NCBI GenBank assembly: GCA_017538365.1
Contig: JAFYIZ010000031.1
Span: 1-49,945 of the forward strand
Origin: a bacterium
GTDB taxonomy: Bacteria; UBP6; UBA1177
DNA length: 49,945 bases
Direction: 5' to 3'
Below the pieces are notes generated by a model that was given only the letters and a program-made list of their open reading frames with translations, was not told the origin of the DNA and did no database searches. Shown one piece after another: positions 1-49,945 of the stretch; positions within the stretch are counted from its first letter, which is position 1, and each line of letters begins with the position of its first letter. Both the position numbers and the translations under genes were made by a program.

Positions 1-1995
1 AACCGAATAATTGAGACAGCTACCAATGCAAAAAACTATTCCCAAAATCAGGACAAGCAATATCTAAAAAATATTGATAAAATCGATTTGCCGCCTGTGT
101 ATAAATGGAAAATAGCCTTTCTTTATTCTGACCGAGAGTTGATTAATTGCTACTCTGTTGATAAATTGAAAGAATTGTTGAAGAATTTGCAACCAAATGC
201 AAAGACCTCAATACCAATTTCGGATTTGCAATTTCAACTCGTCAATATAAAAAAGGAAAATCCGACCAAGTTTAACGAAGCATTTGATTCTTTGTGGTCA
301 AAAGACAACAACAATAAGAATAAAGAGGATAAAACCATGACGAACACAACGACATCAGAACTTGCACAAGAATGTGCTAAACTTCTCATAAACACCAAAA
401 ACTTAATTCTTCATGGAGCCCCAGGAACAGGAAAAACCTATCTTGCCAAAAATGAAATTGTTCCTGAACTTGCCAAATTGTTGGGAGTAAACAAAGACGA
501 TGTTGAAATAGGTTTAGTTCAATTCCATCCAAGCTACGATTATACTGATTTCGTTGAAGGAATCAGACCAACACGAGATGAAAAATTTGAACCAGTGGAT
601 GGAATTTTTAAAAAATTCTGTGAAAAAGCTATTAACAACTCGGAGCATATTCTCAAAACCTCAACAGATGTGAACACAAGTTATTTCAATATATTGGAAA
701 TATTAAAAGATTTCGTGAGTAAGTTTGAGAATAAAATTCCTAAACATTGGTCAAAAAGCATGGAGTTTTTTAAAAATAAATTGAAGACACTTGAATCCTC
801 CACAAATAATATAAATCAGGTAAAAGAGTTATTTTATTTAAAAATAGAATTACTCTGGTTTAGCGAAGAATGTAGCAAAGAATTGAGATCTAATGACAAA
901 CTTAAAACTACCAGTCTGATGATTGACAAGAAGTCTTTTGAAGAAAGTCTTAAAAATTTAAAAGACAAACTCCTAAATTACCTTAACAGCCTTAATTATC
1001 GAAATGATCTTAATACATGTTGGAATTTGTTAATGCAAGAAGTATCCAAACACAACATAAACAATCCTTTAAAAATATATGATTACTACTTCATAAAAGC
1101 TAAAAGAGCACAATCTTTAAAAAAAGTCCGAAAAGAAAATGATGGATATAAAGATATTAACACTACATTTCCCCTTAAAAACATTAATAATGTTTATAAA
1201 GGTAACAGTAAAGGTCGACCTTATAACAGTATTATTGAGTATATGAGCACGCATTATAAACTTAAAACTTATGCTAATGAGCAACTTGAAGATCATGTGT
1301 TTGACGAACCTCCTGAAGAAGCACCCAACCATAGTGTAAATAAAAATCCTTTTATCTTTATTATTGATGAGATCAACCGCGGAGAACTTTCCAAAATTTT
1401 TGGAGAATTGTTCTTTTCCATTGATCCTGAGTATCGTGGCACAAAAGGCGCAATACTTACACAATATGCAAACATGCAAGATAAGCAAAATAAATTTGAT
1501 GAGGCTCTCGGGATCACAGACAGCGATAATTTTGGTCACTTTTTCGTTCCAGAAAATGTCTACATCATCGGCACAATGAACGACATCGACCGCAGTGTCG
1601 AAAGCATGGATCTGGCAATGCGCCGCAGATTCACATTCAAAGAAATAAAGGCAACAGACACTCAGGATTCAATTCTTTCACAATTAGACACAACCATCGA
1701 CAACAACACCGCAAAGAAACGCATGGAAACTTTAAATAAAGCTATTTGGGATGATGACACGAAAACCGGAGAACTCTCCTCTTCTGATTACCACATCGGT
1801 GCAGCATACTTCTTAAAATTGAATAACTTTGAAGGAACGTCTGAAGAAAAATTCCAAAAACTTTGGGAATACAACCTTAAACCTCTTTTGCATGAATATC
1901 TGCGCGATAAAAGCGATATCGAAAATAAATTGAATAAGCTTGAAGAAGCCTACAAAAACCAGAGTGAGCCTAAAGAAAAAGCCGATGAACAATAA
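1..1995 (+). CDS. mcrB: McrB-type AAA+ GTPase of a McrBC restriction system, 5' end outside window
   Basis: Motor subunit of a modification-dependent restriction enzyme; in the family, GTP hydrolysis drives translocation and activates cleavage by McrC. The frame is open from base 1, so the true start lies upstream. In order one sees an N-terminal region (to about base 300) of unrecognised fold, an Asn/Lys-rich hydrophilic linker, Walker A GAPGTGKT (about 415-438), Walker B FIIDEINRG (about 1357-1383) and a GTMNDIDRS...AMRRRF stretch (about 1573-1632). GTMNDIDRS sits where E. coli McrB has its NTAD-containing guanine-recognition motif (family knowledge). About 235 residues of poorly conserved, Lys/Asn-rich sequence are inserted between Walker A and B. 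An in-frame ATG at 337, behind GAGG (325-328), could give a short form without the N-terminal domain. Its stop overlaps the mcrC start. The AT-rich composition differs from the housekeeping genes further right, which suggests transfer. Confidence 0.9.
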   Translation, partial: NRIIETATNAKNYSQNQDKQYLKNIDKIDLPPVYKWKIAFLYSDRELINCYSVDKLKELLKNLQPNAKTSIPISDLQFQLVNIKKENPTKFNEAFDSLWSKDNNNKNKEDKTMTNTTTSELAQECAKLLINTKNLILHGAPGTGKTYLAKNEIVPELAKLLGVNKDDVEIGLVQFHPSYDYTDFVEGIRPTRDEKFEPVDGIFKKFCEKAINNSEHILKTSTDVNTSYFNILEILKDFVSKFENKIPKHWSKSMEFFKNKLKTLESSTNNINQVKELFYLKIELLWFSEECSKELRSNDKLKTTSLMIDKKSFEESLKNLKDKLLNYLNSLNYRNDLNTCWNLLMQEVSKHNINNPLKIYDYYFIKAKRAQSLKKVRKENDGYKDINTTFPLKNINNVYKGNSKGRPYNSIIEYMSTHYKLKTYANEQLEDHVFDEPPEEAPNHSVNKNPFIFIIDEINRGELSKIFGELFFSIDPEYRGTKGAILTQYANMQDKQNKFDEALGITDSDNFGHFFVPENVYIIGTMNDIDRSVESMDLAMRRRFTFKEIKATDTQDSILSQLDTTIDNNTAKKRMETLNKAIWDDDTKTGELSSSDYHIGAAYFLKLNNFEGTSEEKFQKLWEYNLKPLLHEYLRDKSDIENKLNKLEEAYKNQSEPKEKADEQ

Positions 1996-3392
1996 TGTTT
2001 AATATCAAGATAAAAGATAACAATTACAGTGGTTTCAAGCTTACAAATCAAACAGTAAGCAACTTTACCCAAATTACAGATTCAGAAAAAACAAAAGTCA
2101 TCGAAGCCTTAAAGACAATCAGCAATGTTCCGCTAGCAAAATTGGCAAAAGATGGATTCATCGTCTTCCCAAGAAGCAATGCCGCGGAATCCGACCTAGC
2201 TAACCAAGATAAAATCATATCTGTTCAAGACCTCGAATCAGACAATCCAACCATAAAAACTGGCAACATCATGGGATTTTTCACGGTAAACGACACCGTA
2301 CAGATAGAAATACATTCCCGTTTTGACGACTCAGGAAAGCAGTATTTTCTGCATCACATGCTTTCAAAAGTATGCAATATCGCACCGACAAAAGAGTTGA
2401 TCGAGGCAACGAGCAAAAACCCGCTCCACAATTTTGCGGTTTATCTCTTCCCTGCTTTTCTGAAACGCGCATTGGAACAGGGATTGTTCAGAACCTATGT
2501 GACTCGTGAATACAACGATTCCAATATCCGAGGTCCGATAGATTTTCCGCGTCACATCAAACAAAATATGCCTTTTAATGGTAAAATCGCCTATCGGACA
2601 CGCGAATTCAGCAGCAACAATCCGCTGACGCATCTTATACGCCACACTATTGAATTTATTGATGAAAGCCACAACATGCACAGTATTCTTGCCGGAAACG
2701 CAAGAACCGATGTTGCCGCGATCTGTGCCTGCACGGAAAATTACCGCCGCTCGGAACGCACCATAATCATTGCAAAAAATTCAAGACCTATCACCTCGCC
2801 CTTTTATTCTGAATATGAAAATCTGCGCAAACTCTGCCTGATGATTCTGAACCGCGAAAAACATTCCTACACATCGAACGACACTCAAATAAACGGAATT
2901 ATCTTTGACGTAGCATCACTCTGGGAAGATTATCTTGCAACTCTTTTTGCGCCGAAAGGTTTCCTACACCCAAAAAACAGAGAACGTTTAGGTGGAATAA
3001 GGATGTTTGACAATAGCAACACATCTGAAGATCCAGAACTTACCTTTGATAAAAACTACCGAAAAATCTATCCCGATTTTTACAAACCAAATAAAGATGA
3101 CAAGTCTCAGGATGGATTTATTCTGGATGCAAAATATAAACATTTGCAGAATGGTGTCGGACGCGAAGATTTATTCCAAGTCGTAACTTATATGCATACG
3201 ATGAAGATTAACAGCGGAGGATTTATTTATCCTGCTAATTTTCCAGATTTCCGAAATTTAAAACTTGCGAACGATGGCGGAATTATAAAAATCTGCGGCA
3301 TGAAAATCCCGACCAATAAAGACAAATTTGATGATTTCTGCGAAGAGATGAAAGATCAAGAAAATCAGTTGTTTAACAGAATAGAAATCTAA
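1995..3392 (+). CDS. mcrC: McrC endonuclease subunit of McrBC restriction system
   Basis: Nuclease partner of McrB, 465 residues. The start ATG overlaps the mcrB stop by one base (TAATG), so the two are translationally coupled and presumably made in fixed ratio. The C-terminal half carries a PD-(D/E)xK nuclease signature: YPDFYKP (from about 3071) followed by LDAKYK (from about 3124), the Asp and the Asp-x-Lys pair expected to bind metal. The N-terminal half has the GFFTVNDTVQIEIHSRF-type strand pattern common to McrC proteins. Length is in the range of longer McrC homologues (E. coli McrC is about 350). No DNA methyltransferase gene is next to it, as expected of a type IV system that cuts modified DNA. 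Gene assignment is firm; the modification recognised cannot be read from sequence. Confidence 0.9.
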   Translation: MFNIKIKDNNYSGFKLTNQTVSNFTQITDSEKTKVIEALKTISNVPLAKLAKDGFIVFPRSNAAESDLANQDKIISVQDLESDNPTIKTGNIMGFFTVNDTVQIEIHSRFDDSGKQYFLHHMLSKVCNIAPTKELIEATSKNPLHNFAVYLFPAFLKRALEQGLFRTYVTREYNDSNIRGPIDFPRHIKQNMPFNGKIAYRTREFSSNNPLTHLIRHTIEFIDESHNMHSILAGNARTDVAAICACTENYRRSERTIIIAKNSRPITSPFYSEYENLRKLCLMILNREKHSYTSNDTQINGIIFDVASLWEDYLATLFAPKGFLHPKNRERLGGIRMFDNSNTSEDPELTFDKNYRKIYPDFYKPNKDDKSQDGFILDAKYKHLQNGVGREDLFQVVTYMHTMKINSGGFIYPANFPDFRNLKLANDGGIIKICGMKIPTNKDKFDDFCEEMKDQENQLFNRIEI

Positions 3393-3479
3393 CTTCACCC
3401 TAAAAAAATCCCCCAAAAAACGCCACTAAAGTCATCTGATTTTATGTCGAGTTAAATTCAGGTTTGAGGGAAATGCTTA

Positions 3480-3503
3480 AAAGTGGTCGAATTTGACCAC
3501 TTT
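3480..3503. terminator. Hairpin between convergent mcrC and mazF
   Basis: Perfect 9-bp inverted repeat AAAGTGGTC / GACCACTTT with a 6-base loop, located between the convergent mcrC and mazF ends. There is no good T-run on either side, so it is a weak candidate for a bidirectional terminator; it may instead simply stabilise mRNA ends. Confidence 0.4.
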
Positions 3504-3514
3504 GGAGAAAAATT

Positions 3515-3853
3515 CTATTCCATCATAAGTTTTATATTTTCAATAGCACTGTCGATTTCCTCGTCGGATGCTTTTTCGATGAAACTGCAATTCCGTTGAA
3601 TCCAATCAAGATTTTTTACCTGATCGCTCAAAATGCAGCCATTGATGGAATGATTTTCAAGAATAATTTCAAATGGATAGCCTTTTATATGGCTCGTAAC
3701 GGGACAAAACAGGGCAAGTCCGGTTTTCTGATTGTATTTCTGCAGAGAAACACATATCGCGGGGCGGCGGCCTTTCTGCTCATGTCCCACCTGCGGATCA
3801 AAATCAAGCCAGACAAGATCACCTTTTTCGGGAACATAATCCGATCTTACCAT
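3515..3853 (-). CDS. mazF: MazF/PemK-type endoribonuclease toxin
   Basis: Toxin of a type II toxin-antitoxin pair; family members cleave single-stranded RNA at short sequence motifs. The protein begins MVRSDYVPEKGDLVW and shows the family hallmarks GDLVWLDFDPQVGHEQKGRRP (the RP loop), CPVTS and GYPFE. An earlier in-frame start at 3874 exists, but the ATG at 3853 fits best: it overlaps the mazE stop by 7 bases, the usual antitoxin-then-toxin coupling, and gives 112 residues, the normal MazF length. It lies convergent to mcrC in the same AT-rich island. Likely repressed by the MazE-MazF complex at the operator upstream of mazE. Confidence 0.9.
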   Translation of the reverse strand: MVRSDYVPEKGDLVWLDFDPQVGHEQKGRRPAICVSLQKYNQKTGLALFCPVTSHIKGYPFEIILENHSINGCILSDQVKNLDWIQRNCSFIEKASDEEIDSAIENIKLMME

Positions 3854-4080
3854 TCTTCTTTCCCCACTGCGCAACCGGTTGAAATTTCAGAATGAATGTT
3901 TTCATCCGTTACCAAAGCAAGCATATCATCGAGAGATTTTTTCTTGGGAATAATAACCATCCTTCCTTTTTCTACAATTACTTCGACTTTGCTACCGTTC
4001 TGGACATCGTTGTCTTTCGCCCAAATCGAAGGAATCCTAAAACCAAGGCTGTTGCCCCATTTTTGAACTACTACCTGCAT
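3847..4080 (-). CDS. mazE: MazE-type AbrB-fold antitoxin
   Basis: Antitoxin and DNA-binding autorepressor for the adjacent MazF. The N-terminus MQVVVQKWGNSLGFRIP is the SpoVT/AbrB swapped-hairpin domain typical of MazE, followed by KVEVIVEKGRMVIIP; the acidic C-terminal tail is expected to wrap the toxin. The start at 4080 is chosen over an upstream codon at 4107 because it is directly preceded by a strong GGAGGT ribosome site and because 4107 falls inside the -10 element. Length 77 residues, normal for the family. First gene of the mazEF operon. Confidence 0.88.
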   Translation of the reverse strand: MQVVVQKWGNSLGFRIPSIWAKDNDVQNGSKVEVIVEKGRMVIIPKKKSLDDMLALVTDENIHSEISTGCAVGKEEW

Positions 4081-4106
4081 GATCCACCTCCATTCAAAAC
4101 CTGGCA

Positions 4107-4135
4107 AGTATATACAATGTATATCTGATTGTCAA
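4107..4135 (-). promoter_or_regulatory. mazEF promoter with embedded operator palindrome
   Basis: Read on the minus strand: perfect -35 TTGACA (4135-4130), 17-bp spacer, -10 TATACT (4112-4107). The spacer and -10 contain a perfect inverted repeat ATATACA-A-TGTATAT (4110-4124), placed where bound repressor would block RNA polymerase. This is the standard layout of an autoregulated toxin-antitoxin operon. Transcription would begin near 4100, giving a leader of about 20 bases. Confidence 0.75.
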
Positions 4136-4234
4136 GTGAAAAAAGAATCGATCAAACAACAAAAAATATTCTAAGAACCAATTTGCAAAAGTCAAATTAT
4201 TTTCAAATTTTTTATTCAAAAACAATGTTTTAAT

Positions 4235-4262
4235 TTGATATTTATTTGAAAATATTTATTAT
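4235..4262 (+). promoter_or_regulatory. Candidate promoter of the ORF6N gene
   Basis: TTGATA (4235-4240), 16-bp spacer, TATTAT (4257-4262), then a leader of about 26 bases to AGAGGA and the ATG at 4295. The surrounding 4140-4290 is very AT-rich, so chance matches are likely; the 16-bp spacing agrees with other promoters in this window. Confidence 0.45.
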
Positions 4263-4294
4263 CAACTTGCAACATGTTTATTTAGAGGAACAAA

Positions 4295-5194
4295 ATGGAA
4301 AATAAAATCTTAGCGCCGCAAATAAAAATCGAGGACAAAATCCTGATAATCCGCGGCCAGCATGTGATGATTGACCGCGATTTGGCAGAACTATACGGAG
4401 TTGAGACAAAAAGGCTTAATGAGCAAGTTCGCAGAAACATTGAAAGATTTCCAGAACACTTTATGTTTCAACTTACAAAAGAAGAAACTTTGTTGTTTGA
4501 CACACGTTCAAAGTCGCAAATTGCGACTTTGAACGCAAAAGGAAATTTTCGAGGAACAAATGTTAAAAAACTTCCTTATGCCTTTACGGAACAGGGTGTT
4601 GCAATGCTTGCTTCTGTGCTGAAAAGCGACACTGCGGTGCAAACAAGTATAATGATTATGGATGCTTTTGTCGCTCTGCGTCATTTTCTGCAGAACAATT
4701 CGGAAATTTTCACGGAAATCAATTACTTAAAAAGACATGTCGTTGAATCAGACAAACGTATTGATGAACTTTTCGACAAAATGGATAGATACAAGATTGA
4801 ATACAGGCAGGGAATCTTTTTCAAAGGGCAGATTTTCGATGCCTACGCAAAATTCGAGTCATTTATCGCAGAAGCTGAGAAAGAAATTGTTTTGATTGAC
4901 AATTATGTTGATCTGTCTGTTTTGGAAAGGCTCTCTAAAAAGCAGAAAAATGTGAAAGTTACTATTTATACCCATCCGAAGACTGAAATATCGGCTTTGG
5001 ATATTCAAAAATTCAACGAGCAATATCCGTCAGTTACGCTGAAATATACAGAAAACATCCATGACAGATTTTTGATAATAGACAGTAAGATGCTTTACCA
5101 CATCGGAGCATCACTAAAAGATCTGGCAAAAAAATGCTTCGGTTTCGAGATCATGAATTCATCGTGGATTACTGAAATTCTGCGGAATTTGTAA
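4295..5194 (+). CDS. ORF6N-domain protein with phospholipase-D-like C-terminal region
   Basis: 299 residues. The N-terminal about 130 residues match the ORF6N domain found in phage and mobile-element proteins: IRGQHVMIDRDLAELYGVETKRLNEQVRRN, RFPEHFMFQL and LPYAFTEQGVAMLASVL are diagnostic. Its biochemical role is unproven; DNA binding is suspected for the family. After a charged helical stretch (about 145-170), the C-terminal part reads IFDAYAKFESFIAEAEKEIVLIDNY and later HDRFLIID, resembling half of a phospholipase-D-like fold in which the HxK motif is HxR. That second assignment is inference. ATG 4295 follows AGAGGA. Flanked by mazEF and a WYL regulator gene, it extends the defence/mobile island. 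The coding region contains a perfect 31-base palindrome (4505-4535). Confidence 0.8.
   Translation: MENKILAPQIKIEDKILIIRGQHVMIDRDLAELYGVETKRLNEQVRRNIERFPEHFMFQLTKEETLLFDTRSKSQIATLNAKGNFRGTNVKKLPYAFTEQGVAMLASVLKSDTAVQTSIMIMDAFVALRHFLQNNSEIFTEINYLKRHVVESDKRIDELFDKMDRYKIEYRQGIFFKGQIFDAYAKFESFIAEAEKEIVLIDNYVDLSVLERLSKKQKNVKVTIYTHPKTEISALDIQKFNEQYPSVTLKYTENIHDRFLIIDSKMLYHIGASLKDLAKKCFGFEIMNSSWITEILRNL
4505..4535. repeat. Perfect 31-base palindrome inside the ORF6N gene
   Basis: Two 15-base arms, CGTTCAAAGTCGCAA and TTGCGACTTTGAACG, separated by one A. It lies in frame within the coding region (protein stretch TRSKSQIATLN). Such a long perfect palindrome in coding sequence would form a strong mRNA hairpin or a protein-binding site; function unknown. 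Confidence 0.9.
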
Positions 5195-5261
5195 TTTTCT
5201 TTGAAAAAAACTCTCCGTTGAAATAATAACTGCTGATCTACACTGTTTTTTGGAGAGCAAA

Positions 5262-6227
5262 ATGGCGAATTTGGAAAGAATTGCTTACATGAATCACCGT
5301 ATCAAGACACACGGTTTTGTGACGCGGCAGGAAGTTGCGGAACGCTTTGAAGTCCACATCGACACGGTCCTTCGGGATATCGGGTATATGCGCGACTACC
5401 TTTCCGCACCGATAAAATACAGCCGTGAGCTTGGCGGATATGTTTACGATTCGCCTTTCGAAATGCTTTTCGATTCGTTCGATGACGCTGTTTTCTACTA
5501 TATTTTCGTTAGTCAGCTGAGTAATTCGATGAATCTGAACGGCATTCCTTATGTGCCCGTTATTTCTAAAGAAATTCTTTCCAAAATTTCAAGCTACATC
5601 CCTGCGGAATTTGATGAGCTGCTTGATAAGATCTCTTACGATTCTTCCGATTTTGACACTATGGATCTTACCAATTTCAGAAATATTCTGGAATCTCTGC
5701 TTATGAAAGTGCGCCTTGAAATAAAGTATCTCGATTCAAAGGGAGACGTGACTTCAAGAGCGATAGAGCCGATAAGACTCATAAATTATTCGGGAAAATG
5801 GTATCTTTTGGCTTATTGCCACAAACGTAGAGGGCTTCGCGAATTCCTTGTTTCGCGCTTTACGGAAAGCAGGATAACGGAAGAACCTTTTTCCGAGATC
5901 TACACAAAATCGGAGATCGACAGATTCGTCGGAAGCGTCTTCGGAATATACCCGTCGGAAAAATCGGAAACGGCAACCATCCGCATTTATGAACCTGCCT
6001 CCTATTTTTTTCTGAAGCAGAAATGGCATAAAGACCAGACCATGAAAGAGACGGTCGTTGACGGGAAAAAATGTCTTGAGATCACTCTTCCGATCGGAGA
6101 ATACCACTATGAGATAATCGCCCGGGTCATGAGATATTCGCCCGAATGCGAGATCGTTTCTCCCCCGGCACTGCGCAAAGAGTGGCTTGACCACATAAAA
6201 AAGATCTACGAAAAATTCTGCAGATAG
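5262..6227 (+). CDS. WYL-domain transcriptional regulator (HTH + WYL)
   Basis: 321 residues. The N-terminus (MANLERIAYMNHRIKTHGFVTRQEVAERFEVHIDTVLRDIGYMRD, residues about 1-45) is a DeoR/HTH_11-type winged helix. A helical middle follows and then a WYL domain; the literal WYL tripeptide occurs in GKWYLLAYC (about residue 180), with REFLVSRF after it. WYL domains sense ligands, probably nucleic acids or nucleotides, and such regulators often sit beside defence genes. The ATG at 5262 is preferred over a TTG at 5250 because GGAGAG lies just ahead of it. Separate transcription unit between the ORF6N gene and the sugar mutase; its target is not evident from sequence. Confidence 0.85.
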   Translation: MANLERIAYMNHRIKTHGFVTRQEVAERFEVHIDTVLRDIGYMRDYLSAPIKYSRELGGYVYDSPFEMLFDSFDDAVFYYIFVSQLSNSMNLNGIPYVPVISKEILSKISSYIPAEFDELLDKISYDSSDFDTMDLTNFRNILESLLMKVRLEIKYLDSKGDVTSRAIEPIRLINYSGKWYLLAYCHKRRGLREFLVSRFTESRITEEPFSEIYTKSEIDRFVGSVFGIYPSEKSETATIRIYEPASYFFLKQKWHKDQTMKETVVDGKKCLEITLPIGEYHYEIIARVMRYSPECEIVSPPALRKEWLDHIKKIYEKFCR

Positions 6228-6278
6228 AATGCTTCATCAAAACTTTTCATAAAAATCGTATTTTCAGGCGTTTACAAC

Positions 6279-6306
6279 TTTCAAAAAAAATATTTTCTGC
6301 TAAAAT
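6279..6306 (+). promoter_or_regulatory. Candidate promoter of the sugar mutase gene
   Basis: Good -10 TAAAAT (6301-6306) followed by ACCGCGG, a CG-rich discriminator also seen at 23127 and 36123. The -35 at 16-bp spacing is poor (TTTCAA, 6279-6284). Confidence 0.45.
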
Positions 6307-6343
6307 ACCGCGGTTTTTTTAAAGACTTTTTGCGGAGAAAAAG

Positions 6344-7717
6344 ATGAAAATCAACAGAACAATTTTCAGACAGTATGATGTCAGAGGCTATGTAAACATT
6401 GATTTGACTGATGATTTTGCCTACAATCTGGCGCGCGGATGTGCAAGTTTCTACAAGAAAAAACTTCCGACTTTCAAGACGGTTTCTATCGGTCACGACG
6501 CAAGACTGAGCTCGCCATCATTCGCGGCTGCTATGATAAAAGGTTTCAACGACAGCGGTATCGATACTGTTTTTCTCGGCATGATCCCGACGGGGCTCTG
6601 CTATTTTTCGATGTTCAATATCGATGTTCAGGGCGCGGTCATGATCACTGGAAGCCACAATCCGCCTGAATACAACGGCTTTAAAGTCAATCTCATCGAC
6701 CTTCCGGTTTACGGTGACGGAATCCAGGAAATTGCCGACATCATGGAAGCGGACGACTTCCTCAATCCTGAAAAGAAGGGAACAAACACCACTTACAACA
6801 TCATTCCCGATTTCGAAAAGTTCATTTTTAAGACGATACACATCGAACACCCTGAAAAAATCAAACTCGTAGTTGACGCGGGAAACGGCGTCGGCGGCTT
6901 TGTCGCAGTTCCCATCATGCGCAAAATGGGGCTCAACGTAATCAGTATTTTCGAAGAGCCCGACGGCAGATTCCCGAACCATCACCCCGATCCGACAGTC
7001 GAGGCTTACATCCAGAAGATGATTGCGGCAGTCAAGGAAAACGGTGCTGATCTCGGTATCGGTTTTGACGGCGACGCAGACAGGATCGGAATCGTTGACA
7101 GAAACGGAAAAATCATCTGGGGAGACAAAATCCTCAATATTTTCGCAAGAAGCGTCCTCGAAGAAGTTCCGGGTGCGGCTATCGTAGGAGACGTAAAGTG
7201 CAGCAAAACCCTTTACGACGACATCGCGGCTCACGGCGGCAAACCGGTAATGTGGAAGGCGGGACACTCGCTCATCAAAGCGAAAATGAAAGAGATCGGA
7301 GCTGCTTTCGGCGGAGAAATGAGCGGGCACGTTTTCTTCAAACAGCGCTTCTTCGGCTACGACTGCGCAATCTATTCGGCATTCAGAATGCTTGAAATAA
7401 TCGGAAAACACGGAGCAGATTTCGACAAACTTCTCGAAGGGATCCCCGAAACTTTCTCGACACCCGAACTCAGGATCGAAGTCGATGAGACCAAAAAGTT
7501 CAAGATCGTTGAAAATGTTGTCAATTTCTTCAAAAACGGCGGCTACGAAGTAAACGACATCGACGGCGTCAGAGTCACTTTCAAAGACGGCTGGGGACTC
7601 ATGCGCCCGAGCAACACGCAGAATGTCATCGTTATGAGAGTAGAAGCCGAAACACCCGAAAGAATGGCTGAAATCAAAAAACTTCTTGAAGACAAACTCA
7701 ACGAATTCAACAAGTAA
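6344..7717 (+). CDS. Phosphomannomutase/phosphoglucomutase (AlgC-like)
   Basis: 457 residues, the usual length of the alpha-D-phosphohexomutase family. It interconverts hexose 1- and 6-phosphates through a phosphoserine, supplying GDP-mannose or UDP-glucose precursors for polysaccharide. Visible motifs: active-site loop ITGSHNPPEYNGFK with Ser104, metal loop GFDGDADR with Asp242/244/246, sugar-binding GEMSGH, and the C-terminal phosphate-binding loop RPSNTQ. Starts IFRQYDVRG as AlgC-type enzymes do. ATG 6344 follows GCGGAGA. Sugar preference (mannose or glucose) cannot be settled. It stands alone on the plus strand, but UDP-glucuronate decarboxylase lies nearby, consistent with a shared role in surface sugars. 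Confidence 0.92.
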   Translation: MKINRTIFRQYDVRGYVNIDLTDDFAYNLARGCASFYKKKLPTFKTVSIGHDARLSSPSFAAAMIKGFNDSGIDTVFLGMIPTGLCYFSMFNIDVQGAVMITGSHNPPEYNGFKVNLIDLPVYGDGIQEIADIMEADDFLNPEKKGTNTTYNIIPDFEKFIFKTIHIEHPEKIKLVVDAGNGVGGFVAVPIMRKMGLNVISIFEEPDGRFPNHHPDPTVEAYIQKMIAAVKENGADLGIGFDGDADRIGIVDRNGKIIWGDKILNIFARSVLEEVPGAAIVGDVKCSKTLYDDIAAHGGKPVMWKAGHSLIKAKMKEIGAAFGGEMSGHVFFKQRFFGYDCAIYSAFRMLEIIGKHGADFDKLLEGIPETFSTPELRIEVDETKKFKIVENVVNFFKNGGYEVNDIDGVRVTFKDGWGLMRPSNTQNVIVMRVEAETPERMAEIKKLLEDKLNEFNK

Positions 7718-7749
7718 CAGACAAACTCAGCTGACAAAACGACATCGGA

Positions 7750-7797
7750 TGTCGGTGTAAATGTCGGTGTAAGTGTCGGTGTAAATCGGTGCCGACA
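7750..7797. repeat. 12-bp tandem repeat after the mutase gene
   Basis: Three copies of GTCGGTGTAA(A/G)T (7751-7786) plus a partial copy. The unit's TGTCGG pairs with CCGACA at 7792-7797, so alternative hairpins can form from any copy. There is no clear T-run, so it is not a classical terminator. The rest of 7798-8031 is very AT-rich and shows no gene. Confidence 0.75.
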
Positions 7798-7960
7798 AAA
7801 ACGGTCATTGGGAAATACAAGACTGAAAATCGACATATCCTAATTAAATTTTCAACCAAACAATACTTTTAAAAAGAATATTTCTTTCTGATTTGAAATT
7901 TTTATTTTCCAATATTTTCATATATTTAAATAAATTTCTCAAATTTTTGTTAAAATTTTA

Positions 7961-7988
7961 TTGACAAATTCAAAATTTTCAATTAGAT
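7961..7988 (+). promoter_or_regulatory. Candidate promoter of the small Cys-rich gene
   Basis: Perfect TTGACA (7961-7966), 16-bp spacer, weak TTAGAT (7983-7988) in an AT-rich leader. Leader of about 40 bases to the ATG at 8032. Confidence 0.4.
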
Positions 7989-8031
7989 ATTTTCTGCAAT
8001 TTTGTTAATTTTTTAAATTGGAGTGTTTGCT

Positions 8032-8280
8032 ATGAAAAAAATTGTTTCCAAATTTTTTGTTTTGTTCGTAATGATTTTTTCATTTTCGGTTGTATTTGCG
8101 GCAGAAATCCACTGCAATCCCGACACAAAAACGTGCCACAAGTCAACATGCCGCTACTACAACTGCAAAGGTTGCACCAAAGTTTTCACTTCTGAAGAGG
8201 AAGCGTTGGAAAACGGTTACAAATTCTGTCAGGTCTGCTCGAAAGAAAAAAAAGAATCTCCTAAAAAAGGCAAAAAGTAA
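8032..8280 (+). CDS. Small secreted Cys-rich protein, Ada-like metal-binding motif
   Basis: 82 residues with a cleavable-looking signal peptide (MKKIVSKFFVLFVMIFSFSVVFAAE, cleavage probably after the AxA-like FAA). The mature part has the pattern HxxxC...C..C...VF.S.EEA...GY.FC..C, with stretches such as CRYYNCKGCTKVF and GYKFCQVC. This resembles the zinc-binding module of Ada and of small bacterial proteins that carry an isolated Ada-like domain, so metal binding outside the cytoplasm is a reasonable inference. The tail is Lys-rich. ATG 8032 is chosen over a GTG at 8023 because GGAG precedes it and the signal peptide begins there. Monocistronic: own promoter candidate, then a strong terminator. 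Substrate or partner unknown. Confidence 0.75.
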   Translation: MKKIVSKFFVLFVMIFSFSVVFAAEIHCNPDTKTCHKSTCRYYNCKGCTKVFTSEEEALENGYKFCQVCSKEKKESPKKGKK

Positions 8281-8307
8281 TCCTATTCATCTTTGCCAGC
8301 AAAACGG

Positions 8308-8332
8308 GGCCGGTGTCATACCGGCCTTTTTT
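8308..8332 (+). terminator. Intrinsic terminator
   Basis: Perfect stem GGCCGGT (8308-8314) / ACCGGCC (8320-8326), 5-base loop GTCAT, then TTTTTT. It ends the small secreted-protein gene just before the convergent decarboxylase gene. Confidence 0.92.
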
Positions 8333-8346
8333 ATTTGTGTTTAAAA

Positions 8347-9285
8347 TCAGATTATTCCTTTGAAATATTCTATAGTTAGACGCAAACCTTCATCAAGCGG
8401 AATTTCGGGTTTCCAGCCGAGAAGTTTTCCGGCAAGAGTTATGTCAGGGCGGCGGACACGCGGGTCGTCACCTGGAAGAGGCAGAAATGCGAGTTTTGAT
8501 TTGCTGCCAGTCTGTTTAAGAACTTTTTCTGCAAGCTCAAGCATCGTAAATTCGCCGGGATTTCCGAGGTTTACAGGACCAGTAACAGAATCGTCGGAAT
8601 CCATCAGGGCTAACATTCCGCGGATGAGGTCGTCAACGTAGCAGAAACTGCGCGTCTGCAAGCCGTCGCCGTAAACCGTGATGTCGCGGTTCTGGAGAGC
8701 CTGAATTATGAAATTGCTTACGACTCTGCCGTCATCGATGTTCATGTTCGGACCATAAGTGTTGAATATTCTTGCTACTTTAATTCTAATTCCGTGCTTT
8801 CTGCGGTAGTCGAAAAAAAGCGATTCGGCACCTCTTTTACCTTCATCGTAACAGCTTCTGACACCGTGCGGATTGACGTTTCCCCAATAACTTTCAGGCT
8901 GCGGATGGACAAGCGCGTCGCCGTAGACTTCGCTGGTTGACGCCTGAAAAATTTTCGCGTTCCATCTTAAAGCGAGATCAAGTGCGTTTATAGCGCCTAA
9001 AACAGTCGTTTTGTAAGTTGCTATCGGATCTTTCTGATAAAAAATCGGACTTGCAGGGCACGCGAGGTTGAAGATCTCGTCGACATAAAAATTGTAAGGT
9101 TCAGTTACATCGTGAATCAGAAGGTCGAATTCGGGATTTTTTTTGAGCGGTTCGATGTTTGAAAGACGTCCGCTGATAAAATTGTCTATGCAGACAACGT
9201 GATCGCCTCGCTCCAAAAGGGCTTTGCAGAGATGAGAACCGACAAAACCGGCTCCACCCGTGACTAAAACAGTTTTTCTTATCAT
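8347..9285 (-). CDS. UDP-glucuronate decarboxylase (UDP-xylose synthase type)
   Basis: 312-residue extended short-chain dehydrogenase. It oxidises and decarboxylates UDP-glucuronate to UDP-xylose with bound NAD. Seen: N-terminal Rossmann motif [20 protein letters not shown], active-site [14 protein letters not shown] (Tyr and Lys of YxxxK) and [13 protein letters not shown] and the SCYDEGKR stretch separate the decarboxylases from ordinary UDP-glucose epimerases. ATG 9285 is chosen over an upstream codon at 9330 since it starts exactly at [11 protein letters not shown], has GAGG upstream and lies 7 bases past the thioesterase stop. Second gene of a two-gene operon. Likely feeds exopolysaccharide or LPS; no glycosyltransferase is close. 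Confidence 0.9.
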
Positions 9286-9292
9286 GTTTTCC

Positions 9293-9688
9293 TCAGTCCA
9301 ATCTGACCATTTTTGCCGTGGCTTCTGCAATCAGAACACCGTCGAGAGTGATTTTTCCAACCGTGCAGAGAACGCGGCCTTTCTGCGATTCGACGCAACC
9401 TTCGACTTTCACTTTTTTATTTGAAGGCATCGGCTTTCTGAATCTTACGCTGATTTCGCCGGTGACACCTTTCTGGTCGTGGGTGAAAGCGGCGTACGCC
9501 ATGATTTCGTCAAGCAGGGTCGAAATTATACCGCCGTGGATTATCCCTTCCCAGCCGCAGAATTTGTCGGGAACGGCAATTTCCGCTTCGGCGCAGAGTT
9601 TCTCGTTATCGCGGTGTATGTCGAGATGAAGCCCGTCAACATTGTTTTTCCCGCAGACAAAACATTTGTCACTGAAATTCACTTCCAT
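9293..9688 (-). CDS. PaaI-like hotdog-fold thioesterase
   Basis: 131 residues, single hotdog domain of the 4HBT superfamily. It starts with [14 protein letters not shown] and contains [19 protein letters not shown], the HGG(I/A)-x-x-LLDE helix found in PaaI/YbgC-type acyl-CoA thioesterases, in which the acidic residue is usually catalytic. [10 protein letters not shown] and the closing [17 protein letters not shown] are typical strands. Expected to hydrolyse an acyl-thioester in the cytoplasm; the acyl group is not predictable. ATG 9688 follows GGAGG. It heads the operon with UDP-glucuronate decarboxylase, a pairing without an obvious metabolic reason. Confidence 0.85.
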
Positions 9689-9715
9689 TTTTTCCTCCGC
9701 AACAAAAAACGCGCT

Positions 9716-9743
9716 ATTTTAGAAAAAAAAGGCGATACGGCAA
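9716..9743 (-). promoter_or_regulatory. Promoter of the thioesterase/decarboxylase operon
   Basis: Minus strand: TTGCCG (9743-9738), 16-bp spacer, TAAAAT (9721-9716), then AGCGCG. Same spacing and CG-rich discriminator as several other promoters here. Confidence 0.6.
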
Positions 9744-9774
9744 TTTTTCGTCATGTCGAAAAATCTTTTCATCT

Positions 9775-9895
9775 CGTCATGTTGAGCAAAGCAAAACATC
9801 TACTAGATTCTTCGTTTCACTCAGAATGACGGCGGCTACACTCAGAATGACGGCGGCTACACTCAGAATGACGGCAAGAACGCTCAGAATGGCTG
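9775..9895. repeat. GTCATTCTGAG-type palindromic element plus 21-bp tandem repeats
   Basis: Two imperfect inverted arms (9775-9801 and 9806-9832) built on CGTCATGTTGAG and CTCAGAATGACG. The right arm continues into 21-bp tandem copies of CACTCAGAATGACGGCGGCTA: 9818-9838, 9839-9859, a diverged third to 9880 and a partial fourth. A related element sits at 23050-23092. It resembles the dispersed CGTCATTCTGAG repeats seen between genes of many bacteria. No convincing gene in 9689-9973. Confidence 0.8.
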
Positions 9896-9973
9896 AACAT
9901 ACCATAAAATATTTTGACATCGGCAATTTTTAGATGATATGTTTTCACGTGTTTTTTAGATTTGGAGGCAAAA

Positions 9974-10399
9974 ATGAGAGTTGAGCAGATTTCGGTACTT
10001 TTAAGGAATGAACCCGGTGTTTTGAAAAAAATCCTTGAGTCGATAAGCGAGGGCAATATCAATATTCTCGGTCTTACTATCAATGAAACGGCGTCTCTGG
10101 GCGAGCTCAGGCTTGTCGTAAGCGACACAAAGAAAACCAGCGATATACTGAAAAAAATGGATCTTTCGCACAACGTCGTAAAAATAATTGTCGTAGATCT
10201 TAAGGACAAACCCGGCGAACTGCTTGAAATTGCTCGTCTTTTAAGTGAGAACGATATAAACATCGACTATATATACACGTTGGCTTCCGGTAAGAATTCA
10301 GCTTTTATAGCCATAAAAACATGGGATATGGCTGCGACGGAAGAGATTCTTCTCGCCAACAAAATAAAAATTGTAACCCTTGAAGATTTCGCCAAATAG
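9974..10399 (+). CDS. Tandem ACT-domain protein
   Basis: 141 residues consisting of two consecutive ACT domains, residues about 1-70 (VEQISVLLRNEPGVLKKILESI...INILGLTIN) and 72-141 (IIVVDLKDKPGELLEIARLLSENDINIDYIYT). Each shows the N-P-G/K-P-G turn after strand 1 that binds small ligands, usually amino acids. Stand-alone tandem ACT proteins are thought to be amino-acid sensors or regulatory subunits; none is fused to an enzyme here. ATG 9974 has a strong GGAGG. TTGACA at 9914-9919 may start the transcript (the -10 is unclear). It is followed after 9 bases by the porin-like gene with its own AGGAGGG, so an operon is likely. Confidence 0.85.
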   Translation: MRVEQISVLLRNEPGVLKKILESISEGNINILGLTINETASLGELRLVVSDTKKTSDILKKMDLSHNVVKIIVVDLKDKPGELLEIARLLSENDINIDYIYTLASGKNSAFIAIKTWDMAATEEILLANKIKIVTLEDFAK

Positions 10400-10408
10400 G
10401 AGGGTTTT

Positions 10409-12274
10409 ATGCCTAAAATTTTCGCATTTTTAATGGTTTTCATTTTCAGTTTTGCCCTTTTGCCGCAGGAAACAGCGCCAGCGGAAGAGACGGAACCGGA
10501 TAAAGCTGCGGAAGAAACCGCGCCGGAACAGGCTGCAGAAGAAGAAAAACCGGCTGATGTTGCTCCTTCGGAAGAGCCTGCCGCAGCGGAACCCGCACCC
10601 GAAAAAGAGGCTGAACCTGAAAACAATACGCCTGAAAACACTGAAACTGCTGCTGAAAACGCCGAAACCACCGAAAAAGAAGAGGAACTTCAGGACGGGC
10701 AGGAATTTATCGCCGAAGAAGAGCCGACAACAGACGCTCCTTTAGTTAAGATCCAGCAGGGAAAACCTGTAAAATATTTCGAACTTTACGGTTATTTCAA
10801 CGTTGCGAACACTTTTTCCTACAACATGAAACTGAGCGGAAACAACCCGTACATGGCGTCACGAAACACTATAAATAATGTCGTAACGGACGAAACAACA
10901 GGAGAAAGAGTAACCCGTTCGACAAACGAACACGTTTTGAACTGGGCATGGCTCAAACTGCACCTGGAACCGGTCATCAACATTGCCGAAACAATGGAAA
11001 TCCACACAAAACTTTCGATTTTCGGCAACACTGCAATGGGTGCAGACAACTACGAATTTGACAAAAAAGAGAACGGTCTTCTGCGTGACGCCCAGCTCTC
11101 GACCTCGGCAAACATAGTTTTTGAAGGTCTGTGGGGCGTTTTCGACACTCCGATCGGTCAGCTCAAAGTCGGAAGAATGCCTTTCAGCTGGGGTCTCGGT
11201 ATCCTTTACAGCGACGGCAATAAATTCAACACACTTTCGAGCGGCAATTACCTCGACAGACTTCAGCTTACGATTCCCGTCATGGGATTCAAGATCATTC
11301 CGGCATTCGATCTCGCGTCTACCGGACTTCTCGACAAATATCACGACTACTTCATCGATGCTTCGCAGAAGGACGACGGCTTCAACGTCAGCCTTATGTT
11401 CACTATGCAGGAAGATGACCCGGCGGTTCTCGAAAACAAGATCCTCAACGAAAAAACTGTTGTTGAAGTCGGTGCAATGGTCATGTTCTCGTGGAAAAAT
11501 ACCTCTTCGGGCGAATGGGCTAAATCGGATGAAAACGGCGGCGATGTGGAACCTACCAGCGATCACTTCGTTGATCCTGACAAAGTTTATGCCTACACCG
11601 GACAGGGTGCGAAACTCTGGAAACTCGATGCATGGCTGAACCTTCATTACAAAATTTTCTCTTTAAAAACCGAACTTGCTTTTCTTACCGGAACTATCGG
11701 AAAAATCCGTCTTGATGACGGCAGAGAAAAGTCGGTAAAAACCCAGATGGTCGGCTGGGCGGCAGATTTGGGATTCCGCGTAATTCCGAAAAAATTCCAC
11801 ATAGGTCTTCTCACCGGTATCGCTTCTCCGGACGATGCGGACTATGTTCAGGGCGATTCGTGGAGCACTCCCGGAAATTCGATCAACAACTCTTCGACAA
11901 AGAGCGACCGCACAGTCGAAAACTTCCGCTTCAACAAGGATTACAACTTCAATTCGGCTTTGTGGAACAATTTCCTCGGCAGATTCACAGCAGGCTACTA
12001 CGCAAGTTTGACCGCGACATACTTCTTCCTTGACAGCCTCAAAGGATATGTCGGAACAACTTACTCGATGGCTCTCAAAGAGAACAACTCTCTGGGCGGC
12101 AAAGGTCTTCCGAACGCGATCGAACCGTTTATCGGCATAGATTATGCGAACAAAAGCGGAATGCGTCTCGGCACGAGATACCAGATCGGTATCCCCTTCT
12201 CCGGTCTTGACACCGACGAGCATGACACATCGCTTTTCCACTACCTGAATGTTTATCTCGGAGTGGTTTTCTAA
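10409..12274 (+). CDS. Porin-like outer-membrane beta-barrel protein
   Basis: 621 residues. Signal peptide MPKIFAFLMVFIFSFALL, then about 90 residues of Glu/Pro/Ala-rich low-complexity sequence, then a long region of alternating polar/aromatic strands ending LNVYLGVVF with a terminal Phe, the usual BamA-recognised C-terminus. VGRMPFSWGLGILYSDGN resembles a strand-turn segment of bacterial porins. No named family can be assigned with certainty. The acidic linker could reach through the periplasm towards the peptidoglycan. ATG 10409 follows AGGAGGG. It sits between the tandem ACT gene and an AmpG-like transporter; a channel supplying a periplasmic substrate to that transporter is possible but speculative. 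Confidence 0.7.
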   Translation: MPKIFAFLMVFIFSFALLPQETAPAEETEPDKAAEETAPEQAAEEEKPADVAPSEEPAAAEPAPEKEAEPENNTPENTETAAENAETTEKEEELQDGQEFIAEEEPTTDAPLVKIQQGKPVKYFELYGYFNVANTFSYNMKLSGNNPYMASRNTINNVVTDETTGERVTRSTNEHVLNWAWLKLHLEPVINIAETMEIHTKLSIFGNTAMGADNYEFDKKENGLLRDAQLSTSANIVFEGLWGVFDTPIGQLKVGRMPFSWGLGILYSDGNKFNTLSSGNYLDRLQLTIPVMGFKIIPAFDLASTGLLDKYHDYFIDASQKDDGFNVSLMFTMQEDDPAVLENKILNEKTVVEVGAMVMFSWKNTSSGEWAKSDENGGDVEPTSDHFVDPDKVYAYTGQGAKLWKLDAWLNLHYKIFSLKTELAFLTGTIGKIRLDDGREKSVKTQMVGWAADLGFRVIPKKFHIGLLTGIASPDDADYVQGDSWSTPGNSINNSSTKSDRTVENFRFNKDYNFNSALWNNFLGRFTAGYYASLTATYFFLDSLKGYVGTTYSMALKENNSLGGKGLPNAIEPFIGIDYANKSGMRLGTRYQIGIPFSGLDTDEHDTSLFHYLNVYLGVVF

Positions 12275-12299
12275 GATTTCCGTTTCTTCGGAGCAATAA

Positions 12300-13547
12300 T
12301 TGAGCAAATCTCCCTGGTTCTGGATCCCGACTCTCTATTTTGCAGAAGGACTTCCTTATTTCATCGTCAACACAGTTTCTTTAGTGATGCTGAAGGATCT
12401 CGGAGTAAGCAACGGAAAATTAGCCGCACTGACAAGCTTTATCGCGCTTCCGTGGCTGGTCAAACCTTTGTGGAGCCCGCTAGTCGATACGGTGAAAAGC
12501 AAGCGCTGGTGGATAGTGGCGACCCAGCTGATAATCACTCTCTCTGCCCTTCTCATCGCACTTACGCTCTCAAAATCGTCACTCATTATCACTCTTTCAC
12601 TTTTTGCAATAGCTGCGCTCTCCTCGGCTACGCATGACATTTCGGCTGACGGATTCTATATGATCGCACTGGACGAAAGGCACCAGTCGGCTTTTATCGG
12701 CATCAGGAACACATTCTACCGCGTTGCCATGATCTTCGGGCAGGGAGTCATCATCGTTTTTGCCGGAATAATTGAAAAATATGCAGAAAGCAGCACCGTC
12801 GCCTGGCGGATCACGTTCGTTTTCACCGCCGGAATACTTGCTGCCCTCACAATTTATCACAATTCCGTTCTGCCGAAAACAGAGGAAAGCTCAGGCTCAA
12901 AATCAGATAAACCTGTGAGATCAATAAATAATTTCATCGCAGCTTTTGTTTCATTCTTCACAAAAAAAGGTTGTTTTGCTGCCATAGTGTTCATGCTTTT
13001 CTACCGTTTTCCCGAAGCTCTGCTCATGAAAATGCTCTACCCGTTTTTCAGTGATCCGGTATCAGCGGGAGGACTCGGGCTCGACAAGGAAGCTTACGGC
13101 ATCATCTGCGGTACTGCCGGAGTCGCGGCGCTTCTTGTTGGCGGGATCTTCGGCGGTCTATACATTTCAAAACACGGTTTGAGAAAATCACTTCCTCTGA
13201 TGGCTCTAAGCCTGACTTTGCCGTGCGTCGTCTATCCTTATCTGGCCTTCGCAAGCCCCGGCTCTCTCTGGATCATAGGAACATGCATCGCAACAGATCA
13301 GTTCGGTTACGGTTTCGGCTTCACAGCCTACATTGCATATATGATGAATTTCTCCGCAGGGCCGTTCAGGACATCACATTATGCGATATGCACAGGATTT
13401 ATGGCACTCTCGGCTATTCTTCCGGGTGCTGTTTCCGGTTATCTTCAGGAATTATGCGGCTACGGCGGTTTTTTTACACTTGTCGTGCTGAGCTGCACCG
13501 CGACATTCGCCGTCACTTACCTTGCGGCGAAAAACCTCGAATCGTAA
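12300..13547 (+). CDS. AmpG-like major facilitator transporter, TTG start
   Basis: 415 residues with about 12 predicted membrane helices. The N-terminus WFWIPTLYFAEGLPYFIVNTVSLVMLKDLGVSN closely follows the AmpG/PAT pattern (YFxxGLPY...LKxxGVS), and ATHDISADGFYMIAL matches the family's conserved ATQDI-AADG segment. AmpG proteins import peptidoglycan muropeptides; other PAT members import different substrates, so muropeptide transport is likely but not certain. Translation probably begins at TTG 12300: CGGAG lies 6 bases upstream and the first ATG would remove helix 1. It follows the porin-like gene after 25 bases and a lytic transglycosylase lies elsewhere in the window, fitting peptidoglycan recycling. 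Confidence 0.8.
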   Translation: MSKSPWFWIPTLYFAEGLPYFIVNTVSLVMLKDLGVSNGKLAALTSFIALPWLVKPLWSPLVDTVKSKRWWIVATQLIITLSALLIALTLSKSSLIITLSLFAIAALSSATHDISADGFYMIALDERHQSAFIGIRNTFYRVAMIFGQGVIIVFAGIIEKYAESSTVAWRITFVFTAGILAALTIYHNSVLPKTEESSGSKSDKPVRSINNFIAAFVSFFTKKGCFAAIVFMLFYRFPEALLMKMLYPFFSDPVSAGGLGLDKEAYGIICGTAGVAALLVGGIFGGLYISKHGLRKSLPLMALSLTLPCVVYPYLAFASPGSLWIIGTCIATDQFGYGFGFTAYIAYMMNFSAGPFRTSHYAICTGFMALSAILPGAVSGYLQELCGYGGFFTLVVLSCTATFAVTYLAAKNLES

Positions 13548-13567
13548 AAAATCACTTTTTTGAAAAT

Positions 13568-13692
13568 TCAGTTTTTCAAAGCTGTAACCGGTACGACATA
13601 AACCCCGTCGGGTCTAAGATATGCGGCATTTGTCATTCCGCAGACAACGATGAGTGATGAGGGCGGAACACTTTTTTCATTGAAAGAAGTTT
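13568..13692 (-). pseudogene. 3' remnant of a DUF4143-type ATPase gene
   Basis: Reads in the minus frame as ...SVPPSSLIVVCGMTN...YVVPVTALKN followed by a stop, almost identical to the last 35 residues of the intact ATPase at 15527-16804 (one Leu to Val change). Upstream of this, about 22 bases are missing compared with the intact copy, between similar TTTTTTCAT / TTTTTTAT tracts, and similarity then ends. No start or ATPase domain remains. It marks a decayed copy of the duplicated unit described in the findings. Confidence 0.88.
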
Positions 13693-13733
13693 CATCATTA
13701 ACATATTGTAATTACATATAAAATCCAATTCAT

Positions 13734-13956
13734 CACGACAGATTTGTCAAGTTCATTACGACAGATTCTGGATTTTGATTAAGACAGATTCCGACTTTGA
13801 TTCCTCATTTGGCGCAATTTTGGTTCCGCACTTGGCAAAAATCACTTTTTTCACTTTTTTTAAAGAAATTATCAGAAAAACCGGCACAACATGGAACTAA
13901 ACTATTGTGTTTTTGCCCTTTTCGTATAAAATCTCCTGATTTTTAGTGAGGTCATC
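13734..13956. repeat. Duplicated leader block, copy 1
   Basis: About 220 bases closely similar to 16843-17057, ending at the start of a lipoprotein gene in both cases. The left part carries iterated motifs (ACGACAGATT at 13735 and 13768, AAGACAGATT at 13791, TTTGGC/CTTGGC pairs); the right part is the promoter and leader, with shared ATCAGAAAAA...GGCACAACATGGAACTAAAC. The iterated left part could be the remnant of a mobile-element end; that is only a guess. Together with the remnant at 13568-13692 it fills the gene-free stretch 13548-13956. Confidence 0.85.
13905..13932 (+). promoter_or_regulatory. Candidate promoter of the short propeller lipoprotein
   Basis: TTGTGT (13905-13910), 16 bp, TAAAAT (13927-13932). 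Conserved in the second block at 17005-17032 despite substitutions elsewhere. Confidence 0.5.
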
Positions 13957-15501
13957 ATGAAAAAATTCCTCAAAATTTTCACAGCTTTTGCAGTTTTTCT
14001 TTTCATTTTCACAGCGTGCGGCGACAAAAGAGATCCGGGAAAACAAGAAATTCCTGACGGGGATAAAATTTCCGATAACGATCATGAAAATCAGATTTCT
14101 GATGGAGATGAGATTTCGGACACTGATCCTGAAAATCAGGTTTCGGACAGAGATGAGATTTCAGATGGTGACCCGGAAAATCAGACTCCAGAACGTGAGG
14201 AATATCCTGGTGACGGAACGGAAAAGTATATTACGTTCACAGCTCCCTATGCCAACAAAAATAATGAAAGTGACGAATATGAGTTCCCAGATGAGGATGC
14301 TGTCGCATATACAGAAGATATGAAAAATTCAAAGCCGTTTTCAGATACAGGAACAGGAGAAGATGTTCATGTTTTATCAAAATGCAGAAACAACCTTTGC
14401 GGTCTCACATTGCGATTTTGTGTATATGACCTCAAAACGACAGATGTACTTTGGGGAAGTAGCCAAATTTTCAATTATAGATCGTTTGTGTTTTTGAAAA
14501 ACAATAATTACGCCTATTTCAACAGCTCAGTATCGGCCGGCAACTATGACGAGTCTAAATTCAGAATAATAAAATTCAACGACGAACCGCCTTTTGAAGA
14601 TCTTGGAGAGACTCTTATTGATTTTTATTTTCCTACTTACGGCTCTGTTTCGGAAAACAATGTAATTGCGACACGCGTCATAGACCGCAGTAACATCAAA
14701 AAATCAAAAATAGTATTCCTCAATATGAACAAGTTGGAGGAAAAGGTTAAATCTGTAGCACTTGATTTTGATTACGAAATTCTGAGTTTTGACAAACAAC
14801 CGCTGACTTTGGGCGATAAATTCTGGACAAGCGGTTGCAGACTCAAAAAGGCAGATCCGGAAAACGGTGACCAATATTATTGTTACGCACTGCCGCTTGA
14901 TGTCAGCAACCCGTCAGAACCAAAAATGGGGAAAAGGATCAATATTCCAGGAGAACTTGATGCAATCAGTGATGACGGCGAATATTTCTACACAAAAACT
15001 CCCAGCATTCGCAAATCTGATAATATAACAAAAGGCGATTTCTACATTCTAAAAATTGATCACGACAAACTAGAGGCAAATGTTGTAAAAAAATACTCTT
15101 TGGAAGGAAGAAAAATAGACAATAAAAACAGTACCGGACAAAGTATTATTGCCAAAAACGATGTGATTTTTTTTAATGATACTACATCTTACTACAGTTG
15201 GGACGGTATAACAAGTGAATCTAACAAATCATACGATATCAAACTTTTTTCGGCAATCTCGGGAGAAGAACTTTTTTCTGGTTATTTTGAAAATGTTGAT
15301 ACTGAAATGAATGTACAGGATGGAGGTATTACTATTCTCGGAGAAGACAATAAACTATACTATATTTCGGAAAAAGGAGAATTGACACTGCTTTCAGAAA
15401 GTTTCCATTTACCTGATGCGGTAGGTCTTCCGCAATTTATGAATAACAGAATCTATATTCCAGGTGCAACCGACGGAATTTATTCTTTCGACGTGAAATA
15501 A
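13957..15501 (+). CDS. Lipoprotein with truncated beta-propeller region
   Basis: 514 residues. Lipoprotein signal MKKFLKIFTAFAVFLFIFTAC, acylated at Cys21, then a 15-residue acidic repeat present three times (unit like VSDxDEISDxDPENQ), then a region homologous to the C-terminal half only of its neighbour at 17058-19973. Shared landmarks include SKCRNNLCG / TKCGGHLCG, SENN(V/I)(I/M)A, FWTSGC, GKRINIPGEL, YTKTP and the ending YSFDVK. About 430 residues of the neighbour's propeller are absent, so this looks like an internally deleted paralogue whose frame has survived. ATG 13957 follows GAGG. Predicted surface or periplasmic, membrane-anchored; function unknown. Confidence 0.8.
   Translation: MKKFLKIFTAFAVFLFIFTACGDKRDPGKQEIPDGDKISDNDHENQISDGDEISDTDPENQVSDRDEISDGDPENQTPEREEYPGDGTEKYITFTAPYANKNNESDEYEFPDEDAVAYTEDMKNSKPFSDTGTGEDVHVLSKCRNNLCGLTLRFCVYDLKTTDVLWGSSQIFNYRSFVFLKNNNYAYFNSSVSAGNYDESKFRIIKFNDEPPFEDLGETLIDFYFPTYGSVSENNVIATRVIDRSNIKKSKIVFLNMNKLEEKVKSVALDFDYEILSFDKQPLTLGDKFWTSGCRLKKADPENGDQYYCYALPLDVSNPSEPKMGKRINIPGELDAISDDGEYFYTKTPSIRKSDNITKGDFYILKIDHDKLEANVVKKYSLEGRKIDNKNSTGQSIIAKNDVIFFNDTTSYYSWDGITSESNKSYDIKLFSAISGEELFSGYFENVDTEMNVQDGGITILGEDNKLYYISEKGELTLLSESFHLPDAVGLPQFMNNRIYIPGATDGIYSFDVK
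14050..14184 (+). repeat. 45-bp coding tandem repeat in lipoprotein linker
   Basis: Three in-frame 45-base units at 14050, 14095 and 14140, each encoding a 15-residue acidic unit ending ENQ. The neighbouring paralogue has about one and a half such units (17151-17220), so copy number has changed since duplication. Confidence 0.88.
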
Positions 15502-15526
15502 TCCGTAAAAATCACTTTTTTAAGTT

Positions 15527-16804
15527 TCAGTTTTTCAAAGCAGTGAGCGGCACGACATAAACTCCGTCAGGCCGCAGATAGGCAGCATTTGTCATGCCGC
15601 AGACAACGATGAGTGATGATGGGGGAACGCTTTTTTCATCGGCAAGAAAAGCATTTTTTATTGAAAGAAGATTGTGGGCGGCTTCGTCGATCTGATGCGC
15701 TCCCAGCTTGATTTCAACAGCACTCCATGAGCCGTCCGGCATTTCTATGACTGCATCGATTTCTTTACCTGAATAATCCTGATAGTGATAAAGGCTTCCT
15801 CCGAAAGATTCTGTATAGATCCTTAAATCGCGTTCACAAAGCGCTTCGAACAAAAAGCCAAATGTATTCAGATCTTTAAGCAAAACAGAGGGCTTTGCTC
15901 TAAGAAGTGCACATGCAAGCGACGGGTCGGCAAGGTGGCGTTTTTCCTGCTGTTTTACTCTGACCGACGAACGGATACTCGGAGAAAACGGCGGAATGTT
16001 GTCAAAGAGAAAGAGCTTTTCAAAAACTTCGAGATATGACGCGATCGTGTTCAACTCAAGTGAAGAACCGTCTCTGTCTGAAATATCCTTTTGTAAAGTT
16101 CTGTTTGAAACGACTGTACTTTCATTTCTGGCAAGAGATCTGAGAAGTTTTGTCATTTTTGTGTGGTCTCTGTTTGCTGTTTCGACCCTTTCGATATCTT
16201 CATCGAGAACCGCCTGAACATAAGATTCCGCAAGTATCGAAGCGTGATTGGCGGCAGTTCCTATGTTTCCAGGCCATCCGCCGCGGATAGTAAGATAAAT
16301 AAGTTCCGAAAGATCGACTTCACCGGTAAGTTTATTCTCAAATTCGCCTTTGCAAAGAGCCTGCAGCGAGATTTTTCCCGAAGAATCACCTGATTCAAAG
16401 AGGGACATCGGACGCATCCTTAATTTTGCGATCCTTCCCGCGCCGCTGTGCATTTTACCTTCGCGGTTCGGTGTCGCCGAGCCGGTGAGAATAAACTGGC
16501 CTTTGAGCGCGCGTTTGTCTACGACATTCCGCACTGCATCCCAAAGCGGAGGAACTTCCTGCCATTCGTCAACGAGCCTCGGTGTTTCGCCTTCAAGAAC
16601 GGAAAGCGGCGATAATTGCGCTAAAGTTCTGTTGGAATAATTTCCGGCAGGATCTCCAATATAGACTGCACTTTTGCTGTGATGCTCCGAAGTCCATGTT
16701 TTTCCGCACCACTTGCACCCTTCAATACAAACTGCTCCGGCAGCCGCCAAATATTCCTCGACTTTCGCATCGACAAGCCGTTTTTTGTAATTTTTTTCAA
16801 CCAT
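15527..16804 (-). CDS. DUF4143-type AAA ATPase
   Basis: 425 residues. Seen: Walker A variant EGCKWCGKTWT near the N-terminus, Walker B-like RLVDEWQEVP, then sensor LTGSATP; the C-terminal half has the GKEIDAVIEMPDGSWSAVEIKLG stretch (nuclease-like D...ExK core) typical of the DUF4143 region of these proteins. The family is widespread in bacteria and archaea, often several copies per genome, and its role is unknown; toxin-antitoxin-like or mobile behaviour has been suspected because of copy number. ATG 16804 is preferred over a TTG at 16810; the ribosome site is weak. It lies antisense between two paralogous lipoproteins, and its 3' end is duplicated at 13568-13692. Confidence 0.85.
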   Translation of the reverse strand: MVEKNYKKRLVDAKVEEYLAAAGAVCIEGCKWCGKTWTSEHHSKSAVYIGDPAGNYSNRTLAQLSPLSVLEGETPRLVDEWQEVPPLWDAVRNVVDKRALKGQFILTGSATPNREGKMHSGAGRIAKLRMRPMSLFESGDSSGKISLQALCKGEFENKLTGEVDLSELIYLTIRGGWPGNIGTAANHASILAESYVQAVLDEDIERVETANRDHTKMTKLLRSLARNESTVVSNRTLQKDISDRDGSSLELNTIASYLEVFEKLFLFDNIPPFSPSIRSSVRVKQQEKRHLADPSLACALLRAKPSVLLKDLNTFGFLFEALCERDLRIYTESFGGSLYHYQDYSGKEIDAVIEMPDGSWSAVEIKLGAHQIDEAAHNLLSIKNAFLADEKSVPPSSLIVVCGMTNAAYLRPDGVYVVPLTALKN

Positions 16805-16842
16805 GACCAACCCAAAGAAATAACATAAGAAACGTAACCCAC

Positions 16843-17057
16843 TACGACAGATTTGTCAAGTTCATTACGACAAATTATGATTTTTTATTAAGACAAATTT
16901 TGACTTTAATTCCGCACTTGGCGCGATTTTGATTCCCCATTTGGCAAAAATTCACTTTTTTTAAAAAATTATCAGAAAAATCGGCACAACATGGAACTAA
17001 ACTGTTGAGTTTCTGCCCTTTTTGTATAAAATCTCCCGATTTTTTAGAGAGGTCGTC
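16843..17057. repeat. Duplicated leader block, copy 2
   Basis: Counterpart of 13734-13956, lying between the divergent ATPase and lipoprotein genes. It retains ACGACAGATT, the CACTTGGC/ATTTGGC pair, ATCAGAAAAATCGGCACAAC and the promoter. The minus-strand TTGACA (16859-16854) may serve the ATPase gene. Confidence 0.85.
17005..17032 (+). promoter_or_regulatory. Candidate promoter of the large propeller lipoprotein (copy 2)
   Basis: TTGAGT (17005-17010), 16 bp, TAAAAT (17027-17032), matching the element in copy 1 position for position. Confidence 0.5.
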
Positions 17058-19973
17058 ATGAAAAAATTCCTCAAATTTTTCACAGCTTTGGCAGTGTTTG
17101 TTTTTATTTTCACCGCGTGCGGCGGCAAAGGAAATCAGGAAAAACCAGAAATTTCCGACGGAGATGGGATTTCAGACAATGATCCTGAAAATTGGGTTTC
17201 TGACGGAGATGAGATTCCTGACGATGAGCCGGAGCCTGATGGAACGGAAAAGTTTGTTACGATATCGTCTTCGGACTATTTTGAAGAAGATTGCCCCGTA
17301 GATGACACGGAGGTTTATGACAATTTCGCTTTAAAGGACGATATTCCTGATGTTCCACGCGAAATTTTTGAAGGTGATGTCTACAAGCTTGACGGAAACA
17401 CGCTTTTGATTTTGCATCCGTACAAAGGACTAGTCACGGTCGACATAAGCGATCCGGAAAACCTTGAAGTTTTGGACAGCATAAATCTGGCGGGGCAGTA
17501 TGGCCACCACATTTATCTTCAAGATGAGAGAGCTTATGTCCTTGTCAGCAGGACAGACGGAGATTCCGATGACGGCAAAATCATCTATTACGGAAGAGAA
17601 TATTCAAAGCTCGTTGCAATCAACACGAAAGATCCGAAAAACCTTTCGATTGCAGCTGAATTTGTAATTGACGGCTATGCGGGAAATTCAAAACAGATAG
17701 GTGATATAATCTATGTTGTTGCCGCAGACAAGGCTTATTCGTGGAAGGAATGTGACGGAACCTGGGGAGAAAACCGTAACGAACGGAGCACTATCGTTGC
17801 GATAAACATAAAAGATCCGGAAAATATAAAAATGGCTGACAAAATTTCAGCGGAAGTGGCGGCTGATCTGGTCTATTTTTCCGACAAGCACATATATGTT
17901 GCTGAATCCAAAACAGACGAATGGGATGATCCCATAGGTGAAAACAGATTTTCAATATTCGATATAAGTGATCCTGACGGCAAAATTGTCCAAAAATCGA
18001 CGATTTATCCCGAAAAATTTATTCAGGGAATGTATGAAACAGACAATTTTTTCTATCTTCTAACCTCAAGCAATAACGAACCTTATTACACAACTCTTGA
18101 AAGTTTCGATGTCAGCGATCCTGCAAATATCATAAAACTCGACTCTACTGACGGTTTCAGAAATGCCGCATTCAACGGTTATACGATGTATGGTTCCAGA
18201 TATTCTTATTCCGGTTATTCCGGCGATCAGAGACACCACTTTTTAGCGGCAGTGGATCTCACACCGGATAACCTTTCTCCGGTTTCCGAGCAGGAAATTT
18301 TCGGCAGTATATCGGATTTCAAATTCATAGGCACGAAAATGCTCACAATCGAGCAGGAACAGAAAGACTATCAGGAAAGGCTGGTGCTCTACGATTTGGA
18401 AGATCCTGGAAATCCCAGAGAAATCAGCGGTGCCTTATTCGACACAGATATGTTTGTATCAAATTGCAGGATCTTTGACGAAATCGGGCTAGTTCTCTGT
18501 TCAGGTTCTGACAAATATCCTAAAGAGATCATTCGCAAGGTTTATCTTGCCGATCTTGATCTCGAAAAAGGGCTGAAAATGCGCGGAGCTATTGCAATGG
18601 ACGACTTTGCAAGATTCGGAACAGCTGTAAAAAACCGTGTTTTCGCAGCATCCAACTATAAGGTCGTTTCTGCCGACATTACCGACAGGGACAAACCGAA
18701 AATCATTTCAGAACAAAAAATCGCAGACAGAATCCCTGAAATTACAAAATGCGGAGGGCATCTTTGCGGAATAAACGAAAGAAAACTGTTTATTTACGAC
18801 ACCGGGACAAACAGCGTTGTCTGGCAGAGCAGGCAGTGGGATTGCAGCGAATCTGCGAATCTGGTTAAAAACAGCAAAAACTTCTATATTTACAACAAAA
18901 ACCAGACTTTCTGCGGCTACGGCGACGATTTTTATTCTAATCTTCCGATTTACGTCAAAATTATTAAAAACGGTGAAAACAACTCTTTTGAAGAGACGAA
19001 AACTATAAAGATTTATGAAAGTATCGGTTATTACGCGGCGGCAGCTGTTTCAGAAAACAACATCATGGCTTTCCGGAGTACAAAATGGGAGACGTATTCC
19101 GACGGAGTTAAAGTAAAATCAGAACTGCACTTCGTTGACATGAACGATCCTGCTGAAAAAATCACAGCTTCGAAAGTCGATTTCAACTATCGTAAACTCT
19201 TTATAGAAAACAGGATTTTCGTCAGCGGTGACACTTTCTGGACAAGCGGATGCATCAAGAAGGCGACAGAAGAAGAGGCAAACCAGTATCTTTGTTATGC
19301 TGTTCCCTTTACTGTTGACAAGTCTGCGAAACCAAAAGCGGGAAAAAGAATAAATATCCCCGGTGAACTTATGGGTGTAAGCAAAGACGGTCAATATCTC
19401 TACACAAAAACTCCGGCAATGAAATCAGAAAAAGATTGCGAAGATATCGGAAACTGCAGAATCAAAATAGAAACCAGCGATTTCTATATCTTAAAAATTA
19501 ACAACGAAAAAAATTCGGCAGAAGTTGTAAAAAAAGAAACTCTCGAAGACCGGACAGTCTTTAATTACAACAGTGACAAGTATCCGAAACAGTATTCTGT
19601 TGCGAATGATGTTCTTATAAAAGACGATCAACTGTTTTTTGTTTCAAGAAGTTATTATCGGAGTACAGAATGCATTTCGAAATCCAACATTGTTTATGAA
19701 ATAAAAATCCTTCCCGCAGCCGACGGAAAGGAGATTTTTGCTGATTCTTTCGAGCAGGTATCTTCCTTTAACGATGTTCAGGACGGAGGCTTGCTTCTTT
19801 TGACAAACGGGGAATGGATATATGTGACCACCGACGGTAAAACCAAAAAAGTTGAATTGAGCAAAGATCTCGGAACAAGTGAATATTATTCTCCGAATTC
19901 CGCACAGCTTATAGGCGATACGGTCTATGTCGGAACTCTCTGGGGCGGAATTTACTCTTTCGACGTGAAATAA
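17058..19973 (+). CDS. Large beta-propeller lipoprotein (paralogue B)
   Basis: 971 residues. Signal MKKFLKFFTALAVFVFIFTAC with lipid attachment at Cys21, acidic repeat linker, then propeller blades marked by recurring VDISDPENLEVL / FDVSDPANIIKL / LYDLEDPGNPREI strands. The order GDVYKLDGNTLLIL...LVTVDISDPENLEVL...YVLVSRTDG resembles the secreted beta-propeller family PF09826; assignment from pattern only. The C-terminal half (FWTSGC, INIPGEL, YTKTP, YSFDVK) is shared with the two flanking paralogues. The start ATG 17058 is fixed by GAGG and the signal peptide; an earlier in-frame codon at 17022 lies within the promoter. It probably displays a propeller on the outer envelope; ligand unknown. 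Confidence 0.8.
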   Translation: MKKFLKFFTALAVFVFIFTACGGKGNQEKPEISDGDGISDNDPENWVSDGDEIPDDEPEPDGTEKFVTISSSDYFEEDCPVDDTEVYDNFALKDDIPDVPREIFEGDVYKLDGNTLLILHPYKGLVTVDISDPENLEVLDSINLAGQYGHHIYLQDERAYVLVSRTDGDSDDGKIIYYGREYSKLVAINTKDPKNLSIAAEFVIDGYAGNSKQIGDIIYVVAADKAYSWKECDGTWGENRNERSTIVAINIKDPENIKMADKISAEVAADLVYFSDKHIYVAESKTDEWDDPIGENRFSIFDISDPDGKIVQKSTIYPEKFIQGMYETDNFFYLLTSSNNEPYYTTLESFDVSDPANIIKLDSTDGFRNAAFNGYTMYGSRYSYSGYSGDQRHHFLAAVDLTPDNLSPVSEQEIFGSISDFKFIGTKMLTIEQEQKDYQERLVLYDLEDPGNPREISGALFDTDMFVSNCRIFDEIGLVLCSGSDKYPKEIIRKVYLADLDLEKGLKMRGAIAMDDFARFGTAVKNRVFAASNYKVVSADITDRDKPKIISEQKIADRIPEITKCGGHLCGINERKLFIYDTGTNSVVWQSRQWDCSESANLVKNSKNFYIYNKNQTFCGYGDDFYSNLPIYVKIIKNGENNSFEETKTIKIYESIGYYAAAAVSENNIMAFRSTKWETYSDGVKVKSELHFVDMNDPAEKITASKVDFNYRKLFIENRIFVSGDTFWTSGCIKKATEEEANQYLCYAVPFTVDKSAKPKAGKRINIPGELMGVSKDGQYLYTKTPAMKSEKDCEDIGNCRIKIETSDFYILKINNEKNSAEVVKKETLEDRTVFNYNSDKYPKQYSVANDVLIKDDQLFFVSRSYYRSTECISKSNIVYEIKILPAADGKEIFADSFEQVSSFNDVQDGGLLLLTNGEWIYVTTDGKTKKVELSKDLGTSEYYSPNSAQLIGDTVYVGTLWGGIYSFDVK

Positions 19974-19977
19974 TCAG

Positions 19978-20050
19978 GAAAAATCACTTTTTTTAAAAAA
20001 ATTATCAGAAAAAAATGCACTTTCAGGAACTAAACTATTGTATTTTTGTT
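19978..20050. repeat. Duplicated leader block, partial copy 3
   Basis: Short version of the leader block: AAAAATCACTTTTTTT, ATCAGAAAAAAATGCAC and GGAACTAAACTATTG are kept; the iterated ACGACAGATT part and the ATPase gene are absent. Confidence 0.75.
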
Positions 20051-20065
20051 CAATTTGCTGAAAAT
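20038..20065 (+). promoter_or_regulatory. Candidate promoter of paralogue C
   Basis: TTGTAT (20038-20043), 16 bp, GAAAAT (20060-20065). Position within the leader block matches the promoters of paralogues A and B. Confidence 0.4.
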
Positions 20066-20100
20066 TGAATGTTTTTGAGTATTTTTTGACGGAGGTCGGG

Positions 20101-23034
20101 ATGAGTAAGATTTTTAAATTGTTGGCAGTTTTGGTTCTGTCAATTTGTTTTTTCGCTTCGTGCAGCAATTCAAGTCAGAACGGCGGAAGGACAGAGTATG
20201 AGGGCGACGGCACGGAAGAATTCGTAACTGTCGGAAATTCTTATGAAAGTGATTCTGGCAAGGGCGGTGATTATTCGGATGAAGTCGATGCAGATGCAGG
20301 CGATGCCGAAGCAGCACCGAATGAAGACGATGAAAACGGTGATGCTGAGCGCGAGATAGTTGAGTCGGATATCTACAAATTCGACGGAAATATTCTCTGG
20401 CTCGCAAACCAGTACAAAGGACTCATCGCGGTCGATATCAGCGACAAGGAACACCTTAAGATCATCGGAAACCTCAGATTCCAGGGTTATGTCGGCGAGA
20501 TGTATCTTCAGGAAGGGAGAGCTTACATTCTCGTAAGTTATACGAATTCGAGCTATGAATATGCGGATATTTACTATTCCAACAGAACTTATTCCAAACT
20601 CATGGTCGTAGACACTGAAGACCCGACAGACCTCAAGCTTATCGGTGAATTTGAGATCGAAGGCTGGATCACAGATTCGAGACAGGTGGGAGATGTCATC
20701 TACGTCGCTTCGACTGAATCCAGGTACTACTGGTATGACTGCGACGGCGAAGGCGGCTACTCGGGAGCAGATCAGATCTCGATCATGTCGGTCAACGTCA
20801 AAGATCCGAAAAACATAAAAATGGTCGACAAAGTTTCGGTTGAAGGATACAGCTACACGCTTTATGTTTCACAGAAGTCAATTTATGTTGCTGAAGCCGA
20901 CACGTATTACTGGACCGAAGACTACAAAGAAGGTTATCCGGTAAAGATGTTCGATATCAGTGACCCTGAAGGAAAGATCGTCAAAAAGGCTGAGTTCAAG
21001 ACTGACGGTTTCATGAGCGACCGCTGGAAAATGCATGAGGTCGGCAACACTTTCTTTGCCGTAAGTTCCTCTACAAGCTGGGGCAACGGCGACAGCATGA
21101 TCGAAAGTTTCGATGTCAGCGACCCTGAAAACATCAAAAAACTCGACAAACTCGTTTTCATGACCAATCAGCAGCTCTACGGCACGAAATTCGAGGGCGA
21201 CAGAATGTATGCCGTCACCTATTTCCAGCAGGATCCGCTTCACGTAATCGACATTTCAGATCCTGAAAATCTCAAACAGCTCGGTGAACTTGAAGTTCCC
21301 GGCTGGTCAGATTTCATTGAAGTCAGAGGAACGACGATTCTTGCAGTAGGACGCGACAACTCTAAATCCAAAATCAGCATGTACAACGTGGCAGATCCAG
21401 AAAATCCGAAAGAAATCAACACTGTAGAAGTCGGTTCAAACTACAGCTACAGCGAGGCAAACTACGACTGGAAAGCGTTCAAAATCTTTGATGAACTCGG
21501 ACTTATCCTCCTTCCGCTTACCGATTACGACTATGATTCATGGGAAAATATCTACAAACTTTACCTTATCGATTTTGACCTTGACAAAGGTCTGAAAACC
21601 CGCGGATTCATCGCATCCGACAGTTATGTCAGACGCGGTGTCGCAATTCAGGATCTCATTTTCAGCATCGGTGAAAACCATGTCGTTCTTGCAGACGCAA
21701 CTGACCGCGACAACCCGAAAGTTTTGTCGGAACTCACTCTCGCATCCTACGTCAACAGTATCACAAAATGCGGAAAAGCACTCTGCGGATTGGATAATTA
21801 CTACAATTTCAACCAGTATGACAAAACCACAGGCGAGACGCTCTGGACGACTCAAGTTTTGCCGACAAATTCATATTCCGATGTTTACATCACGAAAAAC
21901 AGCAGCTTTGCATACATCTACCGCACGATCATCAACCGAGAAAAAAATGACACTGAACCTGCTGTAAAAGTCATCAAATTCAACGATGACGGCACACTCG
22001 AGGAAGCCGGAGATTTCTTCCTCGGCGAAGGCAACTATCTGTCCAGAACCCAGACCGCTTCTGAAAACAACGTCATCGCCTCTCTCGACAGAGATGTCGA
22101 ATGGTATGACGACTACAGTTATTCGGAATACAAAACAAAAATTACGCTGCTTGACATGAACGATCCTCAAAACGTAATAAAAGCAACCGATTTTGATTTC
22201 GATTACGAGTGGCTTAGCTATGAAAAGAACATTTTCGCAGTCAAAGACACATTCTGGACAAGCGGCTGCAAACTCAAAAAAGAGGATCCGGAAAACGGTG
22301 ACCAGTATCTCTGCTATGCACTTCCGTTCAACGCAAGCGACCCGAAAAATCCGAAAGCAGGCAAAAGGGTGAACATCCCAGGTGAACTTGTCGGAATCAG
22401 TGAAAACGCAAAGTATGTCTACACCAAAACGCCGCAAATTTACGATTATGACGACAACTGCGGTGATGATGACAACGGCTACTGCTGGTCGAGCCTGTAC
22501 ACCTACGATTTCTACATTTTGAAACTCAATGAAGACAAAGCTGCCGCAAAAGTCGTCGCGAAAGAGACTTTGACCAATTCCCACAGCTACAACAACAACT
22601 CCTATGAATCTGTTGCAAACAACGTATACGTCAAAAACGACAAAGTCTTCTTCGTTAAGACCTTCTACGGCGAAAACTGGCAGGAATGCTCCTACAGATC
22701 GAGCGGAACCACCGAAGTCCGCATCGTTTCAGCTGACAACGGCAAGGAGATTTACAAAAAATCGTTTGAAAATTCTAACTTCGCGATGAGTGTTCAGGAC
22801 GGCGGCGTGCTGCTTTCAACACATGACGGATGGACATACATTGCTCCCGACGGCAAGGAAAAATCGGGCGATGACAACATTTCCTCAAGCGTAAACTCCT
22901 ATTCTTACTACGGCGGTTACTACGATTACGGTTATCCCTACGGTAATTATTACAACGCAGCTCCGCAGTTTGTCGACGGAACCGTTTATATCGCAGCCGG
23001 CTGGGAAGGCATCTACGCACTCGACGTAAAATAA
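20101..23034 (+). CDS. Large beta-propeller lipoprotein (paralogue C)
   Basis: 977 residues. Signal MSKIFKLLAVLVLSICFFASC, acylation at Cys21, then an acidic linker rich in Asp/Ala/Glu without the 15-residue repeat. The propeller starts ESDIYKFDGNILWLANQYKGLIAVDISD and repeats xxDxxDPxNxK blades at least five times. FWTSGC, VNIPGEL, YTKTP and the ending YALDVK align it with A and B. Codon use is smoother and GC higher than in A and B, suggesting it is the older member of the array. A late Tyr/Gly-rich stretch (YSYYGGYYDYGYPYG) is peculiar to it. ATG 20101 follows CGGAGG. Predicted envelope lipoprotein; binding partner unknown. Confidence 0.8.
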   Translation: MSKIFKLLAVLVLSICFFASCSNSSQNGGRTEYEGDGTEEFVTVGNSYESDSGKGGDYSDEVDADAGDAEAAPNEDDENGDAEREIVESDIYKFDGNILWLANQYKGLIAVDISDKEHLKIIGNLRFQGYVGEMYLQEGRAYILVSYTNSSYEYADIYYSNRTYSKLMVVDTEDPTDLKLIGEFEIEGWITDSRQVGDVIYVASTESRYYWYDCDGEGGYSGADQISIMSVNVKDPKNIKMVDKVSVEGYSYTLYVSQKSIYVAEADTYYWTEDYKEGYPVKMFDISDPEGKIVKKAEFKTDGFMSDRWKMHEVGNTFFAVSSSTSWGNGDSMIESFDVSDPENIKKLDKLVFMTNQQLYGTKFEGDRMYAVTYFQQDPLHVIDISDPENLKQLGELEVPGWSDFIEVRGTTILAVGRDNSKSKISMYNVADPENPKEINTVEVGSNYSYSEANYDWKAFKIFDELGLILLPLTDYDYDSWENIYKLYLIDFDLDKGLKTRGFIASDSYVRRGVAIQDLIFSIGENHVVLADATDRDNPKVLSELTLASYVNSITKCGKALCGLDNYYNFNQYDKTTGETLWTTQVLPTNSYSDVYITKNSSFAYIYRTIINREKNDTEPAVKVIKFNDDGTLEEAGDFFLGEGNYLSRTQTASENNVIASLDRDVEWYDDYSYSEYKTKITLLDMNDPQNVIKATDFDFDYEWLSYEKNIFAVKDTFWTSGCKLKKEDPENGDQYLCYALPFNASDPKNPKAGKRVNIPGELVGISENAKYVYTKTPQIYDYDDNCGDDDNGYCWSSLYTYDFYILKLNEDKAAAKVVAKETLTNSHSYNNNSYESVANNVYVKNDKVFFVKTFYGENWQECSYRSSGTTEVRIVSADNGKEIYKKSFENSNFAMSVQDGGVLLSTHDGWTYIAPDGKEKSGDDNISSSVNSYSYYGGYYDYGYPYGNYYNAAPQFVDGTVYIAAGWEGIYALDVK

Positions 23035-23049
23035 CCCAAAAGGTCAAGC

Positions 23050-23092
23050 CTCAACATGACGAAACCGTCATTCTGAGCATAGAGAAGAATCT
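23050..23092. repeat. GTCATTCTGAG-type palindromic element
   Basis: CTCAACATGACG (23050-23061), 4-base loop, CGTCATTCTGAG (23066-23077), then AGAGAAGAATCT. It shares both arm sequences with the element at 9775-9832. It could also act as a terminator-like hairpin after paralogue C, though no T-run follows. Confidence 0.75.
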
Positions 23093-23104
23093 CTCCCTAT
23101 ATTA

Positions 23105-23132
23105 TTGAAAAAATCCTTCGTTTCGTTAAAAT
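23105..23132 (+). promoter_or_regulatory. Promoter of the PP2C/transglycosylase operon
   Basis: TTGAAA (23105-23110), 16 bp, TAAAAT (23127-23132), then ACCGCGCG. Leader of about 25 bases to the ATG. Confidence 0.65.
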
Positions 23133-23162
23133 ACCGCGCGAAATCTGTTTGCGGGGTGAACC

Positions 23163-24413
23163 ATGAAATTCCTGTCAATGAGTCTTACAGACAAAGGTTT
23201 GGTAAGAAAAAACAACGAAGATCACCTTCTTGAAATGCCTGAAATCGGACTTTTCGCGGTTGCAGACGGCATGGGCGGCGAGCTTTACGGCGAAGTCGCT
23301 TCCGAAACAGCGATAAACGCTCTCCGTGATTTTGTTACGGAAAACCGGGCAGTTATCGACGCTTTCCAGATGAATTCAAGTGCCGAAAACAAAGTTCAGG
23401 TGCTGGATATGCTTGCCGACGCGCTGCGTAACGCCAACGCAAAAGTTTTCAAAGAGGCTGACAAGCGCGATATCGACGGCAAAATGGGAACGACTCTCAC
23501 CGCTCTCCTCGTAATCGACAGTTCCGGATTTATGGTTCATACCGGCGATTCAAGACTTTACATGATAAGAAACGGTGAAACCACGCAGCTTTCGACTGAC
23601 CACACGCTCATCAACGACTACAAAAAGCAGTTCGGCGACTATTCGGGAGTTTTTGATGCAAAATTCAGCGGGATTCTGACCAAAGCAGTCGGTATTCAGG
23701 AGTATGTCGAGCCTGAAAAACTCACTTTTGCGATACTTCCTGAAGACAAATATCTTCTCTGCTCGGACGGGCTTTACAACGGTCTGGAATGTGACACGCC
23801 CGATTTCGGCGGTATTTTCGACGCACCGTTTGAAGATCCGCAGAAGGAAAAGGAACGGCTGAAAGAGGCTATGCGCAACCTTACCGACATTGTTTATAAA
23901 AACGGCGCTCCCGACAATGTTTCGATGATCCTTGTTTCAGCATTCAGCGAGGATGAGGAAGAAGTCACCGGAACGCGCGAATTTATCAAGAAATTCGACA
24001 AGATACGTTCGATGGAGCTTTTCAAGGATCTTGAATACAAAGAGCTTCTTGCGGTCATGGCGCAGGTCGAAATCAGAACTTACAACAAATACGACGTCAT
24101 TTCGAAAATGTCGGCTGCCGACAGAGAACTTTTCATAATTCTTGACGGAAAAGTCTCCGCTTTAAAGGGAACCAAGCTCCTTAAAACTTTCCGTAGCGGC
24201 GACCACATCGGAGATGTCGCGTTTTTGAGCGGAGAAATACCCACGTACAACCTTTTTTTGGACAAAACCTCGTCGTTTTTAGTCATAAAAAAGTCGGCTT
24301 TTGACAAAATCGTCGCCGAAGAACCGATCATAGGCGTGAAACTTCTCACCCAGCTCGCAACGGTTCTCGCGAAACAGACCAATATCGCGACCGGTCTAAT
24401 CAACGAACAATGA
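23163..24413 (+). CDS. PP2C-type protein phosphatase fused to a cNMP-binding-like domain
   Basis: 416 residues. Residues about 1-260 are a PPM/PP2C Ser/Thr phosphatase with the metal-binding aspartates in place: RKNNEDHL, VADGMGGELYGE, TGDSRLYMI, LLCSDGLYNG and APDNVSMIL. Residues about 285-405 form a cyclic-nucleotide-binding-like barrel (LFIILDGKVSAL...FRSGDHIGDVAFLSGE). The phosphate-binding cassette reads GDVAFLSG and lacks the usual Glu and the PxRAA Arg, so it may not bind cAMP in the standard way. Cytoplasmic; presumably reverses a Ser/Thr kinase acting elsewhere. Its stop overlaps the lytic transglycosylase ATG (ATGA), linking the phosphatase to cell-wall turnover. Confidence 0.88.
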   Translation: MKFLSMSLTDKGLVRKNNEDHLLEMPEIGLFAVADGMGGELYGEVASETAINALRDFVTENRAVIDAFQMNSSAENKVQVLDMLADALRNANAKVFKEADKRDIDGKMGTTLTALLVIDSSGFMVHTGDSRLYMIRNGETTQLSTDHTLINDYKKQFGDYSGVFDAKFSGILTKAVGIQEYVEPEKLTFAILPEDKYLLCSDGLYNGLECDTPDFGGIFDAPFEDPQKEKERLKEAMRNLTDIVYKNGAPDNVSMILVSAFSEDEEEVTGTREFIKKFDKIRSMELFKDLEYKELLAVMAQVEIRTYNKYDVISKMSAADRELFIILDGKVSALKGTKLLKTFRSGDHIGDVAFLSGEIPTYNLFLDKTSSFLVIKKSAFDKIVAEEPIIGVKLLTQLATVLAKQTNIATGLINEQ

Positions 24414-26536
24414 TTTCTTCTTCGATTTTCATACTGCAGCTTTTTTTCTCCTCTCTGGTTTTCGATTTTTCAGGAAGCGACATCGAAAAGCACATTGAAC
24501 AGAAAATCCAGTATTTCCAGCAATTTACTTTGGAAGAAAAAGAAGATTTCTGTAAAAACGGCGACGCATTTTCATGCCGGATTCTCTTTTTCGAGGCGCT
24601 GAAATCGAAAGATAATTCCAAAAATCCCGAAAACTATCTCGCAAACATGAGCGACAGGGAGAAAAGTGCTGGGCTCTATCTTTACGCAGCCGAAAGATGG
24701 GAAGATATTTCTTTAGAAAAATTAAAAAGTTACATTGCAATACTTCCTGAAAACTCGGCAAAAAATCTCTATTCCGTTTATCTGAAAAAACTCTATCTTT
24801 CAGGCAACGTAAAGCAGTTTATGGAAGATTACCGGCAGGAAAACAGCCCATCTCTCACGCAGTTTTACGTCACAGAACTTCTGCGGCGCGACCCTGAGAG
24901 CGGTTTATCTTATCTGCGTACTTTGAATATCTCTTTCCCTGAATCGGTTTACGACACTTTTTCAAAGATCGTCGAGCAGTACGCCAAAAAAACGGGAAAC
25001 AAAACCTACAGTGAATTCAAAATCTGGAGCCTTGAATACAACTACCGCAAAGTGCGCTACAAACAGGTGATTCAGATGTCTTCTGGGTGGTTCCCGAACA
25101 AAAATTACGCGAAACCTTACGACTGGCGGGCGCATCTTTACCGCGCGATGTCCTACACAAAAAGGCGCGAACACACACAGGCCGAAGCAATTTATGCAAA
25201 ACTTGAACCTTACTGCACAAACGAGGAACTCACCGACAGCGATGTTTACAAATTTTACAGCGAATACGCCTACACAGAAGCAGCTCTGAGCAAAAACGAA
25301 AAAGCAATCGAGCTTTATCTTGCAGCCTACGAGCGCTTTAAATCAAAGAATGAAGAAGCTGCCGGCGAATTTCTGTACATGGCGGCTGACATGGCGCGTC
25401 TTGCCGGACTTTTGGAAGATGCCGAAAAATATTACAGGAATTTCATCGAAACATACCCGCACTCCGGAAAAATCGAAATTGCGCGCTTTTTAAACTTCTG
25501 GATCGACTACAAACGCGGAAAATTCAAAGAGGCGCAGAAAATACTTTCTTCAATAATTTCGGCGACAAACGAAATGAGTTACGACCACCAGCGGGCGACT
25601 TACTGGTTTGCCAGAGTTGCGGAAAAACTTGGAGAAAAAGAGGTCGCAGACGGAATTTACTGCGAACTTGCGGCAAAAATTCCGGCATCTTTCTACGGTT
25701 CTTTTGCTGCAGGAAGAGTAAAGACCGGAAACATTGAGTGCCCCAAAATCAAAGTTCAGGCAGACGACTCAACCAAATTTCACGACGACACGATGCTTCC
25801 CGAAACCGAATGGGTCGTCGCGGCAATGGTGACAACAGACAAAAATATAACGGCAAAAGTGCTGAAAAATGCGGCAAAAACCATCGACAGCGACGGAGAC
25901 GAAATCGACAGGCTTGTTGCAAGTTATGCGGCTAAAACGGTGAACAACCACACATTGGCAGCAAACATTCTAAAGTCGATAAGCAACTTTTCTGCCACTT
26001 CGAAAGAATATTTCAAGCTGCGCTACACCGTCGCTTTTGAAGAGGAAATTCTCGCCCACTGCGATTTTTACGATGTATCTCCGATCTTCGTTTTTTCGAT
26101 AGCGCGGCAGGAAAGCCTGTTTGACACATCGGCGATTTCAAGCAGTTACGCAATCGGACTTCTGCAGCTTCTTCCGGCCACGGCGCAGACTCTGGCAACC
26201 CGCGAAGGCTACGGAACAATCGAAACGAAAGATCTCCAGAAACCGCTTACAAACATCAGATTCGGAGTGAGATTTCTTGCCGATCTGGTAAAAAAATTCG
26301 ACGGACAGGTTCCTCTGGCAGCCGCTTCATACAACGCCGGCCCGAACAGAATAAAAAAGTGGATTGAAAACGATCCCGGGCGCGAACTTGATGAATTTAT
26401 CGAGGACATTCCCATTTTTCAGACACGCAACTACGTCAAGAAAGTTATGACGAACTACGCCGTCTACCACTACATTTTTTACGGAAAAGTCTACGACGGA
26501 ATGAATTTCAAACTGCCTGCCTGCGCGGCAAACTGA
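24410..26536 (+). CDS. Soluble lytic murein transglycosylase (Slt-like)
   Basis: 708 residues. Hydrophobic N-terminus suggests export to the periplasm. The long middle (about 60-530) is helical with TPR-like repeats (for example AYTEAALSKNEKAIELYLAAYERF), as in the Slt superhelix. The C-terminal catalytic domain has ARQESLFDTSAISSSYAIGLLQLLPATAQ, with predicted catalytic Glu568, and AAASYNAGPNRIKKW. These enzymes cut the MurNAc-GlcNAc bond and release anhydro-muropeptides, the substrate class of AmpG-type importers such as that at 12300. Start ATG 24410 overlaps the phosphatase stop by 4 bases. It is convergent with rsmG, 14 bases away. Confidence 0.9.
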   Translation: MISSSIFILQLFFSSLVFDFSGSDIEKHIEQKIQYFQQFTLEEKEDFCKNGDAFSCRILFFEALKSKDNSKNPENYLANMSDREKSAGLYLYAAERWEDISLEKLKSYIAILPENSAKNLYSVYLKKLYLSGNVKQFMEDYRQENSPSLTQFYVTELLRRDPESGLSYLRTLNISFPESVYDTFSKIVEQYAKKTGNKTYSEFKIWSLEYNYRKVRYKQVIQMSSGWFPNKNYAKPYDWRAHLYRAMSYTKRREHTQAEAIYAKLEPYCTNEELTDSDVYKFYSEYAYTEAALSKNEKAIELYLAAYERFKSKNEEAAGEFLYMAADMARLAGLLEDAEKYYRNFIETYPHSGKIEIARFLNFWIDYKRGKFKEAQKILSSIISATNEMSYDHQRATYWFARVAEKLGEKEVADGIYCELAAKIPASFYGSFAAGRVKTGNIECPKIKVQADDSTKFHDDTMLPETEWVVAAMVTTDKNITAKVLKNAAKTIDSDGDEIDRLVASYAAKTVNNHTLAANILKSISNFSATSKEYFKLRYTVAFEEEILAHCDFYDVSPIFVFSIARQESLFDTSAISSSYAIGLLQLLPATAQTLATREGYGTIETKDLQKPLTNIRFGVRFLADLVKKFDGQVPLAAASYNAGPNRIKKWIENDPGRELDEFIEDIPIFQTRNYVKKVMTNYAVYHYIFYGKVYDGMNFKLPACAAN

Positions 26537-26550
26537 GCGAGATTTCAAGA

Positions 26551-27189
26551 CTAAAACTTATAAAAAGCGATTACCCTCTCCCCTTTTTCAAAATCGTATG
26601 ACTTTGTGTATTCAAGGGTTGGATCTTTGTAAGGTTCCTGCAGGGATGAATAGAAAACGACTAAATGTCCGTTCGGTTTGATAATTTTTCTGCAGTGGGC
26701 AAAAATTTCTTCATCAATTCGGACGGCTCTTGAGACTACGACATCGAATTTTTCTATAACGTCAAAAAAATTCTGATTGATTCCTTCGGCGTTTGCTATT
26801 CCGAGTTCCGCCGCCGTGAGATTTATGAATGAGATTTTTTTTCTGCTTTTATCCAGAAGTTTGAAGTCAGCTTTCGGGAAGTAAAGCGCGAGCGGTATTC
26901 CTGGAAAACCGCCGCCGGTGCCTAAATCGAGAACTTTCGCTCCATCGAAAAAGACGTTTTTTTCACTTGCCGGAAATAGCGAATCAACAAAATGCAGGAG
27001 TGCCGCTTCGTGAAAATCAGTGACAGTCGTCAGGTTGTGGGTCTTGTTCCAGAAAACGAGTTTTTCCCAGAACAAAAAGCATTGTTCTGCAATATTTTCG
27101 GCGACGCAAATGCCGTATTTTTCAAGGTTTTTTGTCAATATCTGCTGTAATGTTTCACGTGAAACATTTTCTAAATTCTCTTTATTCAT
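26551..27189 (-). CDS. rsmG: 16S rRNA (guanine527-N7)-methyltransferase RsmG
   Basis: 212 residues, normal length. It methylates G527 of 16S rRNA with S-adenosylmethionine. Seen: [15 protein letters not shown] motif [29 protein letters not shown] and VVSRAV. ATG 27189 overlaps the mnmG stop by 8 bases, so mnmG and rsmG are coupled. The codons for NVSRET at the N-terminus form a perfect parS site (27151-27166). In many bacteria parA-parB follow rsmG; here a convergent transglycosylase gene follows instead, so the partition genes have moved elsewhere. Confidence 0.95.
27151..27166. promoter_or_regulatory. parS chromosome-partition site 1
   Basis: Perfect 16-bp palindrome TGTTTCACGTGAAACA, identical to the widely conserved ParB-binding consensus, inside the 5' part of rsmG. 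Confidence 0.92.
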
Positions 27190-29047
27190 GGTTCTTTTTA
27201 AGGTGCATTATCAAAATTGAAATTGCCGCCGGAGTTATTCCTGGAATCATGGAAGCCTCGGCTAAATTCGCCGGTCTCTGCTTCGCAAGTTTCTGTTTCA
27301 CTTCGTTCGTGAGCCCGCTTAAATTGCCGAACTCAAAATTTTCGGGAATTGAGATCGTTGCCAAGCCTTCAAATTTTTTGATTTCCTCCTTTTCTCTTTC
27401 GATAAAAGAAGAATATTTTATTTCGACTTCCGCCCTGTCCCAGATATCTGATGTTTCACGTGAAACAAAACCCGTGATGGCCTCTATCTGAGAGCGCGAG
27501 ACGCAAGGTCTGCGAAGCAAAGTCGAAAGATTCCCCGCCTTCGAAAGCGGCGCCTCCCCTGCTTCTTCCAGCTTTTTGTTTATCTCGGCTGTCGGGTAAA
27601 CAGGAATTGAGGTTATCTCTTCGACCAAAGCCTGAACTCTTTCGCATTTTGCCTTTTCGATTTCATAAATTTTTTCATCAATAAGCCCTGCGGCAAACGA
27701 TTTTTCAAGAAGTCTTTCTGCGGTGTTGTTGTCACGGACCGACAGTCTGAATTCGGCGCGCGAAGTGAACATTCTGTAAGGCTCGTCAACTCCTTTTGAA
27801 GTGATGTCGCTTATCATGACTCCGGTGTAGGAATCGCTTCGGTTGAGAATGAGTTCTTTTCCGCTTTCAGTTGCTGAAGATCCGGCATTCGCTCCGGCGA
27901 CTAAACCCTGTGCAGCAGCTTCTTCGTAACCGCTCGTTCCGTTTACCTGACCTGCGAAAAAAAGCCCTTTCACGAATTTGCTTTCAAGCGTCATCGTGAG
28001 GTCTCTCGGATCGTAAGCATCGTATTCGATTGCATAGGCCGGGCGGGAAATTTCTGCATTTTCAAGACCGGGGATCGATTCAAGCATCTCTTTCTGAACG
28101 AAGACCGGAAGAGAAGTCGAAATGCCGTTCGGATAGTATTCGCGGCAGTCCCAGCCTTCGGGTTCGATGAATATCTGGTGAGACTCTTTTTCGGGAAATT
28201 TCATGAATTTGTCTTCGATCGAAGGGCAGTATCTCGGGCCAATTCCTTCGATCGATTTCGCGCTTCCGTACATCGGTGAAAGGTCTAAATTCGAAATGAC
28301 GGCCTCTCTTGTTTTTTCGCTCGTGCGCGTCAAAAAACACGGGATCTGCTTCATCAGTCTTCCTTCAGTCCTGACTGAAAAAGGAGTGTAATCTGTTTCG
28401 CCGGGCTGGATCTCCATCTTTGAAAAGTCGATCGTTTTGCCGACGATTCTCACAGGCGTTCCCGTTTTGAGGCGGAATTTTTTGTGTCCCAGATCGACGA
28501 GAAAATCGGATAATTTTTCTGACGCCGGCTCCCCTAACCTGCCGCTTGAAAACATGTCTCTGCCGATATGAATTAAGCCGTTGAGAAAGGTTCCGCTCGT
28601 GATGACGACAGCTTTCGAGGAAAAGACAAATCCGTCTTTCGATTTCACGATAAAAGCGGAATTTTTGTGTTCAAGCGAAACAACTTCACCCTGAAAAACG
28701 GTTAGATTTTCAACCTTGAAAACAAAAGCCTGCATGAAATTTTTATATAGGTTTTTGTCGCACTGGGCACGAAGAGCCTGAACCGCCGGTCCTTTTCTCC
28801 GGTTTAAAACGCGGTATTGAATTGCAGCAAAATCGGCTGCTCTTCCCATCGCTCCGCCCAGCATGTCGACTTCACGGACGAGCTGACCTTTCGCCTGACC
28901 GCCGATCGACGGATTGCACGACATCTCCCCTATTTTGTCGATCGAGATCGTGACGAGCAGAGTTTTCGCTTTCGTTCTCGCGGAAGCGTAAGCGGCTTCG
29001 ATTCCGGCATGACCGCCGCCGATAACTATGACATCAAAATTTTTCAT
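27182..29047 (-). CDS. mnmG: tRNA uridine 5-carboxymethylaminomethyl modification enzyme MnmG (GidA)
   Basis: 621 residues, normal length. With MnmE it installs the cmnm5 group on U34 of certain tRNAs, using FAD. Seen: N-terminal FAD motif [42 protein letters not shown] and [16 protein letters not shown], all diagnostic. ATG 29047 follows AGAGG. Its end overlaps rsmG by 8 bases, and mnmE lies 141 bases upstream on the same strand, so the genes for both enzyme partners are together. Codons for FVSRET hold the second parS site (27452-27467). The intergenic 29048-29188 shows no clear promoter by eye. Confidence 0.96.
27452..27467. promoter_or_regulatory. parS chromosome-partition site 2
   Basis: Second perfect TGTTTCACGTGAAACA, inside mnmG, 301 bp from site 1. 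Confidence 0.92.
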
Positions 29048-29188
29048 AAAGACCTCTGAAAAACGGCTTCCAAATTTGACTTCTGACGCAAAAACCGGCT
29101 TAAACGCGATAAATCAGTCGTTTTGCAAAAAATCGTCGAATACGGGCTAAATGCGGCGCTATTTTGAAAATCGGATATTGTTCTCAAA

Positions 29189-30529
29189 TCATTTCCCCAA
29201 GCAGAAACCGCCGAAAATATTATCATACACGTCGTGGCTCGTCAGATCGCCCGCAAGGTCGCGGATTCCGTTGAAAATTTCCGAAATAAAGAAAAGTATA
29301 ATTTCTATTTGATCTGAATCTAAATAAAGTTTGAGCTCTTCCAGTTTGTCTAAAATTTCTTCCGCTTTCCTTTTCTGCCAGTCGCTGAAAAACACTGCTT
29401 CGTTTTTGTCAGGCATGCTTTTTTCGATATTCTCGCAGATCTTGTCTTTCAAAATGTCGATTCCGCTGCCGTTTTTGCAGCTTATTTCGATTGCGTCAAC
29501 AAGCTCAGGATTTTCTGCCTGAGCAAAATCGCACTTGTTTTTAACGATTAACCTAGATTTCATGCGGGTTTCGCGCAATATTTTGCGGTCCTCTTCATCA
29601 AGCGGTCTTGAGCCGTCAAAGACCAGAATCAATAAATCCCCCTTCGAAAGGAGGTTCCTGCTCTTTTCGATTCCTTTTGCCTCGACTTCGGAACCGGCAA
29701 TTCTTAAGCCGGCCGAGTCTGTCAGATTGGCCTGAAACCCTTTTGCGTAAAAGGTTTCAGAGATATAATCGCGCGTCGTGCCCGGAATGTCGGCGACAAT
29801 TGCCCTCTCCTGCCCTATCAGAATGTTGAATAATGAGGATTTGCCTACATTCGGCTTGCCTAAGATGATAATTTGGTAGCCCAGGAACTTTTCAAGAGCC
29901 TTGGAATTGGCTGAAACCTTGGAAATATCGAGGTTTGAGCGGTTTATCAGATTTTTCAGTTTCTCAAAATCTATGTCCGTAGAAACCTGATCCGGGAAAT
30001 CCACTACAGCAGTAGCTAAAGTGTGAAAATACTCCCACTGCGGAATGAGGTTTTTCAGCCTGTCAACAGAGTTTTTTTCAAAAGCAGCCTTGCGTGAAAG
30101 CTCTGTAGCATAAGGGTTTTCCGAGGTTATGACAGTGTTGAGCGCCAAAGCTTCGTCAACACTCATTTTTGAATTTATGACCGCTCTGAATGAAAACTCC
30201 CCTTTCAATGCGGGTATCGCGCCGTTTTTGACAATAAGTTTCAGAATCTCTCCGGCGTTTTCGCTTGCTCCGTGAACGTGAAATTCTGCGACATCTTCGC
30301 CTGTGAAGCTGAAAGGTGCATGAAAAGTAAGTATCAGGCACTTTTCCATGACTTTTTCGCCGTCGTAAATTTTAACGAAATCGGCCTTTCTGTGTTCAAA
30401 ATTTGTTTTGCCTGTGAGTTTCGAGGCAATTTCAAAAGCTTTTGAGCCGCTGACTCTGATGATTCCTATGGAACTTCCTTTTGCCGTAGCAAGAGCACAA
30501 ATTGTAGAATTTATTCTGTCGAAATACAT
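29189..30529 (-). CDS. mnmE: tRNA modification GTPase MnmE (TrmE)
   Basis: 446 residues, normal length. Partner of MnmG in cmnm5U34 formation. The N-terminal folate-binding domain begins [21 protein letters not shown]; the GTPase insert shows G1 [10 protein letters not shown]2/G3 DIPGTTRDY and DSAG, and G4 KNKCD; the C-terminus is IFGGFCLGK with the conserved Cys443. ATG 30529 lies 9 bases after the stop of an upstream lipoprotein gene, which therefore probably shares its promoter. This replaces the rpmH-rnpA-yidC neighbourhood often seen upstream of mnmE. Confidence 0.96.
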
Positions 30530-30538
30530 GGATTGGAT

Positions 30539-31552
30539 TTATTTTGAGCAAAGCGGATATTTGAGAACTTCTTCCGGAACAGTCGTTTCTTCATCAAGTC
30601 CGGGAACTTCAGTCGGATAGTAAAAATCAACGTTGTTTGCGACGATTTCGACGCTTCCTCCTTCGTAAAGATCAACGTTTTCGGGGTAAACTGACGTGAT
30701 GAAAACTGAGCCGGAGTATCCGATGCCCATGATACATTCAGTACCGTTCTGTTTATCAATGAGTCTGTAGCGGACAAGCTTCAGCAGGTTGTCAACGAGA
30801 TCAAAGAGCGAAACAGCGTTGATTCTGTATTCTGCACCGCTCTTTATAGAACCCGGAGCAAACTCGAGTTCATGTCTCGGATAGCCGTTTGCAGGATTCT
30901 GTTTAACGAAAAGCTGCCGCCTGTTAGCACCCAAAATACCGGCGTAGTTGTCGGTAACAGCAAACGAAACCGATGAATCGCCGCTCTGCGGAAAGAATTG
31001 GGTCGTATCACCGTAAAGCCCGTTGAAAGCAGCGTAGGGGAGAGTTCCTTTTGCAAAATAGCTTGAATCTCCGATTTTGGCGTTATCCATAATGAAATTT
31101 GTCAAAAAGCGGACATTCAATACTCCCCAGATTTTTTTATCACATGTAGACATATCGAAAGCGGTGCAGTCAGGAAGGCATTTGGTTGCACCTGACATGT
31201 TTGACTGGAGTTTGGAACACTCTATCGGAGCGTTTGAATCACATCTTTCACCGTATTCGACGCTCCCGTTGCCGCAGCCTTGCGGAAGAGGATTTTCGTT
31301 GTCGGGAATTTCGTCAGAAATGCCGGGGTCAGCGCTTGGTTCAGTGTCTCCTGTATCCGAAGCAGGATCAACCGGATCGGTGTTGCTGTTGTCAATCGGA
31401 GCTGCGGAATCAACTTCCTCGTCGTCACTTACGACATTGGAATAATCCCAGTCCGGAATATCCGAAAGTTCTTCTGTATCGGTTTCTCCTGAACCGCATG
31501 AAACAAGGAAAAACAAGCTCATAAAAAGAATAAAAACCAAAATTTTTTTCAT
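30539..31552 (-). CDS. Lipoprotein with myxobacterial-type Cys motif
   Basis: 337 residues. Signal MKKILVFILFMSLFFLVSC, acylated at Cys19, then about 75 residues of Asp/Pro/Thr/Ser-rich linker. Next comes a cysteine module CGNGSVEYGERCD...C...TKCLPDCTAFDMSTC, a pattern repeated in many surface proteins of Myxococcota-related genomes (family knowledge, recalled rather than searched). The C-terminal about 200 residues (GVLNVRFLTNFIM...NNVDFYYPTEVPGL) look like a beta-rich domain with no family recognised. Predicted outer-envelope protein. First gene of the run with mnmE, mnmG and rsmG; its own promoter is readable. Confidence 0.75.
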   Translation of the reverse strand: MKKILVFILFMSLFFLVSCGSGETDTEELSDIPDWDYSNVVSDDEEVDSAAPIDNSNTDPVDPASDTGDTEPSADPGISDEIPDNENPLPQGCGNGSVEYGERCDSNAPIECSKLQSNMSGATKCLPDCTAFDMSTCDKKIWGVLNVRFLTNFIMDNAKIGDSSYFAKGTLPYAAFNGLYGDTTQFFPQSGDSSVSFAVTDNYAGILGANRRQLFVKQNPANGYPRHELEFAPGSIKSGAEYRINAVSLFDLVDNLLKLVRYRLIDKQNGTECIMGIGYSGSVFITSVYPENVDLYEGGSVEIVANNVDFYYPTEVPGLDEETTVPEEVLKYPLCSK

Positions 31553-31582
31553 ATCAGCCTCCAGCCGAAAAAATAACGGGAA

Positions 31583-31610
31583 ATTATAATAAAAAAGATA
31601 ATTTTTTCAA
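31583..31610 (-). promoter_or_regulatory. Promoter of the lipoprotein-mnmE run
   Basis: Minus strand: TTGAAA (31610-31605), 16 bp, perfect TATAAT (31588-31583), then TTCCCG. GGAGG follows before the ATG at 31552. Confidence 0.65.
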
Positions 31611-31637
31611 TAATTTATTTGTTTTTTATTGTTTTTG

Positions 31638-31700
31638 GCGGCGCGTCGTTAAGGTCCTTAGAGTCCTTAAGGTCCTTAAAGTCCTTAGAGTTTGCGCCGC
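31638..31700. repeat. 9-bp tandem repeat framed by inverted GC arms
   Basis: GCGGCGC (31638-31644) and GCGCCGC (31694-31700) enclose four and a half copies of A(A/G)(A/G)GTCCTT (31651-31691). It lies just after the steroid-reductase gene. No T-run follows on either strand, so it is not a typical terminator. Confidence 0.85.
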
Positions 31701-31703
31701 TGC

Positions 31704-32453
31704 TTAGTAAATGAAGGGGAATACTCTTTTTCTTGATTTGGGGTATTCGTCGCCGAATTTTTCGATATACCAGAGTCTGTTTTTGGCAGCACGCGGAACG
31801 AGGTTCGCCATCGAGAAGAAGACGAAAGCGAGTCCGGGAACAGACCAAGTCAAAACCGCCCAGCCGGCCCATTCGACGATCTCGCCGAAATAGTTGGGAT
31901 TAGCAACATATTTATGGAAACCTTTCATCGGAATGTGGTAACCCGGACCGTTTTCTTTACGCAGATTGCGGACAATGTGGTCTGACTGGATGTTGATGAA
32001 CATTCCGCAGTAGAAGAGCAGGGCACCGATAATGAACTGCGGCGAGTGAAACCACGAAATTTCGTATTTCGAGAGGAAAAACAGCCAGTAACCGTTGACA
32101 AAACCGTTCATGCAGTTGAAAAAAAGCGACATAGCGATGATCGAAAGGGGCATTTTTGCGCCGTTTTTGATGAGGAACGGATAGATCAGATCGCGCTGAA
32201 CGTAGTGCGAAAGCCATATTCCGAGCATCACTCCTGTTACCGCGTTGACGTTTCCGAGAAACGCGAAAACTATCGGCAGAATGACAACCGGCGACTCCAT
32301 TATCATCCAGCCGAGCCTAGGATTTATCGCTGGGCCCCATTTTTTACTGCCGTATCTGCCGTAGCCAGCAGTGACGAAGTAGAGTGAAATCCACGTGAAG
32401 ACTCCGCTCACGAAAATGAAGACAAGTGTCCAGAAATAAAGTTTTTCCATCAT
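31704..32453 (-). CDS. Steroid 5-alpha-reductase family membrane enzyme
   Basis: 249 residues, about the length of human SRD5A1/2, with about six or seven hydrophobic helices. Seen: GRYGSKKWGPAI and GWMIMESP, where Glu53 aligns with the substrate-binding Glu57 of SRD5A2; SHYVQRDLIYP, where Tyr84 aligns with Tyr91; and the NADPH-side C-terminus ANPNYFGEIVEWAGWA, NLVPRAAKNRLWY, DEYPKSRK. These are the conserved positions of 3-oxo-5-alpha-steroid 4-dehydrogenases (alignment by eye). Expected to reduce a carbon-carbon double bond of a steroid or isoprenoid lipid with NADPH; the true bacterial substrate is unknown. The start overlaps the stop of the LolA-like gene (ATGA). Confidence 0.87.
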   Translation of the reverse strand: MMEKLYFWTLVFIFVSGVFTWISLYFVTAGYGRYGSKKWGPAINPRLGWMIMESPVVILPIVFAFLGNVNAVTGVMLGIWLSHYVQRDLIYPFLIKNGAKMPLSIIAMSLFFNCMNGFVNGYWLFFLSKYEISWFHSPQFIIGALLFYCGMFINIQSDHIVRNLRKENGPGYHIPMKGFHKYVANPNYFGEIVEWAGWAVLTWSVPGLAFVFFSMANLVPRAAKNRLWYIEKFGDEYPKSRKRVFPFIY

Positions 32454-33250
32454 TTTTTGTCCTTTTTCGGCATAAGTTCTATTTCTTTGTTCTCGAATTT
32501 GTAGATGAGAACCCGTTTGTAGCCCATTACACTGATTACAACTCTCGTATAACCGCTCGTAAAGTGGAAGAACTGACCGTTGTTGAAGTCTTTTGCCTGA
32601 TATTTGACGTAAAGATCCTTTTCGCCCATCCTTTTTTTGCCCGCTTTACCTTCGTTCTGCATGTATTCGAGGTTGTCAACCGAAACCCAGACATGGCCGA
32701 CGAAATGTTCAGCTTTCGGTTTTCTCGCCGTCATTTTGATTTTGTATGCAAGTCTGCCGTTCAGTTTTTCAACGGCCACAAGTTCACGGATATACTCTTT
32801 ATCGCCGTTTTTATCGAAGTGGGGAATTCCCGGCTTTGACTCGTGGGGATCGCATGCAATAACGCCGGGACGCCTCGGTTTTCCGTCCGATTCGCATGAG
32901 TGAAGCTCGATTTTGAGGTCTTTGTACCAGTCATCCCAGCGGGTGTAGACGTATTTTTCGGTCTCGAGCAGTTTGTTAGTATCGGGATCGCGGTATTCGA
33001 CCGTGACATAGCGTTTGTTCTTTACACCGGCGTAACTTTCATACATTTTTGAATATTTTGCCGTGATCTTGTCAATGACTTCCTTCGAAAATTCAGGTGT
33101 TATCGGCATTCCTTCGTAAACTTTCTCCTTTTCAGCTTCTGCTTTCGGAGCAGCCTGTTCAGCGGGTTCCGATTTTTGCGCAGCTTCTTCGGCACAAACA
33201 TAAAAACCCAGTAAAATCAAAGTGATAAAAGTTAAAAAAATCTCTTTCAT
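32450..33250 (-). CDS. Periplasmic LolA-like / lipoprotein-sorting-like protein
   Basis: 266 residues with a signal peptide (MKEIFLTFITLILLGFYVCAEE), then an Ala/Glu/Lys-rich linker. The remainder is beta-rich: KRYVTVEYRDPDTNKLLETEKYVY, LAYKIKMTARKP...FVGHVWVSVDNLEYMQ and RVVISVMGYKRV. The 'xVWVSxDNLxYMQNEG' turn resembles LolA/LppX-fold outer-membrane lipoprotein-sorting proteins, which hold lipids in a half barrel. That assignment is tentative. The TGA overlaps the ATG of the steroid-reductase-like gene by 4 bases, so the two are translated together, suggesting a lipid-handling pair. Divergent from the metallopeptidase gene. Confidence 0.65.
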   Translation of the reverse strand: MKEIFLTFITLILLGFYVCAEEAAQKSEPAEQAAPKAEAEKEKVYEGMPITPEFSKEVIDKITAKYSKMYESYAGVKNKRYVTVEYRDPDTNKLLETEKYVYTRWDDWYKDLKIELHSCESDGKPRRPGVIACDPHESKPGIPHFDKNGDKEYIRELVAVEKLNGRLAYKIKMTARKPKAEHFVGHVWVSVDNLEYMQNEGKAGKKRMGEKDLYVKYQAKDFNNGQFFHFTSGYTRVVISVMGYKRVLIYKFENKEIELMPKKDKK

Positions 33251-33280
33251 AGTTCCTCCAAAAACCTTAAAAAACGGCAG

Positions 33281-33308
33281 ATTATATTGAAGAAGAGTTT
33301 TTTATCAA
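33281..33308 (-). promoter_or_regulatory. Promoter of the LolA-like/steroid-reductase operon
   Basis: Minus strand: TTGATA (33308-33303), 16 bp, TATAAT (33286-33281), then CTGCCG. Confidence 0.65.
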
Positions 33309-33333
33309 ACAAGATGATGACGGAAAATAATTA

Positions 33334-33361
33334 TTGTGAAATTTCTGACTCTGCCTATAAT
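33334..33361 (+). promoter_or_regulatory. Promoter of the metallopeptidase gene
   Basis: TTGTGA (33334-33339), 16 bp, perfect TATAAT (33356-33361). Leader of about 38 bases with TTTGGAGG ahead of the ATG at 33406. Confidence 0.65.
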
Positions 33362-33405
33362 GAGATGTTTCAGTCCTTTGGTTTATTGTTAATTTGGAGG
33401 TTTCA

Positions 33406-36024
33406 ATGAAAAAATTTTTGGTTGTTTTTGCTCTCCTGCTGTTTGTTGCAACAGTTTCGGCAGAACAGAAAAATCTCTTTGCTTCGGCTTCCGTCAAAAA
33501 AATCGACGGCGTCACGGCAATGGTTTCAGGACTTGACATTCAGGTTAAAGCGGATGCCGATTCTCTGAAAAAATTCATTAAAAACGATTTTTACAAGGCT
33601 TTCAACATCGGAAAAAATGTTGAACCGGAGCTTTTCCGCGCTATTCAGATCGACGATGCTTCGATTTACAAGTTCGTTCCTTTCTACAAGGGAATCAAAG
33701 TTGACGGTATCTACACCGTCATCACGATGAGAAACGGAAAAATCGACAAAATCAGCAACGGTCTTTCCGATATTGACATCGACGTCACGAAGATGATTTC
33801 CGAAAGTCAGGCACTTAAATCGGCTATGGCAGCAAGACACATGAAAGTAACGCCGAAAAATTATTCCGCAGAAAAACTCATTGTTCGTCATTTCGGCAAA
33901 TTCGTTCCCGCATACAAAATCAGATTCGCTCCGATAACCCTCGCAGACAGCCGTTATCATCTTGTCAACGCACTGACGGGCAAAGTTTTCAAATCGAGCC
34001 ACTCGACATACTTTGACGATCCTGCAGACCCGATATCTCCGGATGATCCTGCAGATTCCGATGTTCCGGACACCGGTGATACCGAACCCGATCCTGCAGA
34101 TTCCGGTGATACTGAAGAACCGGTTGAGCCGGCAAGAAAATGCGACGGCACGGAAACCAACAAGGCGAAAATCTGGAAGTTCAACCCGAATGTTACTCCC
34201 GACCTTGAAGAAGTCGAGCTGCCGTGGGTAGCTTCATGGGACGACAGCGAACTTACTCCGGAACTCCTGGGAACGCTTATCACCAGCCCGAATAACGACG
34301 GAGTCAGAGAAATCAAATCTTACAACTGCCCGGATGACGGCACGGTAATAGACATTTACGGCTTTATTAAAATTCATACATGCCATCCGATGCCTCTTGC
34401 AAACAAATGCGAGAACGGCAGCTTTATTTATGACGACTGTGACGGCGGGCATGAATTCTCGGAAGACAGTATAACGATCGACAAAATCGACAAATGCGCC
34501 GAAGTTTCTATGTATTACCACGCTTCCAAAATTTATGACTACATCAAGACACTTTACAAAGACATCGATTCCAAAAACGAATTCTCTCTCAATACAAATG
34601 TTGCAGGAAATCCGCTCAATGTAATCAGCAACTTTACAATGCCGGATCTTAGCGCAATCATGAACGGTTTCAGCGGCGGTGGCAGCAATGAAGGCGACAA
34701 CAAGCTCGTTCCGTTCGACAATGCGTTCTTCACTGAGGAACAGCCGATGCTCTCAATGTTGCTCGGAAATTTCGGCATAGAAGGCGATCTGCTCGTTTTC
34801 GGTCAGGGAACCGCTGCTGATCTCGGTTACGACGGCGATGTCGTTTATCACGAATTCGGTCACGCTACGATTTACACTGCCGGAATTACCGGTCTTGAAT
34901 TCCAGGACAAATACGGTCTTACTGTTGAGCCGGGCGCTCTTCACGAAGGTATGGCAGATACTTTCGCTTTCATTATGACCGACAACACCTGCACCGGAGA
35001 ATACGCTTCAGAAGGTTTTGTTAAAGCAGATCCGAGATACGCAGCTTCAATGGATACCGAAGTTGTAGACGGCAAAGAAATTTACTGCATGAGAAGCGCT
35101 CTCAACAAGAAAAAAGTTTTTGAAGATTTCGTCGGCGAAGTCCACTGGGACGGTCAGCCGCTCCTTGCTTCGAACTGGGATATTTACCAGCTCATCAAAG
35201 GAAGTGATACCGACACGCAGAAACACCGCGACAATCTGGCTAAACTTTTCCTCAAAACGCTCTATTCGATAGGCGATGCGGACGCTTCCTACAAACTTTG
35301 GGCTGAAACTCTTATGTCTGAAGTCGAAAAAGACGACAACTTCAAAGGCAAAGCAGCTGAAATTAAGAAAATTCTTGAAGACAGAAATTTCTTTGAAGAA
35401 GTTCGTGCACGCAGCGTAAACGAAAAAATCAACGATACGATGTATATTCCTGCCGGCGGTGATAACGAAGGTCAGGGAAGCAACGATCCGACCGGCGGTA
35501 TGCTCGGCGGCGGAGAGAGCGGAATCACTGTTTTGGACGGTGACGAAGAAATTAAGGTAGGACCGGCTTATATTCAGTACTACTTCGATGTTCCGGCTGA
35601 CGCTGAAAAAGATGCTCTCAAAGTCAGCGCTATAGTTGCGGCAAACAGCACAGATTCAATGCTCGGCGGCGGCAGCAACCAGAAACCCAAACTGGAAATT
35701 TATTACAGAAAAGGTGCTCCTGTTGAATACTCGGAAGACGGTGAAGTCAAAAAAGACGGAAAATCAACCGGTGATGCGTCAAAAGGCTGGTTCATCCCCA
35801 ATGTCGAAAAGGGTGAAAGATACTACATCCAGTTCGTGAATGTTTCAGCGACTGCCGCAGCTGCTGCAGCTATTTCTGTTGAAACTTCCGATGCTCCTGC
35901 GGGTTCCGAAGTTACGGACGAAGACACCGACGCTACACCTGATGACGAAATGAGTTACGGCGACGACGAAACTCAGGAAGAAGGCAAGAAGAAAAAATCA
36001 AGCGGCTGTTCGCTTGTTCTTTAA
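33406..36024 (+). CDS. Secreted zinc metallopeptidase (thermolysin/fungalysin-like)
   Basis: 872 residues. Signal peptide MKKFLVVFALLLFVATVSAE; FTP/PepSY-like propeptide (FVPFYKGIKVDGIYTVI...YHLVNALTGKVFKSS, to about residue 205); Asp/Pro-rich linker (about 205-245); then a catalytic part with VVYHEFGHATIY, zinc ligands His482 and His486, catalytic Glu483, and a second motif LHEGMADTF, whose Glu514 is a plausible third ligand. The 32-residue spacing is closer to M36 than to M4. A C-terminal jelly-roll-like region and an acidic/Lys tail ending SSGCSLVL follow. ATG 33406 is chosen over an upstream in-frame codon at 33394 because of GGAGG and the signal. Extracellular proteolysis expected; substrate unknown. 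Confidence 0.85.
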   Translation: MKKFLVVFALLLFVATVSAEQKNLFASASVKKIDGVTAMVSGLDIQVKADADSLKKFIKNDFYKAFNIGKNVEPELFRAIQIDDASIYKFVPFYKGIKVDGIYTVITMRNGKIDKISNGLSDIDIDVTKMISESQALKSAMAARHMKVTPKNYSAEKLIVRHFGKFVPAYKIRFAPITLADSRYHLVNALTGKVFKSSHSTYFDDPADPISPDDPADSDVPDTGDTEPDPADSGDTEEPVEPARKCDGTETNKAKIWKFNPNVTPDLEEVELPWVASWDDSELTPELLGTLITSPNNDGVREIKSYNCPDDGTVIDIYGFIKIHTCHPMPLANKCENGSFIYDDCDGGHEFSEDSITIDKIDKCAEVSMYYHASKIYDYIKTLYKDIDSKNEFSLNTNVAGNPLNVISNFTMPDLSAIMNGFSGGGSNEGDNKLVPFDNAFFTEEQPMLSMLLGNFGIEGDLLVFGQGTAADLGYDGDVVYHEFGHATIYTAGITGLEFQDKYGLTVEPGALHEGMADTFAFIMTDNTCTGEYASEGFVKADPRYAASMDTEVVDGKEIYCMRSALNKKKVFEDFVGEVHWDGQPLLASNWDIYQLIKGSDTDTQKHRDNLAKLFLKTLYSIGDADASYKLWAETLMSEVEKDDNFKGKAAEIKKILEDRNFFEEVRARSVNEKINDTMYIPAGGDNEGQGSNDPTGGMLGGGESGITVLDGDEEIKVGPAYIQYYFDVPADAEKDALKVSAIVAANSTDSMLGGGSNQKPKLEIYYRKGAPVEYSEDGEVKKDGKSTGDASKGWFIPNVEKGERYYIQFVNVSATAAAAAAISVETSDAPAGSEVTDEDTDATPDDEMSYGDDETQEEGKKKKSSGCSLVL

Positions 36025-36100
36025 TTCCGTAAACAACTCCATCTCGAATAAAACGCAAATTTAACCATTTGAAATCAAAAAGGATTTTCTTAAAAAACCC

Positions 36101-36128
36101 TTGACAAATAAAGAGTTTTGAGTATAAT
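36101..36128 (+). promoter_or_regulatory. carD promoter
   Basis: Perfect TTGACA (36101-36106), 16 bp, perfect TATAAT (36123-36128), then GACCGCG. The strongest promoter in the window by eye. Confidence 0.88.
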
Positions 36129-36163
36129 GACCGCGTTTTTGTTCTTACTTTTCGGAGGTTTTT

Positions 36164-36685
36164 ATGGGACAGTTCAAACCCGAAGATCTGGCGGTTTACC
36201 CTAATTACGGAGTCGGAAAAGTCGTTTCCGTCGAATCGAGAATGATGGGAAATGCCGAAGTTTCCTGCTATGTCGTGAATATTCTTTCAGACAGTTCGAA
36301 AGTCGTTATCGTTCCTGTTGATTCTGCCGAGCAGATGGGACTCAGGACTTTGATCGGACCTGATGAAATCCATGATGTTTACGCCTGCTTCAAATACAAA
36401 AATCTCGATCTTTTGAAAATGAACTGGAACAGGCGCTACAGATCGCTTCAGGAAAAGATGAAAACCGGAAAAGTCACCGACGTTGCGACCGTCATTTCCG
36501 ATCTGATGTTCCTCAAAAAAAGAAAAGGACTGAGTTACGGTGAGGAGAGACTTCTCAACGATGCGGAAGATATTCTTGCCACGGAACTTTCCATAATCGA
36601 AAAACTTCCGAAAGAAGAAGTTGTCACAAAAATCCACAACAGTTTCAAAACAAAAGAACCTAAAGAAGTAAAAGCTGAAGCTTAA
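36164..36685 (+). CDS. carD: CarD-family transcriptional regulator
   Basis: 173 residues. The N-terminal RNA-polymerase-interacting Tudor-like domain (residues about 1-60) reads FKPEDLAVYPNYGVGKVVSVES...YVVNI...VVIVPVDSAEQMGLRTLI; the rest is the helical DNA-contacting domain (WNRRYRSLQEKMKTGKVTDVATVISDLMFLKKRKGLSYGEERLL). CarD binds the RNA polymerase beta subunit and stabilises open complexes, notably at rRNA and growth-related promoters in Myxococcus and mycobacteria. ATG 36164 follows CGGAGG. Own strong promoter. It is followed without any gap by a small unknown gene. It lacks the AT-hook extension of the enhancer-type myxobacterial CarD. Confidence 0.9.
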   Translation: MGQFKPEDLAVYPNYGVGKVVSVESRMMGNAEVSCYVVNILSDSSKVVIVPVDSAEQMGLRTLIGPDEIHDVYACFKYKNLDLLKMNWNRRYRSLQEKMKTGKVTDVATVISDLMFLKKRKGLSYGEERLLNDAEDILATELSIIEKLPKEEVVTKIHNSFKTKEPKEVKAEA

Positions 36686-37036
36686 ATGATAACCGTAACC
36701 CCTGACACTCTGGTCACAGGCATTGACAGGTGGTATCTCGAAAAACTGCTTGATTTTGATTTTTTCTGGTATGCGCAACCGTTCGAACACTCGAAATCAA
36801 AAGGTTTTATTGTTCCCAAAAAAGATTTTTCACTCAAAATTCCTATGACTCTGGTTGTTGACCTCAGCGAAACCGGAAAAGAGAGCGTTTTTTCGTTTGA
36901 TCCCGCAAAAACCGTTTTCTACTCGGAAGAGTGGCGCGGAAACGCTTCGGCTGCCGCCTCTTTTGTGAAAAATATCGTCAACTTTTCAAACGGCAGAGCC
37001 GATTTCGTGAAAAAAGATTACAGGATAACTGCTTAG
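36686..37036 (+). CDS. Small conserved-looking protein of unknown function
   Basis: 116 residues, no family recognised. The ATG directly follows the carD stop (TAAATG), so it is translated by coupling with carD and its product may act with it. The protein is soluble-looking, mixed alpha/beta, with an aromatic cluster (WYLEKLLDFDFFWYAQPF) and a possible strand pair MTLVVDLSETGKESVF. No signal peptide, membrane segment or metal motif. Codon use matches its neighbours, supporting a real gene. Confidence 0.7.
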   Translation: MITVTPDTLVTGIDRWYLEKLLDFDFFWYAQPFEHSKSKGFIVPKKDFSLKIPMTLVVDLSETGKESVFSFDPAKTVFYSEEWRGNASAAASFVKNIVNFSNGRADFVKKDYRITA

Positions 37037-37058
37037 CACTTATTTTATTTATAAAAAA

Positions 37059-37086
37059 TTGCTTTTTTTCCCTTTTAATGTAATAT
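37059..37086 (+). promoter_or_regulatory. Candidate promoter of the lol/bam run
   Basis: TTGCTT (37059-37064), 16 bp, TAATAT (37081-37086), then CGCGCGC. Leader of about 50 bases to ATG 37143. Confidence 0.45.
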
Positions 37087-37142
37087 CGCGCGCAATTTTG
37101 TTAGTTGTTGACAAGACGAATAAATTATGTTTGAGGTTTGAA

Positions 37143-37973
37143 ATGATTAAGTTAGTGATTTTTTTGATTTTTTCGGCTATTTTTTGTTCATGTGCGTCTG
37201 AACCTGCTGCGAAAGAGGATAAACCTTCTTCCGCAAGAACTTCCGCTGCGGCAAAAGAAATGAAGGAACGTTACAAACTCACTTCCAAAGGTGACGAGAT
37301 CAGGTTTGACGGCAATGTCTACGAGATCAAGCAGTACGATGTCAACAAAGACAAAAAGCCTGATATTCTTAATGTTTTCAAGAAGGTTCCGAACGAAAAG
37401 GGCGGCAACGATCTTTTGATTTCTGTCAAAATGATGGATCTTAACCACGATTCGAGAATCGACGTATGGCGCTACTTCAACGAAGAAACGGGCGCTGTCG
37501 TCAAAGAAGAGCTCGATCTCGATTTCGACAACAAAGTTGACCGCATCGACTACTTTATCGGCGGTATCGTAGTAAGAAGCGAATTCGATTTCCAGTTCGA
37601 TGAAAAAGCCGACATTATCAAAAATTACGATGAACTTGGTCAGATCGTAGCGGTAGAATCAGACCAGAACGGTGACGGCGTCATCGATTACTGGGAATAC
37701 TACAAAAACGGCGTTATCGAAAAAATCGAAAAAGATACCGATAAAGACGGCAAGCCCGATGTTTCCAAAATGCCGGGCGACGACGGTTTCAAGAGCATAG
37801 CTCCGGTTGACGAGAAACTGGAAGCAAAACCCGATGAAAATGTTCAGGAAAAACCGGAAGACGAAATAAAAGTCGAAATCGAAACTTCCGAAGAGCCGGA
37901 ACCCGCTGCGGCACAGCCTGCAAAAGAAGAACCGAAGCAGGAAGAAGCAAAACCGGCAGAAGAATCCAAATAG
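37143..37973 (+). CDS. Lipoprotein with Asp-rich Ca-binding-like loops
   Basis: 276 residues. Lipoprotein signal MIKLVIFLIFSAIFCSC, acylation at Cys17 (or Cys15). The middle holds repeats of D-x-N/D-x-D loops: VNKDKKPDIL, DLNHDSRIDVWRYF, DLDFDNKVDRIDYF, DQNGDGVIDYWEYY and DTDKDGKPDV, which resemble EF-hand or dockerin-type calcium loops alternating with aromatic strands. The C-terminal about 70 residues are Glu/Pro/Ala/Lys-rich. ATG 37143 is preferred over an earlier in-frame start at 37059 because GAGG and the signal begin here. It lies 34 bases before lolC, so it is probably cotranscribed with the lipoprotein-sorting genes. Function unknown. Confidence 0.75.
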   Translation: MIKLVIFLIFSAIFCSCASEPAAKEDKPSSARTSAAAKEMKERYKLTSKGDEIRFDGNVYEIKQYDVNKDKKPDILNVFKKVPNEKGGNDLLISVKMMDLNHDSRIDVWRYFNEETGAVVKEELDLDFDNKVDRIDYFIGGIVVRSEFDFQFDEKADIIKNYDELGQIVAVESDQNGDGVIDYWEYYKNGVIEKIEKDTDKDGKPDVSKMPGDDGFKSIAPVDEKLEAKPDENVQEKPEDEIKVEIETSEEPEPAAAQPAKEEPKQEEAKPAEESK

Positions 37974-38007
37974 TTCCGCGTTCCATTTCTCATTTCAAGA
38001 GATCTGA

Positions 38008-39306
38008 ATGAGTGAATTTATAAGGTTTATCGCTTTAAGATACTTCACTCAAAGTCACCGCAAACACACCCTTTCTTTAATTTCGCTGATTTCGGTACTG
38101 GGACTTTCGCTCGGTGTCGCGACCTTGATAATCGTCCTTTCGGTCATGGACGGTCTGATCGCGAAAACTGAGGAAATCGTTCTCAAATCGACAACTCACG
38201 CCAACGTTTACAGGCTTATAGGAAATTTCGACACCTACAACGAAGTCGCTCGTCAGGTGCAGTCTATCCCCGGTGTTCTCGGAGCAACTCCGGTCGTTTT
38301 CAAAGAGGCTCTTCTGATGTCCGAAAAAGGGCTTGCGACAGCGTTTTTGAACGGTATCGACCCCGTTGGCTACAAAAAAATCTCCGATTTGTCGGAACTC
38401 GTAGTCAAAGGAGAGTATGAATGTCTGGCAAAAGGGGACAGGTGCAGATATGTCGCGAAAAATCTTTTTGAAATGAGCGAACTGGACGATTTCTTGGGTG
38501 AAAAACCGCAGCTTTTTCCGGCAATTCTGGGTGTTGACCTTGCAGCAAAACTTCAGGTTTCACCCGGCGACATCATTTCTCTCGTCACTTCGGGAAGCAG
38601 AAAAACTGTCGGTGAAGACGCAGTTCCGGTAAGCGGAAATTTAGTCGTTGCCGGAATTTTTGAATCTGGAATGTACGACTACGATTCGCGTTATCTCTAC
38701 GCCGGACTTGAAGAAACACAGAAACTTCTTGAGATCGGACACAATGTCAGTTTTGTTTCGACAAAAGTCGACGAACCGGGAAAAATCCTTGATTTCAAAG
38801 GGCTGATGACTGACCGTGTCGGCGGTTTTCCTTTTGCAGTTCAGGATTGGCGCGATCTCCACAAGACGACTTTAAAATTTTTCCACCTGCAGAAACTGAT
38901 AATGTTCATAATCCTCGTTTTTATCGCTGTCGTCGCTTCGTTCGGAATAATTACAACGCTGATCATGCTGGTTATCGACAAGACACGGGAAGTTTCGATT
39001 CTGCGCTCTATCGGCGCGAAAAAACGGGTTATCCGCGGAATTTTTATGCTTGACGGCTTCATAATCGGTCTTCTGGGAACTTTTTTCGGCTCTGTTTTCG
39101 CCGTTTTGATATGTCTTCTACTGAAAAACGTCGAATTTCAGATAAGCAAAGAGGTTTACTTTTTTTCGACTCTGCCGGTGCAGATGTCGTTTATGACCTT
39201 TGCGGTCGTTATTTTTTCAACGCTTATGATCTCGGTCGCAGCAACGCTTTATCCGAGCATCAAAGCTTCCGGAATTACTCCGGTAGAGGGGCTTAGACAT
39301 GAGTGA
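38008..39306 (+). CDS. lolC: Lipoprotein-releasing ABC transporter permease (LolC/LolE type)
   Basis: 432 residues. One helix near the N-terminus (HTLSLISLISVLGLSLGVATLIIVLSVMDG), a large periplasmic domain (about 55-290), then three C-terminal helices with LVIDKTREVSILRSIGAKKRVIRGIFMLDGFIIGLLG, the FtsX-type coupling region. It extracts mature lipoproteins from the inner membrane for transfer to LolA. Only one permease gene is present, so the complex may contain two identical permeases, as proposed for lineages with a single LolF-like protein. Overlaps lolD by 8 bases. The local abundance of lipoprotein genes fits its role. Confidence 0.93.
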   Translation: MSEFIRFIALRYFTQSHRKHTLSLISLISVLGLSLGVATLIIVLSVMDGLIAKTEEIVLKSTTHANVYRLIGNFDTYNEVARQVQSIPGVLGATPVVFKEALLMSEKGLATAFLNGIDPVGYKKISDLSELVVKGEYECLAKGDRCRYVAKNLFEMSELDDFLGEKPQLFPAILGVDLAAKLQVSPGDIISLVTSGSRKTVGEDAVPVSGNLVVAGIFESGMYDYDSRYLYAGLEETQKLLEIGHNVSFVSTKVDEPGKILDFKGLMTDRVGGFPFAVQDWRDLHKTTLKFFHLQKLIMFIILVFIAVVASFGIITTLIMLVIDKTREVSILRSIGAKKRVIRGIFMLDGFIIGLLGTFFGSVFAVLICLLLKNVEFQISKEVYFFSTLPVQMSFMTFAVVIFSTLMISVAATLYPSIKASGITPVEGLRHE

Positions 39307-39979
39307 AAACACGATTCTTGCTTTGGAAAACATAAAAAAATCGTACTTCGTCGAAGGTCACAGGATCGACGTTCTGCGCGGCGTGAATCTGGAAATGAAA
39401 GAGGGCGAGCACCTTTCCCTCACCGGAAAAAGCGGCTCGGGAAAATCGACTCTGCTCAATATCATGGCGACTTTGGAAAAGCCTGACAGCGGAAAGATCC
39501 TGCTCAAAGGCGAAGAACCGTCGAAGTTTTCCGATTCGAAACTGAGTTCGTTCAGAAACCGCGAAATCGGGATAGTTTTCCAGTTTCACCACCTTCTGCC
39601 CGAGTTCACGGCGCTTGAGAACGTCGCAATTCCGCTCATGCTCACTCAGTCGAAAAAAACGGCTCTCGAAAAAGCGGAAAAAATGCTTGAAAGAGTCGCT
39701 CTGACGCACCGCTTGAACCACAAACCGGCTGAACTTTCCGGCGGAGAGCAGCAGAGAGTCGCCATTGCAAGGGCGCTTGTCACAGAGCCGTCGCTTCTTT
39801 TGATGGACGAACCTACCGGAAATCTGGACAATGAGACGGGAAAAATGATAATAGCACTCATTCTTTCCATTGCTGAGGAAAGAAATTTGACGACTCTTTT
39901 CGTGACGCACAATCAGGATTTTGCCGCGGAAATGGGAAGAGTAATTGAGATAAGCGAAGGAGTTATCCGCAGTATATGA
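39299..39979 (+). CDS. lolD: Lipoprotein-releasing ABC transporter ATPase LolD
   Basis: 226 residues, standard length. Cytoplasmic ATPase that powers lipoprotein release through LolC. Walker A GKSGSGKST, Q-loop VFQFHHLLPEFTALENV (the LLPEFTALEN stretch is characteristic of LolD), signature LSGGEQQRVAIARAL, Walker B LLLMDEPTGNLD and switch His VTHNQD are all intact. ATG 39299 overlaps the lolC stop by 8 bases, and its own stop overlaps bamA by 4 (ATGA): tight translational coupling. Confidence 0.95.
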   Translation: MSENTILALENIKKSYFVEGHRIDVLRGVNLEMKEGEHLSLTGKSGSGKSTLLNIMATLEKPDSGKILLKGEEPSKFSDSKLSSFRNREIGIVFQFHHLLPEFTALENVAIPLMLTQSKKTALEKAEKMLERVALTHRLNHKPAELSGGEQQRVAIARALVTEPSLLLMDEPTGNLDNETGKMIIALILSIAEERNLTTLFVTHNQDFAAEMGRVIEISEGVIRSI

Positions 39980-42309
39980 ATAAATTTTTTCTTTTTTTCG
40001 CTATATTTCTTCTTTTTCTGCCGCTTTTTTCTCTGCAGGTGGACGATGTCGCGGTCGAAGGAACCATCAGGACCGAGCAGTCTATTCTTACGCAGTATTT
40101 TAAGGAAAAACGTGATTACAGCGAGAAAGAGATAAACGAGATCCTTGAAAAGATCATAGCGATCGAGATCTTCGAGGATGTTTCGATCTATTACGACGAT
40201 GCGAAACATCTGCTTAAATTCAAGGTTGTCGAGTTTCCGATAATCCGTTCGGTAAAATTTTCGGGAAACAAAAAAATCGACAGCGACGACATCAAGGAAG
40301 TTCTCACTGTTAAGAAAAACGAACTTCTCGATATGAACAAAATTTCTAAAAATACAGCAGCAATTCTCGGTGTTTACCATGACAAGGGATACCTTTCGGC
40401 AACTGTTGACGCCGATGTCGCAATAAACAAGGAAAAACAGGAAGTCAACATTGATTTCAAGATTTCGGAAGGCAAAAAAAGCCGCGTCAAAAAAGTGACG
40501 ATCGTCGGAAACAAATACCTTGAAGAAGCTGAACTCAAAAAGTATATGAGCGTTCAGGAAGACGGACTTTTCTCAATATTCAGCGACGGCGGCTACAAAA
40601 AAAGCGCGCTCGAAGAGAGCATGGGGGCGATAACCTATCTCTACAATGAAAACGGTTTTGTCGATGTCAAAGTCTCCAAGCCGACAGTCACGATTTCAAA
40701 AGACAAGCGTGACATCTACATTTCATACATCGTTGAAGAGGGAAAACGCTATAAAGTCGGCAAATACGAGGTTGAAGGAGACACGCTCGACAGCGGTAAA
40801 CTGCCTGACATGAAGTTCACGCAGAAACCCGGCGAATGGTATCAGCACTCCAAAACAATCAAAGATTTCGAAACCTTGAAGAAAATTTACGGCAACGAAG
40901 GTTATCCTTTTGTCGAAATACTTCCCGGCAGACATCTTGACGACAGACAGCAGTCGGTCGACATGAATTTCATCGTCAGAAAAGGGGAGAAGTGCTTTAT
41001 TGAAGAGGTTTCGTTTGCCGGCAACGACAGGACGCGCGACAAAGTTCTGCGCCGCGAAATGGAGATTTCCGAGGGCGATCTTTTCAACTATTCGCGTCAG
41101 AAAGAGAGCGAATACAACCTGAAAAGAACCGGTTTTTACGACGAAGTAAAAATCGAAGTCGTCAAAGGCTCGTCCCCCAACATGGCGAAGATGGTCGTCA
41201 CGGTCAAAGAGCGCAAAAGCGGAACATTCAACGTCGGCGCAGGTTTCTCGTCGTTCGAAAGTTTCCTTTTCAACGCAAAAGTCGAGCAGAACAACTTCCT
41301 GGGCTACGGTCAGAGCCTCAGCTTGGCAGGTCAGCTCAGCAAAATGAGAAGGGAAGTAAGCCTCAGCTTCTACGAGCCGTGGTTTGTCGATTCGAATGTT
41401 TCGTTCAATGTTTCGTTCTACTACAGATACTTGAACTACGATTCAGACATTTACGAATACTACGCCGACTACAGCCAGAACAGCTTCGGTTTCAGCGTTA
41501 CGTTCGGTATTCCGCTTGCGAAATATCTGCGCGCTTACCTGGGCTACAAGCTGAAAAAAGTTGATATCAACGGCGCGACCGAGCATCAGATGAACTATCT
41601 TTACAGAGATATTTTTTCGTCAGGTCTAACGGCGCGGCTCGCTCTCGATATGAGAAACGACAGAATGTATGCGACGAAAGGAATCTACGTAATCGGCGGT
41701 GCAGAATACTTCCCGCGCTGGATGGGAAGCGACGAGGATATCCTCAACCTCGACTTCAACTTCAGGTGGTATCAGGAACTTTTCCTTGGTGTCGTTTTCA
41801 GGACGAATATCGAACTCGGCTACAATATCCACCTTCAGAACAAGCCGCTGCCGTATGCCGAAAGATTCAAACTCGGCGGAATGTACAGCGTCCGCGGATA
41901 TCCGTTCTATTCGATCGGACCGAATCACGACCGCAGCGACACCGACTACAACATCCCGACCGACGGAAAAGACCCGACAAGTTCGACTTATCCCTACATC
42001 ATCGGCGGCGACAAGCAGTTCATAATGAACAACGAGCTTGAGATCCCGATAGTCAAATCGATGAGGATAAGCATCGTGGGATTCGTCGACCTCGGCAACT
42101 CGTGGGCAAAAGACGAGCATCTTTTCTACATCAATTCGAAGGATAAGGATATTTACGACCTTCCGCTCGGTGTTTTGTGGAGTGCCGGATTCGGTCTTAG
42201 ATGGGTAACGCCTATGGCTCCGCTTTCTTTCGAATGGGGATTCCCGCTTACTCCGAGACCGGGAGATCCGAAATTCCAGTTTGAATTCAACATTAAAAAC
42301 TCATTCTGA
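39976..42309 (+). CDS. bamA: Outer-membrane protein assembly factor BamA
   Basis: 777 residues. Signal peptide MNKFFLFFAIFLLFLPLFSL, about five POTRA repeats (to about residue 410; for example VKFSGNKKIDSDDIKEVL, VSFAGNDRTRDKVLRREMEISEGD), then a 16-strand barrel from FNVGAGFSSFESF to the end. The barrel lock motif appears as VRGYPF (usually VRGF). Terminal Phe as expected. BamA inserts beta-barrel proteins such as the porin at 10409. Location after lolC-lolD matches the order common in deltaproteobacterial genomes, though the skp-lpxD genes that often follow are missing and apbE follows instead. Confidence 0.94.
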   Translation: MNKFFLFFAIFLLFLPLFSLQVDDVAVEGTIRTEQSILTQYFKEKRDYSEKEINEILEKIIAIEIFEDVSIYYDDAKHLLKFKVVEFPIIRSVKFSGNKKIDSDDIKEVLTVKKNELLDMNKISKNTAAILGVYHDKGYLSATVDADVAINKEKQEVNIDFKISEGKKSRVKKVTIVGNKYLEEAELKKYMSVQEDGLFSIFSDGGYKKSALEESMGAITYLYNENGFVDVKVSKPTVTISKDKRDIYISYIVEEGKRYKVGKYEVEGDTLDSGKLPDMKFTQKPGEWYQHSKTIKDFETLKKIYGNEGYPFVEILPGRHLDDRQQSVDMNFIVRKGEKCFIEEVSFAGNDRTRDKVLRREMEISEGDLFNYSRQKESEYNLKRTGFYDEVKIEVVKGSSPNMAKMVVTVKERKSGTFNVGAGFSSFESFLFNAKVEQNNFLGYGQSLSLAGQLSKMRREVSLSFYEPWFVDSNVSFNVSFYYRYLNYDSDIYEYYADYSQNSFGFSVTFGIPLAKYLRAYLGYKLKKVDINGATEHQMNYLYRDIFSSGLTARLALDMRNDRMYATKGIYVIGGAEYFPRWMGSDEDILNLDFNFRWYQELFLGVVFRTNIELGYNIHLQNKPLPYAERFKLGGMYSVRGYPFYSIGPNHDRSDTDYNIPTDGKDPTSSTYPYIIGGDKQFIMNNELEIPIVKSMRISIVGFVDLGNSWAKDEHLFYINSKDKDIYDLPLGVLWSAGFGLRWVTPMAPLSFEWGFPLTPRPGDPKFQFEFNIKNSF

Positions 42310-42319
42310 CGGAGCACGC

Positions 42320-43288
42320 ATGAAAGGCTTGGCGAAAATCATTTTTCTTGTTTTTCTGCTGAGCAGTTTCTGCGGCTGTACAAAATCGGTCGAAATCCAA
42401 AATTTCACTTTTTCAGGCATGGGAACGGTTCTTTCAGTGATTTACACCGGCGAAAAGAATGAAGCTCTCGAAAATGCCGTAAAAAAAGATGCCGAAATTG
42501 TTGAATCAGAGCTAAGTTATTATAAAGATTCAAGTTTTGTCTCTATTTTGAACCGAGAGGCTTATGAAAAAGAAGTCGTTGTCCCGGAACATGTCTGCAG
42601 ACTTATCGAAAAAAGCCTCGAATACGGTGAAATGAGCGGCGGAGTTTTCGACATAACTTACAAAAGTACAGGCGAACTCTGGGAAAACAACAAAAACAAG
42701 ATCCCCGACGAAAAAACAATTGAAGAAAAACAGCGTTTCGTAGGCGGCGACAAACTTTCCGTCAACTGCACCGAAAACAAAATAAAATTCGCTAGTCTTG
42801 GTGTAAAAATCGACCTCGGCGGCATAGCAAAAGGCTATGCTATCGACAGAGCCGCAGACATCATGAAAAAATACGGCGTCGAAAATTTCATCGTGAACTA
42901 CGGCGGAGACATGCTTTTCTGCGGAAACAAGGGCGGCAAACCATGGTCAATCGGAATAAAAAATCCGGATAAACCTTCAGAAATACTGAAAAAACTCGAA
43001 CTTGGAACTTCAGGATGCAAAGGAGTCGCGACAAGCGGCGACTACGAGCGGTTTTTCGTGATAGAAGGAGAGACTTTTTCGCATATCCTGAACCCGAAAA
43101 CAGGAAAACCGGTCAAAGACGCGAGATCGGTCACCGTAATCGGGGAAAACGCGACTTTGACGGACGCCGCAGCGACTGCCGTTTCTGTCGCTTTGCACGA
43201 AAAAGAGGCTGTTAAAAAAATTATGGAAAAATTCCGCGTAGAAATATATACTCTCAGCGGTGAAGATTCGGTCTTGAAAGAGTGGTGA
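42320..43288 (+). CDS. apbE: FAD:protein FMN transferase (ApbE), lipoprotein
   Basis: 322 residues. Lipoprotein signal MKGLAKIIFLVFLLSSFCGC (Cys20), then the ApbE domain: FSGMGTVLSV, SGGVFDITY, DLGGIAKGYAIDRA, NYGGDMLFCG, SHILNPKTGKPV and TLTDAAATAVSV with the conserved metal/FAD aspartates. ApbE covalently attaches FMN to Thr/Ser of exported redox proteins such as NqrB/C and RnfD/G. No such target is encoded here. ATG 42320 with GGAG upstream is chosen over an in-frame start at 42281 inside bamA. The 10-base gap after bamA indicates the same operon. Confidence 0.93.
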   Translation: MKGLAKIIFLVFLLSSFCGCTKSVEIQNFTFSGMGTVLSVIYTGEKNEALENAVKKDAEIVESELSYYKDSSFVSILNREAYEKEVVVPEHVCRLIEKSLEYGEMSGGVFDITYKSTGELWENNKNKIPDEKTIEEKQRFVGGDKLSVNCTENKIKFASLGVKIDLGGIAKGYAIDRAADIMKKYGVENFIVNYGGDMLFCGNKGGKPWSIGIKNPDKPSEILKKLELGTSGCKGVATSGDYERFFVIEGETFSHILNPKTGKPVKDARSVTVIGENATLTDAAATAVSVALHEKEAVKKIMEKFRVEIYTLSGEDSVLKEW

Positions 43289-43315
43289 TTTAATATTGGA
43301 AAAATAGGTTGCCAA

Positions 43316-46300
43316 ATGAAATGTTTTTACTGTTCATGCTCGGATGAAAACAAAGACGCCGGTTTTTGTCACGGCTGCGGAAAAGAACTGGCGCGACTGT
43401 GTCCCGTCTGCGGAATAAAATACGATAAAAACGCTAAATTCTGCATGTCGTGCGGCGGAAAACTTGAAGATCTTCCGGTCCGCAAGGCTGAAAGTGCGGC
43501 GGCGGCAGCTCAGAAACAGGCCGAAGACGACGGAATAAAGATCGAATTTGACGACGATGTTCCGCGCGGCGTTTCCAATGTTGAAGAAAAACACCCCAAA
43601 AAAGAAAAAGAAGATTTTCTTGAAATAGATCTCGGTATCGAAGCCGAAGAAGATCCGGGCGAAAAAACGCTCAAAGTACAGACCGAACCGGAAAAAAAAC
43701 CGCGTGTCACGATCGAAATAAAAATGGACGACGAACCGGCTAAAAAAAATCAGGACGGGCCGGAACTCGATTTTGAAAAGCAGGTCGCTGAACAGCGCAA
43801 ACGGAGCACCGAATCAAGAGCGCACAGAAGAACAACGCTTGAATCTTTGGAAAACGAAAAGGGTGCCACCGATTTCATCACGAAATGGGATTCGACAAAA
43901 GAGATTGTCAAAGGATCCAAAAAAAGCGAAAAACCGAAAAAAGCTCCCGACAGTTTCGATGCACTTTTTGAAGAGCTCACATCTTTGACCGTAAAAGTTG
44001 ACAAAGATACCGCCGGAACTCCGGAAAAACCGGATAAACAGGAAAAAAACGATTTTCAGGATTTGTTCGAACCTGTAAAAAAACAGCCTGAAACCAAACC
44101 GGAACAGATTACAAAATCCGAGCAGCCCGCTGTTCAGCCGGAAGAACCTGAAGTTTTACCGGAAGAAACCGAAGAGCTCACGCTTGAAATCGAACCGCAG
44201 ACATCTCCGGCTCAGCAGGATCAGGTTGAAGAAATCGGACACGAACTTTTCTCCGAAGAACCGGAAGAAATAAAGCCGGAACAACCGCAACCTGAACAAC
44301 CTGAAACGGAACACCCCGCTGCAGCCGCTTCGGGAATAATGTTGGTGAAAAACGCCGATTCGTACAAACTTAAACCTCGTCAGGTAAACGAAACTTACGA
44401 TGTTTCTTTCGATGAATTCATTCACGACACTGTAACGCCGGAATTTGAAGAATCGTGCGTTCCGATGCTGCGTAAAATCGAGCAGAATTTCAGAATATGC
44501 AAAGGCGGAATATTCTTCCTGCGCGGTCAGTCCGGCATAGGAAAGAGCCGCTTTTTCAACAACGCAAATGCTTTTTCCGAAAAAACAAAAGATTCTGAAA
44601 ACCAGACTTTCAGAGTCGTTGCAAGCGACGCGAATATTTTTGATTTCGACTTCATGATTTTCATCAATCTCATCAAAAAGCTTATGAAAATCGACTGCAC
44701 CGATCCGAAAATCGTTTCGGAAAAGTTCAATTCCCTCTTCGGAGACGCCCTTCCGGACGGAAAAAAGGAGTGTCTCACCGCGCTGATATGCCTCAATTTC
44801 GTGCCGCTCAAAACAAAGCTGCCGAAACACGATATGGAATACCTTCTTTCGTACATTCTTTACTGCCTCAGCCGCAACAAACCGGTTCTCTGGGTAATAA
44901 ACAATGCGACCGCGCTGAACGTGAGAACGGTGAAATTCCTGTCAAATCTCCGCTCTTTATTCGATTACGCGCCGATGGCTGTAATCTGCATGGTAGATCC
45001 CGACGCTCCGGTCCTCGCCAATGCCGAGCATGAAAATATTTATGATTTCGAAGGTTTCGGCGAACAGAAACTCACAGAAACCATTTTTGCAGCTTTGGGT
45101 ACGAAAAGAATTCCCGCCGACATGGAAAAACTTCTGCGCGAAAAAGCTGGCGGGAACATGCTTTTTACCATCCAACTTACTGAATATCTTAAAGATTTAG
45201 GACTTATTTTCGAAATGAAGGGAAGTTGGCGTTTTGCAAAACTTCCCGATGATTTCGTCTGTCCGGCCAGCATCAACGAGTTGGTAAGCAAGCGTGTCGC
45301 TCTGCTTTCGGAAGATCTGCTGCTCACGTTGAAAGAAATAACGCTTCTCAACCTCTATTCCGTTCCGAAAGAGTTTTTCGCACTCGTTTCAACTACCGGC
45401 GCTGAATGTGTGGACGAACTTATCAAGAAAGGCTACATCGTATCTGACGGCGATTCGCTGCGTTTTGCTTCGAGAGCCGTTATGAACGTACTCAAAAAAA
45501 TGGTTAAAATCGGCAAGCCGGAGCGCACTTTCTACCGCAATATCGTTGATAAACTCGCTGCAGCGCAGGCCGACATCGCTTCGATAAACAAGCACTGGCT
45601 GCTCTTAAGCTACATCAACTTGGGCGGAATAGTCGATAAAAAGATGAATTCTTTCCTCTTTTCTTCCGCCGCATACATGGAAAAACTCGGATTCTTCGAA
45701 ATCGCGCAGAGAAGCTACCAGACGATCATTTCCTCTTTCGAGGCTGATGATACCGAAGATGACTTCAGAATCCTTCCAGAAATCAAAAATGCGCGTCTGT
45801 GGCGCATAGTCGAACCGCAGTGGGCTAAAATTTTCTGGGAAAAGCTGCTCACCTACGCAAAACAGCATTTCGACTATCACCTTGAACTTCTCGCCAAGTC
45901 GGAACTGCTTCTTCTCGACGAGAAAAACATCAATTTCGCCGCAGTTGCCGACATAATCAAAAAATTCCACATCGCAGGCTGCTACGAAGACGAATTCCGC
46001 CTTATCGACAAAACGACAGATATCCTCATTGACAACGAAAACCACCTCGAAGCGAACACTTTCGCAGTCCGCGGCTACAAACTTCTGCGCGACGTCATCG
46101 TAAAATCTGACGGTAAAGGAGTCCGACCGGCAGAATTTATCTATATTCTCTACATCAGAAGCGCGTGCAAGCTCGCCGAAATCTGCATAATGCTCAAGAA
46201 TTATCCGCAGGCGACCGAAATTCTTGAAGAAGCACTCAACTATGCGGAAAAATTCGGCGTTTCCTACTTCAAATCAAAAATCATGTTCCTGCTCGGAAAA

Positions 46301-46480
46301 ATCAGAATGATGAACAAGGAACAGTGGGAAGAACTCATAAAAGACGGTTTTTCCAACGCCCTCATCAGCATGGATTTCTCGATAATAAAGGCTTTCCTTC
46401 ACTTCTTCGAGGAAAACGGACTCGAAAACAAAGAGTGGGTCGAACCTTTCCTTGAATACAAAAACTGCATGAATTTCTAA
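43316..46480 (+). CDS. Double zinc-ribbon protein with ATPase domain and helical repeats
   Basis: 1,054 residues. The N-terminus carries two zinc ribbons (Cys3/6/18/21 and Cys29/32/43/46), then about 300 residues of Glu/Lys/Pro/Gln-rich disordered-looking linker. An AAA/STAND-like ATPase follows: Walker A RGQSGIGKSR (Lys410), a possible Walker B in CLSRNKPVLWVINNAT, and a helical lid. From about 690 onward there are TPR-like helices (AYMEKLGFFEIAQRSYQTII). The layout resembles the zinc ribbon-ATPase-TPR proteins related to class III adenylate cyclases, but no cyclase or kinase domain is present. Signal-transduction or scaffold role is inferred. Ribosome site is weak (AGG, 43307). Last gene of the lol/bam run, 27 bases after apbE. 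Confidence 0.75.
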   Translation: MKCFYCSCSDENKDAGFCHGCGKELARLCPVCGIKYDKNAKFCMSCGGKLEDLPVRKAESAAAAAQKQAEDDGIKIEFDDDVPRGVSNVEEKHPKKEKEDFLEIDLGIEAEEDPGEKTLKVQTEPEKKPRVTIEIKMDDEPAKKNQDGPELDFEKQVAEQRKRSTESRAHRRTTLESLENEKGATDFITKWDSTKEIVKGSKKSEKPKKAPDSFDALFEELTSLTVKVDKDTAGTPEKPDKQEKNDFQDLFEPVKKQPETKPEQITKSEQPAVQPEEPEVLPEETEELTLEIEPQTSPAQQDQVEEIGHELFSEEPEEIKPEQPQPEQPETEHPAAAASGIMLVKNADSYKLKPRQVNETYDVSFDEFIHDTVTPEFEESCVPMLRKIEQNFRICKGGIFFLRGQSGIGKSRFFNNANAFSEKTKDSENQTFRVVASDANIFDFDFMIFINLIKKLMKIDCTDPKIVSEKFNSLFGDALPDGKKECLTALICLNFVPLKTKLPKHDMEYLLSYILYCLSRNKPVLWVINNATALNVRTVKFLSNLRSLFDYAPMAVICMVDPDAPVLANAEHENIYDFEGFGEQKLTETIFAALGTKRIPADMEKLLREKAGGNMLFTIQLTEYLKDLGLIFEMKGSWRFAKLPDDFVCPASINELVSKRVALLSEDLLLTLKEITLLNLYSVPKEFFALVSTTGAECVDELIKKGYIVSDGDSLRFASRAVMNVLKKMVKIGKPERTFYRNIVDKLAAAQADIASINKHWLLLSYINLGGIVDKKMNSFLFSSAAYMEKLGFFEIAQRSYQTIISSFEADDTEDDFRILPEIKNARLWRIVEPQWAKIFWEKLLTYAKQHFDYHLELLAKSELLLLDEKNINFAAVADIIKKFHIAGCYEDEFRLIDKTTDILIDNENHLEANTFAVRGYKLLRDVIVKSDGKGVRPAEFIYILYIRSACKLAEICIMLKNYPQATEILEEALNYAEKFGVSYFKSKIMFLLGKIRMMNKEQWEELIKDGFSNALISMDFSIIKAFLHFFEENGLENKEWVEPFLEYKNCMNF

Positions 46481-46486
46481 ATGAAT

Positions 46487-46508
46487 GAGACGCACCACGG
46501 CGCGTCTC
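46487..46508. repeat. GAGACGC palindrome between convergent genes
   Basis: Perfect 7-bp arms GAGACGC / GCGTCTC with an 8-base loop, between the ATPase gene and ispE. No T-run on either side; it looks like a dispersed GAGACGCG-type repeat rather than a terminator, though it may attenuate transcription from both sides. It overlaps the first base of the ispE stop. Confidence 0.65.
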
Positions 46509-47350
46509 TACAAATCCAACACGATCTTTCTTACTGTTCTGAATCTTTTTGAAAATTCCGAAACGATTTTTCCTGCGGTATTTCCGTTTTTCGTCATTGC
46601 GATAAGTGTTGAACCGCTTCCCGACATGAAAACTTTGTGTGCGCCCATGGTTTCAAGTTCAGCTTTGACGCGGGCGATTTCGGGAAATTCCGCGAAAACT
46701 ATCTCTTCAAAGTCGTTGAAAATATCCTCGTTTTTCCAGGAAAAGTGCTCGGGAACGCGGTTTTTTGTATCGCAATTGGGATAAAATTTGTCGAAAAGCG
46801 AGTAGGCGAGCCCTGTATTTACGTGGATTTCAGGGTTTACGAGAACAAAAAAATCATCGGTCTGCGGAAGATGAATCGGTTCGGTTTTTTCACCCAAACC
46901 TTTGACTATAGCAGGTTTTCCGAGAACGAAAAACGGCACGTCACTACCGACTTTTGAAGCAATTTCAATAAGTTGACTTAAACTTAAGTTAAGTTTGCAG
47001 TATCCGTTCAGAAATTTGAGGAATGCCGCCGCGTTGCTGCTTCCGCCGCCCAGACCTGCGCCGCTCGGAATAGATTTTCTGATTCTGACATCAAATTTAG
47101 GAAGTTCCTGCCCGATGTAACTCTGCAAAGCTAAGTAAGCCTTGAAAATTATGTTTTTTTCGGTCGGAATATTTTCCGAAATTCCTTCCGTCGTAATCGA
47201 AAAAACGGAACTTTCGGCAATTTCAATCGTGTCAAAAAGGTCGATAGGGGCGAAAAGAGAGTTGATGAAGTGCATCCCGCTCTTTACTTCGCGCCCTTCG
47301 ATCTTTAGAAAAATATTGATTTTTGCCGGAGAATAAACTTGTGAAATCAT
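46508..47350 (-). CDS. ispE: 4-diphosphocytidyl-2-C-methyl-D-erythritol kinase IspE
   Basis: 280 residues, normal length. GHMP kinase of the MEP isoprenoid pathway; phosphorylates CDP-ME at the 2-hydroxyl. Seen: SPAKINIFLKI at the N-terminus, the ATP-binding glycine-rich loop PSGAGLGGGSSNAAAFL, SDVPFF, and the C-terminal FMSGSGSTLIA. ATG 47350. It lies 18 bases after the M3 peptidase stop on the same strand, so the two are probably cotranscribed without a clear functional tie. Shows that this organism uses the MEP, not the mevalonate, route. Confidence 0.95.
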   Translation of the reverse strand: MISQVYSPAKINIFLKIEGREVKSGMHFINSLFAPIDLFDTIEIAESSVFSITTEGISENIPTEKNIIFKAYLALQSYIGQELPKFDVRIRKSIPSGAGLGGGSSNAAAFLKFLNGYCKLNLSLSQLIEIASKVGSDVPFFVLGKPAIVKGLGEKTEPIHLPQTDDFFVLVNPEIHVNTGLAYSLFDKFYPNCDTKNRVPEHFSWKNEDIFNDFEEIVFAEFPEIARVKAELETMGAHKVFMSGSGSTLIAMTKNGNTAGKIVSEFSKRFRTVRKIVLDL

Positions 47351-47368
47351 TAAAGAACTAATTGATTT

Positions 47369-49444
47369 TTAGTTGTTGAGCCACTTTTCGAACTCTTCAA
47401 AGGAAACTTCTCTGCCGAGGAAATCGCGGACCATATCCATACCGTCTTTCGCGCCGCCGACTTTAAGAACCAGGTCTCTGTATTTGCCCATAACTTCGGT
47501 ATTCATAAGACCGCCGTTCTGCATGATGAAGCCGTAGAAATCTTTCGCGATCGAAAGCGACCACATGTAGGTGTAGTAATTCGAGCTGTAGCCGTCAAGG
47601 TGTCCGAAATTCTCGATCTGATGGGTCTCATCGTAGGTTTTCCACGGAGAATATTCTTTTTCGGTCTTCTTTTCGAAAGCGTGGTGGTCGAAACCTTCCG
47701 CATCCGGATCCTGAAGGTAAACTTCAAGCGAAAGGATTGCGAGGTAAAGCTGTCTTGAAGTGTGGAGTCCTTTGCCGAATTCATCAGACTTTTTCATCTT
47801 TTCAACAAGGTCTGCAGGAATCGGCTCGCCCGCGTCGTTGGTTGCCCAAAGCTGAAGGATCGAAGCATCCCAGACATATTCTTCCATGAACTGCGACGGA
47901 ACTTCAACGAAGTCTCTCTGGCAGTTGGTTCCCGCAAAACGGATGTATTTGTGCTCGCTTGCAAGAATTCCGTTGATGAGGTGTCCGAACTCGTGGAAAA
48001 GGGTCTGGACGCTGTCGTGGCCGACATAAGCCTTGCCGTTTACCGGAGTCGGGAAGTTGCCGACGATAGCCATTCTCGGAAGTCTTCCTTTGAATCCCTG
48101 CTGGTTCGTGAACATCGCGAAATGTTTGTATTTGTTTTCACGCGGATAGAGGTCGAGGTCGAATGTTCCGATCTGTTTGCCGTCGGAATAAACATCGTAG
48201 GAAAGAATGCTTTCGTGCCAAACGTCATCGCGTTTGATCTGTTTGAACTCAAGGCCGAAAATCTTGGAATTTACTGTGAAAATTCCGTTAAGAACTTTCT
48301 GGATTTCAAAGTAGGGTCTTACTGTTTCGGGGTCGTAGTTGAACTTTTCCATTCTGACAAGACGCGGATAGTAGAATCTGTCCCACGGCTCGATTTCAAC
48401 ATCTTCGCGACCAAGAACAGCTTTTTTCTTCGCAAGAAGAACTTCAGCTTCTTTCTTAGCGTAAGGCATTGACATTGCTGCAATTTTCTTTACGAAATTT
48501 TCAGCGTTCTCGGGATTTCCGATCATCATTTTAGCCTGGGAATATTCAGGCCAGTTTTTGTAGCCCAGAAGGTTGGCGATTTTCTTTCTCGCTTTGAGAA
48601 GTTTGTCGAAAACCTCTTCGTTTGAAGGATAAGCGACAGTCTGAGCCATAAAATACATCTCTTTTCTCAGAGTTTCGTCGTCAGCCGATTCCATTACCGG
48701 GAAGTAATCCGGATAATCGGTGGTAAGCGTGATCATGCCGTTTTCGTCTTTCGCATGACCGTTGATGAAGTCTTCGGGAAGTCCTTTGAGTCTTTCCGGA
48801 GCGACTTTGATGCTCTTTCTGTCGGAAGCGATATTTGCATTGAACTGCTGCGAAATCGCAACAAGTTCTGCATTGACTTTTTTGATTTCTTCACGGGTTT
48901 TGTCGTCTTTATCAACGCCCGAACGCTTGAAATCGTCGATAACATCCTTGAGGAAGCGTTTGTCTTCCGCATCGAATGCTGGATCGTCAGCGGGAATCGC
49001 CGCCATTACTTTGTAAAGGTCTGCGTCAAGGTTGATTTCGGAAAGCATCGCCATAAGTTCGCTTTCGGCAGCCATTGAAGCGTCTCTCATTCCTTTGTCG
49101 GGGTGGTTCATCTGATAAATTTCGATTTTGCCCCAGGCATCTTCGATTTTGATTTCGAAATTGTTGAAAAGCTGGAGTTTTTCGATTGAAGTTCTTCCTT
49201 CAGGATTTGCCTTGATGTCAGCGATGATCGCTTTTACAGCGGCAAATTCGTCAGTACAGTGTTTGTAGAAAGCATTGCCCAACTCACCGAAATCGGGAGC
49301 TTTTTCTTCAGCTTTTTCAGGCTGAGCCGCCTGTTCCGGAGCTGCGGACTGTTTTGCAGGCTCTTCCTCTTTTACCGGCTGGCTTCCGCACGAAGCGAAG
49401 ATAAATCCGGCAATAACTGCCAAAATAACCAATCTTTTTTTCAT
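47369..49444 (-). CDS. M3-family oligopeptidase, lipoprotein
   Basis: 691 residues. Lipoprotein signal MKKRLVILAVIAGFIFASC (Cys19), then a short Glu/Ala/Pro/Gln linker and a full M3 (thimet oligopeptidase/PepF-like) helical fold. The zinc motif is LFHEFGHLING, with His484/Glu485/His488; a downstream RDFVEVPSQFMEE supplies the third ligand Glu, and YSSNYYTYMWS is the conserved substrate-binding tyrosine segment. Most bacterial M3 enzymes are cytosolic; anchoring to the envelope points to degradation of peptides in the periplasm or outside. ATG 49444 is chosen over an in-frame codon at 49519 because GGGAGG precedes it and the signal starts there. Divergent from glyA. Confidence 0.92.
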   Translation of the reverse strand: MKKRLVILAVIAGFIFASCGSQPVKEEEPAKQSAAPEQAAQPEKAEEKAPDFGELGNAFYKHCTDEFAAVKAIIADIKANPEGRTSIEKLQLFNNFEIKIEDAWGKIEIYQMNHPDKGMRDASMAAESELMAMLSEINLDADLYKVMAAIPADDPAFDAEDKRFLKDVIDDFKRSGVDKDDKTREEIKKVNAELVAISQQFNANIASDRKSIKVAPERLKGLPEDFINGHAKDENGMITLTTDYPDYFPVMESADDETLRKEMYFMAQTVAYPSNEEVFDKLLKARKKIANLLGYKNWPEYSQAKMMIGNPENAENFVKKIAAMSMPYAKKEAEVLLAKKKAVLGREDVEIEPWDRFYYPRLVRMEKFNYDPETVRPYFEIQKVLNGIFTVNSKIFGLEFKQIKRDDVWHESILSYDVYSDGKQIGTFDLDLYPRENKYKHFAMFTNQQGFKGRLPRMAIVGNFPTPVNGKAYVGHDSVQTLFHEFGHLINGILASEHKYIRFAGTNCQRDFVEVPSQFMEEYVWDASILQLWATNDAGEPIPADLVEKMKKSDEFGKGLHTSRQLYLAILSLEVYLQDPDAEGFDHHAFEKKTEKEYSPWKTYDETHQIENFGHLDGYSSNYYTYMWSLSIAKDFYGFIMQNGGLMNTEVMGKYRDLVLKVGGAKDGMDMVRDFLGREVSFEEFEKWLNN

Positions 49445-49491
49445 TTTTTCCTCCCACAATATGAAAAAACATTGCCTTTTTAAAGCGCAAA

Positions 49492-49519
49492 ATTTTAAGG
49501 AATAAGGGAAAAGTGTCAA
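49492..49519 (-). promoter_or_regulatory. Promoter of the M3 peptidase/ispE operon
   Basis: Minus strand: perfect TTGACA (49519-49514), 16 bp, TAAAAT (49497-49492), then TTTGCGC. Confidence 0.7.
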
Positions 49520-49532
49520 TTTTTCCGCAAAT

Positions 49533-49560
49533 TTGCAAAATAATTTATTATTATTAAACT
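49533..49560 (+). promoter_or_regulatory. Candidate glyA promoter
   Basis: TTGCAA (49533-49538), 16 bp, TAAACT (49555-49560), then GTTGCGG. It is back to back with the M3 peptidase promoter, 13 bp apart. Confidence 0.5.
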
Positions 49561-49601
49561 GTTGCGGTTTTTTGGTTTTTTAACTTTTTTTGGAGGATAA
49601 A

Positions 49602-49945
49602 ATGTTGAATTTGAAGTACATCCCGAGCGTTGACCCGGAAGTTGCAGCAATCATTGAAAAAGAGGCAGAGAGACAGGAAGGCGGTCTTGAACTTATCGCC
49701 AGTGAAAACTTTACGAGCAATGCAGTCATGGAGGCTCAGGGCTCGCTGCTTACCAACAAATATGCCGAAGGTTATCCGAAAAAGAGATACTACGGCGGCT
49801 GCGAAGTAGTCGACCAGGTCGAAAAACTTGCAAAAGAAAGAGCTTGCCAGCTTTTCGGTGCTGAATGCGCAAACGTTCAGCCCCACAGCGGATCTCAGGC
49901 AAATATGAGCGTTTACTTCACGGTATGCAAACCGGGTGACACGGT
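49602..49945 (+). CDS. glyA: Serine hydroxymethyltransferase GlyA, 3' end outside window
   Basis: The first 114 codons are present and the gene runs off the window. The protein starts [21 protein letters not shown] and contains [35 protein letters not shown] and PHSGSQANM, all invariant in GlyA. It is a PLP enzyme that interconverts serine and glycine while loading tetrahydrofolate with a one-carbon unit. A strong TGGAGG (49591-49596) precedes ATG 49602. Read directly from the DNA; nothing unusual in the part visible. Confidence 0.96.

Follow-up and report, generated by a model that had tools for sequence, protein, structure and literature searches.

A steroid 5-alpha-reductase family gene and its distantly LolA-like neighbour in UBP6 bacteria

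What might a bacterial relative of the steroid 5-alpha-reductases (SRD5A) reduce, when its gene is joined to that of a putative envelope lipid carrier? The question is raised by a locus in a stretch of 49,945 nucleotides of UBP6 DNA (the window), whose source genome measures 2.3 Mb and is 97.6% complete. Named relatives sharing more than 80% reductase identity with it are rumen and gut MAGs. The locus holds the following features.

33281..33308, minus strand: promoter-like TTGATA-16-TATAAT, about 30 nt 5′ of the LolA-like ATG (consensus scan, 11/12 matches; a consensus match only, not evidence of function).
32450..33250, minus strand: upstream gene of the pair, encoding a LolA-superfamily protein of 266 aa, predicted to be exported from its N-terminus (open reading frame; predicted structure).
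32450..32453, minus strand: ATGA overlap of four bases between upstream stop and downstream start (open reading frame coordinates).
31704..32453, minus strand: SRD5A-family (PF02544) integral-membrane reductase of 249 aa, with seven predicted long helices and M52-E53-Y84 replacing Q-E-Y (Pfam, tree, residue map, model fold).
31583..31610, minus strand: promoter-like TTGAAA-16-TATAAT, after the reductase gene and before the next, lipoprotein gene (consensus scan; a consensus match only).

Both open reading frames lie where the initial annotation had placed them, with the ATG of the reductase overlapping the stop of the LolA-like gene (32450/32453), and the ATGA overlap suggests that the two are translationally coupled. 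The two-gene unit likely ends at the promoter-like site at 31583..31610; downstream of the reductase are a lipoprotein-like gene and genes that we read as MnmE, MnmG and RsmG, assigned from the open reading frames by eye. Elsewhere in the window, a large exported thermolysin-like protein is encoded divergently from the pair (33394-36024; weak match, NCBIfam ThermolysLepto 1.7e-7), a few kb away lie a LolC/E-like permease of the FtsX family and, by reading of the frames, a LolD-like ATPase and a BamA-like protein (38008-42309), and a McrBC-type restriction system, made up of an AAA ATPase and a McrBC component (PF10117), occupies 88-3392.

The family of the reductase is clear from its sequence and predicted structure. 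The 249-aa protein matches PF02544 with an E-value of 2.3e-48 and 164.4 bits, against a curated Pfam cut-off of 22.6, and its nearest PDB chains by sequence are 7c83 (PbSRD5A, 1.7e-61) and 7bw1 (SRD5A2, 9.8e-43), followed by TECR (22of, 1.3e-6); SRD5A3 is not among its PDB matches. A model built from 26 sequences (pLDDT 88.4, seven long helices) superposes on 7c83 over 247 residues at 2.0 Å (TM 0.91, Z 31.9, 40% identity) and on human SRD5A2 (7bw1) with a Z of 27.6 and 34% identity in the structural alignment, so that the steroid 5-alpha-reductase-like fold proposed in the initial annotation was recovered by structure prediction. Fold scores were lower for sterol C14 reductase, which shares part of the fold (Z 13.7), and for ICMT (Z 12.2). 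In a tree of 34 rows, which took 16 of the 21 UBP6 rows of the reductase alignment (A1), a 100/99 branch separated the 28 rows of the SRD5A group, the window protein among them, from six DUF1295/ICMT-like rows. Given this grouping, the phylogenetic objection that the protein might be a DUF1295 or ICMT-type enzyme fails. TECR (22of) fell beside SRD5A2 on a long branch, a placement that we do not trust. Membership in DUF1295, ICMT or PEMT was rejected on the separate branch, on profile scores of 21.9 (DUF1295) and 20.5 bits (PEMT) against 164.4 for PF02544, and on the ICMT fold score set against 31.9.

At the active site, E53 and Y84 align with E54 and Y87 of PbSRD5A in the residue map, in agreement with the earlier assignment of Glu53 and Tyr84, and the NPNYxGE and YPKSRK motifs are likewise present, the former as NPNYFGE. 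Eleven of the 13 hydrogen-bonding NADPH-contact residues of PbSRD5A are identical, the exceptions being T219, which is S214, and H230, which is N225. The Glu and Tyr, which hold the steroid carbonyl in SRD5A, are invariant in A1, an alignment from which one sequence (L009) was left out, its start being uncertain because the reading frame at the expected position opens with ATA. What the initial annotation missed is that Met52 of the window protein takes the place of Gln in the published QEY signature. This signature corresponds to Q53, E54 and Y87 in PbSRD5A and is highly conserved in the 5-alpha-reductases studied, and the SRD5A2 substitutions Q56A/L, E57L and Y91F each led to loss of activity (PMC7815742). 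Because Q56A/L is inactive, Met52 could mean another substrate or another mechanism. The change is not peculiar to the window: Met occupies the Gln position in 26/26 sequences of A1 (21 from UBP6, 5 others) and in all 44 bacterial relatives that we read (21/21 from UBP6 and 23/23 others, the latter including close kin, with L187 and L189 from one genus and L190, L191 and L192 from another), so that the QEY signature is Met-Glu-Tyr in every bacterial relative read other than PbSRD5A. Among these is a locus of Phocaeicola massiliensis (L134), in which the reductase gene is followed by Oxidored_FMN (OYE) and short-chain dehydrogenase genes. In Bacteroidota, a 5-alpha-reductase (5AR) gene has been described in a cluster with a predicted 3beta-HSDH and an NADH:flavin oxidoreductase, and its disruption in Parabacteroides merdae stops the formation of alloLCA (PMC10382948). 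Since the Phocaeicola Met gene stands in the gene order of this bile-acid 5AR, Met seems, as judged by gene order, compatible with 5-alpha-reduction. As the Gln was tested and is absent, we do not file the enzyme as a QEY-type steroid 5-alpha-reductase.

The upstream partner consists of an N-terminal hydrophobic segment, a low-complexity linker, and a helix with a curved beta sheet (residues about 50-266). Its N-terminus looks like a signal peptide from the sequence, and it is probably not a lipoprotein, since the Cys before AEE is not conserved among relatives. No family profile of Pfam or NCBIfam approached its curated cut-off (for PF03548, no match at E up to 1), and a PDB sequence search gave no match of note. 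Its AlphaFold2 model (pLDDT 85.5), by contrast with these sequence searches, brought up LolA-superfamily structures first: the top five Foldseek rows comprise LolA3 of P. gingivalis (2.5e-7), NE2245, DUF1329 and MucB, and the VIA matches include 3bk5 (Z 10.6; 4.0 Å, 173 residues), 4z48 (Z 9.5) and LolA3 (Z 9.2), with many rows of LolA/LolB type; families missing from these two lists are not thereby excluded. TM-scores against LolA-superfamily structures are 0.47 or lower on either length, which makes the partner a distant relative. From its model, then, the partner is within the LolA superfamily by fold only, and distantly. The description "LolA-like" can be kept for the predicted fold, and has to be given up if it is taken to mean LolA itself. 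The candidate that the partner is the canonical LolA was rejected, as it has no PF03548 match and the PF03548 gene of this genome lies elsewhere (G000:C11:14466-14990).

To judge whether the pairing is more than an accident of one genome, its distribution in the phylum is informative; we refer to the family of the window as f1, to a sister family of the same order as f3, and to another family of the phylum as f4. Both genes are present in 17 of the 19 f1 genomes searched and absent from the other two (G002, 59% complete; G011, 83%). In 17/17 of the former the two share a strand and the LolA-like gene comes immediately before the reductase, at a distance that ranges from -4 (overlap) to +20 nt (the start in L009 being the uncertain one). 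The flanks on both sides differ between genera g1, g2, g3 and g4, and partly within g1, in a comparison that used a greedy choice of open reading frames, prone to wrong-strand frames in GC-rich loci. Both genes are under strong purifying selection, with dN of 0.03-0.10 versus dS of 0.5-1.3 in nine comparisons against the window. Adjacency in every f1 genome holding both genes, together with this selection, argues that the pair is not a product of chance. The picture in f3 is different: both genes occur in 5/5 genomes and are unlinked in 5/5 (34 kb apart in G021, on separate contigs elsewhere). Conservation of the gene pair, on which the initial annotation depended, thus holds across f1 and breaks down in f3. 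In the single f2 genome a contig ends in a LolA-like fragment and no reductase was found, and neither gene was found in three f4 genomes.

Strong matches to the partner profile (A2, from which L022 and L024 were left out because of contig edges) are confined to one UBP6 order (f1-f3), with weak partial ones in 12 other genomes among 290 searched; four of these 12 non-UBP6 genomes also carry SRD5A. A second paralogue of the partner is found in genera g2-g4 and in f3. One paralogue has a TetR regulator gene on one side and a gene of the Scramblase family on the other (L096:9361-11290), a setting that suggests lipid handling by the family. A single vertical origin of SRD5A across UBP6 did not emerge from the reductase tree, where 4% of 200 bootstrap replicates have a branch that sets f1 and f3 together apart from the other rows. 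A gene for a large kinase-AAA-TPR-GAF-GGDEF protein precedes the SRD5A locus in divergent orientation in one f3 genome (L083:5014-9807) and one f1 genome (L087:4160-8833), possibly a remnant of a shared ancestral order.

The nature of the substrate depends in part on what the cell can make. The genome of the window has no match to squalene synthase (PF00494) or to an SHC-type cyclase (PF13243), so that the squalene and sterol genes sought following the initial annotation did not appear, a self-made sterol is unlikely here, and an endogenous sterol or hopanoid substrate was rejected for this genome. More widely, PF00494 was matched in 0/12 f1 genomes searched and in 4/4 f3 genomes; PF13243 gave one weak f1 match over the cut-off (G016, 27.9 bits), others under it (G013, G015, G018) and strong ones in G020 and G021. 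Outside UBP6, PF00494 is present in 9/21 genomes with SRD5A and has no match in 12/21. Given its distribution in f1 and in these genomes, a self-made triterpenoid is not the general substrate. The broader proposal of the initial annotation, lipid reduction tied to an envelope carrier, keeps its SRD5A fold, its LolA-superfamily fold and a pair conserved across the family, while its variant with an endogenous sterol has become unlikely. Stanols of both the 5-alpha and the 5-beta series have been reported in the faeces of herbivores (PMC6366745); this lends plausibility to sterol reduction in ruminants but does not single out UBP6.

A second line of evidence on the substrate comes from gene context outside UBP6, where a short-chain dehydrogenase (SDR) of one clade lies directly upstream of the reductase in 10/23 loci; in two of the loci (L188 and L194) the true reductase start is later, as the longest reading overlaps the SDR strongly. 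The linked SDRs match Epimerase and 3Beta_HSD in Pfam, and the best two NCBIfam models for the SDR are SdmB and HpnA, both under cut-off. The Calothrix SdmB alone yields lanosterone, a 3-ketone (PMC10202945). With a profile (A3) built from 5 of the 10 linked SDRs, strong matches (E at most 1e-50) were found in 13 of 15 UBP6 genomes with SRD5A that were searched. In the genome of the window the match is at G000:C32:43528-44511 (L238:7532-8536), with 3.5e-83 against 4.7e-14 for the next, and does not adjoin the reductase. The UBP6 SDR also scores under both NCBIfam cut-offs (233.9 of 600; 213.7 of 367.65). In the SDR tree, which holds 9 of the 10 linked sequences (L073 being a fragment), the UBP6 SDRs form a clade (100/100) that is sister (96/95) to the SRD5A-linked ones. 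In another bacterial family (f124), two genomes carry on one strand a LolA_like gene, a putative barrel gene, the SDR and SRD5A (L195:186-4569; L197:4978-8971, minus). The LolA_like protein in L195 belongs to PF17131 (1.3e-49) and is weakly related to the partner in the window (hhalign probability 39% and 11%); the second gene in L195 encodes an exported protein of 427 aa, by reading a putative outer-membrane barrel.

Taking these lines together, we lean, tentatively, towards a small operon that joins an SRD5A-family reductase of an acquired 3-oxo-delta4 steroid or triterpenoid to an exported LolA-superfamily carrier. Family, fold, gene pair, conservation and the presence of the SDR are observed here, and it is from these that we infer the substrate, the direction of transport and any physical cooperation of the two proteins. 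The downstream gene would encode an NADPH-dependent enone reductase of the bacterial Met-Glu-Tyr branch of SRD5A. By transfer of the mechanism from PbSRD5A and SRD5A2, NADPH would bind from the cytoplasmic side and the hydrophobic substrate would come in from the membrane; Tyr84 and Glu53 would hold the carbonyl, a hydride would pass to the beta carbon, and Glu53 would protonate the alpha carbon. The likeliest substrate would be acquired, with plant sterols of the rumen as one possible source; such a reading accords with the carrier fold, with the SdmB-like SDR and with what is described for Bacteroidota. The LolA-superfamily protein would most likely shuttle this hydrophobic cargo through the periplasm, towards or away from the inner membrane, and conversion between 3-hydroxyl and 3-ketone may fall to the SdmB/HpnA-like SDR, whose gene is at another place in the genome. 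Against this explanation stand Met52 in view of the inactive Q56A/L variants, the distance of the LolA fold match, the weak relation of the f124 LolA_like protein, and the UBP6 SDR, in its position away from the reductase and its scores under the NCBIfam cut-offs.

The f3 genomes also weigh against it, in that the two genes are unlinked there and the reductase gene has a PMT_2 glycosyltransferase gene as its immediate downstream neighbour in 5/5 (L083:9846-12032; L077, L079, L081, L085), a setting that would fit polyprenol lipids as well. It belongs to a rival explanation, unlikely in our estimate, by which the enzyme would be a polyprenal reductase: it would saturate the alpha isoprene as SRD5A3 does, with the SDR in the role of DHRSX and a dolichol-like lipid as the product, and the LolA-like protein would handle polyprenol. 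Undecaprenol is, as far as is known, universal in bacteria, so that such an enzyme would need no sterol supply, in keeping with the lack of squalene synthase and cyclase matches in the genome of the window and of squalene synthase matches in 12/21 SRD5A genomes outside UBP6. PMT_2 is a family of dolichyl-phosphate-mannose type, a UbiA gene follows the reductase in L072, and the combination of SDR and SRD5A mirrors the logic of mammalian dolichol synthesis, in which an SDR acts with SRD5A3 (PMC11607601). However, the sequence is close to PbSRD5A, of SRD5A1/2 type (among the PDB chains compared), a PMT_2 gene close to that of f3 was absent from the 8 genomes of the window's genus that were searched, and the SDR linked to the reductase is more like SdmB/HpnA than like a polyprenol dehydrogenase of tested activity.

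Two further explanations would dissolve the link to steroids or the link between the genes. That the two products are functionally independent, sharing a promoter by history only while the LolA-like protein works on lipoproteins or on the envelope at large, would suit their separation in f3 and the presence, within a few kb, of genes of LolC/D and BamA type (38008-42309; LolD and BamA by reading of the frames), yet the pair stays together in 17/17 f1 genomes with changing flanks and an overlap or gaps of at most 20 nt, and a LolA-superfamily gene is found in the f124 SDR-SRD5A cluster too; we hold independence to be quite improbable. Smaller still is the chance that we give to another membrane enone or enoyl lipid (fatty-acyl or quinone-like) as the substrate of a TECR-like enzyme, carried by the LolA-like protein. 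TECR is a remote relative (22of), sterol C14 reductase has part of the fold in common, and the pocket of PbSRD5A held monoolein (PMC7815742), but the match to SRD5A2 and PbSRD5A is far stronger than that to TECR, and the carbonyl-holding Glu and Tyr are invariant in A1.

Beyond this locus, many bacteria might share an as yet undescribed lipid-saturation module made up of an SdmB-like SDR and a Met-Glu-Tyr SRD5A, in some lineages with a LolA-superfamily carrier, by which rumen UBP6 would take up plant or microbial sterols beyond their own capacity for synthesis and turn them into 5-alpha-stanols, or would make a dolichol-like saturated polyprenol; we consider this generalization doubtful. SRD5A homologues of bacteria have served as models for structural work and act on bile acids in Bacteroidota. 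With an envelope carrier fold and an SdmB-like SDR in conserved association, two or three genes would suffice to put the question of the substrate to the test. Its answer would bear on sterol uptake and reduction by gut and rumen bacteria, or on whether dolichol-like lipids are made by any bacterium at all.

The enzyme alone is not new, since bacterial SRD5A homologues and their 5-alpha-reduction of bile acids in Bacteroidota have already been described (PMC7815742; PMC10382948). The new part is the link of SRD5A to a LolA-superfamily gene, which recurs in f124; our literature search, which rarely combined both terms and covered few subscription journals, returned no paper recognisable as being on a LolA-SRD5A pair. 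Among known systems, PbSRD5A (7c83) and human SRD5A2 (7bw1) share with the window enzyme the seven-helix fold at 40% and 34% identity, the Glu and Tyr of the carbonyl site, and 11/13 NADPH contacts, whereas the window enzyme differs in Met52 for Gln, in the S214 and N225 changes and in its exported partner of LolA fold. The SDR-SRD5A pairs in 10/23 loci outside UBP6 include the same Met-Glu-Tyr reductase branch and have a sister SDR elsewhere in the UBP6 genome, where, unlike in those pairs, it is unlinked. We know of no description of a bacterial gene pair of an SdmB-like SDR and SRD5A. The Bacteroidota bile-acid 5AR cluster (PMC10382948) likewise contains a gut-bacterial PF02544 reductase, and Phocaeicola L134, with the same gene composition, also has Met, but the UBP6 gene stands without an adjoining OYE or SDR, has a LolA-like partner and comes from a rumen habitat. 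The rumen precedes the entry of bile. LolA-superfamily proteins (LolA3, 9tp6; NE2245, 3buu; DUF1329, 4z48; and 3bk5) have the helix and curved beta sheet predicted for the partner, which in turn is about 10% identical to them, with a TM of 0.40-0.47 or lower and no PF03548 match, and forms a family of its own. Finally, the idea of a dedicated envelope carrier for sterols has a counterpart in BstA, BstB and BstC of Methylococcus, whose genes adjoin sdmA/sdmB; in contrast to the LolA-like partner, BstB and BstC are described as a two-domain alpha/beta and an all-helical protein, and Methylococcus makes its own sterols (PMC10942540).
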